From Affinundibacterium seohonense (lineage in GTDB: Bacteria; Pseudomonadota; Gammaproteobacteria; Burkholderiales; Burkholderiaceae_D): a DNA stretch of 64,000 nucleotides. Location of the stretch: assembly GCF_014284305.1 (NCBI RefSeq), contig NZ_JACOFW010000001.1, positions 310,001-374,000 on the forward strand, in the 5' to 3' direction. Below are positions 1 to 64,000 of the stretch, in pieces. The notes beneath the pieces were generated by a model. It was not told the DNA's origin and did no database searches. It was given only the letters and a program-made list of their open reading frames with translations. A program made the translations under genes and the position numbers. How positions within the stretch are numbered: position 1 is the first letter of the stretch; each line of letters opens with the position of its first letter.

Positions 1-2
1 GC

Positions 3-1199
3 TCTTGGTATGACGGTGAAAAAATTAAAGTGTCACGTGACCGTGTTGAGTACTTAGGCTTTTTCAAAGAGGTCACTGTCGATACACCTGAAGTGCCAAC
101 TAGTACCGATCAGGTTGACGTCAATTTGAGTGTAACCGAAAAACCAACCGGCAATATCATGATCGGTGCGGGTTACTCAAGTGCCGAAAAAGTTACCATC
201 ACAGGCTCAATTCAACAAGTGAACGCCTTTGGTAGTGGTGATACGATAGGTCTAGATATTAACACCAGCAAATACAATCGGACGATCGCATTAACACATG
301 TGGATCCCTATGTAACAGATGATGGTATTAGTCGTAGCATTGATGCTTATATTCGTACATCACTGCCGCCAATCGGCTCTTATGGTTACTATCGTATTCA
401 ATCTTCAGGTGGAAATATTCGCTACGGTATTCCTTTTTCAGAATTGGATACGGTGTTTTTTGGTGTCGGTCTGGAACGATCAAAAATCGATACTTACCTA
501 GACAGTCCTTATCGTTATAAAAAATATGTTGCTGATTTTGGTGGTGCTGGGGTCGAGAAAAATCCGACAAGTTCCATTTGGGGTGTTGGTACCGCGATTA
601 ACGACTCGATTCCACTCTCGTTAGCATGGCAACGTGATAGTCGCGACAATGTGATTACACCATCAATTGGTCGATATCAACGTATTAATTTCGAATTGTC
701 TGCCTACGGTGAATTTAAATATTACCGGGCAATCTACAAACATGAGTATTTCAAACCTATCTATCGCTCAGTAATTTTGGCAATGAATGGTGAAATTAAT
801 TATGGACGTGGTTTGTCGGGCAAACCTTATCCTGTATTTAAGAATTTCTATGCAGGTGGTATCGGATCTGTACGCGGGTATGAACCAGGTTCATTAGGAA
901 CAAAAGATCCTAATAATGATACTTTAGGTGGTTCTACACGTTTGGTTGGTAACGTGGAACTACAAGTCCCGTTTCCTGGCGCTGATAAGTCCTTACGTTG
1001 GTTTACGTTCTTCGATATTGGTAATGTCTTTGATGAAGGGCAAAAGATCCGTCCTAAGGATTTGAGAACGTCGATCGGTATGGGTATTAGTTGGATCTCA
1101 CCGATGGGACCGTTGAAACTGAGCTTTGGTAAGGCACTCAATGCAAAACCTGAAGATAGACGCCAAGGCTTCCAGTTCACAATGGGAGCAGGGTTTTAA
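3..1199 (+). CDS. bamA: Outer membrane protein assembly factor BamA (3' part)
   Basis: This is the C-terminal 398 residues of BamA, the outer-membrane beta-barrel that inserts other beta-barrel proteins; the gene runs off the left edge of the window. The frame is open from base 3 (SWYDGEKIKV...), so the GTG at 30 is internal and not a start. The first ~40 residues are the end of the last POTRA domain (RVEYLGFFKEV, then NLSVTEKPTGNIMIGAGYSS), and the rest is the 16-stranded barrel. The family hallmark VRGYEPGSLG is present near residue 298, and the chain ends in the expected aromatic C-terminal strand (FQFTMGAGF). The gene is followed by skp and the lpx genes, the usual betaproteobacterial order. 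Identification is secure. Confidence 0.97.
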   Translation, partial: SWYDGEKIKVSRDRVEYLGFFKEVTVDTPEVPTSTDQVDVNLSVTEKPTGNIMIGAGYSSAEKVTITGSIQQVNAFGSGDTIGLDINTSKYNRTIALTHVDPYVTDDGISRSIDAYIRTSLPPIGSYGYYRIQSSGGNIRYGIPFSELDTVFFGVGLERSKIDTYLDSPYRYKKYVADFGGAGVEKNPTSSIWGVGTAINDSIPLSLAWQRDSRDNVITPSIGRYQRINFELSAYGEFKYYRAIYKHEYFKPIYRSVILAMNGEINYGRGLSGKPYPVFKNFYAGGIGSVRGYEPGSLGTKDPNNDTLGGSTRLVGNVELQVPFPGADKSLRWFTFFDIGNVFDEGQKIRPKDLRTSIGMGISWISPMGPLKLSFGKALNAKPEDRRQGFQFTMGAGF

Positions 1200-1267
1200 T
1201 TCTGTTTGATGAAATATGTTGATTGTTTGCTGGTTGGTAAATTGAAGTTTGTCATGTGGAGAATATT

Positions 1268-1786
1268 TTGAGTCACATATCTAATCCGTCCAAATTGGTA
1301 CGTCATTTTTTGCTCGGCGCAGCTTCTCTTTTTGCTTTCGCACAAGTCCAAGCGCAAGATTTCAAAGTGGCTTTTTTTAATGGACAGCGTGTTTTGGATG
1401 AATCTGTACCTGCAAAAATAGCTTCTTCACGTATTGAGCAGGAATTTTCGAAACGTAAAAAAGATCTAGATGATGTTAACGATCGTTTTCGTACTGCCTA
1501 TCGTAAGTATGAAAAAGATGCACCAACGCTATCTGAGGGCGAGCGCCTGCGTCGTCAACGTGAATTGGCTGAGATGGATCAGGATTTCAATCGTAAGCAG
1601 CGGATTTACAACGAAGATTTAGCACAGCGTCGTCAGGAAGAGGCGATCGCTTTAGGTGAACGTGCATTGAAAATCGTCCGTCAAATCGCGGAGGCCGAAA
1701 AAATCGATATCGTTTTACAAGACGCTTCTTATGTGAATCCACGTATCGACATTACAGACAAAGTACTGAAAGCACTTTCCAAATAA
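1268..1786 (+). CDS. skp: Periplasmic chaperone Skp/OmpH
   Basis: Skp is a periplasmic holdase that carries unfolded outer-membrane proteins to BamA. The product has a signal peptide ([15 protein letters not shown], cleavage probably before QDFKVAF), then an alpha-helical, charged coiled-coil body (residues ~40-140) rich in Lys, Arg and Glu, and a short beta C-terminus ([14 protein letters not shown]). About 172 residues is normal. I chose the TTG at 1268 because GGAG lies six bases upstream; an in-frame GTG at 1256 would add four residues but would overlap that ribosome site. It sits between bamA and lpxD in one transcription unit. Confidence 0.93.
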
Positions 1787-1788
1787 AA

Positions 1789-2883
1789 ATGACAGATAAA
1801 AGCATTCGACTAGCGGAGTTAGTCGATCGCTTCGGTGGTCAGTTAATTGGTAATCCTGATATTCAGGTCGTCGGCATTGCCCCATTAAGTGATGCGAGCG
1901 ATCGTCATATCACCTTCCTTTCTAATTCCAAATTCAGATCGCAAGCGGAAAAAACGCAAGCAGTCGCTCTGATATTGTCAGAGCAGGATCATCATCAGAT
2001 CGGGGATGCCTATCAAGGTGCGCGTATCGTTACGCCTAATCCTTATGTCTATTTCGCCAAAGCTGCGCAATATTTTTTCGATTTACATGCTGTCATTCCT
2101 GCACAAGGTATTCATCCATCGGCTTGGGTTAGTCCACAAGCAGAGGTTGCAGCATCCGCGAGTATTGCTGCTCATGTTTCTATTGAAGCTGGCGCAGTGA
2201 TCGGCGAGCACGTTGTTATCGCAGCTGGTGTCTCGATAGGCCGTGGTGTTGCCATTGGCAATAATAGCCAAATTAACGCGAATGCCAGCATTTATAACGA
2301 CTGCATTATCGGTCAGCGTTGCATTATTCATTCGGGTGCAGTGATTGGTGCTGATGGTTTTGGCTTCGCGAATGAAAAAGGCAAATGGATTAAGATTCCA
2401 CAAACAGGTCGCGTGGTGGTTGGCGATGATGTTGAGATCGGGGCGAACACGAGTATAGACCGCGGTGCTTTGGCTGACACCATTATTGAAAATGGTGTCA
2501 AGCTCGACAATCAAATTCAAATCGGTCACAACTGCCATATTGGCGAGAATACCGCCATGGCAGGTTGCGTTGGTGTAGCGGGTAGTGCCAAGATAGGTAA
2601 GAACTGCACGTTTGGTGGTGCCGCGATGGTACTCGGACATTTGACGATTGCGGATAACGTTCATATCTCATCTGGAAGTATGGTATCTCGCTCCATCCAT
2701 GAGCCAGGTCAGTACACAGGTTTTTATCCTTTAGCGAAGAATGCAGATTGGGAAAAGACCGCTGTCATTGTGCGCAATCTCGATAGCATGCGCGACAAGC
2801 TCAAACAATTAGAGAAGACTGTTAAGGCACAGGCATCTCAAGTCATTCATCAACATTTAAATACCTCTAACTCAGAAGAATAG
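1789..2883 (+). CDS. lpxD: UDP-3-O-(3-hydroxyacyl)glucosamine N-acyltransferase LpxD
   Basis: LpxD adds the second 3-hydroxyacyl chain, from acyl-ACP, to UDP-3-O-acylglucosamine in lipid A synthesis, in the cytoplasm. The 364-residue product has the N-terminal uridine-binding domain (ITFLSNSKF), then a long left-handed beta-helix of hexapeptide repeats (residues ~105-315) and a helical C-terminus. The conserved GADGFGFA and the [19 protein letters not shown] stretch with the catalytic histidine are present. The ATG lies two bases after the skp stop, and fabZ starts two bases after its own stop, so it is clearly operonic. Confidence 0.97.
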
Positions 2884-2884
2884 T

Positions 2885-3394
2885 ATGGAAAACATCGATA
2901 AGACCCTAGATATCAATCAGATCAAACAATACTTACCGCATCGCTACCCGATGTTGTTAGTTGATCGCGTGTTGACGTGGGAAAGTGGTAAGACGATCAC
3001 GGCAATTAAGAATGTCACCGCGAACGAAGAATTCTTTAACGGTCACTTTCCAAATAAACCCGTCATGCCTGGCGTGTTGATGGTAGAGGCAATGGCGCAA
3101 ACAGCCGCGATTTTATCCTTTCTGACAATGGGCAAAAAACCCGATGAAAATACCATTGTGTATTTTGTCGGCATCGACAATGTGCGCTTCAAACGCCCTG
3201 TGGGTCCTGGCGATCAACTGAAAATGGATGTGGAAATTTTGCGTGTAGCGCGCGGGATTTGGAAGTACAAAGCGGTAGCCACAGTCGATGGTCAATTGGC
3301 GTTGGAAGCAGAGTTGATGTGTACCTTGCGCAGCACGAGTGATGAAACGAAAACAGCGACGACAACAACTGGCGAAACTCCTGTAGGAGCATAA
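2885..3394 (+). CDS. fabZ: 3-hydroxyacyl-[acyl-carrier-protein] dehydratase FabZ
   Basis: FabZ dehydrates 3-hydroxyacyl-ACP to trans-2-enoyl-ACP in fatty acid elongation and thereby competes with the Lpx enzymes for the same substrate. The hot-dog fold motifs [13 protein letters not shown] and [22 protein letters not shown] are present; the catalytic pair is His54 and Glu68. At 169 residues it is about 15-20 longer than typical because of a Thr/Ser-rich C-terminal tail ([15 protein letters not shown]) with no recognised role. It lies between lpxD and lpxA, the classic order. Confidence 0.97.
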
Positions 3395-3397
3395 AAT

Positions 3398-4186
3398 ATG
3401 CTTATTCATTCCACCGCTATCATTGACCCAAAAGCGCAGCTTGATTCCAGCGTGGAAGTCGGCGCCTATTCAATTATTGGTCCAGATGTGCGTATCGATG
3501 CCGGGACTAAGATCGGCCCTCATGTCGTCATTGAAGGTCATACGAGCATCGGCAAAGACAATCAGTTCTTCCAGTTTTCATCGATAGGTGCTGCACCTCA
3601 AGATAAAAAGTATGCCGGTGAACCGACGTTATTGACGATCGGTGATCGCAATGTGGTACGTGAATTTTGTACATTTAATTTAGGTACCGTGCAAGATGGT
3701 GGTGTGACCAGTATTGGTGACGATAATTGGATCATGGCTTATGTCCATATTGCCCATGACTGCCACGTAGGTAGCCGTACGATCTTTGCAAACAATGCGG
3801 CATTGGCAGGTCACGTGCATATCGGTGATTGGGTGATTCTCGGCGGCTTCTCGAATGTGCATCAGTTCTGCAAAATTGGCGCACACGCGATGGTTGGTAT
3901 GAGCACTAGCTTGACCCAAGATGTACCTCCGTTTGTTATTTTGAATGGCAATCCAGCGGCCGCGCATGGTATCAATATCGAGGGTTTGAAACGTCGTGGA
4001 TTTAGTCGCGAACAGATTTCCGCCATTCGTCAAGCATACAAAACCTTGTACAAATCAGGTTTGACTTTGGATGAAGCGAAAACCGAGTTAGATCAGGAAA
4101 TCGCTGCACAAACGGCGGAAATCGCTGAACATATTTCTGCATTCCGTCAATTCCTCGATACCTCAACGCGCGGCATCGTGCGTTAA
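3398..4186 (+). CDS. lpxA: Acyl-[ACP]-UDP-N-acetylglucosamine O-acyltransferase LpxA
   Basis: LpxA catalyses the first step of lipid A synthesis, transferring a 3-hydroxyacyl chain to the 3-OH of UDP-GlcNAc. The 262-residue length is standard. An N-terminal hexapeptide-repeat beta-helix (residues ~1-190) contains [12 protein letters not shown] with the catalytic histidine and the family segment [19 protein letters not shown], followed by the helical C-terminal domain ([19 protein letters not shown]). It begins three bases after fabZ, with a ribosome site (TAGGAG) inside the fabZ end. Confidence 0.97.
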
Positions 4187-4200
4187 TTTTTAGGACCATC

Positions 4201-5349
4201 GTGACGCGTCCTATTATCTCTATGGTCGCCGGAGAGACCTCCGGTGACATGCTGGCAGCCCGTTTATTGTCTGGCTTGCGCCCTCAATTACCAGAGTCCC
4301 TTATGCATGGCATTGGTGGCAAGCACATGGCCGAGTATGGATTTCAGAGTGATTTTCCGATGGAAAAACTCTCTGTTCGTGGGCTGTTTGAGGTCTTGAT
4401 GCATTATCGAGAGATCTCCGGCATCCGCAAGCAGTTGATGGCGCAATTATTGGATGAAAAACCCGATGTGTTTATCGGTGTCGATGCGCCTGATTTTAAT
4501 TTGGACCTCGAAGTCCAACTCAAGCAAGCTGGCATTCCAACAATGCATTACATCAGTCCATCAATTTGGGCATGGCGTGGTGGCCGAATCAAAAAAATTG
4601 CTGAAGCGGTTTCGCACATGTTAGTGATCTTTCCTTTTGAAGAAGAAATCTATCGCAAAGCGGGCATACCTGCGACCTATGTTGGTCATCCTTTAGCACA
4701 AGTGATTCCCATGGAGCCCGACGTCGAAGCCGCGCGCGAGGAACTCGGACTGGAAACCGACGCGCGCATTGTGACGATTCTGCCTGGCAGTCGCATGTCG
4801 GAAATCAAATACAATACGGCAGCATTTATTGCGACGGCTAAATTGCTGTTACAACGCGATCCGCATTTGCACTTCTTGGTGCCTATGGTCGGCGCCAAAC
4901 AACGCGCTTACTATTCGGAATTAGTCTTGGCAGCGGAATTAGATGAAGTGCCTATTTTGCTCATGGAAGGCAAGTCTCATACCGCGATTGCTGCGGCCGA
5001 TGTTGTTTTGGTAGCCTCGGGGACAGCCTCCTTGGAGGTCGCGCTATTTAAAAAACCGATGGTGATTGCCTACAAAATGATGGCAGCGTCTTGGCATGTG
5101 TTGAAGCACATGGGTTACCAGCCTTGGATAGGTCTGCCGAACATCATGGCAGAGGATTTTTTGGTACCAGAGTTTTTGCAATCTGCAGCGACGCCACAAA
5201 ACATGGCTGACGCATTATGGCAGCAGCTCAATGATGTTGCCTTGCAAAGGCGTTTAAAACAGCGCTTTACTGATATGCATCACGATTTGTTGCGTGACAC
5301 CGCAGGGATTTCAGCGCAAGCTGTACTCAATCTTATTCAGAATCGCTAG
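4201..5349 (+). CDS. lpxB: Lipid-A-disaccharide synthase LpxB
   Basis: LpxB condenses UDP-2,3-diacylglucosamine with lipid X to form the lipid A disaccharide at the inner face of the cytoplasmic membrane (GT19 family). Motifs visible are the N-terminal VAGETSGDMLAARL, HYISPSIWAWRGGRIKKI, the nucleotide-binding ILPGSRMSEI, and ASGTASLEVAL near the C-terminus. The start is GTG at 4201 with AGGA upstream. Length (382) is typical. In many relatives rnhB follows lpxB; here tatD follows. Confidence 0.96.
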   Translation: MTRPIISMVAGETSGDMLAARLLSGLRPQLPESLMHGIGGKHMAEYGFQSDFPMEKLSVRGLFEVLMHYREISGIRKQLMAQLLDEKPDVFIGVDAPDFNLDLEVQLKQAGIPTMHYISPSIWAWRGGRIKKIAEAVSHMLVIFPFEEEIYRKAGIPATYVGHPLAQVIPMEPDVEAAREELGLETDARIVTILPGSRMSEIKYNTAAFIATAKLLLQRDPHLHFLVPMVGAKQRAYYSELVLAAELDEVPILLMEGKSHTAIAAADVVLVASGTASLEVALFKKPMVIAYKMMAASWHVLKHMGYQPWIGLPNIMAEDFLVPEFLQSAATPQNMADALWQQLNDVALQRRLKQRFTDMHHDLLRDTAGISAQAVLNLIQNR

Positions 5350-5413
5350 GCGATTTTTACACGACTCAACGCGATGCATGATCAGCGTTCAAGTTCAGCA
5401 GGAAATATCCACT

Positions 5414-6229
5414 ATGTATATCGATTCTCACTGTCATATTAATTTTCCAGAATTGGCAGCCCGTTTGCCGGAACTCTTGCAACGCATGGAAGACAATGGT
5501 GTGACGCATGCTTTATGCGTTTCGGTCGATTTGCCAGACTTCCCTCAAGTCTTGGCGTTGGCAGAGCAGTATCCGCATATTTATGCTTCGGTTGGGGTGC
5601 ATCCTGATTATGAAGATACAGAAGATCCTAGCGCTGAGCGTTTAGTCGAGTTGTCGCAGCATCCTAAGATTATTGCGATTGGTGAAACAGGGCTCGATTA
5701 TTTCCGATTAAAGGGAGATCTGGAATGGCAGCGTGAGCGTTTTCGTCAGCATATTCGCGCATCGCGTTTGAGTCGCAAACCTCTAATTATCCATACGCGT
5801 GCAGCTTCGGAGGATACGATAAGGATTATGCGAGAAGAGGGCGCAGGCACCGATCAGGGTGGCGTGGCGGGCGTCATGCATTGCTTCACCGAGCCTTTAG
5901 AAGTGGCACAAGCTGCGGTTGAGATGGGCTTTTATATTTCATTCTCTGGTATTTTGACCTTCAAGAGCGCAAAAGATTTACAGGCTGTTGCTAAAGAGTT
6001 GCCGATTGAACGTATATTGATCGAAACCGATTCTCCTTATCTGGCACCTGCGCCACACCGAGGCAAAATGAACGAGCCAGGATTTGTAAAGCATGTTGGT
6101 GAATTTTTGGCAGACTTAAAACAATTGCCGCTGAAACAGGTGCAAGAACAAACGACCCAGAATTTTTTTGATCTTTTTAAGTTCGCGCAAAAAAATGAAG
6201 TTGAAAGACAAATCCATGCGCCGACTTAG
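5414..6229 (+). CDS. TatD family metal-dependent hydrolase (DNase)
   Basis: TatD-family proteins are two-metal TIM-barrel hydrolases with 3'-5' exonuclease or DNase activity. The protein begins MYIDSHCHINF, containing the metal-binding HxH, and shows GVHPDY, GETGLDYF, PLIIHTRAASEDT, MHCFTEP, ETDSPYLAPAPHRGK, all family signatures. I chose ATG 5414 (271 residues, normal length) because the HxH motif begins there and GGAAA lies upstream; the frame is open back to 5294 but that would overlap lpxB and add sequence without family character. The 3' end overlaps the next gene. Confidence 0.93.
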   Translation: MYIDSHCHINFPELAARLPELLQRMEDNGVTHALCVSVDLPDFPQVLALAEQYPHIYASVGVHPDYEDTEDPSAERLVELSQHPKIIAIGETGLDYFRLKGDLEWQRERFRQHIRASRLSRKPLIIHTRAASEDTIRIMREEGAGTDQGGVAGVMHCFTEPLEVAQAAVEMGFYISFSGILTFKSAKDLQAVAKELPIERILIETDSPYLAPAPHRGKMNEPGFVKHVGEFLADLKQLPLKQVQEQTTQNFFDLFKFAQKNEVERQIHAPT

Positions 6230-6902
6230 CTACCCTCGTTTGATTTTAGTTTGTGTTTTTTCACTGTGGTTCGCATCTGCAGCATGGGCGCAATCATCAA
6301 CGTCATTGTCGACAGCAGAACAAATTATCCGTGCTGCTCGATTTGATGATGTTAAGACCATTAAACAATATGCAGACCAGCAAGGCGACATCAATCTCGC
6401 CGAGCCGGATCGTGGCGAAACTTTGTTAATGATCAGTGTAAGAGAAAACTCGCAAAGAGTTTTTGAATACTTGTTGCAACATCCCAAAACTCAACTAGAT
6501 CAACGTGCTAAAAATGGCGATACCGCGATCATGTTAGCGGCTTATCTTGAACAAAAAGAGTCGGTTCAGCATCTAATTGACGCTGGTGCGCAAGTGAATC
6601 AACAAGGTTGGACTGCATTGCACTATGCAGCGGTTGTTGGTCATTTTCAAATCATTCAATTGCTGATAAAACAGCGCGCTGACGTTAACGCTGAAACGCC
6701 GAATAAGACCACACCATTGATGTTGGCAGCGCGTCGTGGTGAGATGGCCGTGGTCAAATATCTGATTGTTGAAGGTGCTGACATATCTTTGAAAAATATG
6801 CTGGGTTGGACTGCTTACGATTTTGCTGTGGAGTCGGAACGGCGCGATATTGCTACCATGTTGCAGGAACTAATGCTGACATCAACAAGGGCGCGCAAAT
6901 AG
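6216..6902 (+). CDS. Secreted ankyrin-repeat protein
   Basis: The product has a clear signal peptide (RLILVCVFSLWFASAAWAQ) and then four to five ankyrin repeats (for example GETLLMISVRENSQRVFEYL, NGDTAIMLAAYLEQKESVQHL, GWTALHYAAVVGHFQIIQLL). This suggests a periplasmic protein-binding role; no enzymatic domain is seen. Small exported ankyrin proteins often protect partner enzymes such as catalases or peptidases, but nothing here identifies a partner. The start is uncertain: ATG 6216 gives a compact signal peptide, ATG 6195 adds seven residues. Both overlap the end of tatD, so translation is probably coupled. Confidence 0.85.
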   Translation: MRRLSYPRLILVCVFSLWFASAAWAQSSTSLSTAEQIIRAARFDDVKTIKQYADQQGDINLAEPDRGETLLMISVRENSQRVFEYLLQHPKTQLDQRAKNGDTAIMLAAYLEQKESVQHLIDAGAQVNQQGWTALHYAAVVGHFQIIQLLIKQRADVNAETPNKTTPLMLAARRGEMAVVKYLIVEGADISLKNMLGWTAYDFAVESERRDIATMLQELMLTSTRARK

Positions 6903-6916
6903 ATTTGCGGATTGCG

Positions 6917-7429
6917 ATGAACTCTAGACTGCGCCGACCTCTGTTGATTCTGGGACTATTGTTGACTGCATGCGGCGCCCCCAAAACAGAGACACCGCAG
7001 CCTGATACTGCCATTGAAAAACCAAAAATCCCAGACAACAATTCTGGCAAGCCTGATCAACTAAAAATCGTCAAGTCGAATGCAAAAACCTTAGTGGACT
7101 ATCAACTCGATTTGGCCAATCATCTTTCTCGTGTGAATGCCGCAACAATTTATGCTGGCAATCCTCAGGCTCTATTACGTTCGGTGATTGTGCTGAGATT
7201 TTCCGTAAATTCGCAAGGAAATTTACTCAGCAAAGTCATCGTGCGCAGCAACAAAGATAGGGAAACGGAAGCTATCGCTTTGTCCAGTTTGGTCAAGGCG
7301 CAGCCTTTCCCTGTTCCGCCCGCAAGATTCTTAAAACAAGGCAAGATCGATATCGTCGAAACTTGGTTGTTTAATTCGGATGGGCGTTTTCAATTAAGAA
7401 CGGTCGCTTTGCCGCAGGCGAGTCAGTGA
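6917..7429 (+). CDS. Lipoprotein with TonB-like C-terminal domain
   Basis: The N-terminus is a lipoprotein signal with lipobox LLTAC-G, followed by a Pro/Thr-rich linker (residues ~20-45). The C-terminal ~90 residues (VIVLRFSVNSQGNLLSKVIV...AIALSSLVKAQPFPVPP...IVETWLFNSDGRFQL) resemble the TonB C-terminal/energy-transducer fold that binds periplasmic partners. A lipid anchor instead of the TonB transmembrane helix argues against a true energy transducer. ATG 6917 is chosen because the lipoprotein signal starts there; the frame is open upstream into the ankyrin gene. The role is unknown. Confidence 0.8.
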   Translation: MNSRLRRPLLILGLLLTACGAPKTETPQPDTAIEKPKIPDNNSGKPDQLKIVKSNAKTLVDYQLDLANHLSRVNAATIYAGNPQALLRSVIVLRFSVNSQGNLLSKVIVRSNKDRETEAIALSSLVKAQPFPVPPARFLKQGKIDIVETWLFNSDGRFQLRTVALPQASQ

Positions 7430-7433
7430 TGGC

Positions 7434-8384
7434 CTAGACCTGGATTTCCATCAAATCGCTACCAACAATAATTTCACCATCAAAATAGGGACGTACGGCG
7501 TCCAACCAAACTTGATCTTCTAAGTAGGGATAACCCCCAGGCACAAAATGTGAAAGCACCAATTTTTTCACGTTAGCTTGCGTTGCTACTCGTCCGACTT
7601 GTTCGGCGGTGCTATGACTGGCGAGCAAATGTTCTTTCAAGCGAGTGGCGTTAGGTTCAGTTGCGAGCAATTGATCTAAGGACGCTGTGTGCATAATTTC
7701 ATGTACTAAGATATTAGCGCCTTGAGCTAAGCGCACTAAATTTTCCGAATAGCTTGTGTCGCCAGAGATGACAATGGATTTACCTTGATGATCAAAACGA
7801 TACGCAAACGCCGGTTTTACAGGTGGGTGAACTACACGTGCGGCGCTCACCTTCACATGTTGGTTTTGCATGACAACACTGTCATGTTGTAACTCATGCG
7901 GATAAATCAATTGTTTGAGCGGACGGCGTCCTTCATCGTGTATGCGGGTTTGAATATCGTAATCGTTTAAGGCCAAAAACTGCTGAGTCATTCGCTTTAA
8001 AGGCGGTGGGCCGTATGTATCGATTCGATGGTCTAAATCTGCCGCCCAAGCCAAAAGCATTAAGTTGCCATAGTCCGCATTATGATCAGAGTGATGATGC
8101 GTCAAAAATACATGGCGTATGGCTGATAATTTAATGCCCGCTTTGACCACTTGTTGAGCAACGCCATTGCCGCAATCAATGAGATAAGCTTCATCATTGA
8201 TCATGATCAATTGTGCAGGCGCTGCACGATTTTTCTTCGGGGTGGGGCCGCCAGCTGTGCCAAGTAAAATCAAACGCATTGCACTTTCATTCGTCGCTTT
8301 CACCAGACCAGTGGCTAAACTAGTAGAAGCGGTGAAGCCAGCAAAGGCAGTTTGTTGCAAGAAGTGGCGGCGACTTTGTTTCAT
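7434..8384 (-). CDS. Tat-exported metallo-beta-lactamase-fold hydrolase
   Basis: The 316-residue product starts with a twin-arginine signal (MKQSRRHFLQQTAF) and then an MBL-fold domain of the RNase Z/arylsulfatase-like type: LGTAGGP at residues 41-47, the metal-binding HHHSDH at 96-101, SGDTSYSE, and a late ASHSTAEQVG and VLSHFVPGG. Family members hydrolyse phosphodiesters, sulfate esters or lactones; the substrate cannot be read from the sequence. I chose ATG 8384 because it places the twin-arginine motif at residues 5-6; the open frame to 8456 is upstream noise. It is convergent with the lipoprotein gene, four bases away. Confidence 0.88.
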   Translation of the reverse strand: MKQSRRHFLQQTAFAGFTASTSLATGLVKATNESAMRLILLGTAGGPTPKKNRAAPAQLIMINDEAYLIDCGNGVAQQVVKAGIKLSAIRHVFLTHHHSDHNADYGNLMLLAWAADLDHRIDTYGPPPLKRMTQQFLALNDYDIQTRIHDEGRRPLKQLIYPHELQHDSVVMQNQHVKVSAARVVHPPVKPAFAYRFDHQGKSIVISGDTSYSENLVRLAQGANILVHEIMHTASLDQLLATEPNATRLKEHLLASHSTAEQVGRVATQANVKKLVLSHFVPGGYPYLEDQVWLDAVRPYFDGEIIVGSDLMEIQV

Positions 8385-8641
8385 GTGGATGATAGGTCGG
8401 TGGGTATTTGAACAGTATTCTGTGTGGCAGTGTAACTTGACAGTTCTTAAAGTCAAATCAGTTGGGTATTTCCACTCCCTAAATTGTCGGTTTTATCTCT
8501 ATTTTTTGTCTTTCATCGGATAATGCGGGTGAGTTCAATGTTGAGCCTTTATTCTTCATTCATTGCAGATGTTATGGCAAATAACGGATCAAGAAGAGTG
8601 ATCGGTTTTATTGAACTAATAGAATTTTTCAGGAGAATAAA

Positions 8642-9895
8642 ATGTGGAGTCGATTAGTGTTAGTTCTGCGAACGAGCGCGGCCTGGGGCGGGCTTGGTTT
8701 GCTAATTGTGTTATTTATTTTCGAAGGCCTATTTAGAAGTAGCCCGCCCAATATCGTTCCCTTTCTTTTAATGCTTGGGACTTTTTTTGCTGCCATGACA
8801 GCGTTCTCACATATTCATCGCGTACGTTTGATAGACCAACCAGTGAATTCAACCACACTGGCTAATCGTCATCGTCGCCAAATTGAATTACCTTTGGATG
8901 CGAATGCAGCATTTGCGTTGATTGAGGCATCCATTCGTGAATTGCCGGGTGCCGAACGGGTCGATAGTGCAGCTGACAGCCTGCAAGTTCGCGCTAAGAT
9001 CAACCGCATTGCACCATTTCAAGATGAATTTTGGCGAAAATGGCCAGTCACACAATGGCTGACCGGTGGCGATAACCAAATCTATGCGACTGTGTCGCCT
9101 GGCGTTGATGCTTGTAGCGTCATGATGATTTGTGAGCCAACTCGTGCGGGGTGGACTGATTGGTTTCTGTTAGATAGCGGGGTGAATTTGGAAAATGCTT
9201 TGGCACTTGGACGTGCGATCTCGCGCCGTGTTGCTGAACTACGCAAAAATGAAAAGGCCGCTGCTCAACAAACGGTGACAGAGAAAGAATTGACCGTCGC
9301 CAAGCTAAATCTTTTACATGCACAAGTTGAGCCGCATTTTTTGTATAACACCTTAGCCAGTGCACAAATTTTGACCCGTTCTGACCCAGCTAGCGCCGAT
9401 CACATGCTGGGTAATTTAATTACGTATCTGCGCCACTCTTTACCAAAAACCGAAGACACACCATCTACCATCGGCGTTGAGTTAGAGAGAACACGTGCCT
9501 ATCTTGATATTATGAAAATTCGTATGGGATCGCGTCTGCAAGTGCAAATCGAGGTACCCGATTATTTGAAGCCAGTTCTGTTCCCTAGCATGATGTTGCA
9601 AACCTTGGTGGAAAATGCAATCAAGCACGGTCTAGAGCCGCAAACAGGCGGCGGCACGATTTGGATTTTGGCGCGAGCACATGAAAATAATGTGGCATTA
9701 ACTGTGGCAGATGATGGCCGCGGCTTTAGCGTGGAAGGGGCGGGTACCGGTATTGGTTTGCGTAATGTGCGTGAGCGTTTGCGGCTCGCGTATGGCAATA
9801 CCGCTAGTTTTGGTATCGTAGCAAACTTCCCGAACGGTGTTGCCGCCACAATTAATGTGCCCACCACCTTTATCCAGGGAGAACATCATGCCTAA
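8642..9895 (+). CDS. LytS/YpdA-type sensor histidine kinase
   Basis: This 417-residue membrane kinase has two N-terminal transmembrane helices (residues ~12-30 and 38-57), a ~130-residue middle region of unknown fold, a short coiled coil (AVAELRKNEKAAAQQ...), then the His_kinase domain with HAQVEPHFLYNTLAS (phosphorylated His probably residue 232) and a HATPase domain (LVENAIKHGLEP; ADDGRGF; GIGLRNVRERL). It overlaps the downstream response regulator by eight bases, so they form a pair. The middle region replaces the usual 5TM or GAF sensor, so the signal is unknown. Confidence 0.93.
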   Translation: MWSRLVLVLRTSAAWGGLGLLIVLFIFEGLFRSSPPNIVPFLLMLGTFFAAMTAFSHIHRVRLIDQPVNSTTLANRHRRQIELPLDANAAFALIEASIRELPGAERVDSAADSLQVRAKINRIAPFQDEFWRKWPVTQWLTGGDNQIYATVSPGVDACSVMMICEPTRAGWTDWFLLDSGVNLENALALGRAISRRVAELRKNEKAAAQQTVTEKELTVAKLNLLHAQVEPHFLYNTLASAQILTRSDPASADHMLGNLITYLRHSLPKTEDTPSTIGVELERTRAYLDIMKIRMGSRLQVQIEVPDYLKPVLFPSMMLQTLVENAIKHGLEPQTGGGTIWILARAHENNVALTVADDGRGFSVEGAGTGIGLRNVRERLRLAYGNTASFGIVANFPNGVAATINVPTTFIQGEHHA

Positions 9896-10670
9896 ATGTG
9901 TCGTCGCCGAAGATGAAAGTTTGTTGCGAGAAGCGCTCCTAGAACAGCTGGGCAAAGTTTGGCCTGGCTTGGAGATTGTAGCAGCTTGTGATGATGGTGC
10001 CAGTGCGCTCGAAGCGATTATCGAAAGCCAGCCGGATATTGCCTTCTTAGATATTCGTATGCCAGGCTTGAGTGGCATAGACATTGCTGAAGCGATGAAA
10101 GACCATAGTCCGCACACGCAAATCGTCTTTGTTACTGCGTATGATCAATATGCGATAGACGCGTTTGAAAAAGGTGCGGTCGACTACTTGTTAAAACCTG
10201 TCACCTATGATCGTCTTTCTGCCACCGTGCAACGTCTGCAAAACCGTGCGGCGAAAGAATTGAACGCGGTTGCCGACTTATTGCAACAGCTAAATCTCGG
10301 AAACGGCCGAAGTATCGCTGCATTTCAAGGTGCTCCAAAAAACGAACCCCTAGTTTGGCTCACAGCAAGCTCTGGAAGTGAAACCAAACTAATCATGATC
10401 GATGATGTCGCGTACTTTAAAGCAGACAATAAATACACCGTCGTGATGACTGCGGAGGGCGAATCCTTGTTACGCAAACCCATCCGTGAGTTGCTTGAAT
10501 TACTCGACGCGAATATCTTCAAACAAATTCATCGTTCCACCATCGTCAACTTAAAGGCGATCGCCTCGATTGCGCGCGACGATACAGGGAAGGGCATCGT
10601 CAAGCTGAAAACACGACCTGAGACTTTAACGGTCAGCCAGCCTTTCATGGTTTTATTTCGCAATATGTGA
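9888..10670 (+). CDS. LytTR-family response regulator
   Basis: The 260-residue regulator has a receiver domain (residues ~1-120) with the acidic pair near residues 8-10, the phospho-acceptor Asp55 in AFLDIRMPG, and the late KPV motif (LLKPVTYDRL), then a LytTR DNA-binding domain (residues ~160-258: AYFKADNKYTVV, IHRSTIVNLKAI). LytTR regulators bind direct repeats upstream of envelope or secretion genes. ATG 9888 overlaps the kinase stop; AGGGAG lies upstream. The DUF4407 gene starts eight bases later and is probably in the same operon. Confidence 0.94.
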   Translation: MPKCVVAEDESLLREALLEQLGKVWPGLEIVAACDDGASALEAIIESQPDIAFLDIRMPGLSGIDIAEAMKDHSPHTQIVFVTAYDQYAIDAFEKGAVDYLLKPVTYDRLSATVQRLQNRAAKELNAVADLLQQLNLGNGRSIAAFQGAPKNEPLVWLTASSGSETKLIMIDDVAYFKADNKYTVVMTAEGESLLRKPIRELLELLDANIFKQIHRSTIVNLKAIASIARDDTGKGIVKLKTRPETLTVSQPFMVLFRNM

Positions 10671-10677
10671 GGTCAAC

Positions 10678-12192
10678 ATGCATGCTTCAGTAAATTCCGC
10701 CACTGCATCTGACAGCTGGCAGTGGCGGCGCGCCGCCCTGAGTTTTCTTGCGCTATCTGCAGCAGTTCCGCTGGATGTTTTGGAAGAGCGTGATCAGCAG
10801 GGCACTTATCGTTTCATTCGGGGGCGACATAAATACTATGGCATAGGTTCGCTGGTCATTTTCTTTGCGATTTTTTCTGGCTACGGCATGGGACACATGC
10901 TCGCGACCATGAGCACAATTTCCAGTTGGGGAGCCGTTATTGCTGGTCTAATCTGGGCTGCATTTCAATGGTGTTTAGAACGGCAAATGTTGATCAGTAT
11001 TCGTGCTGATGCTGCATGGTGGAAGAAGTTATTTGGCTTAGGCTGGCGTGGATTGTTAGCCTTGTTATCGGCGTCGACCATGGTATATCCCTTCTTTGTG
11101 GAAAGTAATCGCGCTGAGATTGATGTCAAAGTGGGCGAAATGGCACGGACGCGGTTGATTGATAATATGCAGTCTGCTCAATTAGCTGTTGGCTTGCCAG
11201 CCTTGCGCAATGATGCGACCCGCGTGGAAGGTGCCATTAAACAGGTTGATTTGTTGCTTGCAAGTGATCCGCCTGATTTGGCAGCCTATCGACAACGAGC
11301 CAAAGTGTGCTGGCAAGCTTTTGCTAAAACAGATATTGCCTTGCAACGCCAATTGCGTCCCTTACTGGCGCAGAAAAACATCAACGTTGCAGATGCCTTG
11401 TTAGACGCAAAGATCGACGCACTGAATCAAAAGTTGAATGCAGCCAAAGCACCATGTCAAACAGCCGACGGCGTTGTGATGACAAAGTTATTGGAGTGGA
11501 AACAACAGAAAAACGTCGAGAAAAAAGTGCTGCTGAATGAGCAAAATCAGGTGCAAACTCATATCGGCGAGGCTAAACAAAAAGAGGTCGCGCTGAGCGA
11601 GTCGCAAGAGAAAAAAATTACTCTCGCTGCGCAATCGGGTTTCGCTGCCGATTTTGCCGCCGTGGCCGATTTAGTTCGCAATGATGCGAATCGTCGCTTT
11701 CAATTGATTTGGTGGTTGACCTGGTTTTTTGCGATTGAAATGGTGGCGATTTTGGTGAAGTTTACGTCGACGACTGATGTTGATTTGAAGTTTAATAGCA
11801 TGGAGATGGCAACACAGGATCAGATCAACGCGCAACTGCAAACCCAACAAGAACAAATCGCGACCGGACGTTTGCAAGCGAGTATGCAAGCAAAAGGGGA
11901 ACAAGCGGTGTGGCTGGCGGATGATGGACAAATAGCGCAAGCGCGGGTTCGTTTGGAACAAGAGTTGGAAATCCAATTGCACAGGAAGCTAAAGGAACTC
12001 GATGTCGATTTGCGTTTCAATGTTGAGGCCTTGAAACTGCATTTATTGCAGCTAGAGGCGATTCAGCAATTGACGATGGAGTCGACTATTTTGAACGCTG
12101 GAGGAATTGATCCGCGTGTAGAAAATATGGTACAAGAAACGATCGCGAAAATTGTGACTAGTTTATCCGGCTTGCAGGAACTAAAAGTATAA
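10678..12192 (+). CDS. DUF4407 multi-pass membrane protein
   Basis: This 504-residue protein matches DUF4407 by layout: two N-terminal transmembrane helices (GIGSLVIFFAIFSGYGMGHML, WGAVIAGLIWAAFQW), a third near residue 125-140 (WRGLLALLSASTMVYPFFV), a long periplasmic coiled-coil loop (residues ~145-330), a fourth helix (WWLTWFFAIEMVAILVKF), and a cytoplasmic coiled-coil tail. The function of DUF4407 is not established. Location directly behind the LytS/LytTR pair suggests a sensor partner or regulated effector. Confidence 0.85.
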   Translation: MHASVNSATASDSWQWRRAALSFLALSAAVPLDVLEERDQQGTYRFIRGRHKYYGIGSLVIFFAIFSGYGMGHMLATMSTISSWGAVIAGLIWAAFQWCLERQMLISIRADAAWWKKLFGLGWRGLLALLSASTMVYPFFVESNRAEIDVKVGEMARTRLIDNMQSAQLAVGLPALRNDATRVEGAIKQVDLLLASDPPDLAAYRQRAKVCWQAFAKTDIALQRQLRPLLAQKNINVADALLDAKIDALNQKLNAAKAPCQTADGVVMTKLLEWKQQKNVEKKVLLNEQNQVQTHIGEAKQKEVALSESQEKKITLAAQSGFAADFAAVADLVRNDANRRFQLIWWLTWFFAIEMVAILVKFTSTTDVDLKFNSMEMATQDQINAQLQTQQEQIATGRLQASMQAKGEQAVWLADDGQIAQARVRLEQELEIQLHRKLKELDVDLRFNVEALKLHLLQLEAIQQLTMESTILNAGGIDPRVENMVQETIAKIVTSLSGLQELKV

Positions 12193-12233
12193 ATTCAAGA
12201 GTATAAATTTGAGGAAGCTTGATTGTGCAATTT

Positions 12234-12660
12234 GTCATTCCCGCGAAAGCGGGAATCTAGTGACTTCACCTTGAACTGTGTTGCGACACTAGGTTCTCGT
12301 CTACGCGCACTGCTGTCCGGAATAATATTTGGGATATTAGGGAAATGCTGATGATGCTTGAGTTGCACGATGACGTTGTTTGAATGGACTTGAAAAAGTA
12401 CGATAAGTGGTGGCTGTCAAGGTTCCCTCTCCCGCGAGCGGGAGAGGGCTAGGGTGAGGGTGGTTCAGAAGTTGCATCGTAATTTTTAAGGCGAAGTGGT
12501 GAAGAAATCGCTTTTTAAATTCTTAAATATCGTTAATCGAACCTGAAACTCCCTCATCCCCGTCCCTTCTCCCGCTTGCGGGCGAAGGGAGTATCAAAAT
12601 AAAACTGTCAATAAAATTATTCCGGACAGCAGTGCGTCTACGCGGGAACGACAGAGAAAT
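12234..12660. repeat. Interspersed palindromic repeat split by a MITE
   Basis: The left part (12234-12307) begins GTCATTCCCGCGAAAGCGGG and ends CTCGTCTACGCG; the right part (12635-12655) reads CGTCTACGCGGGAACGACAG. Joined, they give the long imperfect palindrome with 'CATTCCCGC...GCGGGAACGAC' ends seen as an interspersed repeat in many proteobacterial genomes. The two parts are separated by the inserted element at 12308-12634. Confidence 0.7.
12308..12634. mobile_element. MITE with 19-bp terminal inverted repeats
   Basis: A 327-bp element starts CACTGCTGTCCGGAATAAT (12308-12326) and ends with its exact reverse complement (12616-12634). It is bordered by a 10-bp direct repeat, CGTCTACGCG, at 12298-12307 and 12635-12644, the expected target-site duplication. 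It has no coding capacity. Inside are two hairpins: 12425-12448 (perfect 11-bp arms around GA) and 12564-12589 (one mismatch), which themselves look like common REP-type repeats in opposite orientation. A 10-bp duplication fits IS4-type transposition, but no full-length parent is in the window. Confidence 0.82.
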
Positions 12661-12684
12661 TTAATTTAAAAAATGAATTAGGAT

Positions 12685-13491
12685 CTAATTCTTCATAAAT
12701 CCAACCAAAGCATTGAGCACCGCATCAGCCTGTTCACTCATCATCGAATGTCCACAATTTTCTATGATGTGAATTTGCTTGTTGTTGATTGCATTCGACA
12801 GCAAGGCACTGGCTTTGATCGGTGTCATCATATCCTGACGAGCTAATAAAAATAGAGTCGGGCATTGCACTTTTTTCGCCGCTTCTTCGCCATTTAAATA
12901 CGTATTGCAAGCGGTGAAGTCGTTGAAGAAGACTTGATCCGGATTGATAGCAGAAATTCTTTGCATCAAGCGCATACTTCCATTCATCACCGAGAAGCCA
13001 GGTCCGGGGCAAGATGGTTTGTGCGCCATGCTGCTATGGGAAAAAATATTCACCATATCAATCGCCGATTGTTCATCGTGCTGCGCTGAAAATAGCAGTG
13101 CGTCCGAGACTTTCATCGGGAAAGCAGTGCCTAGCAAAGCGAGTCTTTGTATGCGCTCCGGTGCCATGCTGGCTGCTTCTAAAGCGATCAGCGAGCCCAT
13201 ACTGTGACCAGCCACAAAGGCTTGTTGTACGCCGCTGAGTTCGATTAATTCTAATAGCCAAGCCGCCAGTTTTTCTACGCTACTTAACGCTGGACCAACA
13301 CTACGACCGTGTCCGGGCAGATCGACTGCTAACACACTAAAACCATGATGCGCTAAATAACGTGACTGTAAAGCCCAGACGGAATGATCATTTTGCGCAC
13401 CATGAACCAAGATAATGGTCGGCAAATTAGGATTAAAGGCTTTGCCACCCGTGTACGCGTAAACTTCTTTGTTTTGTATCGTTAGGTGCAT
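12685..13491 (-). CDS. Alpha/beta hydrolase
   Basis: This is a 268-residue serine hydrolase of the alpha/beta fold. The catalytic triad is readable: Ser97 in AGHSMGS, Asp220 in LLARQDMMTP, His248 in ENCGHSMM; the oxyanion motif is LVHGAQND at residues 28-35 and DLPGHGRS follows. There is no signal peptide, so it is cytoplasmic. The substrate cannot be assigned. It lies one base downstream of the sulfhydrylase gene on the same strand, so the two are co-transcribed. Confidence 0.92.
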   Translation of the reverse strand: MHLTIQNKEVYAYTGGKAFNPNLPTIILVHGAQNDHSVWALQSRYLAHHGFSVLAVDLPGHGRSVGPALSSVEKLAAWLLELIELSGVQQAFVAGHSMGSLIALEAASMAPERIQRLALLGTAFPMKVSDALLFSAQHDEQSAIDMVNIFSHSSMAHKPSCPGPGFSVMNGSMRLMQRISAINPDQVFFNDFTACNTYLNGEEAAKKVQCPTLFLLARQDMMTPIKASALLSNAINNKQIHIIENCGHSMMSEQADAVLNALVGFMKN

Positions 13492-13492
13492 C

Positions 13493-14803
13493 TTATTTGC
13501 CTTTCTGTGCCATTTTCAAACCACGTGCAAGATCTTCGATTAAATCGTCGACACTCTCTAAACCGACTGAAAGACGGATCGTACCTTCGCTGATACCGGA
13601 TGCAGCTAGCTGCTCGGCTGGCACGCGAAAGTGCGTGGTGGAAGCAGGGTGTATCACCAAGGATTTTGCATCACCGACATTGGCGAGGTGTGAGAAAACT
13701 TTCAGTGATTCGACAAATCGTTGACCTGCGGCGCGATCACCTTTGATATTGAAACTAAAGACGGAACCGCAGCCTTTGGGGAGCAATGTTTTCGCCAGCT
13801 CATAATCGGGATGTGATTCAAGCTCTGGAAAAGCGATGGATTCCACCGCGGCATGTGCGGATAAAAATTCAACTATCTTGCGTGCGTTTGCTACGTGTCT
13901 ATCCATACGCAATCCCAATGTCTCTATCCCTTGTAAAATGGCAAAGGCATTGTGCGGACTCATGCAGGCGCCGAAGTCGCGCAAACCTTCACGCCGTGCA
14001 CGTAAGGAGAACGCACCGACTGTCGATTCTTCGCTAAACACCATGCCATGGAAACCTTCATAAGGTTCGCAAAGCTCAGCAAACCGGCCAGTTTTTTCAT
14101 ACGCGGCTTGCCAGTCAAAGGTGCCACCATCAATCAAGACGCCGCCGATTGCGGTACCGTGACCGCACAAAAATTTGGTAGCAGAGTGATAGACCAAATC
14201 CGCACCGTGTTCAAATGGTCGTAACAAGTATGGCGTCGTAAAAGTCGAATCAAGCATCAAGGGCAAATGATTGTCATGCGCGATCTCTGCGATGGCAGGG
14301 ATATTGAATACATCCAGACCAGGATTGCCTAAGGTTTCACCAAAGAACACTTTAGTATTCGGACGGATTGCATTGCGCCATGCATCGAGATCACGTGGGT
14401 CGACGAATGTGGTCTCGATGCCAAAGCGTTTCATGGTGTAGGCCAACAAATTATGCGAGCCACCGTACAGCGCACGTGATGCGACAATGTGTGAACCAGC
14501 GCCTGCGATCGTGGATAAACCGAGATGGAGTGCCGCTTGCCCACTAGCAACCGCGATGCCGGCAACACCACCTTCCAACGCGGCCATACGTTCTTCGAGT
14601 ACGGCGTTGGTTGGATTCGTGATGCGGCTATAAACATGGCCTGCGCGCTCCATATTGAAAAGAGATGCCGCATGATCGGAATCTTTGAATTCAAATGAGG
14701 ACGTGAAATAAATTGGAGTTGCTCGTGCGCCGGTAGCTGGATCGGCTACGGCGCCGGCATGCAATGACAAAGTGTCAAAGCCTGGGTATTTTGGACCGCT
14801 CAT
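13493..14803 (-). CDS. metY: O-acetylhomoserine sulfhydrylase (MetY-like, PLP-dependent)
   Basis: This Cys/Met-metabolism PLP enzyme of 436 residues matches O-acetylhomoserine aminocarboxypropyltransferase, which makes homocysteine (or methionine) from O-acetylhomoserine and sulfide (or methanethiol). The N-terminus FDTLSLHAGAVADPATGA, YSRITNPTN, ASGQAA, and the PLP-binding Lys210 in YHSATKFLCGHG are diagnostic, and the C-terminal HPASTTHFRVPAEQ is typical of MetY rather than of MetB. It is divergent from the CBS gene. Substrate preference between acetyl- and succinyl-homoserine is inferred, not seen. Confidence 0.9.
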   Translation of the reverse strand: MSGPKYPGFDTLSLHAGAVADPATGARATPIYFTSSFEFKDSDHAASLFNMERAGHVYSRITNPTNAVLEERMAALEGGVAGIAVASGQAALHLGLSTIAGAGSHIVASRALYGGSHNLLAYTMKRFGIETTFVDPRDLDAWRNAIRPNTKVFFGETLGNPGLDVFNIPAIAEIAHDNHLPLMLDSTFTTPYLLRPFEHGADLVYHSATKFLCGHGTAIGGVLIDGGTFDWQAAYEKTGRFAELCEPYEGFHGMVFSEESTVGAFSLRARREGLRDFGACMSPHNAFAILQGIETLGLRMDRHVANARKIVEFLSAHAAVESIAFPELESHPDYELAKTLLPKGCGSVFSFNIKGDRAAGQRFVESLKVFSHLANVGDAKSLVIHPASTTHFRVPAEQLAASGISEGTIRLSVGLESVDDLIEDLARGLKMAQKGK

Positions 14804-15051
14804 ATACTGGTATTCTCCCTAATTGGATGCCGACATCCTACGCACTTGGCAAGTTTTTGAAAAGACTTGATGGTGCAATCATTTTTTGAATCGATAGATA
14901 ATGTGCAAAATCAAAAATACTTGTTCTGAATCACTAGATTTTTCCGAATGCTTACGATACATTAGATGAAAGAAAGCAAAGATTGGACGTATCTTTGTGC
15001 AACGAAGGTCAACAGCACAGCCGCCAAGACTCACCAGAACGGAGGAATACG

Positions 15052-15501
15052 ATGAAGGTTTCAGAAATCCTGCAGGTAAAGGGCAACATTCTTTTTACTA
15101 TTACACCTGACACAGCGATGAAAGAAGCGGTAAGCTTCATGGAAGAAAAAGACATCGGCTCTTTGATTGTGATGGAGTTTGGTGATCTGGTCGGCATGTT
15201 GACGTTTCGTGAAGTCATTCGTGCGGTTCACAAAAATGGCGGCTCTCTCGGCGATGGCACAGTACGCAAATACATGGATGATCATCCGATGACCGTGACG
15301 CCGGAGACTGAGGTAAACGAAGTCAGACGCATGATGTTAGAAAAACACTCGCGTTATTTGCCAGTGATGGATGCAAAAACTTTAATGGGTGTGATTTCTT
15401 TTTACGATGTGGCACGTGCTGTCTTAGAAGCCCAAAGTTTTGAAAATAAGATGTTAAAGGCGTATATCCGCGACTGGCCTGTGGAAGACGAGAAAGACTA
15501 A
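15052..15501 (+). CDS. CBS-domain protein
   Basis: The 149-residue product is a tandem CBS pair (Bateman module; residues ~1-65 and ~75-135), beginning MKVSEILQVKGNILFTITPD. Such stand-alone proteins bind adenine nucleotides and act as energy or redox sensors; the partner here is unknown. ATG 15052 is chosen because a strong ribosome site (CGGAGGAA) sits upstream; the frame extends upstream without start support. A rho-independent terminator follows. Confidence 0.9.
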   Translation: MKVSEILQVKGNILFTITPDTAMKEAVSFMEEKDIGSLIVMEFGDLVGMLTFREVIRAVHKNGGSLGDGTVRKYMDDHPMTVTPETEVNEVRRMMLEKHSRYLPVMDAKTLMGVISFYDVARAVLEAQSFENKMLKAYIRDWPVEDEKD

Positions 15502-15512
15502 TCAGTGTGCGA

Positions 15513-15543
15513 AACCCACGATGTGAATTGTGGGTTTTTTTTT
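15513..15543 (+). terminator. Rho-independent terminator after the CBS gene
   Basis: AACCCAC (15513-15519) pairs with GTGGGTT (15530-15536) across a ten-base loop and runs into a tract of T residues. Confidence 0.85.
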
Positions 15544-15662
15544 GTTTAAAGATTTGTTGAAGTTGAGTTTTGTTAAAGTTGAGCTCGGTATTGTTCAGTA
15601 ATGATAAGTCATGTCTAGGTTTACGAGTAAGTTCAGATGTTTAAAACAATAAGGAGAAAAGT

Positions 15663-16655
15663 ATGCAGGTAGCCATCATCGGTGCAGGATTAGCTGGATT
15701 GACCGCAGCCCGTCAATGTCAGGCACAAGGACATCACGTCACTGTGTATGAAAAAAGCCGCGGAGTCAGCGGACGTATGAGTACAAGACAAACCGAACTC
15801 GGTGGCTTTGATCACGGTGCCCAATATTTCACCGCGAGTTCAGACCGTTTTAAGAAGGAAGTCGCAGATTGGCTCAAACTAGAATGGGTCGTTCCTTGGG
15901 AGAGTAAATTAGTTAAGTTGGATCATAGTGCAGTCAGTGCAGTGACAAATGAGAACAAACGCTATGTTCCGGTACCAGGGATGAGTTCGTTAGGCAAACA
16001 ATTAGCGCACGGTGTTGATGTGCGATTGGAACAACAAGTGGTTGCCTTGGAAGCGCATGGTGAACAATGGATTTTGTCTGTAAAGACCGATGAAGTGCCA
16101 GTAGCCGCTTCAGCGGGGCCATTTGATGCGGTCATTATGGCGATTCCGCCGGAGCAAGCTTCTGTTCTATTAAAAGCTCACGCAAGCTTTAGTCATCAAG
16201 TTGCGGATGTGCGCTTGCAGCCATGCTGGGTTTTGATGTTGGGATTTCAGCACCCATTGAATCTGGATTATGACGGCGCTTGGGTGGCGAATTCTCGCTT
16301 GGGCTGGATTGCTCGCGATACGTCAAAGCCAGATCACCGCGCTGGTGAGCGTTGGGTCTGTCATGCCACAGCGGCGTGGAGTGTGGAACACTTGGAAGAC
16401 GATCATGAGCGTGCCAAAGAAAAATTATCCAAGGCATTTCACGAAGCCACCGGATCCCCAATTCAAGCCATACACGCGGTCACACATCGTTGGCTTTTCG
16501 CGCAAGCTGATAAACCACTACCAGAATCCCATTTATGGGACTCAAAGGCGAAAATTGGTGTTTGTGGAGACTGGTTCGCCTCGGGACTAGAGGGAGCAGG
16601 GCGAGTTGAAAATGCATTTCTTAGTGGATTAGCAATGGCGCAGTCGATTGGTTGA
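15663..16655 (+). CDS. FAD-dependent NAD(P)H/amine oxidoreductase (renalase-like)
   Basis: The 330-residue protein opens with a Rossmann FAD site (VAIIGAGLAGLTAARQCQ, GXGXXG at residues 7-12), then the second flavin-binding segment SGRMSTRQTELGGFDHGAQYF, and ends with a conserved C-terminal FAD motif (GVCGDWFASGLEGAGRVENAFLSG). This arrangement matches bacterial renalase-like or amine-oxidase-type flavoproteins that oxidise reduced nicotinamide isomers or amines. Ribosome site AAGGAGAA precedes the ATG. There is no export signal. Confidence 0.88.
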   Translation: MQVAIIGAGLAGLTAARQCQAQGHHVTVYEKSRGVSGRMSTRQTELGGFDHGAQYFTASSDRFKKEVADWLKLEWVVPWESKLVKLDHSAVSAVTNENKRYVPVPGMSSLGKQLAHGVDVRLEQQVVALEAHGEQWILSVKTDEVPVAASAGPFDAVIMAIPPEQASVLLKAHASFSHQVADVRLQPCWVLMLGFQHPLNLDYDGAWVANSRLGWIARDTSKPDHRAGERWVCHATAAWSVEHLEDDHERAKEKLSKAFHEATGSPIQAIHAVTHRWLFAQADKPLPESHLWDSKAKIGVCGDWFASGLEGAGRVENAFLSGLAMAQSIG

Positions 16656-16705
16656 TCGGTCAGCGAATTACCTTTCTCAGCAATCAGTCATTGCTAATTC
16701 AAGAT

Positions 16706-16740
16706 ACTGCCGTTTTTTGATGATTATCAGAAACGGCAGT
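16706..16740 (-). terminator. Stem-loop between FAD oxidoreductase and the small ORF
   Basis: ACTGCCGTTT (16706-16715) pairs perfectly with AAACGGCAGT (16731-16740). A run of T residues lies within the left arm/loop rather than after the stem, so it is either a weak terminator for the converging genes on both sides or another RNA structure. Confidence 0.55.
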
Positions 16741-16749
16741 CCCCGATTT

Positions 16750-16857
16750 TTACTTTTGGCGAATCGCTAATTTGCTTTTCAAGGTCAAGCGCAATGCCTG
16801 ACCAATTGGGACTTTGTAACTCCGCCATTCTTTATAATCTTTGATTGCAGCTAACAT
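16750..16857 (-). CDS. 35-aa basic small protein
   Basis: A 35-codon frame on the minus strand starts at ATG 16857 with AAGGAAAA seven to eight bases upstream and stops at 16750. The product begins MLAAIKDYKEWRSYKVPIGQ and continues as a Lys/Arg-rich, amphipathic sequence without membrane helix. It fills the otherwise empty 447-bp stretch between two genes and is followed on its own strand by the stem-loop at 16706-16740. I do not recognise the family. Support comes from the good ribosome site and the downstream hairpin only. Confidence 0.5.
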   Translation of the reverse strand: MLAAIKDYKEWRSYKVPIGQALRLTLKSKLAIRQK

Positions 16858-17102
16858 TTTATTTTCCTTGACTTGCGATAATTAAGAGCGATGGCCGAAT
16901 CTTAATTTGAACAAGCTTTTAATTTTGTGATGGCCAGCACAAAATCAGCTTTTCAAGTTTTATTTTCCAAGAAATGAGGCAAAATTAACTGAAATCTAAA
17001 AAAATTCGATTATTCGGTGTTTCAAATGTGCAAATGACTTTGTTCCTAAGCTATTGTAGATAATGCTGAAGAACCTGTTCTGTGTGATAGGGATCGTAAT
17101 GT

Positions 17103-17450
17103 TCATGCCTTCTTATGGGCATCGGTATGTCCTGTCATGTGCAATTTTTCCTTAACGTCATCTGTTTTAGTGCTATGGAAAATTGAAAAAAACGAGTGGG
17201 TAAATGCCTCATGCATTTTTTCCATATCGCTGACCATCGTATCCCAAGAATCTTCAGTAGACGCTTTTAGTTCCTCGAGCTTGGCGATAGCACCTTTGGA
17301 TTTCAGACGCAGCTTTTCCATCTCTTCCTTGTAGGTTTGACGGGCGTCCTCCTTCGCCTCCTGCGCTTCGGATTCAAGATTACTCATCTTTTGATTCAAC
17401 TTAACCAATTGCGCTTCCATTTTGGAAATGTATTCCGCTCTTTGCGACAT
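17103..17450 (-). CDS. Coiled-coil protein, 115 aa
   Basis: The product starts MSQRAEYISKMEAQLVKLNQ and is nearly all alpha-helical, with heptad patterning through residues ~8-80 (SNLESEAQEAKEDARQTYKEE...), then a short tail with AFTHSFFSIFHSTK. It may be a phasin-like or cytoskeletal accessory coiled coil; I do not recognise it firmly. ATG 17450 has AAAGGAA upstream; the longer open frame to 17654 reads through unlikely sequence. It is transcribed away from the nuclease gene. Confidence 0.75.
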   Translation of the reverse strand: MSQRAEYISKMEAQLVKLNQKMSNLESEAQEAKEDARQTYKEEMEKLRLKSKGAIAKLEELKASTEDSWDTMVSDMEKMHEAFTHSFFSIFHSTKTDDVKEKLHMTGHTDAHKKA

Positions 17451-17680
17451 AATGATGTTCCTTTGCTGTGAGTGATACATCAAGATACCTTGAAAGTTCG
17501 GTACGATCGGTACGGTAAGACACCCAGCTCTGTGACATTGACGTGGGATTGGCGTTATCATCAGGAAGGGTATTTTTACGTCAATCCGCGTAGAAAATGA
17601 TGATCGAGATATAGCGCAGTATAAGTAAGCTTGAATTGCCAATCGCATTCGCACGCAGAATCACATAACCAAACATAGTA

Positions 17681-19330
17681 ATGAAACCAGTCTTAGAAAA
17701 TCCTCTGTATTACCTTGAAAACTTTCAGTTGGTACTCGATTGGGTATGTGAACGATATGACGATGTATTGATTGACGAAGAACGACAGTTGATCAGTCGT
17801 TTTTCCGAGATGCCTCAGAATGCTCGTGCCATATTTGTTCGTATGGTCATGCGCAAAGGCGAGTTTTTCCGCCAAAGTAAATTGAGTTATGCAGAGATCG
17901 GCGATGTGCAAGCTGCATTGGCGCCACTGATTGCTGCTGGTTGGGTTGACTTAGATCCAATGCTCTCGATTGACCAGCTTTTTGATATTTTGCAGAAACC
18001 GGAAATCGTGTTGGCCTTTGCACTCACGGCACCTCACAAGCAAATGAACAAAGCGGAACAGTTGGCCTATTTGCGCGAGCTAGAGCCCGAGACAAAACCG
18101 TACTCAGCTTGGTACCCGACTTCAACAGAGGTAGTCGTTCAAATTAAAAACAAAGCACTATGTGATCGCCTGCGCTTGATCTTTTTTGGTAACTGGCATC
18201 AGGACTGGTCGGAATTTGTCTTGTCTGATCTCGGCATTTATCGCTATGAATCCATCGATATTTCAAAAGAATCGCGAGGTTTTCAAACTCGGCGTGATAT
18301 CGAAGACTATATCGCTTTGCAGCAATGCCGAGACTTGTTTGAGCAAGAAGAACCGATTGATATCGTTTTTGAAGAAGTCGTTGGGCTACACATCGACAAT
18401 GGCTGGATAGCCCGACGTCGCCACAAATTCTTATTCCAGCTAGGGCAACAGGCAGAGAAGCTCAAAGAATGGAATTTGGCGTTAAGGATTTACGGACAGA
18501 CACCGTATCTTGGCGTACGACTACGTAAAATCCGGGTGTTAGAGAAAATAGGGCAAAGCGCACAAGCCTTGCAATTACTCAATGAAGCTTTAGCAGCACC
18601 GGAAAGTGAAGCCGAACTGCAGCAGCTACAACGTAGCGCACCACGCCTAAATCGCAAGTTAGGACATCAAAAATCATCGACAATCAGTGCTACAGATGTG
18701 CATGTAATCGAACTCCAATTGCCCTATCCAATAGAATCGTTTTATGTAGAAGGTGTAGTGAGAGATTTTTTACATAGCGAAGATACGCCAGTGTTTTATG
18801 TAGAAAACACCCTGATCAATTCCTTGTTTGGCTTGTTGTGTTGGGATGCGATTTTTAAACCGATACCCGGTGCTTTTTTTCATCCTTTTCATCGTGGACC
18901 GGTTGATTTAACGAGTGCGGATTTTCATCTGAGACGGCAAGAGGACTTCGCACGTTGCCTATCACAACTTGATACAGATGCGTATATCACAAGCATCCGC
19001 CTAACCTTTGAAGTCAAGAATGGTATTCAATCACCCTTTGTATTTTGGGGCGCGCTTGACGAGACCTTGCTTGATCTTGCATTAAATTGCATTCCGCCCG
19101 AACACCTGAAACATTGGTTTAATCGCATCTTGTCTGACATCAAAGCCAATAGAAACGGCTTTCCAGACCTGATCCAGTTTTGGCCACAAGAGAAGCGTTA
19201 CAACATGATAGAAGTGAAAGGCCCAGGTGATCGCCTTCAAGACAATCAGAAGCGCTTGATCGATTACTGCGCTTTACATCAGATGCCGATTTCCGTCTGT
19301 TATCTCGAATGGTCTGAGGACAGTCAGTGA
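17681..19330 (+). CDS. VRR-NUC domain nuclease (FAN1-like)
   Basis: The 549-residue protein resembles bacterial FAN1-type structure-specific nucleases: an N-terminal winged-helix/SAP-like region, a helical TPR-like middle (FQLGQQAEKLKEWNLALRIY...), and a C-terminal VRR-NUC domain (residues ~430-545) with the PD-(D/E)XK catalytic residues in NGFPDLIQFWP and MIEVKGPGDRLQDNQ. FAN1 enzymes incise branched DNA and assist interstrand crosslink repair. The stop overlaps the start of the helicase gene by four bases (GTGA), implying a coupled two-gene repair module. Confidence 0.9.
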   Translation: MKPVLENPLYYLENFQLVLDWVCERYDDVLIDEERQLISRFSEMPQNARAIFVRMVMRKGEFFRQSKLSYAEIGDVQAALAPLIAAGWVDLDPMLSIDQLFDILQKPEIVLAFALTAPHKQMNKAEQLAYLRELEPETKPYSAWYPTSTEVVVQIKNKALCDRLRLIFFGNWHQDWSEFVLSDLGIYRYESIDISKESRGFQTRRDIEDYIALQQCRDLFEQEEPIDIVFEEVVGLHIDNGWIARRRHKFLFQLGQQAEKLKEWNLALRIYGQTPYLGVRLRKIRVLEKIGQSAQALQLLNEALAAPESEAELQQLQRSAPRLNRKLGHQKSSTISATDVHVIELQLPYPIESFYVEGVVRDFLHSEDTPVFYVENTLINSLFGLLCWDAIFKPIPGAFFHPFHRGPVDLTSADFHLRRQEDFARCLSQLDTDAYITSIRLTFEVKNGIQSPFVFWGALDETLLDLALNCIPPEHLKHWFNRILSDIKANRNGFPDLIQFWPQEKRYNMIEVKGPGDRLQDNQKRLIDYCALHQMPISVCYLEWSEDSQ

Positions 19331-21591
19331 GCAAAAGTCCGTATATCGTGTCCGTGCGTAGCTTGGTTGAATTTGCTGCCAAACAGGGCGATTTGGATTT
19401 TCGCTTTACCCCTTCACCGTCCGGTCTAGAAGGTATCGAAGGGCATAATCAAGTCACATCCCGCAGAAAAGCCAGTTATCAACGAGAAGTGCGACTTGAA
19501 GGACGCTTTGAAGAACTATGGATTAAAGGTCGCGCAGATGGTTTCGATCCCGATCTTGTGCAGATCGAGGAAATCAAAACCTATCGTGGCGACTTTCAAT
19601 CGATACCGGACAATCATCGCCAGCTTCATTGGGCGCAAGCGAAAATTTATGCACACTTGCTCTGTCTCAAACTCGAATTACCTGAAATGAAAGTCGCGCT
19701 AATTTACTACGACGTCGATAAGCAGACTGAGACTCCGATGGTCGAATCGTACGACTCAGCGTCGTTAGCAAGTTTCTTTAGACAGTTATGTGAACAGTTT
19801 CTCAGGTGGGCGAAACAAGAAATGGCTCATCGCGAGCAGCGTGATCGGGTGCTGCGTGAAATGCCCTTACCGCATACTAGCTTTAGAGTAGGGCAGCGGA
19901 CTCTGGCCGAGGCGATGTATAAAGCGAGCAACCGGGCATGCTGCCTATTGGCACAAGCGCCGACTGGCATAGGAAAGACTATTGGCAGCCTTTTCCCTAT
20001 GCTGAAAGCTAGTGCCGAACACCAGCTCGATAAGATTTTCTTTTTAGCTGCCAAAACATCTGGTCGCCAATTGGCGCTCAATGCAATTGAAAACTTGCAG
20101 GAAAAATTGCCGGGTACATCGCTAAGAACATTGGAGCTTGTTTCCAAAAACAATGCCTGTGAATATCCAGAAAACACCTGTCATGGTGATTCCTGTTCAT
20201 TAGCCAAAGGATTTTATGATCGTCTTCCCGCCGCGCGAGAGGCAGCTACACAGGTCACTATTCTCGATCAGGCAAAGCTGCGAGAGCTTGCGTTAGCTCA
20301 CCAAGTATGTCCGTATTATCTGAGTACAGAAATGGCGAAATGGAGCGACGTCATTATTGGTGATTACAACTACTATTTTGATCTTAATGCGATGTTGTAT
20401 GGTTTGACGTTGAGCAACGGTTGGAAGATTGGTCTGTTAGTGGATGAAGCACACAATATGGTGTCGCGGGCTCGTGCTATGTACACGACTGAATTGAGTC
20501 ATGTGCGTTTTAAAGAAGTACGTAAGCAAGCTCCGACAATTTTAAAGAAAGCGCTAGACCGACTTCATCGCCAATGGCTGACATTAGAGAAATCTGATGA
20601 CACCATTAACAAACACGAAAATCGATACCTAGTACACGCCACGCTGCCAGATAAATTCATTAAGGCATTGGCATCGCTGTGTGGCGAAATTGGTGCGTAT
20701 TTTGTGGAGCATCCATCAACGATCAATCCACTACTACAAGATTTTTATTTCGACGCATTGCTGTTCATTCGACTAAGCGAGAGTTTTGGCGAGCATTCGA
20801 TTTTCGATATAAACACATCAAAGTTCGGCTCAGTACTCTGCATTCGCAACATCGTTCCCGCACCGTTTCTCCAACCTAGATTCAAAGCGACTCACACCAG
20901 TGCCTTATTCTCGGCGACCTTAAGTCCTTGGAACTACTATAGCGATTTGCTAGGCATGCCCGACAACACTGCATGGGTCGATGTGGAATCGCCATTCAAC
21001 GCGGAACAATTGACTGTACATGTCGTTGGATCAGTATCAACCCGTTACGCTGATCGTCAGCAATCCTTGGCACCCATCGCTGAACTAATGGCAACACAAT
21101 TCAAGGAACTACCTGGCGCTTATCTCGCTTTCTTTAGCAGCTTTGATTATATGGATCAGGTCGCTAGCTTATTTCAGGAACGTTTTCCCGAGGCTACGGT
21201 ATGGAAGCAAACGAGACGGATGGATGAATCCGCGAAAAATAACTTTCTCGCAAACTTTACAGAAAACAGCCAAGGAATCGGCTTTGCGGTTTTAGGAGGT
21301 GCGTTTAGCGAAGGCATTGATTTACCTGGGTCTCGTTTGATCGGTGCATTCATCGCGACCTTAGGATTGCCGCAATTGAACCCGATCAACGAACAGATTA
21401 AACAACGCATGCAACATCTATTTGGTACGGGTCATGACTACACCTATTTGTATCCAGGATTGCAAAAAGTGGTTCAAGCCGCGGGAAGAGTCATTCGCAC
21501 AACATCTGATCGCGGCGTGATTTACTTAATCGATGATCGGTTTAAGCAGACACAAATTCAAGAATTGCTGCCACGGTGGTGGCAGCTTTAA
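19327..21591 (+). CDS. Superfamily 2 helicase (DinG/XPD-like) with N-terminal PD-(D/E)XK-like domain
   Basis: The 754-residue protein begins with a RecB/Cas4-like nuclease region (residues ~1-170) with GRADGFDPD (Asp71) and EEIKTYRG (Glu82-x-Lys84). The helicase core follows: Walker A APTGIGKT at ~211-218, DEAH near 373 (LLVDEAHNMV), and motif VI near the end (QAAGRVIRTTSDRG). Four cysteines between motifs I and II (NACEYPENTCHGDSC and HQVCPYYL) suggest the Fe-S cluster of XPD/DinG helicases. The GTG start overlaps the nuclease stop. It probably unwinds DNA for the VRR-NUC partner. Confidence 0.9.
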   Translation: MSKSPYIVSVRSLVEFAAKQGDLDFRFTPSPSGLEGIEGHNQVTSRRKASYQREVRLEGRFEELWIKGRADGFDPDLVQIEEIKTYRGDFQSIPDNHRQLHWAQAKIYAHLLCLKLELPEMKVALIYYDVDKQTETPMVESYDSASLASFFRQLCEQFLRWAKQEMAHREQRDRVLREMPLPHTSFRVGQRTLAEAMYKASNRACCLLAQAPTGIGKTIGSLFPMLKASAEHQLDKIFFLAAKTSGRQLALNAIENLQEKLPGTSLRTLELVSKNNACEYPENTCHGDSCSLAKGFYDRLPAAREAATQVTILDQAKLRELALAHQVCPYYLSTEMAKWSDVIIGDYNYYFDLNAMLYGLTLSNGWKIGLLVDEAHNMVSRARAMYTTELSHVRFKEVRKQAPTILKKALDRLHRQWLTLEKSDDTINKHENRYLVHATLPDKFIKALASLCGEIGAYFVEHPSTINPLLQDFYFDALLFIRLSESFGEHSIFDINTSKFGSVLCIRNIVPAPFLQPRFKATHTSALFSATLSPWNYYSDLLGMPDNTAWVDVESPFNAEQLTVHVVGSVSTRYADRQQSLAPIAELMATQFKELPGAYLAFFSSFDYMDQVASLFQERFPEATVWKQTRRMDESAKNNFLANFTENSQGIGFAVLGGAFSEGIDLPGSRLIGAFIATLGLPQLNPINEQIKQRMQHLFGTGHDYTYLYPGLQKVVQAAGRVIRTTSDRGVIYLIDDRFKQTQIQELLPRWWQL

Positions 21592-21615
21592 CCTTGAATT
21601 TAGTATAAAAGCCTT

Positions 21616-23013
21616 CTACTTGGGTGCTTGCGCGCTACCAAACATAAAGCTGAAGCCTGTAGCAGTTTTGCTACCTTTTTGCGCGGTTGTGGCAAAAGAA
21701 TGACAACCCATGCAGCTATTCCCTTTGGTCTGCATAAAGGTTTCTAGCACCGGATTGATCAGAGTATTGGTGCTAATATCGCCAGGCTTACCTGGAGAGA
21801 GTGGTACCGACAGCGGAACAGGAGTCGCGAGGTTGAGCACGGTCTTGGACCATTGTGTATCGATCATCGCGTAGTATTGCCAAGGCGATTTTGCGAAGCC
21901 TTCAACGATCATTTTTTGCGCTTGCGTATTCACTTGTGCCGCATTCACGTCATCCGGAAATACTTGTACGACTTGAGTTGGATTGGTGCCCTTGGTATTA
22001 ACAGGGGTTTTGCTAGCAGGATTATTGAAGCTGTAGTTTTGCTTAGGCGTTGCACCCATTAGCGGCGCATTATCTACCTGATAAAAGGTTGCCCACAGTC
22101 CTGCATTTTGTTTTCCACCACTAGCAAAAATATGAAATCCAACTAAGCCGATAGTGACCGATTTGCCGCCAGAAGCGCCGGGAATAAATCCCTTTGCAAC
22201 ATGAAAACGCCCAGAGCTTGCTTCTGTCGCAGTCAGTACTTTCCAAGCCGCTTTCACTTCGATCGATCCAGATGGCAATATGATATTCGTCTTCTTAGCA
22301 AATGTAGCTTGTGACGTTGCGTTGTATAAGCTGTTTTTCGTGATGTAATCATATTGAGCCTTATTCATGGCTACATCGTAATACACAGGATTTTTCTGTT
22401 GGTCATAGAGAATATTGCCATCCGATTGAGTGATCTCATCGAGTGGAATAGTTGTGCTCGCGGTTAGGCTCTTATTTGCCTTGAGTGTTGCCTGAAGTTT
22501 GGCAACGGTAGGAGATACCTTCGCCGTACGTGTCAACATTCTCACACCGCCCACAGCCACTTCACTCGCAATGTCTTTTGGAAGCGCCGCATTGACGACA
22601 CTGTTATCCCACGGTTGCGGTTTGGCTCCATTAGGCAAAAATACCTGCTCTTCAGTGAGGAAACTTTCCCAAACCGTTGTGCCTGGCGCGCCGAATAGGG
22701 CAGAGGTATCGGGGATGCCACGTTGCCCCGATTTAGCTGGCCAATTGAGATAGATAAAAGTTTGCCACATGGCGCAATCTGCACCTGGATTGGTGAATTC
22801 ACCATTACTCAGTTTAGGAATCGGCTTCAGTTGAACCCCAATCGGGTTTAGCCCGCCACATGGAAAACTCGGAACGGTAGCTGCTTTAGGTGCGGCAGGT
22901 GCCGCATTTTGTGCGATCGCGCTGGAAAGCGATGCATAACCAAAAGCTAGCCCAACGACGAGTGTTGAGAGCACAGTTCGCTTAGAGTTGCGATTGAAAT
23001 TAGGTAGGTGCAT
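21616..23013 (-). CDS. Secreted mono-heme protein of unknown function
   Basis: The 465-residue product has a signal peptide (TLVVGLAFGYASLSSAIAQ) and a single CMGCH heme-binding motif at residues 434-438 near the C-terminus. The body has no motif I recognise; it is rich in beta-forming segments (VTIGLVGFHIFASGGKQNAGLWATF) and contains FIYLNWPAKSGQRG near residue 87. Heme close to the C-terminus suggests an electron-transfer or sensing tail. It is transcribed convergently with the helicase. I cannot assign a substrate. Confidence 0.8.
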   Translation of the reverse strand: MHLPNFNRNSKRTVLSTLVVGLAFGYASLSSAIAQNAAPAAPKAATVPSFPCGGLNPIGVQLKPIPKLSNGEFTNPGADCAMWQTFIYLNWPAKSGQRGIPDTSALFGAPGTTVWESFLTEEQVFLPNGAKPQPWDNSVVNAALPKDIASEVAVGGVRMLTRTAKVSPTVAKLQATLKANKSLTASTTIPLDEITQSDGNILYDQQKNPVYYDVAMNKAQYDYITKNSLYNATSQATFAKKTNIILPSGSIEVKAAWKVLTATEASSGRFHVAKGFIPGASGGKSVTIGLVGFHIFASGGKQNAGLWATFYQVDNAPLMGATPKQNYSFNNPASKTPVNTKGTNPTQVVQVFPDDVNAAQVNTQAQKMIVEGFAKSPWQYYAMIDTQWSKTVLNLATPVPLSVPLSPGKPGDISTNTLINPVLETFMQTKGNSCMGCHSFATTAQKGSKTATGFSFMFGSAQAPK

Positions 23014-23495
23014 AGTTTATTTCTCCCTTTGTCTTGCAGTCAATTTATGAGAACGTGGAACGAAGAACAGACTTAAAGAGAACAACACCACCAAGCTTAG
23101 CTACAAACGCTTTTGCGTTGAACACATGTCTGATCCATGTTTCGCCAAAAAACTTAACAGGTAGCAGTTTTTAGAATCTCAAAAAGTCAAATCTGCTAGT
23201 GCCGTCACTGCAATCACAGCAAACATCATGCCAGTCAAAAAGGGGACATTTTTTGTGGATACGTCACGTATTTAGGGTGTTGTTTTTAGTATTTACATGT
23301 CAATGAATGCCTAATTGGGAAAACTTGGTGTAATACATTCGTCGAAAAAACGAAGTCACCAAAAAGTAAATCGACAATTCAGCGATGTTGATTAGGCTTG
23401 ATGTGAAAACTGGCTGTCATTAGCTTTAATTTGTGTAACCAAAATTCTCGTATTGGTTCAAATTACCAAAAAATACACTTTGAGGAAAGGAAGAT
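23014..23495. other. 482-bp intergenic stretch upstream of heme protein and IS3 fragment
   Basis: No convincing gene is present. There is a small hairpin with AACGC/GCGTT arms near 23107, possibly part of the leader of the heme-protein gene. The region also holds the promoter or left border of the IS3 fragment; I could not define an inverted-repeat end. Confidence 0.4.
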
Positions 23496-23765
23496 ATGAA
23501 GCGAAGTTTCGACGAGCGCCAAATCATTGGCGTATTGAAGGAGATCGATTCTGGCATCACTGTGGCTGCACTTTGTCGCAAGCATGATATCAGCGAGTCC
23601 ACCTACTATAAATGGAAGGCTAAATATAGTGGCATGTCATTATCTGATCGCGAAAAATTAGAACTTCTGGAAGCGGAGAACGCCAAACTAAAATGTTTGT
23701 TGGCGGAATCAATTCTGGCTAATGCTGCATTGAGGGAGAAAAGTGGTGAAAGAGTGGAGGCATAA
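23496..23765 (+). mobile_element. Orphan IS3-family OrfA
   Basis: The 89-residue frame (MKRSFDERQIIGVLKEIDSG...ELCR-like AALCRKHDISESTYYKWKAK...) is the helix-turn-helix plus leucine-zipper OrfA of an IS3-family transposase, closest in appearance to the IS407/IS2-like groups. The expected OrfB with the DDE integrase domain is absent downstream, where only 300 bp of non-coding sequence follow before the next gene. It is therefore a non-functional remnant. A ribosome site (AGGAAAGGAAG) precedes it. Confidence 0.85.
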
Positions 23766-24076
23766 ATCGAAATCAAAATCTACATAATCCACCAGGTTTA
23801 TTTCAAGCCATCCGAGTTGCGTTGTCTTGAAGATCGCATTCATGATGGTTCTCAATGTAGTTTGCCGATTTTATTTTATGTTTTGCTGAATTTCGACCAA
23901 AAACGACGGAAAAATTGGTGCTACTATTTAAATTAACGTTAGATATTTCGTAGATATATTAGTTGTAGTTTGAAAGTGAACATTTGAGCGCAAGGAAATG
24001 TCGCGATGTTCTCGTGAATAAAGACAGCAGTCAGTTACAAAACAATTATTTACTTAGAAAAAAAGGTACAAGAATT
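23766..24076. other. 311-bp stretch downstream of IS3 OrfA
   Basis: I see no gene and no recognisable OrfB codons; the stretch is AT-rich and probably carries the promoter of the sugar-catabolic island that begins at 24077. Confidence 0.4.
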
Positions 24077-25465
24077 ATGGATCGTAGAAGTTTACTCAAA
24101 AGCCTCAGCTTGAGCTTGGGCGCTGGCATCGTCACCACTGACGTTTTAGCACGCGTAGGGGAGAACGCATATAGCTATAGGATTGGTGAGAATTCCACCC
24201 ACCACCCCTTATCCAAAGCAGTTACTGTCATCACGTGTGGCGCAGGAAGCAGGGGAAATGTCTATGGCGATTACGCAACACAATTTCCAGAACAACTGAA
24301 GGTCATCGGCGTCGCAGAGCCAATTGCTTTTCGCAATGAAAAGTACGCCAAGAAACATAACATTGAGGCGGAAAACCGCTTCAATACCTGGGAAGACGTC
24401 TTCAAAAAACCAAAGATGGCAGATGCTGTGATCATCTCTATGCCAGACAATCTCCACTACGAACCATGTATGCAAGCATTGCGCCTTGGTTACGATGTTT
24501 TATTGGAAAAACCAATTGCGCCAACCGAAAGAGAATGCCGAAATATTCTTGCCCTAGCAAAGAAAACCGGACGCATAGTCGCAGTGTGCCATGTCTTAAG
24601 ATACGCGCCTTACTTCGTTAAGATGAAAGAGCTGATTGCAAAAGGCGCGATCGGTGAGGTGATTAGTATGCAGCATCTTGAACCTATCGAACACACTCAC
24701 ATGGCTCACTCCTATGTACGCGGCAACTGGCATAACTCCAAGCAGACCACACCTATCATCTTAGCCAAGTCCTGTCACGATCTTGACATCATGAAATGGG
24801 TCATCAATAAGAAGGCAGAAAAAATCGTCGCGATGGGTAACTTGAAATGGTTCCGTCGCGAAAATGCGCCGCAAGGCAGCACGGCTCGATGTACCGATGG
24901 ATGTGCGATTGAGCGTACTTGCCCTTACTCCGCCATCAAAGAGTATGTCGATGTCGTTGGTAGATCACATGTTTTAGATATTCCAGACAACGTGCCAGAT
25001 CGTAAGTTTGCGGCTCGCGAAAAACTCAAAACTAGTGATTACGGTCGCTGTGTTTATCGTATGGATAATGATCAGCCTGACCACTATGTGTCGAGCATAC
25101 AGTTCAGTGACAACGTGACCGCTAGTTTTTCTATGGAAGCCTTTACCGCCTACCACGGTCGTCGTACACGAGTTATGGGTTCAATGGGCGATATGGTTGG
25201 CGACATGAATGAGTTGGTAGTTCATGATTTTAGAACTAAGAAAGAAACTAGATTTGTGCCTGACGCCGAGGATGTAGCGGGTTATAAAAATAGTGGACAC
25301 GGTGGTGGCGACTGGCTATTGGTGAAAGATTTCGTGCAAGCCGTTGCTCAACAAAATCCAGCGCTATTAACTTCAACCATTGATGAGTCTATCGAAAGTC
25401 ACATCATGGGGTTCATGGCGGAGAGCAGTCGTAAAAACGGCAGAGTGATGGAAGTGAAAACTTGA
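24077..25465 (+). CDS. Gfo/Idh/MocA oxidoreductase, Tat-exported type
   Basis: The 462-residue protein begins with a twin-arginine-like signal (MDRRSLLKSLSLSLGAGIV) and then a Rossmann NAD(P)-binding domain (VITCGAGSRGNVYG) and the family motif LEKPIAPTE with the conserved lysine near residue 154. A cysteine-containing segment (CTDGCAIERTCPYSA) is common in the exported Gfo/Idh/MocA subfamily. Members interconvert hydroxyl and keto groups on sugars. ATG 24077 was chosen because the export signal begins there; the open frame to 23984 lacks support. It opens the island and probably handles a keto-sugar. Confidence 0.9.
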   Translation: MDRRSLLKSLSLSLGAGIVTTDVLARVGENAYSYRIGENSTHHPLSKAVTVITCGAGSRGNVYGDYATQFPEQLKVIGVAEPIAFRNEKYAKKHNIEAENRFNTWEDVFKKPKMADAVIISMPDNLHYEPCMQALRLGYDVLLEKPIAPTERECRNILALAKKTGRIVAVCHVLRYAPYFVKMKELIAKGAIGEVISMQHLEPIEHTHMAHSYVRGNWHNSKQTTPIILAKSCHDLDIMKWVINKKAEKIVAMGNLKWFRRENAPQGSTARCTDGCAIERTCPYSAIKEYVDVVGRSHVLDIPDNVPDRKFAAREKLKTSDYGRCVYRMDNDQPDHYVSSIQFSDNVTASFSMEAFTAYHGRRTRVMGSMGDMVGDMNELVVHDFRTKKETRFVPDAEDVAGYKNSGHGGGDWLLVKDFVQAVAQQNPALLTSTIDESIESHIMGFMAESSRKNGRVMEVKT

Positions 25466-25494
25466 CGTTCAACTCAGTCACTTAATGAGTTGAT

Positions 25495-25640
25495 TTAGCC
25501 TGATTCGTAGAGTGTTCCCATCGCACCCTGCTTATCAGTTAAAACTCGAGTAATTCGCTTCAAGTTAAATGCGGTAGTACACAAATCATTGATTTTTAAG
25601 ACTCTAATAGCAAGGCTGCAAACACTAAGCAAACTTGGAG
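25495..25640 (-). pseudogene. Possible transposase C-terminal remnant
   Basis: On the minus strand about 48 codons run open to a TAA at 25495, ending with a segment reading CTTAFNLKRITRVLTDKQG. The 'AFNLKR' pattern resembles the last helix of IS5/IS1182-type transposases. There is no start and a stop lies immediately upstream, so at most it is a decayed fragment. The rest of the 439-bp gap (25466-25904) shows no gene. Confidence 0.35.
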
Positions 25641-25904
25641 TAAAAATTAGCTAGTGCAGCCTAGCTTGCGTGATGAAAAATCGTCCTTTGCCGAATTTGT
25701 TATATTTTTTGCGGATTTTTCCATATTGCTTCCTAATTTCACTTGCTACTATATTTGCGACATCGTGACAAAAATGTGCTGTTGCAAAATCGGCGTTGGA
25801 TGAACTGAAACTGCTTTCATATGTCTCATCCATAAGCTTATTTTTTGCCCATTTTAAAAGTCGCGAAGAAAGAGCATTTCCAGTACACAAAAAAAGGAAA
25901 GCAG

Positions 25905-27248
25905 ATGGAGACTAAAAATAATTTCAACGCACGTTTGTTGTTGACTTCCAACTTAGCAATTTTTACGATAGGTCTGGGCTTTGCGGTAAGGGCTGCAATT
26001 GCCGATGATTTGCGCGTAAAGATTTTTAGTGTGATTGATGCCGCGCAATCGGCAACCATGGTTGGTCAAGCGCTAGGTATGACCTTTCTCGGTTTTGCCT
26101 TCACGCTGTTAATCGGTAGCTCATTGGTTGATATCTTAGGCTCAAAGCGCATCCTAGTATTTTCCGCTTTGAGTAATTTAGTCGGTAGTTTATTGGTATT
26201 GTGGGCGTCGCTGCGTCCTGTCGATGCCACTAGCTATACCATCGTCTTGTTAGGATTAATGCTAACCGGTTTGGGGTGGGGTGGGGTCGAGGCGGCTGTC
26301 AACCCATTGGTTGTGAGTATAGACCCTGAAAATAAAATCAAACGGCTGAATATTTTACATGCGTGGTGGCCGGCGGGCATTGTCTTTGGCGGTCTATTTA
26401 GCATACTGGTCAAAAGCTTTGGACTGCCTTGGCAGACTAATCTCGTCGTGCTGTGTTTGCCGGCTTTCGCCATCATCATGTTGGTGCGTGGTCAGGTTTT
26501 TCCGGTCACGGAGCGGGTAGCTCAGGGCGTGTCCTACGCCGACATGTGCCGCGAATTATATCGCCGCCCGCAATTCTTAGTTTTCTTGTGCTGCATGTGG
26601 CTTACCACGTCTAGCGAACTGGCGCCAGGTCAATGGGTCGACCTCACTTTGAGTCACACAGTAGGTATGAGCGGCATCTTTATTTTGATATATGTTAGCA
26701 GTTTGATGTTTGTCATGCGTCATTTTGCCGGTCCGATTGCCCATCGTTTATCAAGTATAGGTTTGTTGTGGGTTAGTAGTTTGTTGGCAGCGATAGGTTT
26801 GTTTGCACTCAGTCGTGCGAATAGTCCGGTGACGGCAGTGTTGGCTGCAACGATTTGGGGTGCTGGCGTTTGTTTCATGTGGCCGACTATGTTGGCGGTG
26901 GTTTCCGAACGCTTCGTGCGTGGTGGTGCACTGGCAATGGGTCTAATGGGATTCATTGGAGGGATGGCAATTCAATTTTTATTGCCTGTGCTCGGTAAAA
27001 TTTTCGACGACGCCAAAAACCTAGCCGCTGGTGGCGCTGATAAATTGGCGACCTTATCTGCAGAACAATCGAGTCAGGTGATACAAATCGCCTCACGCGA
27101 ATCTTTCCAAGTCATCGCCTTGGTACCGTTGATTCTATTGCCGATATTCGCGGCGATCTGGTTGCATGATCGTAGGCAGAGCAAAAAAAATGCCGATCAG
27201 TCAGTGCTTAGTTGTGAATCCAGAGCTGACCCTAAGTTGAGAAACTAA
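25905..27248 (+). CDS. MFS transporter, sugar-type
   Basis: The 447-residue protein has twelve predicted transmembrane helices (first: LLLTSNLAIFTIGLGFAV; last: ALVPLILLPIFAAIWL) and MFS-like loop patterns (GSKRILVFSALSNLVGS). ATG 25905 has AAAAGGAAAG upstream; the frame is open to 25845 but that part is polar and unlikely. The gene abuts the regulator gene (stop at 27248, next ATG at 27249). By position it most likely imports the glycoside or sugar degraded by the island. Confidence 0.88.
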   Translation: METKNNFNARLLLTSNLAIFTIGLGFAVRAAIADDLRVKIFSVIDAAQSATMVGQALGMTFLGFAFTLLIGSSLVDILGSKRILVFSALSNLVGSLLVLWASLRPVDATSYTIVLLGLMLTGLGWGGVEAAVNPLVVSIDPENKIKRLNILHAWWPAGIVFGGLFSILVKSFGLPWQTNLVVLCLPAFAIIMLVRGQVFPVTERVAQGVSYADMCRELYRRPQFLVFLCCMWLTTSSELAPGQWVDLTLSHTVGMSGIFILIYVSSLMFVMRHFAGPIAHRLSSIGLLWVSSLLAAIGLFALSRANSPVTAVLAATIWGAGVCFMWPTMLAVVSERFVRGGALAMGLMGFIGGMAIQFLLPVLGKIFDDAKNLAAGGADKLATLSAEQSSQVIQIASRESFQVIALVPLILLPIFAAIWLHDRRQSKKNADQSVLSCESRADPKLRN

Positions 27249-27998
27249 ATGACAGAAATTGATGTTAAGAATTTTTACGCGAGGCATGGCATATCGTCAC
27301 CGTATGCCATTTTTGATCTACTTTCGGATACCTTTTACTTTGCGAAAAATTGCGATGGCCAGTTCGTTTGCGCCAATAAACTCTTGCAGGAAAAATTCGA
27401 TCTAGACAGTGCGGAAGATGTGATAGGTAAGACAGATTTTGACTTCTTGAGTCACGATGTTGCAAGTCGTATTCGTGATGACGATCTCGCAGTGATGTCG
27501 GGAGAACTAGTAGTAAAAGACAAATTCGAAGTCGTGGTTGGCGTCAATGGCAAATTGTTTTGGTTATTTACCACCAAAACACCGATTAGGAATCGCAAAG
27601 GGGCGATTGTTGGTGTTGAAGGTTTTAGTCGTGATGCTGAGCGCTCGCAAACCATCATAGAGCCATTTCAAGTGTTCAAATCGAGTATCGAATACTTGCA
27701 GCGTGAGTATATGAATGACGTCAATATCGCCGAACTGGCGGAACTAGCCTGCATGTCTTTAAGTACCTTTGAACGTAAATTTAAGAAGCATTTTTCGCAA
27801 ACCCCAATGCAATACCTCAAACACTTACGCATACATCAAGCCTGCAAATTGTTAGCGACTGGCTATGGCATTAAACGAGCCTTTTCGGAAACGGGGTTTT
27901 GCGACCAAAGCTATTTTACAAAGGAATTTCGTGCGGTGATCGGTATGACGCCACGTCAGTTCTCTTTGGTGGCGGAACGGGCAAAAGCGAGCTATTAA
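27249..27998 (+). CDS. PAS-domain AraC-family transcriptional regulator
   Basis: The 249-residue protein has an N-terminal PAS domain (residues ~12-125; LLSDTFYFAKNCDGQFVCANKLL, then VIGKTDFDFLSHDVASRIRDDD) and a C-terminal AraC double helix-turn-helix (residues ~145-245; ELACMSLSTFERKFKKHFSQTP and AFSETGFCDQSYFTKEFRAVIGMTPRQF). PAS rather than a cupin as the sensor is less common among AraC proteins and suggests a small-molecule or redox cue. It starts directly at the MFS stop codon and probably controls the island. Confidence 0.92.
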   Translation: MTEIDVKNFYARHGISSPYAIFDLLSDTFYFAKNCDGQFVCANKLLQEKFDLDSAEDVIGKTDFDFLSHDVASRIRDDDLAVMSGELVVKDKFEVVVGVNGKLFWLFTTKTPIRNRKGAIVGVEGFSRDAERSQTIIEPFQVFKSSIEYLQREYMNDVNIAELAELACMSLSTFERKFKKHFSQTPMQYLKHLRIHQACKLLATGYGIKRAFSETGFCDQSYFTKEFRAVIGMTPRQFSLVAERAKASY

Positions 27999-28050
27999 AT
28001 TAAGTTGCAAAAATAGGTATAGATAAACCACTAGCGGTCGGAGATAAAAG

Positions 28051-29655
28051 TTGAAAAATTCGTTTCTTAAAATTGCTTACTTGATAGCTGGCATGTCGTT
28101 CATTTTTAGTCAGCTTAGACCAATCGTTGCTCAAGCCAAGCAAGTGAATCATCCTGCAAATAGTCAGGCTGCAACACAGACAAACGATTACCCCCAATTG
28201 AGCGTGCAACTATGGTCAGTCAAAGATGATGTCAACAAGGACTTCGAAGGTACTTTGAAAAAAATTGCGGCAATGGGATTTCAAGGAGTCGAGTTCGCCG
28301 GCGATTTCGGCCCCTATAAAGACAATGCACATGGTTTGAAACGATTCTTGGACAAGACGGGTTTGAAAGCATCAGGCGCGCACGTCGCCATTACGCAGCT
28401 GAGTCCTGATCGCTTCGCCAGGCTAGTCAAGTTTTATCAAGATATCGGTTGTACCAAGTTGATCGTGCCTAGTGACTCGCGTGCAGGAGATCCTATCGGC
28501 GTCAAATTATTGGCACAGGATTTAACTTCGCTTTCTAAGCAATTAAAACCATTCGGAATGCAAATTGGTTTTCACAACCATAGCGTAGAAATGAATGCGT
28601 TCGAAGGTAATACCTATTGGGATGCGATCGCACAAAATACGCCACATGATGTCATTTTGCAGCAAGACGTGGGTTGGACTAGCTATGCTGGCAAAGATCC
28701 AGTGCTTTTTGTGAAGCTCTATCCTGGCCGCACCTTGACGACGCATTACAAGAGCAAATTGCCCTTACAACCGCTCAGTACTAATAGTGGCAAATCCTAT
28801 ACGACGATCATAGGTCAAGACAATATTGATTGGGACGCTTTGTATCAGGCGAACGTTCAAGTTGGCGGCACCGAATGGATCGTGGTCGAGCAAGAAGAAT
28901 ATCCAAACGGACTAAGTCCCATGCAAAGTGTGGAGCAATCTTTACGCGGATTGCAAGCTGTTATCGCGCTCAGAAACGCAGGCACTGGAAGACCACTTAA
29001 TGCCTTAACGCCAAGCGAGCAAGCCAATGGCTGGAAACTCCTGTTTGACGGCAAGAGCACGCAAGGTTGGCACGCCTATGGTGATGCAAGCATAGGTAGA
29101 GCCTGGAAAATTTCTCAAGGCGAATTGCAATTAGACGTCAGTAAAAAAGACGGCTGGCAAACTTCTGGCGGTGGTGACATTGTCACTGACGAGCAATTCG
29201 ATAATTTTCACTTACAACTGGAGTGGAAGCTACAAAAGAACGGCAATAGTGGAATCTTTTTGTATGTAAATGAAGATGCGAAACAGTTTCCATATGCTTG
29301 GAATACAGGACTGGAAATGCAGGTGTTAGATAACGAAGGTCACGCTGATGGAAAGATTTTCAAACATCGCGCTGGCGACTTATATGACTTGATCGCTGCA
29401 ACTCAGGCTACCGCGCTAACACCAGGACAATGGAATCTGGTCGATATTGTTTGTGATCATGGTGAGTTGAATTTCTATCTAAATGGTCGCCATGTGCTGA
29501 GCACTCGACTATGGACGGATGCTTGGAAAGAGCTGGTGAGACAAAGCAAGTTCGGCAACATGCCCGGCTTTGGTGAGACAAAAAAAGGGCGTATTGGTTT
29601 GCAAGATCATGGCGATCCGGTCAGTTTTAGAAACATTAAAATCCGCTCACTTTAG
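28051..29655 (+). CDS. TIM-barrel sugar isomerase/epimerase-like protein fused to DUF1080
   Basis: The 534-residue exported protein has a signal peptide (IAYLIAGMSFIFSQLRPIVAQA), a xylose-isomerase-like TIM barrel (residues ~50-310; QLWSVKDDVNKDFEGTLKKI, GFHNHSVEMN, QQDVGWT) and a C-terminal DUF1080 (3-keto-disaccharide hydrolase) beta-sandwich (residues ~325-534; WKLLFDGKSTQGWHAYG, NSGIFLYVNE, GRIGLQDHGDPVSFRNIKI). The start is TTG 28051 with GGAGATAAA upstream. DUF1080 members cleave 3-keto-glycosides; the barrel could isomerise the product or assist elimination. It follows the regulator in the island. Confidence 0.88.
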   Translation: MKNSFLKIAYLIAGMSFIFSQLRPIVAQAKQVNHPANSQAATQTNDYPQLSVQLWSVKDDVNKDFEGTLKKIAAMGFQGVEFAGDFGPYKDNAHGLKRFLDKTGLKASGAHVAITQLSPDRFARLVKFYQDIGCTKLIVPSDSRAGDPIGVKLLAQDLTSLSKQLKPFGMQIGFHNHSVEMNAFEGNTYWDAIAQNTPHDVILQQDVGWTSYAGKDPVLFVKLYPGRTLTTHYKSKLPLQPLSTNSGKSYTTIIGQDNIDWDALYQANVQVGGTEWIVVEQEEYPNGLSPMQSVEQSLRGLQAVIALRNAGTGRPLNALTPSEQANGWKLLFDGKSTQGWHAYGDASIGRAWKISQGELQLDVSKKDGWQTSGGGDIVTDEQFDNFHLQLEWKLQKNGNSGIFLYVNEDAKQFPYAWNTGLEMQVLDNEGHADGKIFKHRAGDLYDLIAATQATALTPGQWNLVDIVCDHGELNFYLNGRHVLSTRLWTDAWKELVRQSKFGNMPGFGETKKGRIGLQDHGDPVSFRNIKIRSL

Positions 29656-29707
29656 TGTTTATTCAAAGCTCTAAGAAAACTAAAAACATTTTTTTAAAAA
29701 GAAAAAT

Positions 29708-31387
29708 ATGAACGACAATTTTTATGACGCAATCGTAATCGGTTCAGGTATCAGCGGTGGTTGGGCAGCCAAAGAATTGACAGAAAAAGGTTTGAATGTT
29801 TTATTGCTTGAACGTGGACGCAATATTGAGCACGTGAAAGGCTACGTCAACGCGATGAAAGAAAATTGGGAGTTTCCTCATCGCGGTGCTAGCACGCAGC
29901 AGATGATCGCTGACTACCCTGTATTAAAACGTGATTATGCGCTCAACGAAACGGTACTTGATTTGTGGGCAAAAGACAGTGAAAGTCCTTACACCGAGGT
30001 AAAACGATTCGACTGGTTCCGCGGCTATCACGTAGGCGGACGCTCGTTGATGTGGGGCCGTCAAAGCTATCGCTTTAACCGTTGGGATTTTGAAGCAAAT
30101 GCCAAAGAAGGTGTTGGTGCTGATTGGCCGATTCGTTATGACGATATTGCACCTTGGTATAGCTATGTAGAGAAATTCGCCGGCATACAGGGCAGCAAAG
30201 ATGGTTTAGATGTTTTACCCGACGGTCACTTTATGCCCGCGATGGAATTAAATTGCGCTGAAAAACACGTTAAAAAACGTTTAGAGGAAATCTATAAAGG
30301 TCAGCGTCATTTAATCATCGGTCGCTCGGCTAATCTCACTGAACCACTACAAGACAGGGTGAACTGCCAATATCGGAATAAGTGCTGGCGTGGTTGTCCA
30401 TTTGGTGGCTATTTCAGTACACAATCGTCTACTTTGCCCGCTGCCATGGCGACCAAGCGCCTGACTTTGCGTCCATTTTCCATCGTGACGCAAATTCTTT
30501 ATGACAAAAACACCAAGCGCGCACGTGGTGTCGAAGTCTTGGATGCAGAAACGAATCAGACTTATGAATTCAAGTCCAAAATCGTATTCGTCTGCGCCTC
30601 GTCATTCAATTCTACATGGGTGTTGATGAATTCTGCCACTGATGTATGGGAAGGTGGTTTAGGTAGCAGTAGTGGCGAGCTAGGTCACAATGTGATGGAT
30701 CACCATTTTAAATTGGGCGCGGGTGGTACGGTCGAAGGCTTCGGTGATAAGTATGATTTTGGGCGACGTCCAACTGGCATTTATGTTCCACGCTTCCGCA
30801 ATGTGTATGACGACAAACGTGACTATCTGCGTGGTTTCGGATATCAAGGCGGAGCAGGGCGTGGACGCGGTGTGGAGGTCGCCGAATTCACAATAGGTAA
30901 AGAACTCAAAGAAGCGATGAGTGTGCCGTCTGAAAACTGGGGGTTCAATATGACCGCCTTTGGAGAGATGCTACCAGATCATTCTAATAAAATCAGTCTC
31001 GATCGCACGAAGAAAGACAAGTGGGGCTTGCCCGTCTTGGCGATGGATGTTGAGTTGAAAGAGAATGAAAAACGTATGCGCATCGATATGGTCAACGATG
31101 CCAAAGAAATGTTGACTGCTGCTGGCTTGAAAAACGTTTATACCTATGACAGTGGTTACGAAGTGGGTTCAGGTATTCACGAGATGGGCACTGCACGTAT
31201 GGGTCGAGATCCTAAGTCTTCTGTTTTAAATGGCAATAACCAAGTTTGGGATGCGCCCAACGTGTTTGTCACCGACGGCGCGTGTATGGCATCAAGCTCT
31301 TGCGTCAATCCTTCGCTGACCTATATGGCTTTGACCGCACGTGCCGCCGAATTTGCTGTGAGTGAGTTAAAACGCGGAAATTTATAA
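29708..31387 (+). CDS. GMC-family FAD-dependent sugar/glycoside dehydrogenase, large subunit
   Basis: The 559-residue protein is a GMC oxidoreductase of the gluconate/glucoside-3-dehydrogenase type: FAD site IVIGSGISGGWAAKELTEKG, GGRSLMWGRQSYRF, C-terminal THEMG-like IHEMGTARMGRDPKSSVL, and NPSLTYMALTARAAE. Cys220, Cys226 and Cys230 (NCQYRNKCWRGCP) match the spacing of the three cysteines that bind a 3Fe-4S cluster in FAD glucose dehydrogenase. It pairs with the subunit-3 gene downstream. Unlike that gene it has no signal peptide, consistent with hitch-hiker export. Confidence 0.92.
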   Translation: MNDNFYDAIVIGSGISGGWAAKELTEKGLNVLLLERGRNIEHVKGYVNAMKENWEFPHRGASTQQMIADYPVLKRDYALNETVLDLWAKDSESPYTEVKRFDWFRGYHVGGRSLMWGRQSYRFNRWDFEANAKEGVGADWPIRYDDIAPWYSYVEKFAGIQGSKDGLDVLPDGHFMPAMELNCAEKHVKKRLEEIYKGQRHLIIGRSANLTEPLQDRVNCQYRNKCWRGCPFGGYFSTQSSTLPAAMATKRLTLRPFSIVTQILYDKNTKRARGVEVLDAETNQTYEFKSKIVFVCASSFNSTWVLMNSATDVWEGGLGSSSGELGHNVMDHHFKLGAGGTVEGFGDKYDFGRRPTGIYVPRFRNVYDDKRDYLRGFGYQGGAGRGRGVEVAEFTIGKELKEAMSVPSENWGFNMTAFGEMLPDHSNKISLDRTKKDKWGLPVLAMDVELKENEKRMRIDMVNDAKEMLTAAGLKNVYTYDSGYEVGSGIHEMGTARMGRDPKSSVLNGNNQVWDAPNVFVTDGACMASSSCVNPSLTYMALTARAAEFAVSELKRGNL

Positions 31388-31431
31388 CAGGTTGCGCATA
31401 AAAACTACACGTAAAAAACTAAGAGAAAAAA

Positions 31432-32088
31432 ATGAATCGAAGAGAACTCTTACAAATCGTCGCCACAATGACAGGTATGACAGTGATTGGTGGCGAAGCT
31501 TTTGCTATGCATGCAAATGCAAACTTATCGACACCACTTGAATTCAGTCATACGCGTTTACGTCTCTCTGCTCGAGATATCAACTTACTAGACGAAATAG
31601 CGGAGACGATTATTCCCAAAACCGATACGCCAGGCGCCAAGGCTGCAGAAGTCGGGCGCTTTATGGAAGTTATGGTGCGCGACTGTTATACCTCGGCGCA
31701 GCAAGCTGCTTTTATTGATGGTCTGAAAAATTTTCCAAGTTTGTGTCTGGCGAAGTATCAGAAAAGTTTCTTCAGGATGAATGCCAAACAAAGACATGAA
31801 ATGTTAGTAGAGTTGGAAAAAGAAGCGAAGAGTTTTAATGCAGGGCAATCCGAACTGGATAAAGAACGACGGCACGCTGTAGAGACCGAGAACAAAGATA
31901 ATAATTATGCCCTTCAAAAAGAATTTGAAAGCCTGCCAAAGCATTTTTATACCATGGTGAAGCAATTGACCTTATTAGGCTTCTTTACGTCTGAAACTGG
32001 CGCAACTAAGACATTGCGTTACATCGCGGTACCCGGCCGTTATGACGGCAACGTGCCTTATATCAAAGGTCAACGTGCTTGGGGTTAA
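31432..32088 (+). CDS. Gluconate 2-dehydrogenase subunit 3 family protein
   Basis: The 218-residue protein has a twin-arginine-type N-terminus (MNRRELLQIVATMTGMTVIG) and the subunit-3 fold (RDINLLDEIAETIIPKTDTPGAKAAEVGRFMEVMVRDCY; C-terminal FFTSETGATKTLRYIAVPG). Such subunits are needed for maturation and export of their GMC partner. It lies 44 bp downstream of that partner. No cytochrome c subunit is encoded in between, although such dehydrogenases normally pass electrons to one. Confidence 0.92.
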   Translation: MNRRELLQIVATMTGMTVIGGEAFAMHANANLSTPLEFSHTRLRLSARDINLLDEIAETIIPKTDTPGAKAAEVGRFMEVMVRDCYTSAQQAAFIDGLKNFPSLCLAKYQKSFFRMNAKQRHEMLVELEKEAKSFNAGQSELDKERRHAVETENKDNNYALQKEFESLPKHFYTMVKQLTLLGFFTSETGATKTLRYIAVPGRYDGNVPYIKGQRAWG

Positions 32089-32133
32089 ACCAAACAGCTA
32101 GGTAATTTTAAGTCCGTACAAAAAAGGAAATCT

Positions 32134-33015
32134 ATGCATTTATTAGATCGTCGCAGTATGTTGAAACAATTGTCATTGGGAGCGATCGCAATGTTGGCAC
32201 CGAACGCTATAAATCTGGCGATGGCACAAGCCAGTGGTTCTTTGAAGGGCAATATTCACCATTCAGTTTGTCGTTGGACCTTTCCACATCTCAATTTACC
32301 GCAGGTGTGTGGTTTGGCAAAATCAATAGGCTTTTCTGCTGTAGATTTGATTGGTCCGAAAGAATGGTCGATCTTAAAGTCGCATCATATTGATTCATCC
32401 ATGTGCAATGGAGCGGAAATCAGTTTAACAAAGGGTTGGAACGATCCACAATACCATTCAACGTTGATTAAAAATTACCTCGAACATATTGAATTAGTGT
32501 CAAAAGCTGGCTATAAAAATCTAATTTGTTTTACCGGTAATCGGCGCGGTATGGACAATGAAGTGGGATTGCAAAATTGCGTCAATGGACTCAAGAAAAT
32601 TATGTCCCACGCGGAGAAACATGGCGTCATCTTACATATGGAAATACTCAATAGTAGGATTGACCATATTGACTATATGGCGGATAGCAGCGACTGGACA
32701 TTTGAGTTATGTAAACGCATTGATTCGCCAAACATGAAGATGCTGTTCGATATCTATCATGTGCAAATAAATGAAGGCGATATTATCCGTCGCTTACAAA
32801 AATGCGCGCCCTACATTGGACATTATCACACCGGCGGCGTACCCGGCCGGGGCGAAATTACCGAAAATCAAGAACTGAATTATCGGGCAATTATGAAAGC
32901 CATTTTAGCGACTGGTTTTCAAGGTTATGTAGCTCAAGAATTCGATCCATCAGGTAACACGCCAGAAGAAAAAGCCAGCTCTTTAAAGCGCGCAACTCTC
33001 CTTTGCGATGTGTAA
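32134..33015 (+). CDS. Hydroxypyruvate isomerase-like TIM-barrel protein
   Basis: The 293-residue protein starts with a signal-like region (LDRRSMLKQLSLGAIAMLAPNAINLAMAQA) with two arginines, suggesting Tat export. A xylose-isomerase-like barrel follows, with hydroxypyruvate-isomerase-like segments HSVCRWTFPHLNLPQVCGLAKS, NLICFTGNRRGMDNE, ILHMEILNSRIDH, MLFDIYHVQINEGD, IGHYHTGGVPGRGE. The acidic and His metal ligands (Glu, Asp, His, Glu) are visible in these segments. It overlaps the next frame slightly and forms part of the island. Confidence 0.88.
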   Translation: MHLLDRRSMLKQLSLGAIAMLAPNAINLAMAQASGSLKGNIHHSVCRWTFPHLNLPQVCGLAKSIGFSAVDLIGPKEWSILKSHHIDSSMCNGAEISLTKGWNDPQYHSTLIKNYLEHIELVSKAGYKNLICFTGNRRGMDNEVGLQNCVNGLKKIMSHAEKHGVILHMEILNSRIDHIDYMADSSDWTFELCKRIDSPNMKMLFDIYHVQINEGDIIRRLQKCAPYIGHYHTGGVPGRGEITENQELNYRAIMKAILATGFQGYVAQEFDPSGNTPEEKASSLKRATLLCDV

Positions 33016-33041
33016 AGTCAACGCAATTTCTCGCAATTAGC

Positions 33042-34202
33042 ATGGACAAGACTACACAAAAAATTCGCATAGGCATGGTCGGCGGTGGGCAGGGTGCCTT
33101 CATTGGAAATGTCCACAGAATCGCGATGCGTATCAGCGATGGTTTTTCGCTGGATGCCGCTTGCTTTTCTTCTGATCCGCAGCGCGCGGCTAGCAGTGCC
33201 GAGGAAATTGGGATCGCTGCTGAACGTAGCTATCCTGACTACCAAACGATGGCGCAAGTCGAAGCTTCACGCCAAACGGGCATAACGGCTGTTGTCATCG
33301 TGACGCCTAATCATTTACATTTTCCGATTGCAAAATGTTTTCTAGAACACGGCATACACGTGATCTGCGACAAACCGTTAACCATGACCAGTGCAGAAGC
33401 GAGTGCTTTGATTACGCTCAGTGAACGTGTAGGAAAGCATTTATTTGTCACCTATAACTACACGGGTTACCCGATGATCAGGGAAGCACGTGAGCGGGTG
33501 CGTCGCGGCGATCTAGGCGAAATCCGCATCGTTCAGGTCGAATACAGTCAAGATTGGCTTGCGACGGCAATCGAACAATCAGGGCAAAAACAAGCGAGTT
33601 GGCGCACCGATCCTAAACAAGCAGGTGCCGCTGGCTGTCTCGGCGATATCGGCGTGCACGCCTTTAACTTAGCCCAATTTGTCTCAGGCATGACGCCAGT
33701 CAAAATTGCGGCTGATTTGCATTCGTTTGTCCCTGGTAGGGTATTGGATGATCATGCGCAAGTGTTCATGCGCTATGCCAGTGGCGCGCGTGGTAGTTTA
33801 TTGAGTAGTCAAGTGGCGGTCGGTAAAGAAAATCATTTACGTCTGCAAATTTTTGGTGATAAAGGCGCGCTTGACTGGTCTCAGGAACATCCGAATCAAT
33901 TAAGTTTTGCAAGCCTTGATGGCGCGACACAGATATTGAGCCGGGCACGTCATCAAATCAGTCAGGCTAGTCGCGATGTTAGCCTCATTCCAGCGGGACA
34001 TCCCGAAGGTTACTTGGAAGCGTTTGCAGTTCTTTACCGAGAGTTTGCGAAATCGCTTGCTTCCCCCGATTTTGCTAGCCTAAACGGCGATGCTAAACAT
34101 TCCGCGACGGCGGCTTATCACGATCTTTGCTTTATCGAAGCTTGCATTCGTTCATCAAGCCAAGATTCAACTTGGACACAGTTAAAAATAAGTAACACTT
34201 AG
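33042..34202 (+). CDS. Gfo/Idh/MocA oxidoreductase, cytoplasmic
   Basis: The 386-residue product has a Rossmann motif (IGMVGGGQGAFIGNVHRIA) and the family motif CDKPLTMTSAEA with its lysine near residue 113. The C-terminal domain has LGDIGVHAFNLAQFVSG with the catalytic-type Asp/His pair. Unlike the first oxidoreductase of the island it lacks an export signal, so it probably acts on an imported keto-sugar. ATG 33042 is chosen because the Rossmann strand begins six residues in; the open frame to 33003 would overlap the preceding gene. Confidence 0.9.
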   Translation: MDKTTQKIRIGMVGGGQGAFIGNVHRIAMRISDGFSLDAACFSSDPQRAASSAEEIGIAAERSYPDYQTMAQVEASRQTGITAVVIVTPNHLHFPIAKCFLEHGIHVICDKPLTMTSAEASALITLSERVGKHLFVTYNYTGYPMIREARERVRRGDLGEIRIVQVEYSQDWLATAIEQSGQKQASWRTDPKQAGAAGCLGDIGVHAFNLAQFVSGMTPVKIAADLHSFVPGRVLDDHAQVFMRYASGARGSLLSSQVAVGKENHLRLQIFGDKGALDWSQEHPNQLSFASLDGATQILSRARHQISQASRDVSLIPAGHPEGYLEAFAVLYREFAKSLASPDFASLNGDAKHSATAAYHDLCFIEACIRSSSQDSTWTQLKISNT

Positions 34203-34293
34203 TACCTTCGGCATCATCTGTTGTAAAGAACTAAAACTAGACTTAGAGCTAGAAAAAAATAGAACGATAACGAAAATAAATGGGATTAATACT

Positions 34294-35352
34294 ATGAAAA
34301 CCATCAAAGGTCCAGCGGTCTTTCTCGCGCAGTTTATTCGAGGTGAAGCACCTTTTAATACGCTAGATGGCTTAGCAAAATGGGCTGCCGAAAAAGGTTT
34401 TGTTGGCGTGCAAATGCCTAGCAATGTCAGCCATATTTTTGATCTCGACAAAGCTGCCAGCAGCCAAACTTATTGCGATGAAGTCGCCGGGAAGCTCGCT
34501 GAGCATGGGCTCGTTATCAGTGAATTATCGACTCATTTGCAAGGGCAATGCTTAGCAGTTCATCCAGCCTACGATAGTTTATTCGATGGCTTTGCTCCGA
34601 AACAGGTACATGGGAATTCAGCTGCCAGAACAATGTGGGCGACTGAGCAACTCAAACTCGCAGCGCAAGCTTCGCGTCGATTGAACTTAAACGCTAGCGT
34701 GACATTTTCTGGGGCCTTAGCCTGGCCCTACATGTATCCGTGGCCGCAGCGTCCGAATGGTTTGGTAGAACTCGCATTCGCTGAATTAGCAAAACGTTGG
34801 AAGCCCATACTGGATGTGTATGACGACAATGGAATTGATCTTTGTTATGAAATTCACCCGGGCGAAGACTTGCATGACGGCCTTAGTTTTGAACGTTTCT
34901 TAGAGGCAGTCGGCCAACATGAGCGCTGCCACATGCTCTACGATCCTAGTCATTTCGTTCTACAGCAACTCAATTATCTCGACTTTATTGATATCTATCA
35001 CGAGCGTATCCGGATGTTTCACGTCAAGGATGCCGAGTTCAATCCTACAGGGAAATGCGGCGTTTACGGCGGCTATGCACCTTGGCTGGAAAGAGCAGGG
35101 CGTTTTCGTAGTGTCGGTGATGGGCAAGTCGATTTCACCTCCATTTTTAGTAAATTCGCGCAATATGATTACAGCGGTTGGGCGGTACTGGAATGGGAAT
35201 GCTGCTTGAAAGACGGCGAGACTGGCGCACGCGAAGGCGCCGAGTTTATCAAACGCCACATTATTCCGACCAGTGATCGAGCCTTTGATGACTTTGCTGC
35301 GAGTGCGGTTAACACGAGTGGATTACAAAAATTATTAGGCATCGCATTGTAA
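34294..35352 (+). CDS. Sugar phosphate isomerase/epimerase family protein
   Basis: The 352-residue xylose-isomerase-like TIM barrel has no signal peptide. It contains AEKGFVGVQMPSNVSHIFDLD, GIDLCYEIHPGEDLHDG (metal-ligand Glu), HMLYDPSHFVLQQLNYLDFID, MFHVKDAEFNPTGKCGVYGGY and WAVLEWECCLKDGETGAREG. These match the sugar isomerases/epimerases often encoded with Gfo/Idh/MocA genes. It is probably the last gene of the island, and it follows a 91-bp gap. Confidence 0.9.
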   Translation: MKTIKGPAVFLAQFIRGEAPFNTLDGLAKWAAEKGFVGVQMPSNVSHIFDLDKAASSQTYCDEVAGKLAEHGLVISELSTHLQGQCLAVHPAYDSLFDGFAPKQVHGNSAARTMWATEQLKLAAQASRRLNLNASVTFSGALAWPYMYPWPQRPNGLVELAFAELAKRWKPILDVYDDNGIDLCYEIHPGEDLHDGLSFERFLEAVGQHERCHMLYDPSHFVLQQLNYLDFIDIYHERIRMFHVKDAEFNPTGKCGVYGGYAPWLERAGRFRSVGDGQVDFTSIFSKFAQYDYSGWAVLEWECCLKDGETGAREGAEFIKRHIIPTSDRAFDDFAASAVNTSGLQKLLGIAL

Positions 35353-35753
35353 TTGCAGTCTACATACGCGCTTCCTTACTCGGTAAATTAAGACGAACAT
35401 CGCTATCACACTTAAGTGAAAATATAGGCGGCAACGCATTATTGAGCAGCGAGACAGATTGGATAGGCGGAAGCGACCGAAGATTAATTTGTCTCTTTCT
35501 TCCAGAATTTTGACTTGCATTTTTTAACGCCACAGAACCATTGAATTTCCTATCCGTCGTTCCTCTCTTCAGCTTCTCCATTTCTGCATTCAACGTGCTC
35601 TCGCGAACAGACACTAGAGCTGAATAGTATCAATCTACAATTGACATACCGATTCGCCATTAGCGCTTCCACGTTTGCTACCACCAGCTCAAGCTGAGTG
35701 AGCTCGGGCACGGCATGCGCTCGATTATTGATATGAAAACTGGAGTGGATTGT
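35353..35753. other. 401-bp stretch between the sugar island and the low-complexity protein
   Basis: A minus-strand frame of 84 codons (GTG 35614 to 35360) exists but has no ribosome site and no recognisable family, so I do not call it. No terminator with a clear T tract was found. The end probably contains the promoter for the 35754 gene. Confidence 0.35.
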
Positions 35754-38090
35754 ATGAGTATAACTATCGCCGCTATTGGTCCTGCTGCTGCCGTTGCCGC
35801 CCTTACACCTGTCGCAACTACGCTGGTTCCTGCTATTAAGCTTGATGCGCTGACGGCACTCGATGCGGGTACCACCACGCGCAGCCTGCTAAGTACCTCA
35901 AACGTCGCCGATGCGAGCGCTAGCGTCATTGATTTTTCCACACTGGCACAGTTGCTCGCTGCCACCGTAGTATTTCAAACCTATGAAGCACAGCAAGCGA
36001 AAGCGATTGCTAGCGGCACCGCTACCAGCAGCGATTTTAGCAAGCTCGTTGCGACCGCATCATTTTTTGTAGAGGCCTTCAATCGATTTCAAACCAGTGT
36101 TGGTGCCATGACGAATTCATTCGAGTCATCTTTTGATACCAGCTTTTTACTGGCCTTACACACGCAAAACGTCCAAGTAGGATCAGAGCATGCGCAGTCG
36201 TTCATAGATAGTTTGGCGCAAGTCGGGATTCATTTTAACGAAGCGACTGAGGAGACGAATCCAAATCAGTTCAAGATAGATTCGCAGGCACTGGAAGCCG
36301 CTTTTAATGCGAATCCCGCGCAAACGACAAACTTGCTCGATAAGGCATTAAAGGGGCTAGTGGTGATTGAGGCAAAACTGCTCGCAAGCGAACCTAAGTT
36401 AGATATGTTTACGAGTGACTTTACGCCAGCGCTTTCAGTGGCGGTGCCAGCGAGCCAATTTGATCTCAACATGGTCAATGCGAACCTATCTAAGCTCAGT
36501 ACAGCAGACGCGCAGGAAATTAACAACGCATTGCAACGCTTGCTGGCCGATGAATCACTTGGCGCTGCGATCGACGCGACGCCGATTACATCGAGTGCGA
36601 CAAGCACGCAGGCGGATGCTGTTGAGCTCCTTGGTAAGACTAGCAACAACGCAAGCGCTAGCGCTGACAGCGGCGTTGATAGCAGTGCCGGCAATAGCGT
36701 TGCCGATACGCTTGATAATAAGCTTGGTACCACTAGCTCTAGCACAGCGGCATCGGTCGAGAAATTATTGACCGAAATTCCCACGTCTGTGAGTGATGCC
36801 GTGCTTGCGCCAGTCGTGGTTGTGCCCGATTCATTTGCTCCAAGAGCAACACAGCCTGCGGCTGTAAGTAATTCTGATGAATCGCCCACGCTTCCTTATT
36901 CTTCGATTGAAGTAGGTCTTAATTCCGCTAATTCAGTGCAGAGTCCTGCAAAAATCTCGACGGTAGAAAATGCTGTCACGCAAACCGGGCAGGGCGACGA
37001 TCTCGATAATACGCAGGTCAACACCGCCTTGAATACTAAAGTGCAATCCAACACGAACGTGGAGTCCAACAACAACACCAACACAAAGCCAAGTACCAGC
37101 ACAAAAATCCAAACGAGGCAAACTCGCATTGGATCGAGTGTTGTAGATTCAACTGCTCAATTAGATTCAAATGCTCAAGCAGCAACCATTCGCCAAGGCG
37201 CCAACGCAGCCTCTGCGCAAGCTGACCGAGCAATGCCAGTCGTGGAAGCGAGTCGCACTATCGCCACACAAACCGATCTCAATAATGACGATAAGCTGGA
37301 TGCGCCTAGACGCAACAGCATCGAGAGTAATACGAAATCAGCGGGCGCGACGAGAGCCCTTATCGCCGAGTCTGCTAGCAGTCAGCTCAAGCCACCAGCC
37401 GCCGCTTCTATTGTGCGTGCTATGTCTTCTAACGATGATGTGGAACGTGTTGCGGATGCCAGCGGGGTCGACAAAAAATCGAGGACTTCCAACGCCGCCC
37501 AACCACAAATACAGCCAATACTGCAGCCTGCCAATCTAATCAATTCTGAACCTTCGGGTACTAAAGAAGCACCCACTGTGCAAGGCGAGCCGGATTTAAC
37601 CAATAAGGATGCGGTGAACAATAAGGCGTCAATAGTTGAGAAGCCTATTACTTTTTCCGTTGACGATGTGAGCTCGCGCACTACCTCGACTTTTACCAGC
37701 AATGGTTTAAGGAGCAGCACCAGCACCAGTCAAACCATACCTGCTAGCGCACAAGCTGCGTTTGAATATCCCACAGTGCAACCGCAGGCGACGCCAGTTC
37801 ACTCTTCAATAAATCCCTCAATTGCAGCGGCAGTCGCCGCATACCGTTTCGGCGAAACAGTCATCGTTCAAGAAAGCGATGAGCTAGCGAGTGTAGCGAC
37901 TGAAATCGTTCCAGATGTTTCCGTCATCCCTCGCATTGATGTGCTTGAATTGGACCCGCACGACGGCAACAGTGACGATGCACGCATTGCGGCGGCGCTG
38001 AACGAAGTCAAAACATCAGCACAAAGAGCAGAGTTTAAGGTCGCACATGGGCAGTCACCACCGCTCGATAGTGTGGATGTTTTGGCTTAG
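35754..38090 (+). CDS. Large Ser/Thr/Ala-rich protein of unknown function
   Basis: The 778-residue product has a structured-looking N-terminal ~260 residues and then a long low-complexity region (residues ~270-720) dominated by Ser, Thr, Ala, Asn, Gln and Val, probably disordered. The segment SFIDSLAQVGIHFNEATEET...IDSQALEAAFNANPAQTTNLL resembles the C-terminal repeat pattern of flagellar cap (FliD)-like proteins, which is inference only. There is no signal peptide. ATG 35754 with GGAG upstream is preferred over 35715. Codon use is more GC-rich than in neighbours. Confidence 0.7.
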   Translation: MSITIAAIGPAAAVAALTPVATTLVPAIKLDALTALDAGTTTRSLLSTSNVADASASVIDFSTLAQLLAATVVFQTYEAQQAKAIASGTATSSDFSKLVATASFFVEAFNRFQTSVGAMTNSFESSFDTSFLLALHTQNVQVGSEHAQSFIDSLAQVGIHFNEATEETNPNQFKIDSQALEAAFNANPAQTTNLLDKALKGLVVIEAKLLASEPKLDMFTSDFTPALSVAVPASQFDLNMVNANLSKLSTADAQEINNALQRLLADESLGAAIDATPITSSATSTQADAVELLGKTSNNASASADSGVDSSAGNSVADTLDNKLGTTSSSTAASVEKLLTEIPTSVSDAVLAPVVVVPDSFAPRATQPAAVSNSDESPTLPYSSIEVGLNSANSVQSPAKISTVENAVTQTGQGDDLDNTQVNTALNTKVQSNTNVESNNNTNTKPSTSTKIQTRQTRIGSSVVDSTAQLDSNAQAATIRQGANAASAQADRAMPVVEASRTIATQTDLNNDDKLDAPRRNSIESNTKSAGATRALIAESASSQLKPPAAASIVRAMSSNDDVERVADASGVDKKSRTSNAAQPQIQPILQPANLINSEPSGTKEAPTVQGEPDLTNKDAVNNKASIVEKPITFSVDDVSSRTTSTFTSNGLRSSTSTSQTIPASAQAAFEYPTVQPQATPVHSSINPSIAAAVAAYRFGETVIVQESDELASVATEIVPDVSVIPRIDVLELDPHDGNSDDARIAAALNEVKTSAQRAEFKVAHGQSPPLDSVDVLA

Positions 38091-38256
38091 TGGGTACTGA
38101 GTTAATGCCAGTTTTTTTTCAAGTTCAGTGTAATCATTTTCTCTTATGCGCTCTAGCGAACATAAAAGGGACGCACTTCGTTCTAGACTAGGCTGATCAA
38201 CAAATTCACAGGCAGCGATCAGAGTTTGTTTAACCTAATCTAGTCTGGGGTGCGCC

Positions 38257-39429
38257 TTGCTCTTTCGTCTTCTGCTCAGTTTGGTCGGTCTGCTCCTTGT
38301 GGTTACGCTGGGCGTGGTCAGCTTTTATTGGCGCTTCGCCTTGGCGGCGGTTACACCACCGCCAGCGAGTACTTTTTCGATTCAATTGGTACAAAAAGGC
38401 CAAGTGCTAGCTGGTATGGGAAACTGCGCCGCCTGTCATACCACCAAAGGCGGTGCGCCTTTGGCTGGCGGCTTGCCGATGGCAACGCCGTTTGGCATCA
38501 TTTGTTCCAGCAACATTACGCCCGACCCAGATACCGGCATTGGCCGCTGGTCGCAAGACGCGTTTAAGCGAGCGATGCGCGAAGGCGTGCGGCAGGATGG
38601 TGCGCATCTATTCCCGGCCTTTCCCTACACCCATTTCACGATCATCAATGATGAAGATTTAAGCGCGCTGTATGCCTTTCTGATGACGCGCCCTGCAGTG
38701 CATGCGCTCACCCCTGTTAATACCATTCCTTTTCCCCTTAACATACGCTCGCTGCAAGCGGGATGGAAGTTACTGTATTTCGATAAGAAACCTTATCAGA
38801 CCAACGTCTCACAAAGCGTTGACTGGAATCGCGGACGTTACCTGGCCGAAGGCATAGCGCATTGCGCGGCGTGCCATACGCCGCGCAATTTTCTCGGAGC
38901 AGAAAAGAAAAATTCGGCCTATTTAGGTGCCCAGATCGACGGCTGGTTCGCGCCTGCACTGACCGCCGCCAATACCTCGCCCTTGCCATGGACGCAAGCA
39001 GAGCTATTCTCCTATTTGCGTAGCGGTGTGTCGCAGTTTCATGGGGTCGCCAGTGGTCCTATGTCGGAGGTGGTGCATCAGGGTTTAGTGCTGTCACCGG
39101 ATGCTGATATCCATGCGCTCGCTACCTACTTTATTAATATTAATGGCAGTCCGGTCGCCACCACATCGACTGCATCGGCAGATACCATCACAGCCACGAA
39201 TTTGGCAAAAATCTTGGGCAAATCAGCACAAGTGAGCGACCTATACACGGACTGTGGCGCCAACTTGTATCTAGCAGCCTGTGCCTCATGCCACTCGAAT
39301 AGTAACGGCGTTCCCACCGGTGTCCGGCCAGAACTAGGGCTCAACAGTGTACTCACAGCGACTGACCCTAGCAATCTGTTGCGCGTGATCTTAACGGGCG
39401 CAGCTAGGCGATCGCTAGTAAACGCTTGA
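38257..39429 (+). pseudogene. Tri-heme cytochrome c, truncated at the C-terminus
   Basis: The 390-residue frame starts at TTG 38257 (GGGG upstream), with an N-terminal membrane anchor/signal (LLLSLVGLLLVVTLGVVSFYW) and three CxxCH heme motifs at Cys57, Cys203 and Cys342, the layout of cytochrome c subunits of membrane alcohol/gluconate dehydrogenases. The sequence is family-like up to LLRVILTGAAR and then changes at about 39410 into IS110 DNA on the other strand. The third heme's distal-ligand region is therefore lost, so the protein may be inactive. It could once have accepted electrons from the GMC dehydrogenase eight kilobases upstream. Confidence 0.8.
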
Positions 39430-39566
39430 AATGTTTGAACTGGCTCTTTGCACAAATTTGGGCTAACAGCTACAACATGGAAACGAGAGCCGATATCAAT
39501 CCCAGCGGCGAATGGATTGATGATTGGCAACCCTGTCGGTTTGCTTCCCGATTGCATTTTGGACAT
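39410..39566 (-). mobile_element. IS110-family transposase N-terminal fragment
   Basis: The minus-strand frame from 39566 encodes about 52 residues typical of IS110-family transposases (NPFAAGIDIGSRFHVVAVSP, with the first catalytic Asp in GIDIG, then CKEPVQTFQAFTSD). After ~39410 it continues into antisense cytochrome sequence, so everything downstream of the first 52 codons has been lost. A ribosome-like AGGAGG lies just upstream of the start. Confidence 0.85.
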
Positions 39567-39797
39567 ATGACACCTCCTGGTTTAAAAAACGCAGGATAGG
39601 GAACGCGGATAAAATCAACTTCCTAAACGGGGTCGATATGAATCGCCACCACAACTGAGTCCGCAATTATCCCCAGGCCAGGTTTTTTGACGGGGTCGAA
39701 ACCTCCAAGAAGCTTACGGCCAGGATCCTACGATCTTTGCAGTATAGTTCACCGGAGTTTCTATTCAAAAGGGGCGCGGCGGACCGCGTGGGGCGGT

Positions 39798-40108
39798 TTT
39801 TTAAGATGTCGCGCTCCTCTGTTGTGCGTTTTAATTCAGCCTTTAGACGAGTCACTTCTAACTTGAGTGCATCAGTATTATCTTGCTTAGCCGGATTCGA
39901 TTGTTTCTCGTGCTGCTTCAACCAGAGATACAGACTTTTATCGGAAATGCCGAGTCGCTTGGAAACATCGACAACGCCATGCCCGCGCTCAAGGACCTGC
40001 TTAACGGCTTCTGCTTTAAATTCTGCTGTGTAACGATTGTTTCCCATTTGGAGTTTCCCCTTCTTAGTTTCGACATTATGAAATGTCTACTAAACTAGGG
40101 GAAGTCCA
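39798..40108 (-). mobile_element. IS3-family fragment with OrfA 5' part and one terminal end
   Basis: The frame starting at 40047 (MGNNRYTAEFKAEAVKQVLE, HTH GISDKSLYLWLKQ, zipper KLEVTRLKAELKRTTEERDILK) is OrfA of an IS3-group element, intact for ~83 residues to 39798; then the reading leaves the family (the frame stays open to 39667). The element's end is probably at 40108, where the minus strand begins TGGACTTCCCCTAG, an IS3-like terminus. OrfB and the other end are missing. Confidence 0.82.
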
Positions 40109-40287
40109 TGTATTCAATTTTAAGCAAAGGTATTCATGAACTAAGTGAAAATGAATGCCTCACGGCATTCCCAATTGTAAAAATAGGCATTGAAATTATT
40201 CTTGATGGGAAGCTTGAAGCAATAGAGAGAGAAAGAAAGCTCACTGAAGCCAGAAAGGCAATTTCAGCCCTTAATAGTAGCTTATAA
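40108..40287 (+). CDS. 59-aa protein or 3' gene remnant at an IS3 border
   Basis: A 59-codon frame starts at ATG 40108 with AGGGGA upstream and encodes MYSILSKGIHELSENECLTA... ending in a Lys/Glu-rich helix. The ribosome site and the A of the ATG lie inside the presumed IS3 end, so this may be the tail of an older gene given a new start by the insertion. I do not recognise the family. Confidence 0.45.
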   Translation: MYSILSKGIHELSENECLTAFPIVKIGIEIILDGKLEAIERERKLTEARKAISALNSSL

Positions 40288-40414
40288 ATAGAGCAAATCA
40301 TTTCAACGAACACTTACAAGCACTGCAAGTTAGATTCCTTTCGCTAGCGCTACGGAACCACGTAATTCAATCCTTAGCTGTTTTTCCAATTAACCTTAAT
40401 AAGGAGCTTTAATC

Positions 40415-41170
40415 ATGACTGAGGCAACCATTCAACAAGCCGAATTGCGGGTATTATCCGGTGAAACTTATCGTATCCCTGACGGGACAGTACTAATACT
40501 AGTGGACAACCTAATCGTTGAGGACAATGCGAAAATTGAGGTAGCACCGGGTGCTGAGCTCTTAACAATAAAATCTAAAGCTACCATCTTTGGAAAGAAT
40601 ACCTTCATTTCTGCCAAAGGTTCCGATGGTAGCGATGGCGAGGCTGGCGGAAACGGCACCGCGTTGCATCTATTCATTGGCAATGTCACGTTCAATGGAA
40701 ATACGATAGATACGCGTGGTGGAAAAGGTGGAAATGGGACTAAGGGAGCCAAAGGCCGTCGTGGTCGAGATGCGGAATGTAGCGGTGCTGATGCTACAAA
40801 CGGAGGGCAAGGGGGAAAAGGAAACCCCGGAGGCACTGGTGGGCGTGGTGGTGATATTTCAATTTCCTACACATCTGCTGGCCCTCTCAAATTGCTTTTG
40901 CGTCCAGAGGGTGGCCAAGGTGGCGCACCAGGCGCCGGTGGTGATGGTGGTGACGGCGGTGGTGGTAAAACCCGTTGTGGAGTTTGGTCCTACTGGTCAC
41001 GAGGTTCTGGCTATGGTGGAGCGGCTGGTGCTCAAGGAGAGTTGGGATTGGATGGTCTGTGGGGTGACTACGTCATTCAACAAGTTAGCGCGACCGAATC
41101 AGATAAGGCTCTTTCTGAGGTAATTGAGAAGTTTTTCCCTAAGGACAAAGTTTTCAATATAAACAGCTAG
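40415..41170 (+). CDS. Collagen-like glycine-rich protein
   Basis: The 251-residue product has a beta-rich N-terminus (residues ~1-60; GETYRIPDGTVLILVDNLIVEDNAKIEV, reminiscent of a beta-helix cap), then a Gly-rich body (residues ~68-215) with many GG, GxGG and GGxG units such as GGKGGNGTKGAKGRRGRD and GGQGGKGNPGGTGGRGG, and a charged C-terminus. There is no signal peptide. AAGGAG precedes the ATG. Such proteins are sometimes secreted by dedicated systems or form surface fibres; the role here is unknown. Confidence 0.8.
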   Translation: MTEATIQQAELRVLSGETYRIPDGTVLILVDNLIVEDNAKIEVAPGAELLTIKSKATIFGKNTFISAKGSDGSDGEAGGNGTALHLFIGNVTFNGNTIDTRGGKGGNGTKGAKGRRGRDAECSGADATNGGQGGKGNPGGTGGRGGDISISYTSAGPLKLLLRPEGGQGGAPGAGGDGGDGGGGKTRCGVWSYWSRGSGYGGAAGAQGELGLDGLWGDYVIQQVSATESDKALSEVIEKFFPKDKVFNINS

Positions 41171-41250
41171 CCCTGCGTTCGCGAGGAGCTGCGCAAAAGC
41201 GCAGCAGTCCTTCAAATTTACGTTAAGCTGTCCCGAAGGGTCAATCTCTT

Positions 41251-41288
41251 GCCTCGTTTTCCTAGTGATTGCGGGGCTTTTTTTTTCC
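41251..41288 (+). terminator. Probable terminator downstream of the glycine-rich gene
   Basis: GCCTCG pairs with CGGGGC (one G-T pair) across a 14-base loop and is followed by a run of T residues. A second stem (GCTGCGC/GCGCAGC) at about 41188-41205 lies closer to the gene but lacks a T tract. Confidence 0.6.
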
Positions 41289-41454
41289 GTGTCGGTCGTC
41301 GCCTCTCAGGGCGAGCCGCAAGAGTTGAAAGCGGTCATAGTCCGAATTGTTTTTTTCCTTTTGAGGTCGATCAACCGTACCCCACAACTAAAGACAGAAA
41401 GTTTTGCATTTTAAGAAATTGTTGTAACATGGAATTTTTAGGTGGTCGAACAAA

Positions 41455-41736
41455 TTGCATCAACTAGAATTATTCAATTTTGAAAAATTAAGCGTTACGG
41501 AAAAACAACAGTGTTTTGCAGTGATTAGGAACCAATATTGGCATCTTAGAAATCTGCGAAAATGGAAACCAAACGAGAAAATCCGACGACGGCATTATCG
41601 AATTGTTGAGGTTGAAAAAAAACGCCTGCGGTTAGCAGGCGTTTCAAAAGAAGAGATTTTATTGTTTTTATGCTGTTGCCGCGAGCGCTGTAAATTGGGT
41701 AGAGATTGTCCGTTTTGTGCCTCTAAATATCGTTGA
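41455..41736 (+). CDS. Small basic protein with Cys-rich C-terminus
   Basis: The 93-residue product starts at TTG 41455 (TTAGGTGG upstream). It is rich in Arg, Lys and aromatic residues (YWHLRNLRKWKPNEKIRRRHYRIVEV) and ends with CCCRERCKLGRDCPFCASKYR, six cysteines that could form a zinc site. I do not recognise the family. Basic, zinc-ribbon-like composition suggests a nucleic-acid-binding role, which is inference. Confidence 0.6.
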   Translation: MHQLELFNFEKLSVTEKQQCFAVIRNQYWHLRNLRKWKPNEKIRRRHYRIVEVEKKRLRLAGVSKEEILLFLCCCRERCKLGRDCPFCASKYR

Positions 41737-41920
41737 AAGGTTGCGAAATTTAGCTAACAGATTGCGGAGGAATTTTTTCGCCATTTGACATAATATAAAT
41801 TATGCGAAAATTTATTATTGCTTCGTTATGGGCCTTCGACTAATTTCGGCTCATTTGAATATGAACTTTCGATGCTGTTTGATATCAGACATGAACACCA
41901 TCAAGTGAAAGAAGGAAAAT

Positions 41921-42502
41921 ATGAAACTCTCACGCCTATTATTGACGTTAGCGCTATCGACTGCGCTCATCGGCGTTCCAGCGTTCGCAAATAACGCACA
42001 ATCAAACATTCAAAAGGCATCGCCAGTTTTGGTGACGTCGCCCGCAGCGCAAGCGATTGATGTGCAAAGTCTCGATGGCATTGTGGCGGCTCTTTACGAT
42101 GTGATCTCTGGTGGCATTGGCCAACCAAGAAACTGGAATCGCATGCGCTCATTATTTATTCCTGAGGCGCGGATTATGGCAATTGTGCCTAAGCGAGACT
42201 CTTCGGATCTAGCGTTGAGAATTATGAGTATCAGTGATTACATCGCAAATTCTGGCCCTGTGCTAATTGAGACTGGATTTCGCGAAAAAGAAATCACTCG
42301 CAAAACTGAACAATGGGGAGAACTTGCGCAGGTTTTTACGACGTATGAAACCATTATGGATAAAGATGGGATTGTCAGGCGTGGGATTAATAGTATTCAG
42401 CTGATGAATGACGGTACCCGCTGGTGGATAGTCTCCTTACTATTTGAGGCTGAGCGTGACCAATTGCGATTGCCTGAGACCTATTTGGCACCGGCTAAAT
42501 AA
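41921..42502 (+). CDS. Exported NTF2-like (SnoaL/lumazine-binding type) protein
   Basis: The 193-residue product has a signal peptide (LLLTLALSTALIGVPAFA) and an NTF2-like cone fold by pattern: IVAALYDVISGG, NWNRMRSLFIPEARIMAI, GFREKEITRKTEQWGELAQVFTTYE, GINSIQLMNDGTRWWIVSLLFE. Such proteins bind small ligands or act as accessory domains; no catalytic residues can be assigned. AAGGAAA precedes the start and a strong terminator follows. Confidence 0.85.
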   Translation: MKLSRLLLTLALSTALIGVPAFANNAQSNIQKASPVLVTSPAAQAIDVQSLDGIVAALYDVISGGIGQPRNWNRMRSLFIPEARIMAIVPKRDSSDLALRIMSISDYIANSGPVLIETGFREKEITRKTEQWGELAQVFTTYETIMDKDGIVRRGINSIQLMNDGTRWWIVSLLFEAERDQLRLPETYLAPAK

Positions 42503-42510
42503 AAAGTACA

Positions 42511-42547
42511 AAAAAAGGAAGCCAGTTAAACTGAGCTTCCTTTTTTT
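42511..42547. terminator. Bidirectional terminator
   Basis: AAAAAAGGAAGC (42511-42522) pairs with GCTTCCTTTTTTT (42535-42547). It can end transcription from the NTF2-like gene and from the converging small gene at 42627. Confidence 0.9.
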
Positions 42548-42626
42548 GTGCTTTGAGTGAAGTCCTACAGGCTAAGTTCGCCTAAAAATCTGGTCGAACT
42601 GTAAGCTGTTGACATAATGGGCTTAA

Positions 42627-42797
42627 TTATTCTGAAGGAGGAATATTGCGATCAGCGGCTTGAGGATCACTATTTTCTACTGAAGTCCCCTCTTCTGGCT
42701 CGGATCTTTCAGCACGATTTTTTAGCTTTTCTTCTTTTTTTCGTTTTTTTGCGAGTTCTTTTTGGCGTTTCTCATACCCGTAATTTGGTGTGGCCAC
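42627..42797 (-). CDS. Conserved-looking 56-aa basic protein
   Basis: A minus-strand frame begins at GTG 42797 with AAAGGA upstream and ends at TAA 42627. The product reads MATPNYGYEKRQKELAKKRK, continues very Lys/Glu-rich, and ends in an acidic Pro/Ser tail (PQAADRNIPPSE). I recall small betaproteobacterial hypothetical proteins with the same N-terminus (NYGYEKRQKELAKKxKKEEK), which supports a real gene. Its highly charged composition suggests a disordered nucleic-acid or ribosome-associated protein. A longer frame on the opposite strand over the same bases is its shadow. Confidence 0.75.
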   Translation of the reverse strand: MATPNYGYEKRQKELAKKRKKEEKLKNRAERSEPEEGTSVENSDPQAADRNIPPSE

Positions 42798-42990
42798 AGT
42801 TATCCTTTAATGTTTTTAGCACTCTAACACATGGAGGCACTGAACACTTGTCTGAATTGGCTTATTCCACGATCCACACTTTGAATAATGATTTTTGATG
42901 TATTTTTTCTTAAAGCAATCTTTTTGTATTGAAGAATTCATTTTTCTCATTTAGTATCCATAAATCAATATATGCTAGAAAGGGTATGTT

Positions 42991-43629
42991 ATGAGTCAAA
43001 TGCCTCCGGCAATCAGTAGCACGGGTGAAGATAATCCAGAATTGATGTACAAAGGGCTGGGCCATGTGGTTCGCGCACTGCATGATGCATTAACCTGGGT
43101 TGGTGCTGATGAAATTTTGGCGGAAGCATCAAATGAATTTCCATCGGCACGTGAGCGATTAAATCATGTCGCTGTTTTGACTGAAAAGGCAGCGAATACT
43201 GTTTTATCGACAGTGGAAAATACATTGCCATTACAACAAGCGACTAAAAAAAATGCAGACAAACTGCTGTCGCAATGGGATCAAACTTCGTTACAAGATC
43301 TGTCGAAGGAAGAATTACTAGCTCTCGCAGAAAATACCCGGGCTTTTATTGGTGAAACAAAAAATACCAGTGAGATGACCGAGAAGGCTTTGTCAGACAT
43401 CATGATGGCACAAGACTTTCAAGATCTTACCGGGCAGTTAATTAAAAAAGTTGTGAGCTTATTAGAGCGCACTGAAAAAGATCTTTTGGGCTTGTTGATC
43501 AGCGGCGCACCTGATGGGGCAATATCTTCGAAGAAGAAAGATGATTTGCTAGCTGGCCCCGGTGCTGTAGGTGGTGTTCAACTCAATCAAGAAAGTGTCG
43601 ACGATCTGTTGTCTGATCTAGGATTTTGA
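42991..43629 (+). CDS. cheZ: Chemotaxis protein phosphatase CheZ
   Basis: CheZ dephosphorylates CheY-P and resets the flagellar switch. The 212-residue helical protein has the catalytic AQDFQDLTGQ with Asp145 and Gln149, and the C-terminal CheY-binding helix ESVDDLLSDLGF. It is alone here: no cheY, cheA or flagellar genes are nearby. Ribosome site AAAGGG and a strong downstream terminator suggest a monocistronic unit. Confidence 0.95.
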   Translation: MSQMPPAISSTGEDNPELMYKGLGHVVRALHDALTWVGADEILAEASNEFPSARERLNHVAVLTEKAANTVLSTVENTLPLQQATKKNADKLLSQWDQTSLQDLSKEELLALAENTRAFIGETKNTSEMTEKALSDIMMAQDFQDLTGQLIKKVVSLLERTEKDLLGLLISGAPDGAISSKKKDDLLAGPGAVGGVQLNQESVDDLLSDLGF

Positions 43630-43675
43630 TATTGTTTTAGTGCAGACGCATAGACTTCTAGGTCTGCGAGTTAAC

Positions 43676-43703
43676 TAAAAAGGGCTTTCCGGAAAGCCCT
43701 TTT
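43676..43703. terminator. Terminator after cheZ
   Basis: A near-perfect hairpin, AAAAGGGCTTTCC with GGAAAGCCCTTTT, with no loop bases beyond the CCGG centre, lies between convergent genes and can act in both directions. Confidence 0.88.
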
Positions 43704-43723
43704 GTATTTGAATTATCTTGTCG

Positions 43724-43948
43724 TTATCTTGCTTTTGACAAAATCACTAACCATTTACGGAACAGTAAAATTTCTAAATGCCCGGCCTGCACTCCTGTAG
43801 AGCATTCGATCACCGGATTCACTTGATAGTGACGATTTCTAAAGTCATTACATACAAAAATTTCACGACGACCAATACGCATTAAAAACGTGCTCGGCGA
43901 AAATTGCACAGTGAAACGCGTATCAAGAGTTTGTTCTAAGTTAGTCAT
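43724..43948 (-). CDS. 74-aa hypothetical protein
   Basis: The frame starts at ATG 43948 with GGAG ten bases upstream and encodes MTNLEQTLDTRFTVQFSPST..., a compact, probably beta-rich protein with no signal or membrane segment. It ends just before the cheZ terminator. I do not recognise it. Upstream, at 44013-44091, are related short repeats that could be its control region. Confidence 0.6.
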   Translation of the reverse strand: MTNLEQTLDTRFTVQFSPSTFLMRIGRREIFVCNDFRNRHYQVNPVIECSTGVQAGHLEILLFRKWLVILSKAR

Positions 43949-44012
43949 TTGATGAAATCTCCATAATCTGATGTCGAATTGCCGAAACTACTAAAATACC
44001 GAGCTAAACACT

Positions 44013-44091
44013 GATAATTTACGTTAAAACCACTGTATGCGCGTTCAGTAGTTGATAATGTAAATCAAAACTACTGTGCATGCAATCAGTA
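44013..44091. repeat. Imperfect tandem 38-bp repeat, possible operator region
   Basis: GATAAT...CAGTA units at 44013-44050 and 44054-44091 match at about 27 of 38 positions, and the element CAGTAGTT (44046-44053) is inverted as AACTACTG (44069-44076). The region lies upstream of the 74-aa gene (minus strand) and behind the lolD end. This is a by-eye pattern and may be coincidental. Confidence 0.35.
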
Positions 44092-44228
44092 TTTATATTT
44101 TGTCGCTCAGGTGTTGTTTTGTTTCGGTGAACATCAATGCTAGAGATGAATCGATATGTATTTTCTATTTCAATCGTTATAGATCCAAGACGTGAAAGTC
44201 CAAAAACTAAAGTCAGTTGCCGAAAAAA

Positions 44229-44915
44229 TTAGTCTTCGATTAGCCCTTCTTGAGTCAAGCGTAATACACGATCACAACGCTTCGCTAATTCAGCGTCGTG
44301 CGTCACGATCACAAATGCCGTTCCCAAGGTTTTGGATAATTCCAACATTAACGCGAAAACCTGATCCGCAATGCCTCGATCCAGGTTCCCGGTAGGTTCG
44401 TCAGCTAGTACGCAGGCTGGATTCGTGACCAAAGCACGTGCTAGTGCAACGCGTTGACGTTCTCCTCCTGAGAGTTCACCGGGAACGTGAGTGATTCGAT
44501 GTGCTAAACCGACTTTAGTTAACATGGTTTTGGCAACTTCTTGCGCATCTGCCCGCTTCATGCGGCGAATCAATAAGGGCATGGCGACATTATCTAAGGC
44601 TGAGAACTCGGGCAGTAAATGATGGAACTGATACACAAAACCAAGCGACTGATTACGTAAATCGCCACGAGCAGATTCACCCATACTGGCGAAATCATTG
44701 CCTAGCAAATTTACGATACCTCTGCTTGGCGTATCCAAACCACCAAGTAAATGCAGTAAGGTCGATTTCCCAGAACCAGAGGCACCGACGATGGCGATAC
44801 GCTCGCCAGCATGAATAGCGAAATCAACACCGTGCAAGACCTTGACCGCTTGTTCGCCATGCCCAAAGGTTTTTGCCAAATTTTTACAAGATAAAACAGC
44901 TTGTTGCTTACTCAT
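44229..44915 (-). CDS. lolD: Lipoprotein-releasing system ATP-binding protein LolD
   Basis: LolD is the ATPase of the LolCDE transporter that extracts outer-membrane lipoproteins from the inner membrane and hands them to LolA. The 228-residue protein shows Walker [10 protein letters not shown], the Q-loop [12 protein letters not shown], signature [15 protein letters not shown], Walker [14 protein letters not shown] and the H-loop VTHD. ATG 44915 overlaps the lolC stop by eight bases; the open frame further upstream is within lolC and is rejected. Confidence 0.96.
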
Positions 44916-46164
44916 AACGCAATGCCTCCGCAGGTTTAACGCGGGCAGCGCGCCAGCTAGGATAAATGGTCGCCAAGAACGCCAATACGACTGCGATACC
45001 GCCAATAGTCCATACATCAGACCAATGTAAATCAGAAGGCAGGGTGCTAATCACATACACCTCTTTTGCCAAAAACTGTATGCCTAAAATCTTCTCAATA
45101 AAGGGCACGATGACGTCGATATTGAGTGCTACGATGATGCCTGACAAGACACCGAGTGCGGTGCCAAATAATCCAACGAGACCACCCTGCACCATAAAAA
45201 TTTTCATGATCGACATCGGTGACGCGCCTAAGGTGCGCAAGATCGCAATGTCAGCCTGTTTCTCGGTCACTGTCATGACTAAAGTCGAAACTAAATTAAA
45301 CGCAGCGACGGCGATAATTAAGGTCAAAATAATGAACATCATGGTTTTTTCTGTTTTCACCGCTGCAAAATAATTACTGTTTTGCTGTGACCAATCACGC
45401 GTGATTAAACTGCCACCTAAAGAGCGGCTCAACTCAAAGGCGACCTGTGGTGCTTGCAACATATCTTTGATACGCAGACGCACACCAGTCGGTGCGTCTT
45501 GACGGAAAAATTTCTGCGCATCAGCAAGATGAATAAACGCCATACCGGAATCAAACTCGTAGTGACCCGCTTCGAATACCGCGACCACAGTAAATCCTTT
45601 GAGACGCGGAATGGTACCTGCTGGTGTCAATTGGCCTTCGGGCGCTGCCAAGGTAACTTTATCACCGATCCCAACGTGCATAGCGCGGGCTAGTTCAACC
45701 CCAAGAATAATATTGAAGGCACCTTCTTTTAAATCTGTTAATTTGCCTGCTTTGACCTTGCTTGCGACAATCGATACTTTCGGTTCTTCGTCTGGCAAAA
45801 TACCGCGAATGACTGCGCCACGCATGACACCATCATTGACGATCATACTTTGCGCATCAACATAAGGCGCTGCACCCAAAACCGAGGGATGCAATTGTGC
45901 TTGCTTAGCGGTTGCTTGCCAATCTGGAATAACACCACTAGCATCAAACACTTCGATATGCGGCAAAACCGACAGCATCCTATCCCGCACTTCTTTCTGA
46001 AATCCATTCATCACTGACAATACAATAATCAGTGCTGCGACACCGAGTGCGATGCCAGCCATCGAAATGAGCGAAATAAAAGAAATAAAACTATTGCGGC
46101 TACTACGGCGTCCAGCGCGGGTATAACGCAAGCCGACCAGCCATTCAAAAGGGAGATTTTTCAC
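44908..46164 (-). CDS. lolC: Lipoprotein-releasing system transmembrane protein LolC/LolE
   Basis: The 418-residue permease has the family start [15 protein letters not shown], a first membrane helix ([22 protein letters not shown]), a large periplasmic domain (residues ~50-265), and three C-terminal helices ending in [24 protein letters not shown] single LolC/E gene here suggests a homodimeric (LolF-type) transporter. I chose GTG 46164 because the ATG at 46239 would leave only about 12 bp to the divergent gene and would add a Cys-rich, family-foreign extension; the true start is still uncertain. Confidence 0.93.
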
Positions 46165-46250
46165 GAAAGGAGCGATTCCAAATAAACAAATATGCAGACA
46201 AAAAAGCGGACAAATCTTCAAGAGCCCGTAGTTTGCCATACAATGACGCT

Positions 46251-47270
46251 ATGAGCTATTTAGAAATTATTTTGCCTTTCGGCATACCACCCGCCTCCTT
46301 GGCTAAAGAATTAGTCAAGCAAATGAAAACGCCGTCACTTGCTATGCTTTTAGGATATGCAAAGCAAGATCAAGTGCACGTCTTTGATGAATTCGCAAGG
46401 TTGTTGCCGCATGAGTTTTGGCTCAGCCGGCATTTTAGTAAAGCGAACTCCATTCTGACTAGCCCACCACTTACCCATAGCCATATGCAAGAATTTGGCC
46501 AGCCAAAGGCGGAAGGATTTTGGTTCACCTTAAGTCCAATCCATATTCACATTGCCCGCGATCATATGGTGATGACCGATCCGCGCCGCCTTGATATTTC
46601 TGACGAAGAGTCACGTGCATTGTTTGAAGCAGCCAAAGAGATTTGCGAAGAATTGGGAAAAACGCTAGTGTTTGGCGATGCGAAGACTTGGTTTTTACGT
46701 GCAGACGAATGGTTCTCGTTGCAAACAGCTAGCTTAGACGCCGCAGCTGGTCACAATATGGAAATCTGGATCGCGAAAGGTGAACACGAAGTTGCTTGGC
46801 GCAAATTGCAGAATGAAATCCAAATGCTCTGGCACATACACCCTGTGAATCAGCAACGTGATGAGCAGGGACGCAATACCATTAACTCAGTTTGGTTACA
46901 CAGTGGTAGTGCGGAACCACAGACTCTGCAATGTGAATTGGGTGTCAAATGTTTTGCTGACTTATCTAAGCAACAAAATACGCAGAAGAATACGAAGCAG
47001 AGCGTAGTAATTGACAATTGTTTGGAACCTGCGCTCAATAGTGATTGGGGAACCTGGTTAGCACAGATGAATCAATTAGAACGTGATTGGTTCGCGCCGG
47101 CATTAGAAGCTATACAAAGCAAGCAAATTAAAACTCTGCAATTGGTGTTAAGCGATGGCCAATGCTTGGCTCAATTTTCTTGCCGCGCCCCGCAAACATG
47201 GAAGTTTTGGCGCAAACCTAGCTTGGAGATTTTATTGAAATTGGCGCAGCCATCAGAGCAGACTAGATAA
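46251..47270 (+). CDS. Conserved protein next to recJ (RpfE/phosphoglycerate mutase-annotated family)
   Basis: The 339-residue protein starts MSYLEIILPFGIPPASLAKE and has no signal or membrane helix. Segments such as WFTLSPIHIHIARDHMVMTDPR, LGKTLVFGDAKTWFLRADEW, EIQMLWHIHPVNQQRDEQGRNTINSVWLHSGS recall a family in Burkholderiales annotated as RpfE-type regulatory protein or phosphoglycerate mutase and encoded beside recJ. Catalytic identity is not demonstrable from the sequence. It is divergent from lolC and 53 bp upstream of recJ. Confidence 0.75.
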   Translation: MSYLEIILPFGIPPASLAKELVKQMKTPSLAMLLGYAKQDQVHVFDEFARLLPHEFWLSRHFSKANSILTSPPLTHSHMQEFGQPKAEGFWFTLSPIHIHIARDHMVMTDPRRLDISDEESRALFEAAKEICEELGKTLVFGDAKTWFLRADEWFSLQTASLDAAAGHNMEIWIAKGEHEVAWRKLQNEIQMLWHIHPVNQQRDEQGRNTINSVWLHSGSAEPQTLQCELGVKCFADLSKQQNTQKNTKQSVVIDNCLEPALNSDWGTWLAQMNQLERDWFAPALEAIQSKQIKTLQLVLSDGQCLAQFSCRAPQTWKFWRKPSLEILLKLAQPSEQTR

Positions 47271-47323
47271 TCGTTAACACATCAGAGATGCAGCAGTAAT
47301 TTACTAATTTAATTTAACTTGAT

Positions 47324-49018
47324 ATGACACGCATCAGCACTCGTCCCTACGCATTTCGACAAGCAGAACTCCTCAAGCAAAGTGGCTTACATCCTGTCCT
47401 GGCGCGTCTTTTTGCTGCTCGCGGCATTCTCAGTGCAGAAGAATTACTCACCGACTTACCAGCATTGATTCCGCCTAATCGTCTATTAAATAGCGAAAAA
47501 GCGGCAAAATTTCTAGCCGATGCGATTGCCGCCAAGAAGAGGCTCGTGATCGTCGCAGATTATGACTGTGATGGCGCAACCGCATGTGCGGTAGGCTTGC
47601 GTGGTTTACGTATGTTGGGTGCAGAAGTTGATTACATCGTGCCGAATCGATTTGAATACGGCTACGGCTTAACACCAGAAATCGTCGAACTCACTGCACG
47701 CGAAAAATCGCCCGATATTATCGTCACCGTTGATAATGGTATCGCTAGTATTGACGGCGTCGCCGCGGCCAATGCGCGTGGCATCGAAGTGCTGGTAACG
47801 GATCACCATTTGCCTGCGGATACCTTGCCGCAAGCGAGAGTGATAGTGAATCCGAATCAGCCATTTTGCGATTTTCCTAGCAAAAATCTAGCTGGCGTTG
47901 GCGTGATGTTTTATGTATTGCTGGCATTGCGCGCTGAACTACGGCAGCGCGGTGCGTTCGATCAACAGAATCAGCCTAAATTAGATACTTTGCTCGATCT
48001 GGTTGCGCTCGGTACGGTTGCCGATGTGGTGAAGCTTGATCCGAATAATCGTATTTTGGTAGCACAAGGTTTAAAACGTATGCGTGCTGGTCGTATGCAT
48101 GCCGGTATCGCCGCCTTATTCCGTGTTGCTGGTCGCGAACCTCGCTTGGCAAGCCCGTTTGATTTAGGTTTTGCTGTCGGTCCGCGACTAAATGCGGCCG
48201 GTCGATTAGCGGACATGTCACTTGGCATCGAATGTTTAACCACCGATGATGAAGGACGCGCTTGGCAAATCGCGCAAGAGCTCAATAGTATTAACGCGGA
48301 TCGCAAAGATATCGAACGCGAAATGCAAGATGTCGCCCTACTCCATCTTGATGATTTTCAAGCACAAGACACGCACACGATCACGGTCTTTGACGAATCT
48401 TGGCACCAAGGCGTAATCGGTATCGTCGCTTCCCGTTTAAAAGACAAATTTTTTCGCCCGACGATTACCTTCGCACCAGGTGATGAAGGTTTAATCAAAG
48501 GTTCTGGTCGCTCAATTCCGGGTTTTCATTTACGAGATGCTTTAGATCTAGTCTCAAAACATGCACCTAGTCTGATACAAAAATTTGGTGGCCACGCGAT
48601 GGCGGCTGGATTGACGATACGTGCTGACGATTTCGCTGCGTTTCAAACTGCCTTTGAAGCGGTAGGCAAATCATGGCTACGTCAAGAACAACTAGAGCGC
48701 ATCATCGAAACCGATGGTGTTTTGGAAGATGCCTATTACACCACCGATTTTATCGAACTGATCGATAGCCAAGTATGGGGACAAGGTTTTGCACCACCGA
48801 TATTTTGTGATGAATTTAAGTTGGTTTCGCAGCGCGTTTTAAAAGAGCGCCATTTGAAAATGGTATTAGAAAAAAATGGCATGCGTTACGATGCGATTTG
48901 GTTTGGGCACACGGATAGTTTTGGCGAACGAATCAACGTCGCCTTTCGGCTTGATGCAAATGAATACAATGGCGTCACCAAAGTACAGTTATTGGTTGAA
49001 CATGTAGAACAAGCTTAA
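47324..49018 (+). CDS. recJ: Single-stranded-DNA-specific exonuclease RecJ
   Basis: RecJ degrades single-stranded DNA 5' to 3' in recombination and mismatch repair. The 564-residue protein has the DHH-family motifs: VADYDCDGATA (79-84), VDNGIAS, TDHHLP (160-162), and DHHA1 motif near KFGGHAMAAGLTI, with a C-terminal OB fold (GMRYDAIWFGH). The length and motif order are standard. Confidence 0.96.
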   Translation: MTRISTRPYAFRQAELLKQSGLHPVLARLFAARGILSAEELLTDLPALIPPNRLLNSEKAAKFLADAIAAKKRLVIVADYDCDGATACAVGLRGLRMLGAEVDYIVPNRFEYGYGLTPEIVELTAREKSPDIIVTVDNGIASIDGVAAANARGIEVLVTDHHLPADTLPQARVIVNPNQPFCDFPSKNLAGVGVMFYVLLALRAELRQRGAFDQQNQPKLDTLLDLVALGTVADVVKLDPNNRILVAQGLKRMRAGRMHAGIAALFRVAGREPRLASPFDLGFAVGPRLNAAGRLADMSLGIECLTTDDEGRAWQIAQELNSINADRKDIEREMQDVALLHLDDFQAQDTHTITVFDESWHQGVIGIVASRLKDKFFRPTITFAPGDEGLIKGSGRSIPGFHLRDALDLVSKHAPSLIQKFGGHAMAAGLTIRADDFAAFQTAFEAVGKSWLRQEQLERIIETDGVLEDAYYTTDFIELIDSQVWGQGFAPPIFCDEFKLVSQRVLKERHLKMVLEKNGMRYDAIWFGHTDSFGERINVAFRLDANEYNGVTKVQLLVEHVEQA

Positions 49019-49251
49019 TCCTCGTCCGCAATATGCAAATCAGCAGGGTCGATATCATAATCAAGAATATCGGCTGGTTTGCAATCTAAGACTAGGCAAA
49101 TTTTTGCCAGCGTATCAAAACGTATGCCGCGCACTTTTTCGGTACGCAACATCGACAGCTGCGTCTCAGAAAGACCGATTTGCGCTGCCAATTGTTTAGC
49201 ACGCATCTTTCTGCGAGCCAGCATGACATCTAAGTTGACGCGTATAGGCAT
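49015..49251 (-). CDS. Cro/CI-type helix-turn-helix regulator (YozG-like)
   Basis: The 78-residue protein is one HTH domain: MPIRVNLDVMLARRKMRAKQLAAQIGLSETQLSMLRTEKVRGIRFDTLAKICLVLDCKPADIL. This form, with a downstream partner of the DUF2975 membrane family, is widespread in bacteria; here the DUF2975 gene lies immediately upstream on the same strand. It overlaps the recJ stop by four bases on the other strand. Confidence 0.92.
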   Translation of the reverse strand: MPIRVNLDVMLARRKMRAKQLAAQIGLSETQLSMLRTEKVRGIRFDTLAKICLVLDCKPADILDYDIDPADLHIADED

Positions 49252-49272
49252 GATCTGCTTGGCGCCTTGAAA

Positions 49273-49782
49273 CTACACAAAACTATCAACTTCGCCTTGT
49301 AAAGATTGCGCACGTTGTGCAACATATTTTAGGATCAAACCTATCATACCTATGGTCACCGCCTCAACATCCCAAGCTGTTTTTAGATCACGAGAACCTT
49401 GATTGATCCAAGCTTCAATAGTCGGTACCAACAAGATAGCTGCCATAGCGGCGTACATCAAATTAGCACCTATCGTCTGTAGACTTTTGAGCAAATCGCC
49501 ATTGAACGACTTACTCCGTTCAAATCCTCTCAAAAAATTTGCAGCACCCCAAAGTGCGAATAAATAAGTGATCGGTACCAAAAGACCAGTCCAGAAAAAT
49601 GGTAACTTTAGTGACGTCATCAATGTGTTTTGCCAATTAAAATTCCCACCCAAAGTGTAGATGGGAATTAATTGCAAGCCTCGTTCTATTACTAAGTTCA
49701 GTGCAAAAATAAGAGTCATGATTTTGACGAAAATACTTAACTGTCCAACGCCAAAGATCGCTGAAGTCTTAACTGGACTCAT
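49273..49782 (-). CDS. DUF2975 membrane protein
   Basis: The 169-residue protein has four predicted transmembrane helices (FVKIMTLIFALNLVIERGL, FFWTGLLVPITYLFALWGAANFL, ANLMYAAMAAILLVPTIEA, VTIGMIGLILKYVAQRA) and the family motif FERSKSFNGDLLKSLQTIGANL. DUF2975 genes are paired with YozG-like HTH genes, as here (22 bp apart). I chose ATG 49782 because GGAG lies six bases upstream; the frame extends five residues further. The function is unknown, perhaps a membrane signal receptor for the regulator. Confidence 0.88.
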   Translation of the reverse strand: MSPVKTSAIFGVGQLSIFVKIMTLIFALNLVIERGLQLIPIYTLGGNFNWQNTLMTSLKLPFFWTGLLVPITYLFALWGAANFLRGFERSKSFNGDLLKSLQTIGANLMYAAMAAILLVPTIEAWINQGSRDLKTAWDVEAVTIGMIGLILKYVAQRAQSLQGEVDSFV

Positions 49783-50089
49783 GAAAAACTCCATCAAAAA
49801 GAAATTAGGTTTAGCTCAAAATCACATCTGTACCGTTGGCATCATCTCGCAAAACTGAAAGCCTAGTTTGGTAGACACGCCTCGCCCACTCTATTTTTCT
49901 TACGTAAGCAATTGAAAAATATCGTTAAAACAAATATTAATTGAAGTAAAAATTAAAGTAAATGTTTCCTTGTGCGGTAAGATAAAAAGCCATTTCGATG
50001 ATTTGGGAGCGATGATAAGATGCTCACCTTGCTTAGTTCGATTCATCAACTCGATGTTACATTTGCCAATTTACTTCTCTGGAATTCAT

Positions 50090-50701
50090 ATGCGTAAAAT
50101 TGCCCTCTTATTCGCAAGCCTCATATTATCAAGCTCGATTGCCAGCGCTCAGTCGAACATCAAATTGAGTACAACCGAAGTTGTTGATAATGAAGACTTG
50201 ATGAATGTCTTGCGCTTCCAAGGTATCAACTATAGCAAGGTAAAGTTCACTGGAACCCATTTATGGGGCAAGGATTTTAAAATATCGATCAGTGACTTTG
50301 TCAATGGAAAGCTGATCAAAACCCATGAGATTTTCGATTCAAGAGAAGATGAGTTTTTTAAATTAAAAGAACAAGAATTTAACTTCAATGTGTTGGCACA
50401 GCGCACTAGTGCGGGTAAAGCAAAATTTGATTTTCGCTTTTTAGGTTTTGGTGTCGTGAAAGAATTTAACTTAAATGTCGATCATAAAGACTTGGTCTTA
50501 AAAGGTTTTCAATCTGGTAAAACGGAAGTCGATTTTTCTACCAATCGAAACCAAAGTATTTTAGCTTTTATGATGCCTTACAAAACGAAAAAAGGCGCTA
50601 TGCAATACGTTGACATCAACGGTTCGGGCATCAAACCAGAAGAGCTTGGGCAAAAATTCAAGATTCCTAGATATTTTTTGATTGATGTTCGATTCGATTA
50701 A
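50090..50701 (+). CDS. Exported hypothetical protein
   Basis: The 203-residue product has a signal peptide (MRKIALLFASLILSSSIASAQ) and then a beta-rich sequence (KVKFTGTHLWGKDFKISISDFVNGKLIKTHEIFDS; FDFRFLGFGVVKEFNLNVD) with no cysteines or metal motif. I do not recognise the family. ATG 50090 was chosen because the signal peptide begins there and GGAATTC precedes it. A strong terminator follows. Confidence 0.75.
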   Translation: MRKIALLFASLILSSSIASAQSNIKLSTTEVVDNEDLMNVLRFQGINYSKVKFTGTHLWGKDFKISISDFVNGKLIKTHEIFDSREDEFFKLKEQEFNFNVLAQRTSAGKAKFDFRFLGFGVVKEFNLNVDHKDLVLKGFQSGKTEVDFSTNRNQSILAFMMPYKTKKGAMQYVDINGSGIKPEELGQKFKIPRYFLIDVRFD

Positions 50702-50714
50702 AAATTCAAATAAT

Positions 50715-50750
50715 AAAAAAGCACAGAGAAAAAACGCTGTGCTTTTTTTT
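50715..50750. terminator. Bidirectional terminator
   Basis: AAAAAAGCACAG (50715-50726) pairs with CTGTGCTTTTTTTT (50737-50750) between the exported protein gene and the converging protease gene. Confidence 0.9.
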
Positions 50751-50756
50751 GATGGC

Positions 50757-52286
50757 TTACTTCTCGTTCCAGATCTTCATCATATCTGCAGATCCTTGAG
50801 AACGAATGCCATTATCCGATAATATGCCTTCAGTTTCGGCGAGCATTGTCTTACGTGGCAATACCATAGTCTCCCCGTAACGCTGATCATAGTGAATGAC
50901 AATCAAATCATCTTGCATGTCGCGCAATAAGGTGACTAAGTGTTTGAGACTTTTCACCTGAATGCCATTGATTGAGTAAATCACCGAGCCAAAACGATTG
51001 CTATATCCAGTCACCAGTTTATGCGGAAAAAATGGAGAGCTGACCACGACCAATTCTTCTCGTTCCTTGGTCGGCATTTCACCGCGCATAGTGACCAATG
51101 GGCTGGCATTGTAAGCGTAGCCATTTAGTGCTGGCGCGTTATTGGAAAGGAAGCTTAAGTATTCAACAGTGGCGCGCGAAAAAACGATGGGGCCAAAAAT
51201 AAAATAGGATGGATAGCCGCCTTGCAAATCACCAATTAGGTGTGGTCTTCCCACATAAACTGGGGCTTGTACCGTCATCGGTTTTCCTGCTCTGACAATG
51301 TTTAATGCGACCTTGCCGTTACTAGCAATTTGTTGCACCTTGTATTTAAACATGACGCGAACGCTAGGTTTTAGTTTTACCATGCATTGATTGTCGATTG
51401 CGGTATCACCAATTTGCGTGATTACATCCCACTCCTTCAAAACAGCCGTACTGGATTGATCATAAGGTCTGTGAATGATGCAACCTTCTACGCTTTTATC
51501 TAGTTTGAGATAGTCACGTACAGTAGGATTTTCTAAAGTTTGTGTGACGTCTAACAGAGACGGTTTGCCGTCATACTTTTTATCAGCCACATCTTTCAAG
51601 AAAATTTCAATTTCTTCATTGGGGATGATGTAGCCAATATTTTGTGCATTCATGAGTCCTGAAAAAGCCAGGCCAATCATCTTGTCGCCAGCGATCACCG
51701 GTCCACCACTATTACCGGGATTAATTGCGGCATCAATTTGTATCCGTAAGCCGCCGGTACTGCCATCGTAGTCAACAAACTCGATTCGAGAGACGATGCC
51801 TTTCGTAATTGATAGCGAGTTACCCCCAGTTGGGTAGCCATAGGCGAATACAGCATCGGTGACTTCGGGTAATTTATTGCTGCGCATGACTGCGGCATGG
51901 GTATCAAAAAACTTTTCATCATCGAGTTTTAAGATAGCTAAATCCATGCCACGAGAAATCGCTTCCACCGTCGCAGAGACTTTATCCCCTTCTTGCCCAG
52001 TTTGAACCTGCACTTGACTCGCATATTCGACCACATGGGCATTCGTCAAAATGCGGCGTCCCTCTATGACCACACCGGATCCGGTCACTTCCTGTGGTGA
52101 AGCTTTCCCCCAAGGTTTAAATGGATCTGGACCACGCAAGGTGGAGAAGACTTTAACGACGGATTTTTCCAAATGACTGCCGGACGCTGTGGCAGCTGCT
52201 TTGTTGTTTGCTGCGTTTGCAAAACTGATTGAAAAGAGTGACGTAGTTACAATAAAACTGAAACCGACAAAAAACTTTTTAAACAT
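50757..52286 (-). CDS. Periplasmic Deg-type serine protease with PDZ-like region
   Basis: The 509-residue protein has a signal peptide (FVGFSFIVTTSLFSISFANA) and a trypsin-like domain with catalytic His84 (TNAHVV), Asp115 (DLAIL) and Ser193 (NPGNSGGP). Downstream, a PDZ-like segment (EGCIIHRPYDQSSTAVLKEWDVITQIGDTAI) is followed by a ~200-residue C-terminal region with a second weak PDZ-like part (YSINGIQVKSLKHLVTLLRDM). This layout is closer to the plant/bacterial Deg9-like group than to DegP. ATG 52286 is preferred over 52304 because the signal peptide is then compact. Confidence 0.9.
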   Translation of the reverse strand: MFKKFFVGFSFIVTTSLFSISFANAANNKAAATASGSHLEKSVVKVFSTLRGPDPFKPWGKASPQEVTGSGVVIEGRRILTNAHVVEYASQVQVQTGQEGDKVSATVEAISRGMDLAILKLDDEKFFDTHAAVMRSNKLPEVTDAVFAYGYPTGGNSLSITKGIVSRIEFVDYDGSTGGLRIQIDAAINPGNSGGPVIAGDKMIGLAFSGLMNAQNIGYIIPNEEIEIFLKDVADKKYDGKPSLLDVTQTLENPTVRDYLKLDKSVEGCIIHRPYDQSSTAVLKEWDVITQIGDTAIDNQCMVKLKPSVRVMFKYKVQQIASNGKVALNIVRAGKPMTVQAPVYVGRPHLIGDLQGGYPSYFIFGPIVFSRATVEYLSFLSNNAPALNGYAYNASPLVTMRGEMPTKEREELVVVSSPFFPHKLVTGYSNRFGSVIYSINGIQVKSLKHLVTLLRDMQDDLIVIHYDQRYGETMVLPRKTMLAETEGILSDNGIRSQGSADMMKIWNEK

Positions 52287-52393
52287 CTGAGTGTCTCTTT
52301 GCATAAGCTGATTATTATAAAAAACGACTAGGTTAACAAAACATTCGCAACATCATATTGCATTTTCATTTTTGAAATTTGACCAAACAATGT

Positions 52394-52981
52394 CTATTTA
52401 GTTTCAGAATTTTTCTCTACAGCAGATTGTTCGGACTTCGAACAAGATTTTGCGCTAAAAACACCTTTCAAATACGAGCGTCTGACAATACCAGCCATTC
52501 CTGCTGCCGCCACTTCACGTGCATGGCTATCAGCGCCAGTCAATCGCCTGACCCACGACCGAAAAGGCACAAACCCTTCGGTAAAACTTCTTAACGCATT
52601 GACTGAGGCGTTGCCCAGTTCACGTTCTACGATATTGCCATCGGCATCCACTTTTACAGCATCGAGATCTGGACCGAGCACGGCATTTAATTCTTGAATT
52701 TCGCGTTCGTACCAAGCGCATTCAGCACCTGGCACAACAACATACGGCGCCTTACGTGCTTTGATGAGGACTTCCGGAATATCAGCCTTCATTAAATTCA
52801 AATCACTTAAAGGAGACGTAATGGCTGAGCCAAACCTGGCATCTAGTGCTTGATCTGCCTCCGCTTTACTTGTGGGCTTTGATTTTTTTTCAGATGTAGT
52901 GCTGCATCCCGTTAGTGCTATGGTGGCAGAAAATAGGATTATCGTTCCCACATTTTGTATTTTTTGTCTGTGTTGTTTCAT
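52394..52981 (-). CDS. Lipoprotein of unknown function
   Basis: The 195-residue product has a lipoprotein signal with lipobox LTGC-S near residue 26, a Ser/Lys-rich linker, and a helical C-terminal domain (AECAWYEREIQELNAVLGPDLDAVKVD; VRRLTGADSHAREVAAAGMAGIVRRSYLKGVF). I recognise the domain as recurrent in betaproteobacterial lipoproteins but not by name. It lies upstream of and is co-directional with the Deg-type protease. Confidence 0.8.
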   Translation of the reverse strand: MKQHRQKIQNVGTIILFSATIALTGCSTTSEKKSKPTSKAEADQALDARFGSAITSPLSDLNLMKADIPEVLIKARKAPYVVVPGAECAWYEREIQELNAVLGPDLDAVKVDADGNIVERELGNASVNALRSFTEGFVPFRSWVRRLTGADSHAREVAAAGMAGIVRRSYLKGVFSAKSCSKSEQSAVEKNSETK

Positions 52982-53219
52982 CGCTTAAGCCGCTTATCTC
53001 AAATGAAAAACTGTATTAACTCTGATAGGAATTATTTGCAAAATTATGCGTTTCCTATTCGTATCCAGCATTTTGGTAAATCGATTTTACCTGCTGTTTA
53101 TTGTGAATGCTTGCTTTAAATGAAATTCAAACTTTGATAATTGAGAAGTCGATCGACAATTGTCAACAAAAACAAAGGCTTAGAGTTTAAGTAAAATTAT
53201 GTGACGCAGGCGCAATAGG

Positions 53220-55535
53220 ATGGATTCAGGTAAAATCACGCCCATGAATCCAGCCCCTAAAAATCTATTTGCCTCGCCACGTTACCGTTCCGATGTTGGC
53301 GGTAAGCACGCAGCACCTTTTCTCCCTATGTCTCGCGCCGAAATGGACGCGCTTGGTTGGGATAGTTGCGACGTCATTTTAATCACAGGTGACGCCTATA
53401 TCGATCATCCAAGTTTTGGTATGGCCTTAGTTGGTCGTCTACTCGAACAACAAGGCTTTCGGGTAGGCATTATTAGTCAACCCGATTGGCATTCCGCGGA
53501 AGATTTTCGTGCATTAGGTAGACCTAATTTGTATTTTGGCATCACTGCGGGAAATATGGATTCTATGGTGAATCGCTATACTGCAGATCGCAAAATTCGA
53601 TCTGAAGATGCTTATACACCAGATGGTGATCCCAACAAGCGCCCCGACCGTGCTGTGGTCGTCTATGCGCAACGCGCACGCGAAGCTTTTCCTGAAGTGA
53701 ATGTGGTGATCGGTAGTATTGAAGCGAGTCTACGTCGCATTGCGCACTATGATTATTGGTCAGACAAAGTAAAGCGTTCGGTCTTGCCTGATTCTAAAGC
53801 CGACATACTATTGTTTGGTAATGCCGAGCGTGCGATTGTCGATTTAACGCATCGACTAGCAGCTGGTGAATCGATTAAGTCAATTCGTGATTTACGTGGC
53901 ACGGCGTTCATGACGCCATCAAATTGGTTGCCAGATGAGGATTGGTCAGAAATTCAATCAATCAAGATTGATACACCTGGCAAAATAGAAGTGCATACCA
54001 ATCCGTACGAAATGATGCCGGAGAAAGAAGCGAAATGCGCGACTGGTCAAGCGCCAGCTTCGGCAGTAGCTTCAGTCGTTGCAGAGCAAGCCGATGTGAT
54101 CAAACAGCAAGCGATTCGTATCATGAGTCGCGAAGAACGTCAGGCGATGCTCAAGAATAAACACAACAACACCGTGATACGACTGCCGTCATTCGAGGCT
54201 GTTAAGGATGATCCTGTGATGTATGCGCATGCGTCGCGCGTTTTCCATTTAGAGGCCAATCCTGGGAACGCCAAGGCACTTTCGCAAGCACATGGCGATC
54301 GCGATGTTTGGATTAATCCGCCGCCACTGCCTTTGGCGATGGACGAAATGGATGGTGTCTATGACCGTGCTTACGCGCGTGCGCCGCATCCTAGCTATGG
54401 TAAAGCACGCATCCCGGCTTGGGAAATGATCCGCTTTTCAGTCAATATTATGCGCGGCTGTTTTGGCGGATGTACTTTTTGCTCGATTACGGAACACGAA
54501 GGTCGGATTATTCAAAGTCGTTCTGAACCGTCGATCTTGCGTGAAATTGAAGAGATTCGCGACAAGACCAAAGGCTTTACTGGAACCATATCCGATTTGG
54601 GCGGACCAACGGCAAATATGTATAGACTGGCTTGTAAAGATAAAAAAATTGAAGAATCTTGTCGCCGACTGTCATGCGTTTATCCCGGCATTTGTAGCAA
54701 CCTCAATACCGATCACAGTAAGCTGATCTCTTTATATCGGAAAGCACGTGCCATTCCGGGTGTGAAGAAAATCTTGATCAGTTCTGGTTTGCGTTATGAC
54801 CTCGCTGTACGTTCGCCTGAATATGTCAAAGAATTGGTCACGCATCACGTCGGTGGATTATTGAAGATTGCACCCGAGCATACGGAAACCAATACCTTAT
54901 CGAAAATGATGAAACCAGGTATCGGTGCCTATGACGAGTTTAAGGCGATGTTTCACAAATACTCCAAGGAAGCTGGTAAAGAACAGTATCTAATCCCCTA
55001 CTTCATCGCGGCGCATCCAGGGACTACCGATGACGATATGGTCAATCTCGCTTTGTGGTTGAAGAAGAATGATTTTAAGCTTGATCAGGTTCAAACCTTT
55101 ATGCCAACGCCTATGGCCTTGGCAACCACGATGTACCACACCCGTAAGAATCCGCTGAAGAAAATCACTGCGGATTCCGAAGTAGTCGAAACTGCTCGAT
55201 CAGGAAAAATTCGCAAATTTCATAAAGCATTGCTGCGATATCATGCGCCTGAAAATTATGAGATCGTCAAAGAAGGATTATTACGTATGGGACGTGGTGA
55301 TTTGATCGGCAGTAGCGAGCGACACTTAATTCCATCAAGAGCACCTGTTGTGGCGAACTTGGTCAGCACTGGTATGGTAGCGATGAAACGAGGCACCGCT
55401 CCTAAACTCAACACCTTCGGAAAAAGCTCCGCTACTCGATTGGCAGCCAAGCTTGCCCCCCCAAATGGCAAATCAGGTCTTGCTTATAACCCTGCAAAAC
55501 CCAAAAAGGTCGTCGCGAAAACGGGACGCAAGTAA
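53220..55535 (+). CDS. YgiQ family radical SAM protein
   Basis: The 771-residue protein has an N-terminal Rossmann-like half ([35 protein letters not shown]) and a radical SAM domain with the CX3CX2C cluster motif at Cys414, Cys418 and Cys421 ([19 protein letters not shown]). The C-terminus (residues ~700-771) is Lys/Arg-rich. YgiQ-family enzymes are of unresolved function. The start is ambiguous: ATG 53220 or ATG 53244 ([14 protein letters not shown]), the latter matching family starts better; neither has a strong ribosome site. Confidence 0.93.
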
Positions 55536-55758
55536 TAATGCGCAGACAAGATTTACAATTACGTCAAATTGCTTTTATTGCCATCTTTGCGACTGATTGA
55601 ATGGTCAGTCCTAAAGATGGATTCATCGATCTAACAACAGCACTAACGATTTCTTTGCTAGTTTTCAAATTGCCGCGTTACAATTTCCCGCAGGAAAATA
55701 ATCGAGAAATTTGGTTTTTTTAAAGCGGTAGTCAGTCTCAATCTCAAGGAGAATCGTG

Positions 55759-56049
55759 ATGAAGCATATGAAGACGGTGTTAATTTTGGAACATACCGAG
55801 GAAGTGTTTGATAAGTTAACCTGCGATGTCTGTGGTGCTGAATCGCATTGGGATGAAAATTGGTCAAGTGCAGAACCTGAGAAAACGATCACAACAGTAC
55901 AATTGGAAGAAGAAGAGTCTTTCCCGAATGGCGGACAATCCTGCCAAACTCAATTTCATATCTGTCCTACATGCTTCAAAACCAAATTAACCGATTGGTT
56001 TGCAAGTCATCGTCAGGTTAAGCCGACGGTTTCAAAGTCAGTTTGGTAG
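55759..56049 (+). CDS. Small zinc-ribbon-like protein
   Basis: The 96-residue product has paired cysteines LTCDVCGAES near residue 21 and FHICPTCFKTK near residue 70, the spacing of a zinc knuckle or ribbon. ATG 55759 has AAGGAG eight bases upstream; a GTG at 55756 is in frame. There is no signal peptide. Similar short CxxC proteins are common in proteobacteria without known function. Confidence 0.8.
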   Translation: MKHMKTVLILEHTEEVFDKLTCDVCGAESHWDENWSSAEPEKTITTVQLEEEESFPNGGQSCQTQFHICPTCFKTKLTDWFASHRQVKPTVSKSVW

Positions 56050-56269
56050 TATTTACTACTACGCTAGGTAGCCAAATAAATCGTTTTTATTTGGCTCTCA
56101 ATCCAATCTCCTCGAAACTTCGCCAACACCCAAAATTGCTTGCGACCTCTTTGGGTTTAACTGCCGCCATTTTTTCGTTTATCACTCGTTAAATCGTCCA
56201 ATTCACGCAATTGATACTACCTGTCAGGTATAATTTAGGGTTTATTTATCTCACCTACAGAAGAATCTC

Positions 56270-57374
56270 ATGGAAGCTGAACGCCTCAATAGTATCGCCA
56301 ACCTGCTCATCGACTTAACCAGTCGTGAAGCCGAACTTCGGAGGTATCTTTGACTTCGATATCAAGTCAGAGAAACTGGAACAAGTTAACGGTGAATTAG
56401 AAGATCCAAAAGTTTGGGAAGAGCCTAAACGTGCCCAAGAACTCGGCAAAGAGAAGAAATCCTTAGAAGCCATCGTTCACACCCTCATCAAGATCGACGC
56501 CGATCTCAAAGACGCCAACGAAATTTTCGCGATGGCGCGTGAAGAAGATGACGAAGACACTTTAGAAGCTATCGAGGCAGACGCCGCTCATTTAAGAGAA
56601 TTAGTTGAAGGCATGGAATTCCGCCGGATGTTTAATAATCCTATGGACGCGAATAACTGCTTTATCGATATTCAAGCTGGCGCTGGCGGAACGGAGGCGC
56701 AAGACTGGGCGTCGATGTTGCTGCGTCAATACTTGCGTTATTGCGAGCGCAAAGGTTTCAAAGTTGAGATTCTCGAACAATCTGATGGCGAGGTTGCTGG
56801 CATTAAGACCGCAACACTCAAAGTGGAAGGCGAATACGCTTATGGCTTCTTGCGTACAGAAACAGGTGTGCATCGTTTAGTGCGTAAGTCACCGTTTGAT
56901 TCGGCGAATGGTCGTCACACATCGTTCTCAAGTTTGTTTGTTTATCCCGAAGTGGATGAATCATTTGAGATTGATATCAATCCAGCTGACGTGCGTGTTG
57001 ATACGTATCGCGCATCGGGTGCGGGGGGGCAGCACATTAACAAAACCGATTCCGCGGTTCGTTTAACTCATGCGCCTTCTGGCATCGTCGTGCAATGTCA
57101 AAACGACCGTAGTCAACATCGTAACCGTGCTGAAGCATGGGAGATGTTGAAAGCGAAGTTGTTTGAGCTGGAATTACGTAAGCGCATGAGTGAGAAGCAG
57201 AATCTGGAAGACACTAAGACGGACGTCGGCTGGGGTCACCAAATTCGCTCCTACGTACTAGATCAATCTCGCATCAAAGATTTGCGCACCAATTACGAAA
57301 TGGGTAATACCAAAGCGGTACTTGACGGTGATCTCGATGGATTCATCGCGGCGTCGCTAAAGCAAGGCGTATAG
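56270..57374 (+). CDS. prfB: Peptide chain release factor 2, with programmed +1 frameshift
   Basis: RF2 terminates translation at UAA and UGA. The gene starts at ATG 56270, reads 27 codons to an in-frame TGA (56351-56353) in the shift site CTT-TGA-C preceded by CGGAGG, then continues in the +1 frame from 56352 to give a 367-residue protein. The SPF tripeptide ([16 protein letters not shown]) and the catalytic [10 protein letters not shown] are present. The shift site regulates RF2 level by sensing RF2 shortage. A naive frame begins only at 56325 and misses the N-terminus. lysS follows 55 bp later. Confidence 0.97.
56342..56354 (+). promoter_or_regulatory. RF2 +1 programmed frameshift site
   Basis: The Shine-Dalgarno-like GGAGG and the slippery CTT followed by TGA C are in the conserved spacing, so ribosomes shift +1 when RF2 is scarce. 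Confidence 0.95.
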
Positions 57375-57429
57375 TCTTAGAACACGCGACCTAACGAAAC
57401 AATTTCAATTTCAATTTTAGAGAACAATC

Positions 57430-58962
57430 ATGTCCGACCAACAAAATACAGCAGCAGAATTGCCACAAGACGAAAATTCGATCATCGCTGAGCGTCGTGC
57501 TAAACTCGACGCAATCCGTGCGAAAGGCGTTGCCTTCCCTAATGATTTCCGTCCACAGCATAAGGCGTCAGATCTGCAAGCGCAGTATGGTGAAGTAAGT
57601 CGTGAAGACTTAGAAGTGCAAAATGTGGAAGTTGTTGTTGCTGGTCGCATGATGCTCAAGCGTGAAGCGGGTAAAAAAGCAGCCTTCGCGACTTTACAAG
57701 ATGCATCTGGTTTAAAAGCGGATGGTCGCATTCAGCTCTACGTAACTAGCGATAAAACCGGTGAAGCCGAAATGGAAGCCTTCCGTCATTATGACTTGGG
57801 CGATATTTTGGGTATTGAAGGTGTTTTGTTCAAAACCAAGACTGACGAGTTGACTGTCAAAGTGACGAAATTGCGCTTGCTGACTAAATCGTTGCGCCCT
57901 CTTCCTGATAAATTCCACGGCTTATCCAATCAAGAGACAAAATACCGTCAGCGTTACGTCGATTTGATCATGAGCGAAGAAACCCGTCGCACATTCAAAG
58001 CGCGTACCGCAGCGATGAACTCCATTCGTAGCTTCATGAACAGCCATGATTTCATGGAAGTGGAAACACCGATGTTGCACGTCATTCCTGGCGGCGCGGC
58101 AGCAAAACCTTTCATCACACATCACAATGCGCTGGATATGGAAATGTATCTGCGTATCGCACCAGAATTGTATTTGAAGCGCTTGGTCGTCGGCGGTTTT
58201 GATCGCGTGTTTGAAGTCAATCGTAACTTCCGTAACGAAGGTGTCTCACCACGTCACAATCCGGAATTCACGATGATGGAATTCTATGCTGCCTACGTAG
58301 ATTACAAGTGGTTGATGGACTTTACTGAAGAAGTCATTCGCAAAGCTGCGGTCGATGCACACGGTACGGCAGTCTTGACTTACCAAGGTAAAGAGTTAGA
58401 TTTATCCAAGCCTTTCCAACGCTTGACCATCGTCGGTGCTATCAATAAGTACGCGCCTCACTACACAGCAGAACAATTGGGTGACGCAGAATTTATCAAA
58501 GCAGAGTTGAAGAAATTTGGCGTTAAACCATTCGCCACGGCTGGCTTAGGTGCATTGCAATTGGCTTTATTCGAAGAAACTGCCGAAGCGCAGTTGTGGG
58601 AACCGACTTACATTATCGACTATCCAGCGGAAGTCTCACCGTTGGCACGTGCTTCTGACACGGTTCCTGGCATTACAGAACGCTTCGAGTTGTTCATGAC
58701 GGGTCGTGAAATTGCGAATGGTTTTTCTGAATTGAACGATGCAGAAGATCAAGCTGCGCGCTTCATGGCGCAAGTCGCCGCCAAAGATGCAGGTGATGAA
58801 GAAGCTATGTACTACGACGCCGATTACATTCGCGCTCTGGAATACGGTTTGCCTCCAACCGGCGGTTGTGGCATCGGTATTGATCGTTTGATGATGTTGA
58901 TCACGGATTCACCAAATATTCGTGACGTGATTTTGTTCCCACATTTGCGTCGTGAGGAATAA
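57430..58962 (+). CDS. lysS: Lysyl-tRNA synthetase (class II)
   Basis: The 510-residue enzyme charges tRNA-Lys. It has the N-terminal OB-fold anticodon-binding domain (residues ~65-165; [24 protein letters not shown]) and a class II catalytic core with motif 2 ([20 protein letters not shown]) and motif 3 ([14 protein letters not shown]). It is co-directional with prfB, as in many proteobacteria. Bases 57817-58962 are repeated at 62258-63403 without gaps. Confidence 0.97.
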
Positions 58963-58984
58963 AACTACCGTAGTGGAAAATTAA

Positions 58985-59017
58985 GAAAAGGATGAGACAT
59001 GTCTCATCCTTTATTTT
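58985..59017 (+). terminator. Terminator after lysS
   Basis: AAAGGATGAGACATGTCTCATCCTTT is a long perfect hairpin (58987-59012) with following T residues; it differs from the terminator after the second lysS copy. Confidence 0.9.
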
Positions 59018-59118
59018 TACGATGCAACGATGCAATGATGTAATTTGTATTTAGAATGAAGGCTTAGCTTTAGGTGCATTGGCCCTATCGCCGATTGCAT
59101 TTTCACTAAGGATATGAT

Positions 59119-60612
59119 GTGACTACTCTAACGACGATTACGACACCATTTTTATCAAACTGGAATCACATAGATGCATTGCTTGACAGCGGACCAGGAT
59201 GGAATTGGTTAACTCCAAAGCGCAACACGATTTTTTATAGCTTCGCTGTTAATGCTGAAACAAGTGCACCAACTTCAGGTGTAAGCGGCAACTTAGAAAT
59301 ATTCAGTATCACACAACAAAATGCGGTGCGTGATATTTTTCGCTACGTTTCACAAATTACTGGCATAGCTTTCAGTGAGACAATTGAGGCTAATATTGCG
59401 GATTTACACTTTGCCAATGCCAATATTGACAATCCTAATTTTGCTGGATTAACTGATTGGAACTATAACTATCGTTACGACAAGAATAAGCTCCTCACGA
59501 GTTACGATGTTCAAGCTTATCTGTATATCGATACAGCGGAGTACGGCAATCAATACTTGAGCCCTCAATTGGGCAATTTTTCCTACGAGTTACTATTGCA
59601 CGAGATTGGTCATGTGCTCGGTTTGAAGCATCCATTCTCTGGCAACATCGCTCTGCCGACGGAAGATAACAACACTGAACACAGCTTAATGTCGTATACC
59701 AAAATTGGTGTACATAGCCAGTACAGTCCTTACGATATAGCAGCATTGAAATGGCTTTATGGTGATGATGGCCTCGGTGGAGCTTTAGGCGTCGGGTCAC
59801 AAGGGAAATACTTGATGACGACAGCTGATAACGATATCTTAATTGGCACCTCCGGCAACGATGTTCTAGACGGCGTAGAGGGCATCGATACCGCACTATA
59901 TAACGGTACACGTAATAGCTACACACTTAAAAAGACTGGAGACGCCTACGAAATTCAAGGTAGCCAAGGCATAGATAACTTGCTCAACATTGAATACATT
60001 AAATTCGCTGATATGCGTATTAATTTGCAGATCCAAGCATTGGCCAAATCAATTGATCCAAAAGCACTGCAAGGTATCGAAGAACTCTATGCCGCTTTTT
60101 TTAATCGCGTGCCCGACGCAGATGGACTCTCTTATTGGATCACTCAATTCAAAAATGGAAGCTCGATACGCCAAATTGCCGAATCATTCTACGATGCTGG
60201 TGTCGAACACTCCGCAGTTACCGGCTACTCCGCAAACATGAGTAATCAAGACTTTGTTAATCGTATTTACACCAATGTCCTTGGACGAACCGAAGGTGCC
60301 GATGCCGAAGGACTAGCCTACTGGAGTACGGCACTTAGTAGCGGTAATGAATCACGTGGCTCACTCGTCACATCCATCCTCAATAGCGCTCATACATTTA
60401 AATCTGATCCGACATGGTCATGGGTCGCTGACCTGCTAGACAATAAAATTAAAGTAGCAAACATTTTCGCCGTTGATGCAGGCCTTAACTACAACAGCCC
60501 CGAACAATCCATTACGCAAGGTATGGCGATCGCAAAAGCAGTATCTCCGACCGATATTAATGCCGCGATTGCTTTGATAGGATTAGCACCAGATCAATTG
60601 GGCTTGCTGTAG
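59119..60612 (+). CDS. Serralysin-like zinc metalloprotease with DUF4214 domain
   Basis: The 497-residue protein has a metzincin catalytic domain with HEIGHVLGLKH at residues 161-171 and a Met-turn SLMSYT near 189-194. A short calcium-binding hemolysin-type repeat follows (DNDILIGTSGNDVLDGVEGIDTALY) and then one to two DUF4214 units (residues ~315-420; LYAAFFNRVPDADGLSYWITQFKNG; IYTNVLGRTEGADAEGLAYWS). Such proteins are exported by type I secretion; a matching transporter is not in the window. The start is GTG 59119 with AAGGAT upstream. Confidence 0.9.
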   Translation: MTTLTTITTPFLSNWNHIDALLDSGPGWNWLTPKRNTIFYSFAVNAETSAPTSGVSGNLEIFSITQQNAVRDIFRYVSQITGIAFSETIEANIADLHFANANIDNPNFAGLTDWNYNYRYDKNKLLTSYDVQAYLYIDTAEYGNQYLSPQLGNFSYELLLHEIGHVLGLKHPFSGNIALPTEDNNTEHSLMSYTKIGVHSQYSPYDIAALKWLYGDDGLGGALGVGSQGKYLMTTADNDILIGTSGNDVLDGVEGIDTALYNGTRNSYTLKKTGDAYEIQGSQGIDNLLNIEYIKFADMRINLQIQALAKSIDPKALQGIEELYAAFFNRVPDADGLSYWITQFKNGSSIRQIAESFYDAGVEHSAVTGYSANMSNQDFVNRIYTNVLGRTEGADAEGLAYWSTALSSGNESRGSLVTSILNSAHTFKSDPTWSWVADLLDNKIKVANIFAVDAGLNYNSPEQSITQGMAIAKAVSPTDINAAIALIGLAPDQLGLL

Positions 60613-60686
60613 TCTTGGTTGCTATTAATTTTGAAATTTGGTTTTACTAGACGGCTTGCTTAGTGGAAGCGTAAAGCATTGACCAA

Positions 60687-60710
60687 GACACCCATCTCGT
60701 AAAGCAACAA
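60687..60710 (-). repeat. Left inverted copy of the transposase-flanking repeat
   Basis: GACACCCATCTC (60687-60698) followed by a related AAAGCAACAA appears here; its inverted counterparts lie at 62061-62084 and 62223-62246. It bounds the transposase on its 3' side. An in-frame 28-codon minus frame here (60660-60746) reads like a C-terminal membrane helix but may be coincidental. Confidence 0.6.
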
Positions 60711-60897
60711 GAATAGTGGCAAGATCAAGCCTGCTATTGCATTCATTTAACTAAATTGTAGCGACGCGAGTGATTTAAGCCAACTGAGCTGGTACAATTG
60801 CCATAGCACTTACGACACAAGTTAGAGCGACCTCTCGACAACAACTGCATGGTTGTTTTCATAAACAAGCCCAAGTCAAATTTACCAATTTACGACA

Positions 60898-61974
60898 TCA
60901 AACCCCATTAAGAATGGGCACTTTTAATCCCACCCCCATCACACAACGCTTTTGCAGATGCGCAGCGTAGGCTTTAAGTCGTTCGATTTGACCAATCGCA
61001 CTGCCCCGGCTCATCGCTTTGCTTTGCATACTTTGTTGAAACTGCTCTGGTGTAAAACCAAGCCGCGTCAATATCGGTGGTGTGTTACCTGGCATCGCAT
61101 AACTTTTATCGCTGCGTACGATACGAGCTGCCCAATCGACTAGTTCTACATATTCTTGCAGAGAGCATGGCAGGCCTTGGGCAGGAGCGACACTGAGGGA
61201 ATTGCCAAAGGGGTGTAGCGGCAAGGTAAACTCGGCGATATTGATGTTGGTGTCGTCGAAAATAGGCTGCAACTTAGTGTTTGTTGCCATCTTTGTGTCA
61301 GATGAACTCATTCTTTGTTCAGTAGCTTCGGCGACTTGCACGCTGCGTATTCGCTGCTGTATCGACGTGTATTCCGCCTGCTCTGGCAGATCGACCATGC
61401 CTGCGCGAATGGGATTGAGATCGACATAGGCACAGCAGGCTAGCAATCCCGCTTCATCCAAAATCGCCTGACTTTTGAAGCGACCTTCCCAAAACCGCCC
61501 TGTGCAGTCATCTTCGGCATTGGCACGACGCGCTATCGATTCGTTGAGACAGCGCATATACCAAGACAAATCATGTAAGCGACTACGCAATTCCAGAATC
61601 AAACTATCAACGACACGCCTGGTAGCAGCGTCTTGCGCATCACCCTTCAGAAAATTTTGTAAGAGCAAAGGCAAAGAAAACAAGCGCTGCCATCGTTCTA
61701 CGACCTCGGCATCGGACATAGCGGCGGTGCGTTCACGATCGACGTGCAACACCAGATGGTAGTGATTCGACATAATCGCGTAGGCGCAAATCGAGATTGA
61801 AAACACCTCGGACAACTCCCGCAAACGCTCAATCACCCAAGCTTTACGATGCGAAAAATCCCGTCCTGAAAAATCATCTTTACCCCACAAAAACGCACGG
61901 CGAACGCAACGTCCAATGCAGTGGTAATACGGTGTCGCGTCTAAGGACACATATCGATTACGAGCCATTGGCAT
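60898..61974 (-). mobile_element. REP-associated tyrosine (Y1) transposase
   Basis: The 358-residue protein is an HUH/Y1 transposase: YYHCIGRCVRRAFLWG, NHYHLVLHV with His71 and His73 for metal binding, and a candidate catalytic Tyr139 (HDLSWYMRCLNES). It is larger than IS200 TnpA and lacks an IS605-type partner, matching chromosomal REP-associated transposases. The ATG at 61974 has GGAGGTGG upstream. Inverted repeats lie on both sides (60687 and 62073). Confidence 0.88.
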
Positions 61975-62256
61975 GATTCCACCTCCGTTTTTGCGGTTGA
62001 AAACTGACGTGGGATCAGATTATTTAATGAATAAATAATAAGCAAGCTTTTTAGCTATGTTTGTTGCTTTTTGAGATGGGTGTCTCTTGTTGTTGTGTCG
62101 CGTCCAAGGACACATATCGATTACGAGCCATTGGCATGATCTCACCTCCGTTTTTACGGTTGAAAACTGATGTGGGATCAGATTATTTAATTGGTAAATA
62201 ATAAGCAAGTGTTTTAATTAATTTGTTGCTTTTTGAGATGGGTGTCTCTTGTTGTT
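61933..62256. repeat. Tandem duplication of the transposase 5' flank
   Basis: A unit of about 162 bp (61933-62095), beginning TGTCGCG inside the first codons of the transposase and ending with GAGATGGGTGTCTCTTGTTG, is repeated at 62096-62256 with ~90% identity. The second copy carries the transposase start region but not the gene, and then passes straight into the lysS fragment. Confidence 0.85.
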
Positions 62257-62257
62257 A

Positions 62258-63403
62258 GAAGGTGTTTTGTTCAAAACCAAGACTGACGAGTTGACTGTCA
62301 AAGTGACGAAATTGCGCTTGCTGACTAAATCGTTGCGCCCTCTTCCTGATAAATTCCACGGCTTATCCAATCAAGAGACAAAATACCGTCAGCGTTACGT
62401 CGATTTGATCATGAGCGAAGAAACCCGTCGCACATTCAAAGCGCGTACCGCAGCGATGAACTCCATTCGTAGCTTCATGAACAGCCATGATTTCATGGAA
62501 GTGGAAACACCGATGTTGCACGTCATTCCTGGCGGCGCGGCAGCAAAACCTTTCATCACACATCACAATGCGCTGGATATGGAAATGTATCTGCGTATCG
62601 CACCAGAATTGTATTTGAAGCGCTTGGTCGTCGGCGGTTTTGATCGCGTGTTTGAAGTCAATCGGAACTTCCGTAACGAAGGCGTCTCACCACGTCACAA
62701 TCCAGAATTCACGATGATGGAATTCTATGCGGCGTATGTGGATTACAAATGGTTGATGGACTTTACCGAAGAAGTGATTCGTAAAGCGGCGGTCGATGCA
62801 CACGGCACAGCGGTATTAACTTACCAAGGTAAGGAATTAGATTTATCCAAGCCATTCCAACGCTTAACTATCGTCGGCGCAATCAATAAATACGCACCGC
62901 ATTACACAGCAGAACAATTGAATGATGCTGAGTTTATTAAAACTGAATTAAAAAAGTTTGGCGTGAAACCTTTCGCCACGGCTGGCTTGGGTGCATTGCA
63001 ATTGGCCTTGTTTGAAGAAACGGCAGAGGCGCAATTGTGGGAGCCGACTTACATTATCGACTACCCAGCTGAAGTATCACCTTTGGCACGTGCTTCTGAC
63101 ACTGTCGCGGGGATTACAGAACGCTTTGAGTTGTTCATGACTGGCCGTGAAATCGCAAACGGCTTCTCTGAATTAAACGACGCAGAAGATCAAGCAGCGC
63201 GCTTCATGGCACAAGTTGCCGCCAAAGATGCTGGTGATGAAGAAGCTATGTATTACGACGCCGATTACATTCGTGCTTTGGAATACGGCCTGCCACCAAC
63301 CGGCGGTTGTGGCATCGGCATTGATCGTTTGATGATGTTGATCACGGATTCACCAAATATTCGTGACGTGATTTTGTTCCCACATTTGCGTCGTGAAGAT
63401 TGA
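62258..63403 (+). pseudogene. 5'-truncated second copy of lysS
   Basis: This copy matches lysS from residue 130 to the stop at a constant offset of 4441 bases. The N-terminal anticodon-binding domain is missing and the fragment begins right after the GAGATGGGTGTC flank of the transposase. A frame is open from TTG 62249 but has no ribosome site. Motifs 2 and 3 are intact, and the protein differs from LysS at only four positions in 381. The first ~406 bp are identical to lysS; the rest carries many silent differences. Confidence 0.88.
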
Positions 63404-63426
63404 TTTCTTAGTCGCTTGAAGAAAAA

Positions 63427-63456
63427 AAGGAAACTTGATGAGTTTCCTTTTTTTTA
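63427..63456 (+). terminator. Terminator after the lysS copy
   Basis: AAAGGAAACT pairs with AGTTTCCTTT across a short GATG-type loop and a T run follows; it is different in sequence from the lysS terminator. Confidence 0.85.
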
Positions 63457-63726
63457 TTCACTTTTGTCTTGGTGCGCTACAAAATCCGCCAACGACAACG
63501 ATCATCTGAAAATGAATTTATGTCGGTTGTAAACTCCTGACAATCGAGGACTAATGCGCTTTTCGAACTTCTTTCTTGGACCGAAGACAAAACGGCAATG
63601 ATGCCAACAAAAAGCCCTAATTTACTCTTGAATTATCTTGCTTGTGTGAACGATATTCACTAGTCTATCAAAACACCATTAAACTGGTTTCCCCGCCATT
63701 ACTGCATTTCAATAAGGATTGCTGAC
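63457..63726. other. Gene-free stretch before the iorA-like gene
   Basis: The stretch from the lysS-copy stop to the next start is 323 bp. Apart from the terminator it shows no gene and no clear repeat; it presumably contains the promoter of the iorA-like gene. Confidence 0.4.
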
Positions 63727-64000
63727 ATGATTAAGTTAAACGTAAATACCAAAGAAAGTGCCCTCGATCTGGCACCTGACACCCCAGTTTTATGGGCAAT
63801 TCGTGATGGACTTGGGCTCAGCGGTACCAAATATGGCTGTGGCGTTGCACAATGTGGCGCTTGCACCGTGCATCTTGATGGCCAGGCGATTCGATCATGC
63901 GTAACCCCGATTTCGGCAGCCAATGGGCGCAAGCTCACCACCATAGAGGCTATTGCCAACGACAAAGTTGGTCGCGCAGTACAACAGGCTTGGATTACCC
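63727..64000 (+). CDS. (2Fe-2S)-binding subunit, isoquinoline 1-oxidoreductase alpha type (5' part)
   Basis: The gene starts at ATG 63727 (AAGGA upstream) and runs off the right edge. The visible 91 residues are the small subunit of a xanthine-oxidase-family molybdenum hydroxylase: plant-type [2Fe-2S] motif YGCGVAQCGACTVHLDG with Cys38, Cys43, Cys46, and a fourth at Cys58 (RSCVTP). Such subunits pass electrons between the Mo-pterin large subunit and an acceptor. The large subunit would be expected just beyond the window. Confidence 0.9.
   Translation, partial: MIKLNVNTKESALDLAPDTPVLWAIRDGLGLSGTKYGCGVAQCGACTVHLDGQAIRSCVTPISAANGRKLTTIEAIANDKVGRAVQQAWIT

Follow-up and report, generated by a model that had tools for sequence, protein, structure and literature searches.

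REP-targeting insertion sequences (IS) have been described in several families, one example being the IS4Sa element ISRm22 (PMC1525189 and PMC2266710, in their available text). All nine copies of ISRm22, an IS4-family element of Sinorhizobium meliloti, are placed in REPs by the same portions of those papers, at the axis of the palindrome. The Y(2)R(3)E(6)K motif of the IS4 family is defined in the available part of PMC2266710, which also describes the IS4Sa subgroup by CA------T ends, a length of 1150-1750 bp and direct repeats of 8-10 bp. For IS1272 of Staphylococcus aureus, which targets inverted-repeat structures, a cruciform attack model that includes loop duplication has been drawn (PMC5678879, available text). 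CGTC-tagged REPs, including dRS3, consist of a CGTC or TGTC tag, an 8-bp stem and a 4- or 5-nt loop and form head-to-head dimers (PMC3733652, available text). A few fortuitous cases aside, CGTC repeats are not linked to transposase genes in the accessible portion of that paper (Di Nocera et al. 2013, PMC3733652).

The window (the whole stretch of DNA that was analysed, 64,000 nucleotides) contains a pair of such REPs, the second unit of which is interrupted by a 327-bp element at 12308-12634. We are highly confident in reading this element as a non-autonomous MITE of an IS4-family (IS4Sa-like) IS, which would have been inserted in the hairpin tip of one unit of a head-to-head CGTC-tagged REP pair by a partner transposase acting in trans with fixed arm cuts. 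The element, to which no strand is assigned, lies between convergent ORFs at 10678-12192 (+) and 12685-13491 (-) and is overlapped by no ORF of 80 aa or more. Its left terminal inverted repeat, CACTGCTGTCCGGAATAAT (12308-12326, + strand), is matched exactly by the right one (12616-12634, - strand), with 19/19 positions identical. When the window was searched at up to 3 mismatches, CACTGCTGTCCGGAATAAT gave only these two matches, both with 0 mismatches (0.01 expected). The 10-bp target site duplication, CGTCTACGCG, is present at 12298-12307 and 12635-12644 (both + strand) and nowhere else in the window (0.08 expected); it corresponds to the hairpin tip, comprising the 4-nt loop and three stem positions per side. 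A previous sequence-only reading had described a 327-bp element with perfect 19-bp terminal inverted repeats, exact 10-bp flanking duplications and a split older palindromic repeat, and each of these features was confirmed.

Two REP-like inverted repeats with asymmetric tails lie inside the element and are mutually inverted. The first (CCCTCTCCCGCGAGCGGGAGAGGG, 12425-12448, + strand) has 11-bp arms at 100%, was predicted to form its own hairpin as single-stranded DNA and belongs to a dispersed repeat of a different type. The second (12563-12590, - strand), with its tail oppositely oriented, has 13-bp arms at 92%; the best predicted single-stranded fold of 12540-12600 in the window copy was a pairing other than this inverted repeat. 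Because of these folds, the earlier description of two opposite REP-like hairpins holds for their orientation and is firm for the first hairpin but weaker for the second. An Rfam search of the window at gathering scores returned no family.

The interrupted repeat consists of GTCATTCCCGC..GCGGGAATC (12234-12257) followed by GGTTCTCGTCTACGCG and GGAACGACA (12292-12307 and 12645-12653), the element lying between the latter two. The first unit (12233-12262, + strand) is a CGTC-1-like REP with the tag variant TGTC, an 8-bp stem ATTCCCGC/GCGGGAAT and a 4-nt GAAA loop. The second, outward-facing unit is inverted relative to the first; its left part (12287-12307, + strand) ends in the first duplication, and the rest of it, a GGAAC arm and GACA, follows the element at 12645-12653 (+ strand). 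In this interrupted unit 6 of 8 stem positions pair (two are T/G), and it begins with G, not A. With CGTC/TGTC tags that face outward, an 8-bp stem, a 4-nt loop and a head-to-head arrangement, the target fits a CGTC-1 REP dimer. The repeat type gave 61 pattern matches in the window's own genome (both strands, at most 2 mismatches, at least one place being counted on both strands), and the reversed control gave 0.

An uninterrupted form of the repeat was found in the same-genus genome G032, where the same flanking genes surround two intact units, the 10-mer position is present once as CGCCTTCGCG and the element is absent. The G032 sequence aligned to bases 7-323 of the 323-base joined, element-less query at 73% identity. 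This empty-site search gave some match in 35 of 39 genomes, and the loci of seven relatives were compared. The orthologous site contains another repeat type in G030 and a remnant at most in G023, and no dimer was recognised at the orthologous sites of G002, G062 and G028. In G008, the site equivalent to window positions 12233-12653 (L221, G008:C389:5300-5800) contains a single hairpin with tags on both sides and no dimer; this arrangement is the expected residue of a precise loss of a bridging element or of a simple deletion inside a dimer. As single-stranded DNA, the G032 dimer was predicted to fold into one long stem in which the units are paired together (-28.9 kcal/mol, z -7.4 vs shuffles). 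Because of this predicted stem, "hairpin tip" here means the tip of each unit's own palindrome, and the form that the transposase would see need not be that of separate hairpins.

A DNA search of the window's own genome (G000) with the element gave at least 63 matches (40 of 71 candidate places scored). Four are full length, namely the window copy (contig C1), copies on C87 and C2 at 98% and a copy on C79 at 78%, and all four lie in the same hairpin type. Direct repeats of CGTCTACGCG, TGCGTAGGCA and CGCCTTCGCG flank the three young copies, and the 10-mers flanking the older C79 copy differ at one base. The window copy differs from the other two young copies at 7 and 6 of 327 bases while those two are 1 apart, so that the insertion, described earlier as recent, is recent in a relative sense. 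The remaining 59 matches are partial and were left out of target placement; they are mostly short and mainly cover the inner hairpins, a separate dispersed repeat, with some longer diverged copies. In a DNA search of plasmids only the inner hairpin was matched, in 8 records (7 Pantoea, 1 Variovorax). The element is thus shorter than 500 bp, has terminal inverted repeats and a target duplication, contains no transposase and is present in several dispersed copies, as is typical of a MITE.

Ends with at most 1 mismatch to those of the element were found in 12 of 60 genomes searched (its own included), all of one genus, and two of these genomes carry an autonomous element with matching ends. In G005 there are two IS copies of 1308 bp and a third that an inserted gene extends to 2685 bp, and G031 contains one copy of 1312 bp; relative to the MITE, one IS end is identical and the other differs at 1/19. 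The partner transposases (~390 aa, DUF4372 and DDE domain) are 73% identical to each other. Pfam models PF01609 (DDE_Tnp_1) and PF14294 (DUF4372) both scored above cut-off, the NCBIfam IS4 model NF033592 gave 211 and 212 bits against a cut-off of 115, and Y293, R296, E300 and K307 of the Y(2)R(3)E(6)K motif are invariant in the two proteins. On these sequence grounds the partner IS belongs to the IS4 family. Its CACTGCTGT... ends and length of 1308-1312 bp both lie within the IS4Sa definition, and by ends and length it would fit that subgroup. At one G005 locus (L071, G005:C1:2976157-2979841) the IS is interrupted by an ORF (1532-2443) that looks by eye like an integrase-type transposase, forming an IS-in-IS-in-REP nest.

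The insertion proposed by the sequence-only reading is supported by further copies with the same ends in its own genome and in relatives, by a transposase gene between such ends in two relatives, and by the G032 site, which keeps the repeat uninterrupted. The earlier finding stands; as a MITE the element is ordinary, and it is the target specificity that adds interest. From one sequence it could not have been seen that the place of insertion is no accident, the family targeting the tip of hairpins of this class.

Searching the window's own assembly with the partner protein gave no transposase match, and when both transposases were used as queries against six genomes no match was found in G000, G004, G023 or G026. 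Four contig edges of the own genome (C86, C94, C96 and C112) carry related IS end fragments that abut half-hairpins. The C86 and C96 fragments encode a transposase start, MFRITNFQEIMK, and those of C94 and C112 a transposase-like C-terminus; the latter, right-end fragments match the right end of the MITE over 29 terminal bases at 97%, and 1-3 positions separate the IS ends of the own genome from those of the MITE. These contigs break off 120-140 bp into the autonomous IS, so that IS copies appear to be hidden in assembly breaks of G000. A truncated DDE transposase at C98:1-666 was also considered as the partner and was dropped, as the partner protein matches nothing in the own assembly; no matching inverted end was present in the stretch read at that candidate. 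G026, a 6.7-Mb genome in 2 contigs with 12 two-ended MITE copies (L076-L086, L227), has no match to either transposase, and its MITEs therefore look orphaned.

Insertion sites were scored at 88 loci with both ends and flanks present, comprising 64 transposase relatives and 24 same-genus copies. The relatives were drawn from the best 80 of 109 in named genomes, 16 of which were dropped (13 for a missing end, 3 for a flank of <26 bases). L073 was excluded because it and L090 are one element; the count also omits loci at which fewer than two ends were found (L087, L089, L228-L230, L233-L239) and the isolated ends at contig edges of the own genome. L141 was recoded after a first call on the outer element (9-bp repeat). 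A direct repeat with at most 1 mismatch was found at 66 of the 88 sites; 51 of these repeats are 10 bp long, and 14 of 11 bp and 1 of 12 bp exceed the published IS4Sa range. The 66 sites come from 26 genomes by our own grouping and are not independent, 18 of them being from one Olavius endosymbiont.

At 61 of the 66 sites the best palindrome axis ran through the midpoint of the direct repeat, ties being counted for the centre (L095, L158, L159, L075 and L081 were off-axis). Pairing of at least 75% at the central axis was observed at 60/66 sites, compared with 8.6% of 3300 random windows scored at the best of 13 axes. All of the outer five arm pairs were matched in 46 sites, four in 15, three in 3 and two in 2. 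With the right arm fixed at the duplication edge, the best complementary left 5-bp arm was one duplication length away in 60 of 66 sites, with 4 ties and 2 that differ. The majority of arms match CGTC-tagged REPs, with their tag, 8-bp stem and loop of 4 or 5 nt; there the duplication covers the loop and three stem positions per side. Many Pseudomonas sites have a different hairpin with an 11-bp tip. CC ahead of the cut sites and GG behind them are nearly constant, and the arms covary (attcc/ggaat, atgcc/ggcat, gctcc/ggagc, atccc/gggat). By record title the relatives come from Pseudomonas, from species of the orders Burkholderiales, Nitrosomonadales and Xanthomonadales, and from others. As judged from these sites, elements of the IS clade and their MITEs enter CGTC-tagged REP hairpins, or hairpins like them, at the tip. 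Full-length relatives in many bacteria usually sit in hairpin tips too, and hairpins of this kind therefore seem to be landing sites for the element family. At L106, L104 and L149 the flanks look by eye like inverted repeats past the hairpin, suggesting larger palindromes around some dimers.

Movement by cut-and-paste is usual for the IS4 family and is proposed for this element. The partner transposase would act in trans on the 19-bp ends and would cut the target at fixed arm positions, after ATTCC and before GGAAT or at covarying equivalents. The stretch duplicated would then be the hairpin tip, which measures 10 bp where the loop has 4 nt and, in one genome, 11 bp where it has 5 nt.

Within this explanation, the probability that the primary sequence of the arms is the target falls only a little short of even. 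TTCC/GGAA-like half-sites in duplex DNA would then be recognized by a transposase dimer and the hairpin structure would be irrelevant, which is compatible with both the MITE and the target findings. The near-constant CC and GG at the cut sites favor recognition of this kind, as do the conserved target arms of ISRm22 and some IS4 elements (PMC2266710, available text), whereas the covarying manner in which the arms differ argues against it; because REP stems covary anyway, the covariation does not decide between sequence and structure. It is very unlikely that the hairpin association reflects survival rather than targeting, with intergenic insertions being tolerated and REPs being common there. 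The window copy does lie between two convergent ORFs and REPs are often in such places (PMC1525189, available text), but against survival stand a near-constant base position in the hairpin, an axis at the duplication centre in 61/66 sites and the excess of paired sites over random windows. Least probable of all is a RAYT-mobilised or other REP-derived composite with 10-mers that are palindrome halves rather than an insertion duplication, since the REP-like inverted repeats of a dispersed family inside the element and the other REP around it are set against 10-mers that are direct and not inverted, a single 10-mer copy at the G032 empty site, and ends that match an element with a DDE transposase.

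Duplication length was compared with loop length at the G026 MITE sites, where loops were read by eye. Three units with a 5-nt loop have 11-bp duplications (L077, L078, L080) and six with a 4-nt loop have 10-bp duplications (L076, L079, L082, L084, L085, L086); the tenth site, L081, has 11 bp and no good palindrome. Of the 289-bp copies, L077 shares 96% and L085 93% identity with L076, so the element itself does not explain 10 vs 11 bp. Counter to a length rule, a Nitrosovibrio site (L095) combines a 5-nt-loop unit with a 10-bp duplication. A stagger that follows loop length is thus suggestive and not established. For the difference of 10 vs 11 bp between most Pseudomonas elements and others, the transposase rather than the loop may be the cause.

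No direct repeat was found at 22 of the 88 sites. Twelve of these are tag/tag (two halves with their tags outside), 1 is tail/tail, 4 show tail/tag, the normal order, and 5 could not be assigned on one or both sides; L139, L147 and L161, all among the 22, have weak end matches (11-12 of 16) and possibly misplaced ends, and L092 has two candidate right ends. Both sides could be classified at 17 of the 22 sites and at 36 of the 66 with a duplication, the latter comprising 16 tail/tag, 16 tag/tail, 2 tag/tag and 2 tail/tail. The tag/tag contrast, 12/22 vs 2/66, gave Fisher p values of 2e-7 for all sites and 2e-6 for sites classified on both sides in a post hoc test, the tag and tail assignments (one mismatch allowed) having been made after the sites had been viewed.

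Recombination between copies at different loci should produce tag/tag and tail/tail in equal numbers; 12 vs 1 were observed (p 0.0017). Head-to-head dimers would give tag/tag if the element joins both units, whether through a deletion that extends into the partner unit or through a single-step attack on the two, and in the long-stem form of the dimer the two cut regions face each other. Exact reverse-complement 10-mers were read by eye in 3 of the 12 tag/tag sites (L096, L104, L149). The tags alone do not prove that both halves originate from one dimer, and at the one site examined, the G000 ortholog of the G023 site, no ancestral dimer was seen. The tag/tag sites look as if the element had bridged a hairpin dimer. 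It is conceivable, although we consider it rather doubtful, that the transposase reads the hairpin geometrically, setting each cut from its own arm so that the stagger stretches with the loop (10, 11, perhaps 12 bp), and that with head-to-head units able to pair as a long stem the two ends attack different units, the middle of the dimer being replaced without a duplication.

CGTC-tagged REPs, described without an associated transposase in the available text of PMC3733652, would, together with similar hairpins, receive insertions of an IS4-type clade and of its MITEs at an almost invariant position. If true, genomes would possess intergenic docking sites, and a DDE transposase whose repeated target is sharply delimited would be available to researchers. 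Structure-guided transposition could be tested directly through the bridging class and the possible length rule.

Among the described systems, IS1272 belongs to a different IS family from the present element. It also differs in that it replaces the stem-loop and makes no target duplication (PMC5678879, available text). The CGTC-tagged REPs of PMC3733652 are the target here, but no transposase link is reported in the accessible part of that paper. ISRm22 resembles the present clade as an IS4Sa element inserted in REPs at the palindrome axis; it differs in its reported 6-bp repeats and S. meliloti REP target, and neither a MITE nor a length rule is described in the available text of its reports. 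The closest named match among the 40 plasmid records listed (of 340), at 43% identity, is ISRm16, an IS4-like element of Sinorhizobium meliloti with CAGGGCTGTCCGGGGAAA ends and a length of 1299 bp. Two of the three S. meliloti copies examined lie in a hairpin with a direct repeat, as in the present clade, and the third has none. In contrast to the present element, ISRm16 has a 9-bp repeat placed half a base off the palindrome axis (read by eye), and it enters a hairpin of the CCCTCTCC type, similar to the ones that the present MITE contains. The inner repeats of the MITE (12425-12448, 12563-12590) also resemble the Sinorhizobium hairpins (CACCCTAACCCTCTCC...) hit by ISRm16-like elements (L240, L241); the kind of site that a relative's transposase targets is present in this MITE. 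In Rhizobium, a remoter relative (L243, 39% identity) is flanked by a 9-bp repeat at a place that does not read as a hairpin; no ISRel1 ends were found. Given the ISRm22 and ISRm16 precedents, the third ISRm16 copy and L243, REP targeting already has examples in the IS4Sa subgroup, and some relatives may depart from it. No paper describing the present MITE or the targeting of CGTC REPs by IS4 elements was found in the open-access library searched. As far as that search shows, the MITE family is new, as is the finding that a broad IS4-type clade targets CGTC REPs; the near-constant position at the tip, a stagger that possibly depends on the loop, and the bridging class are likewise new.
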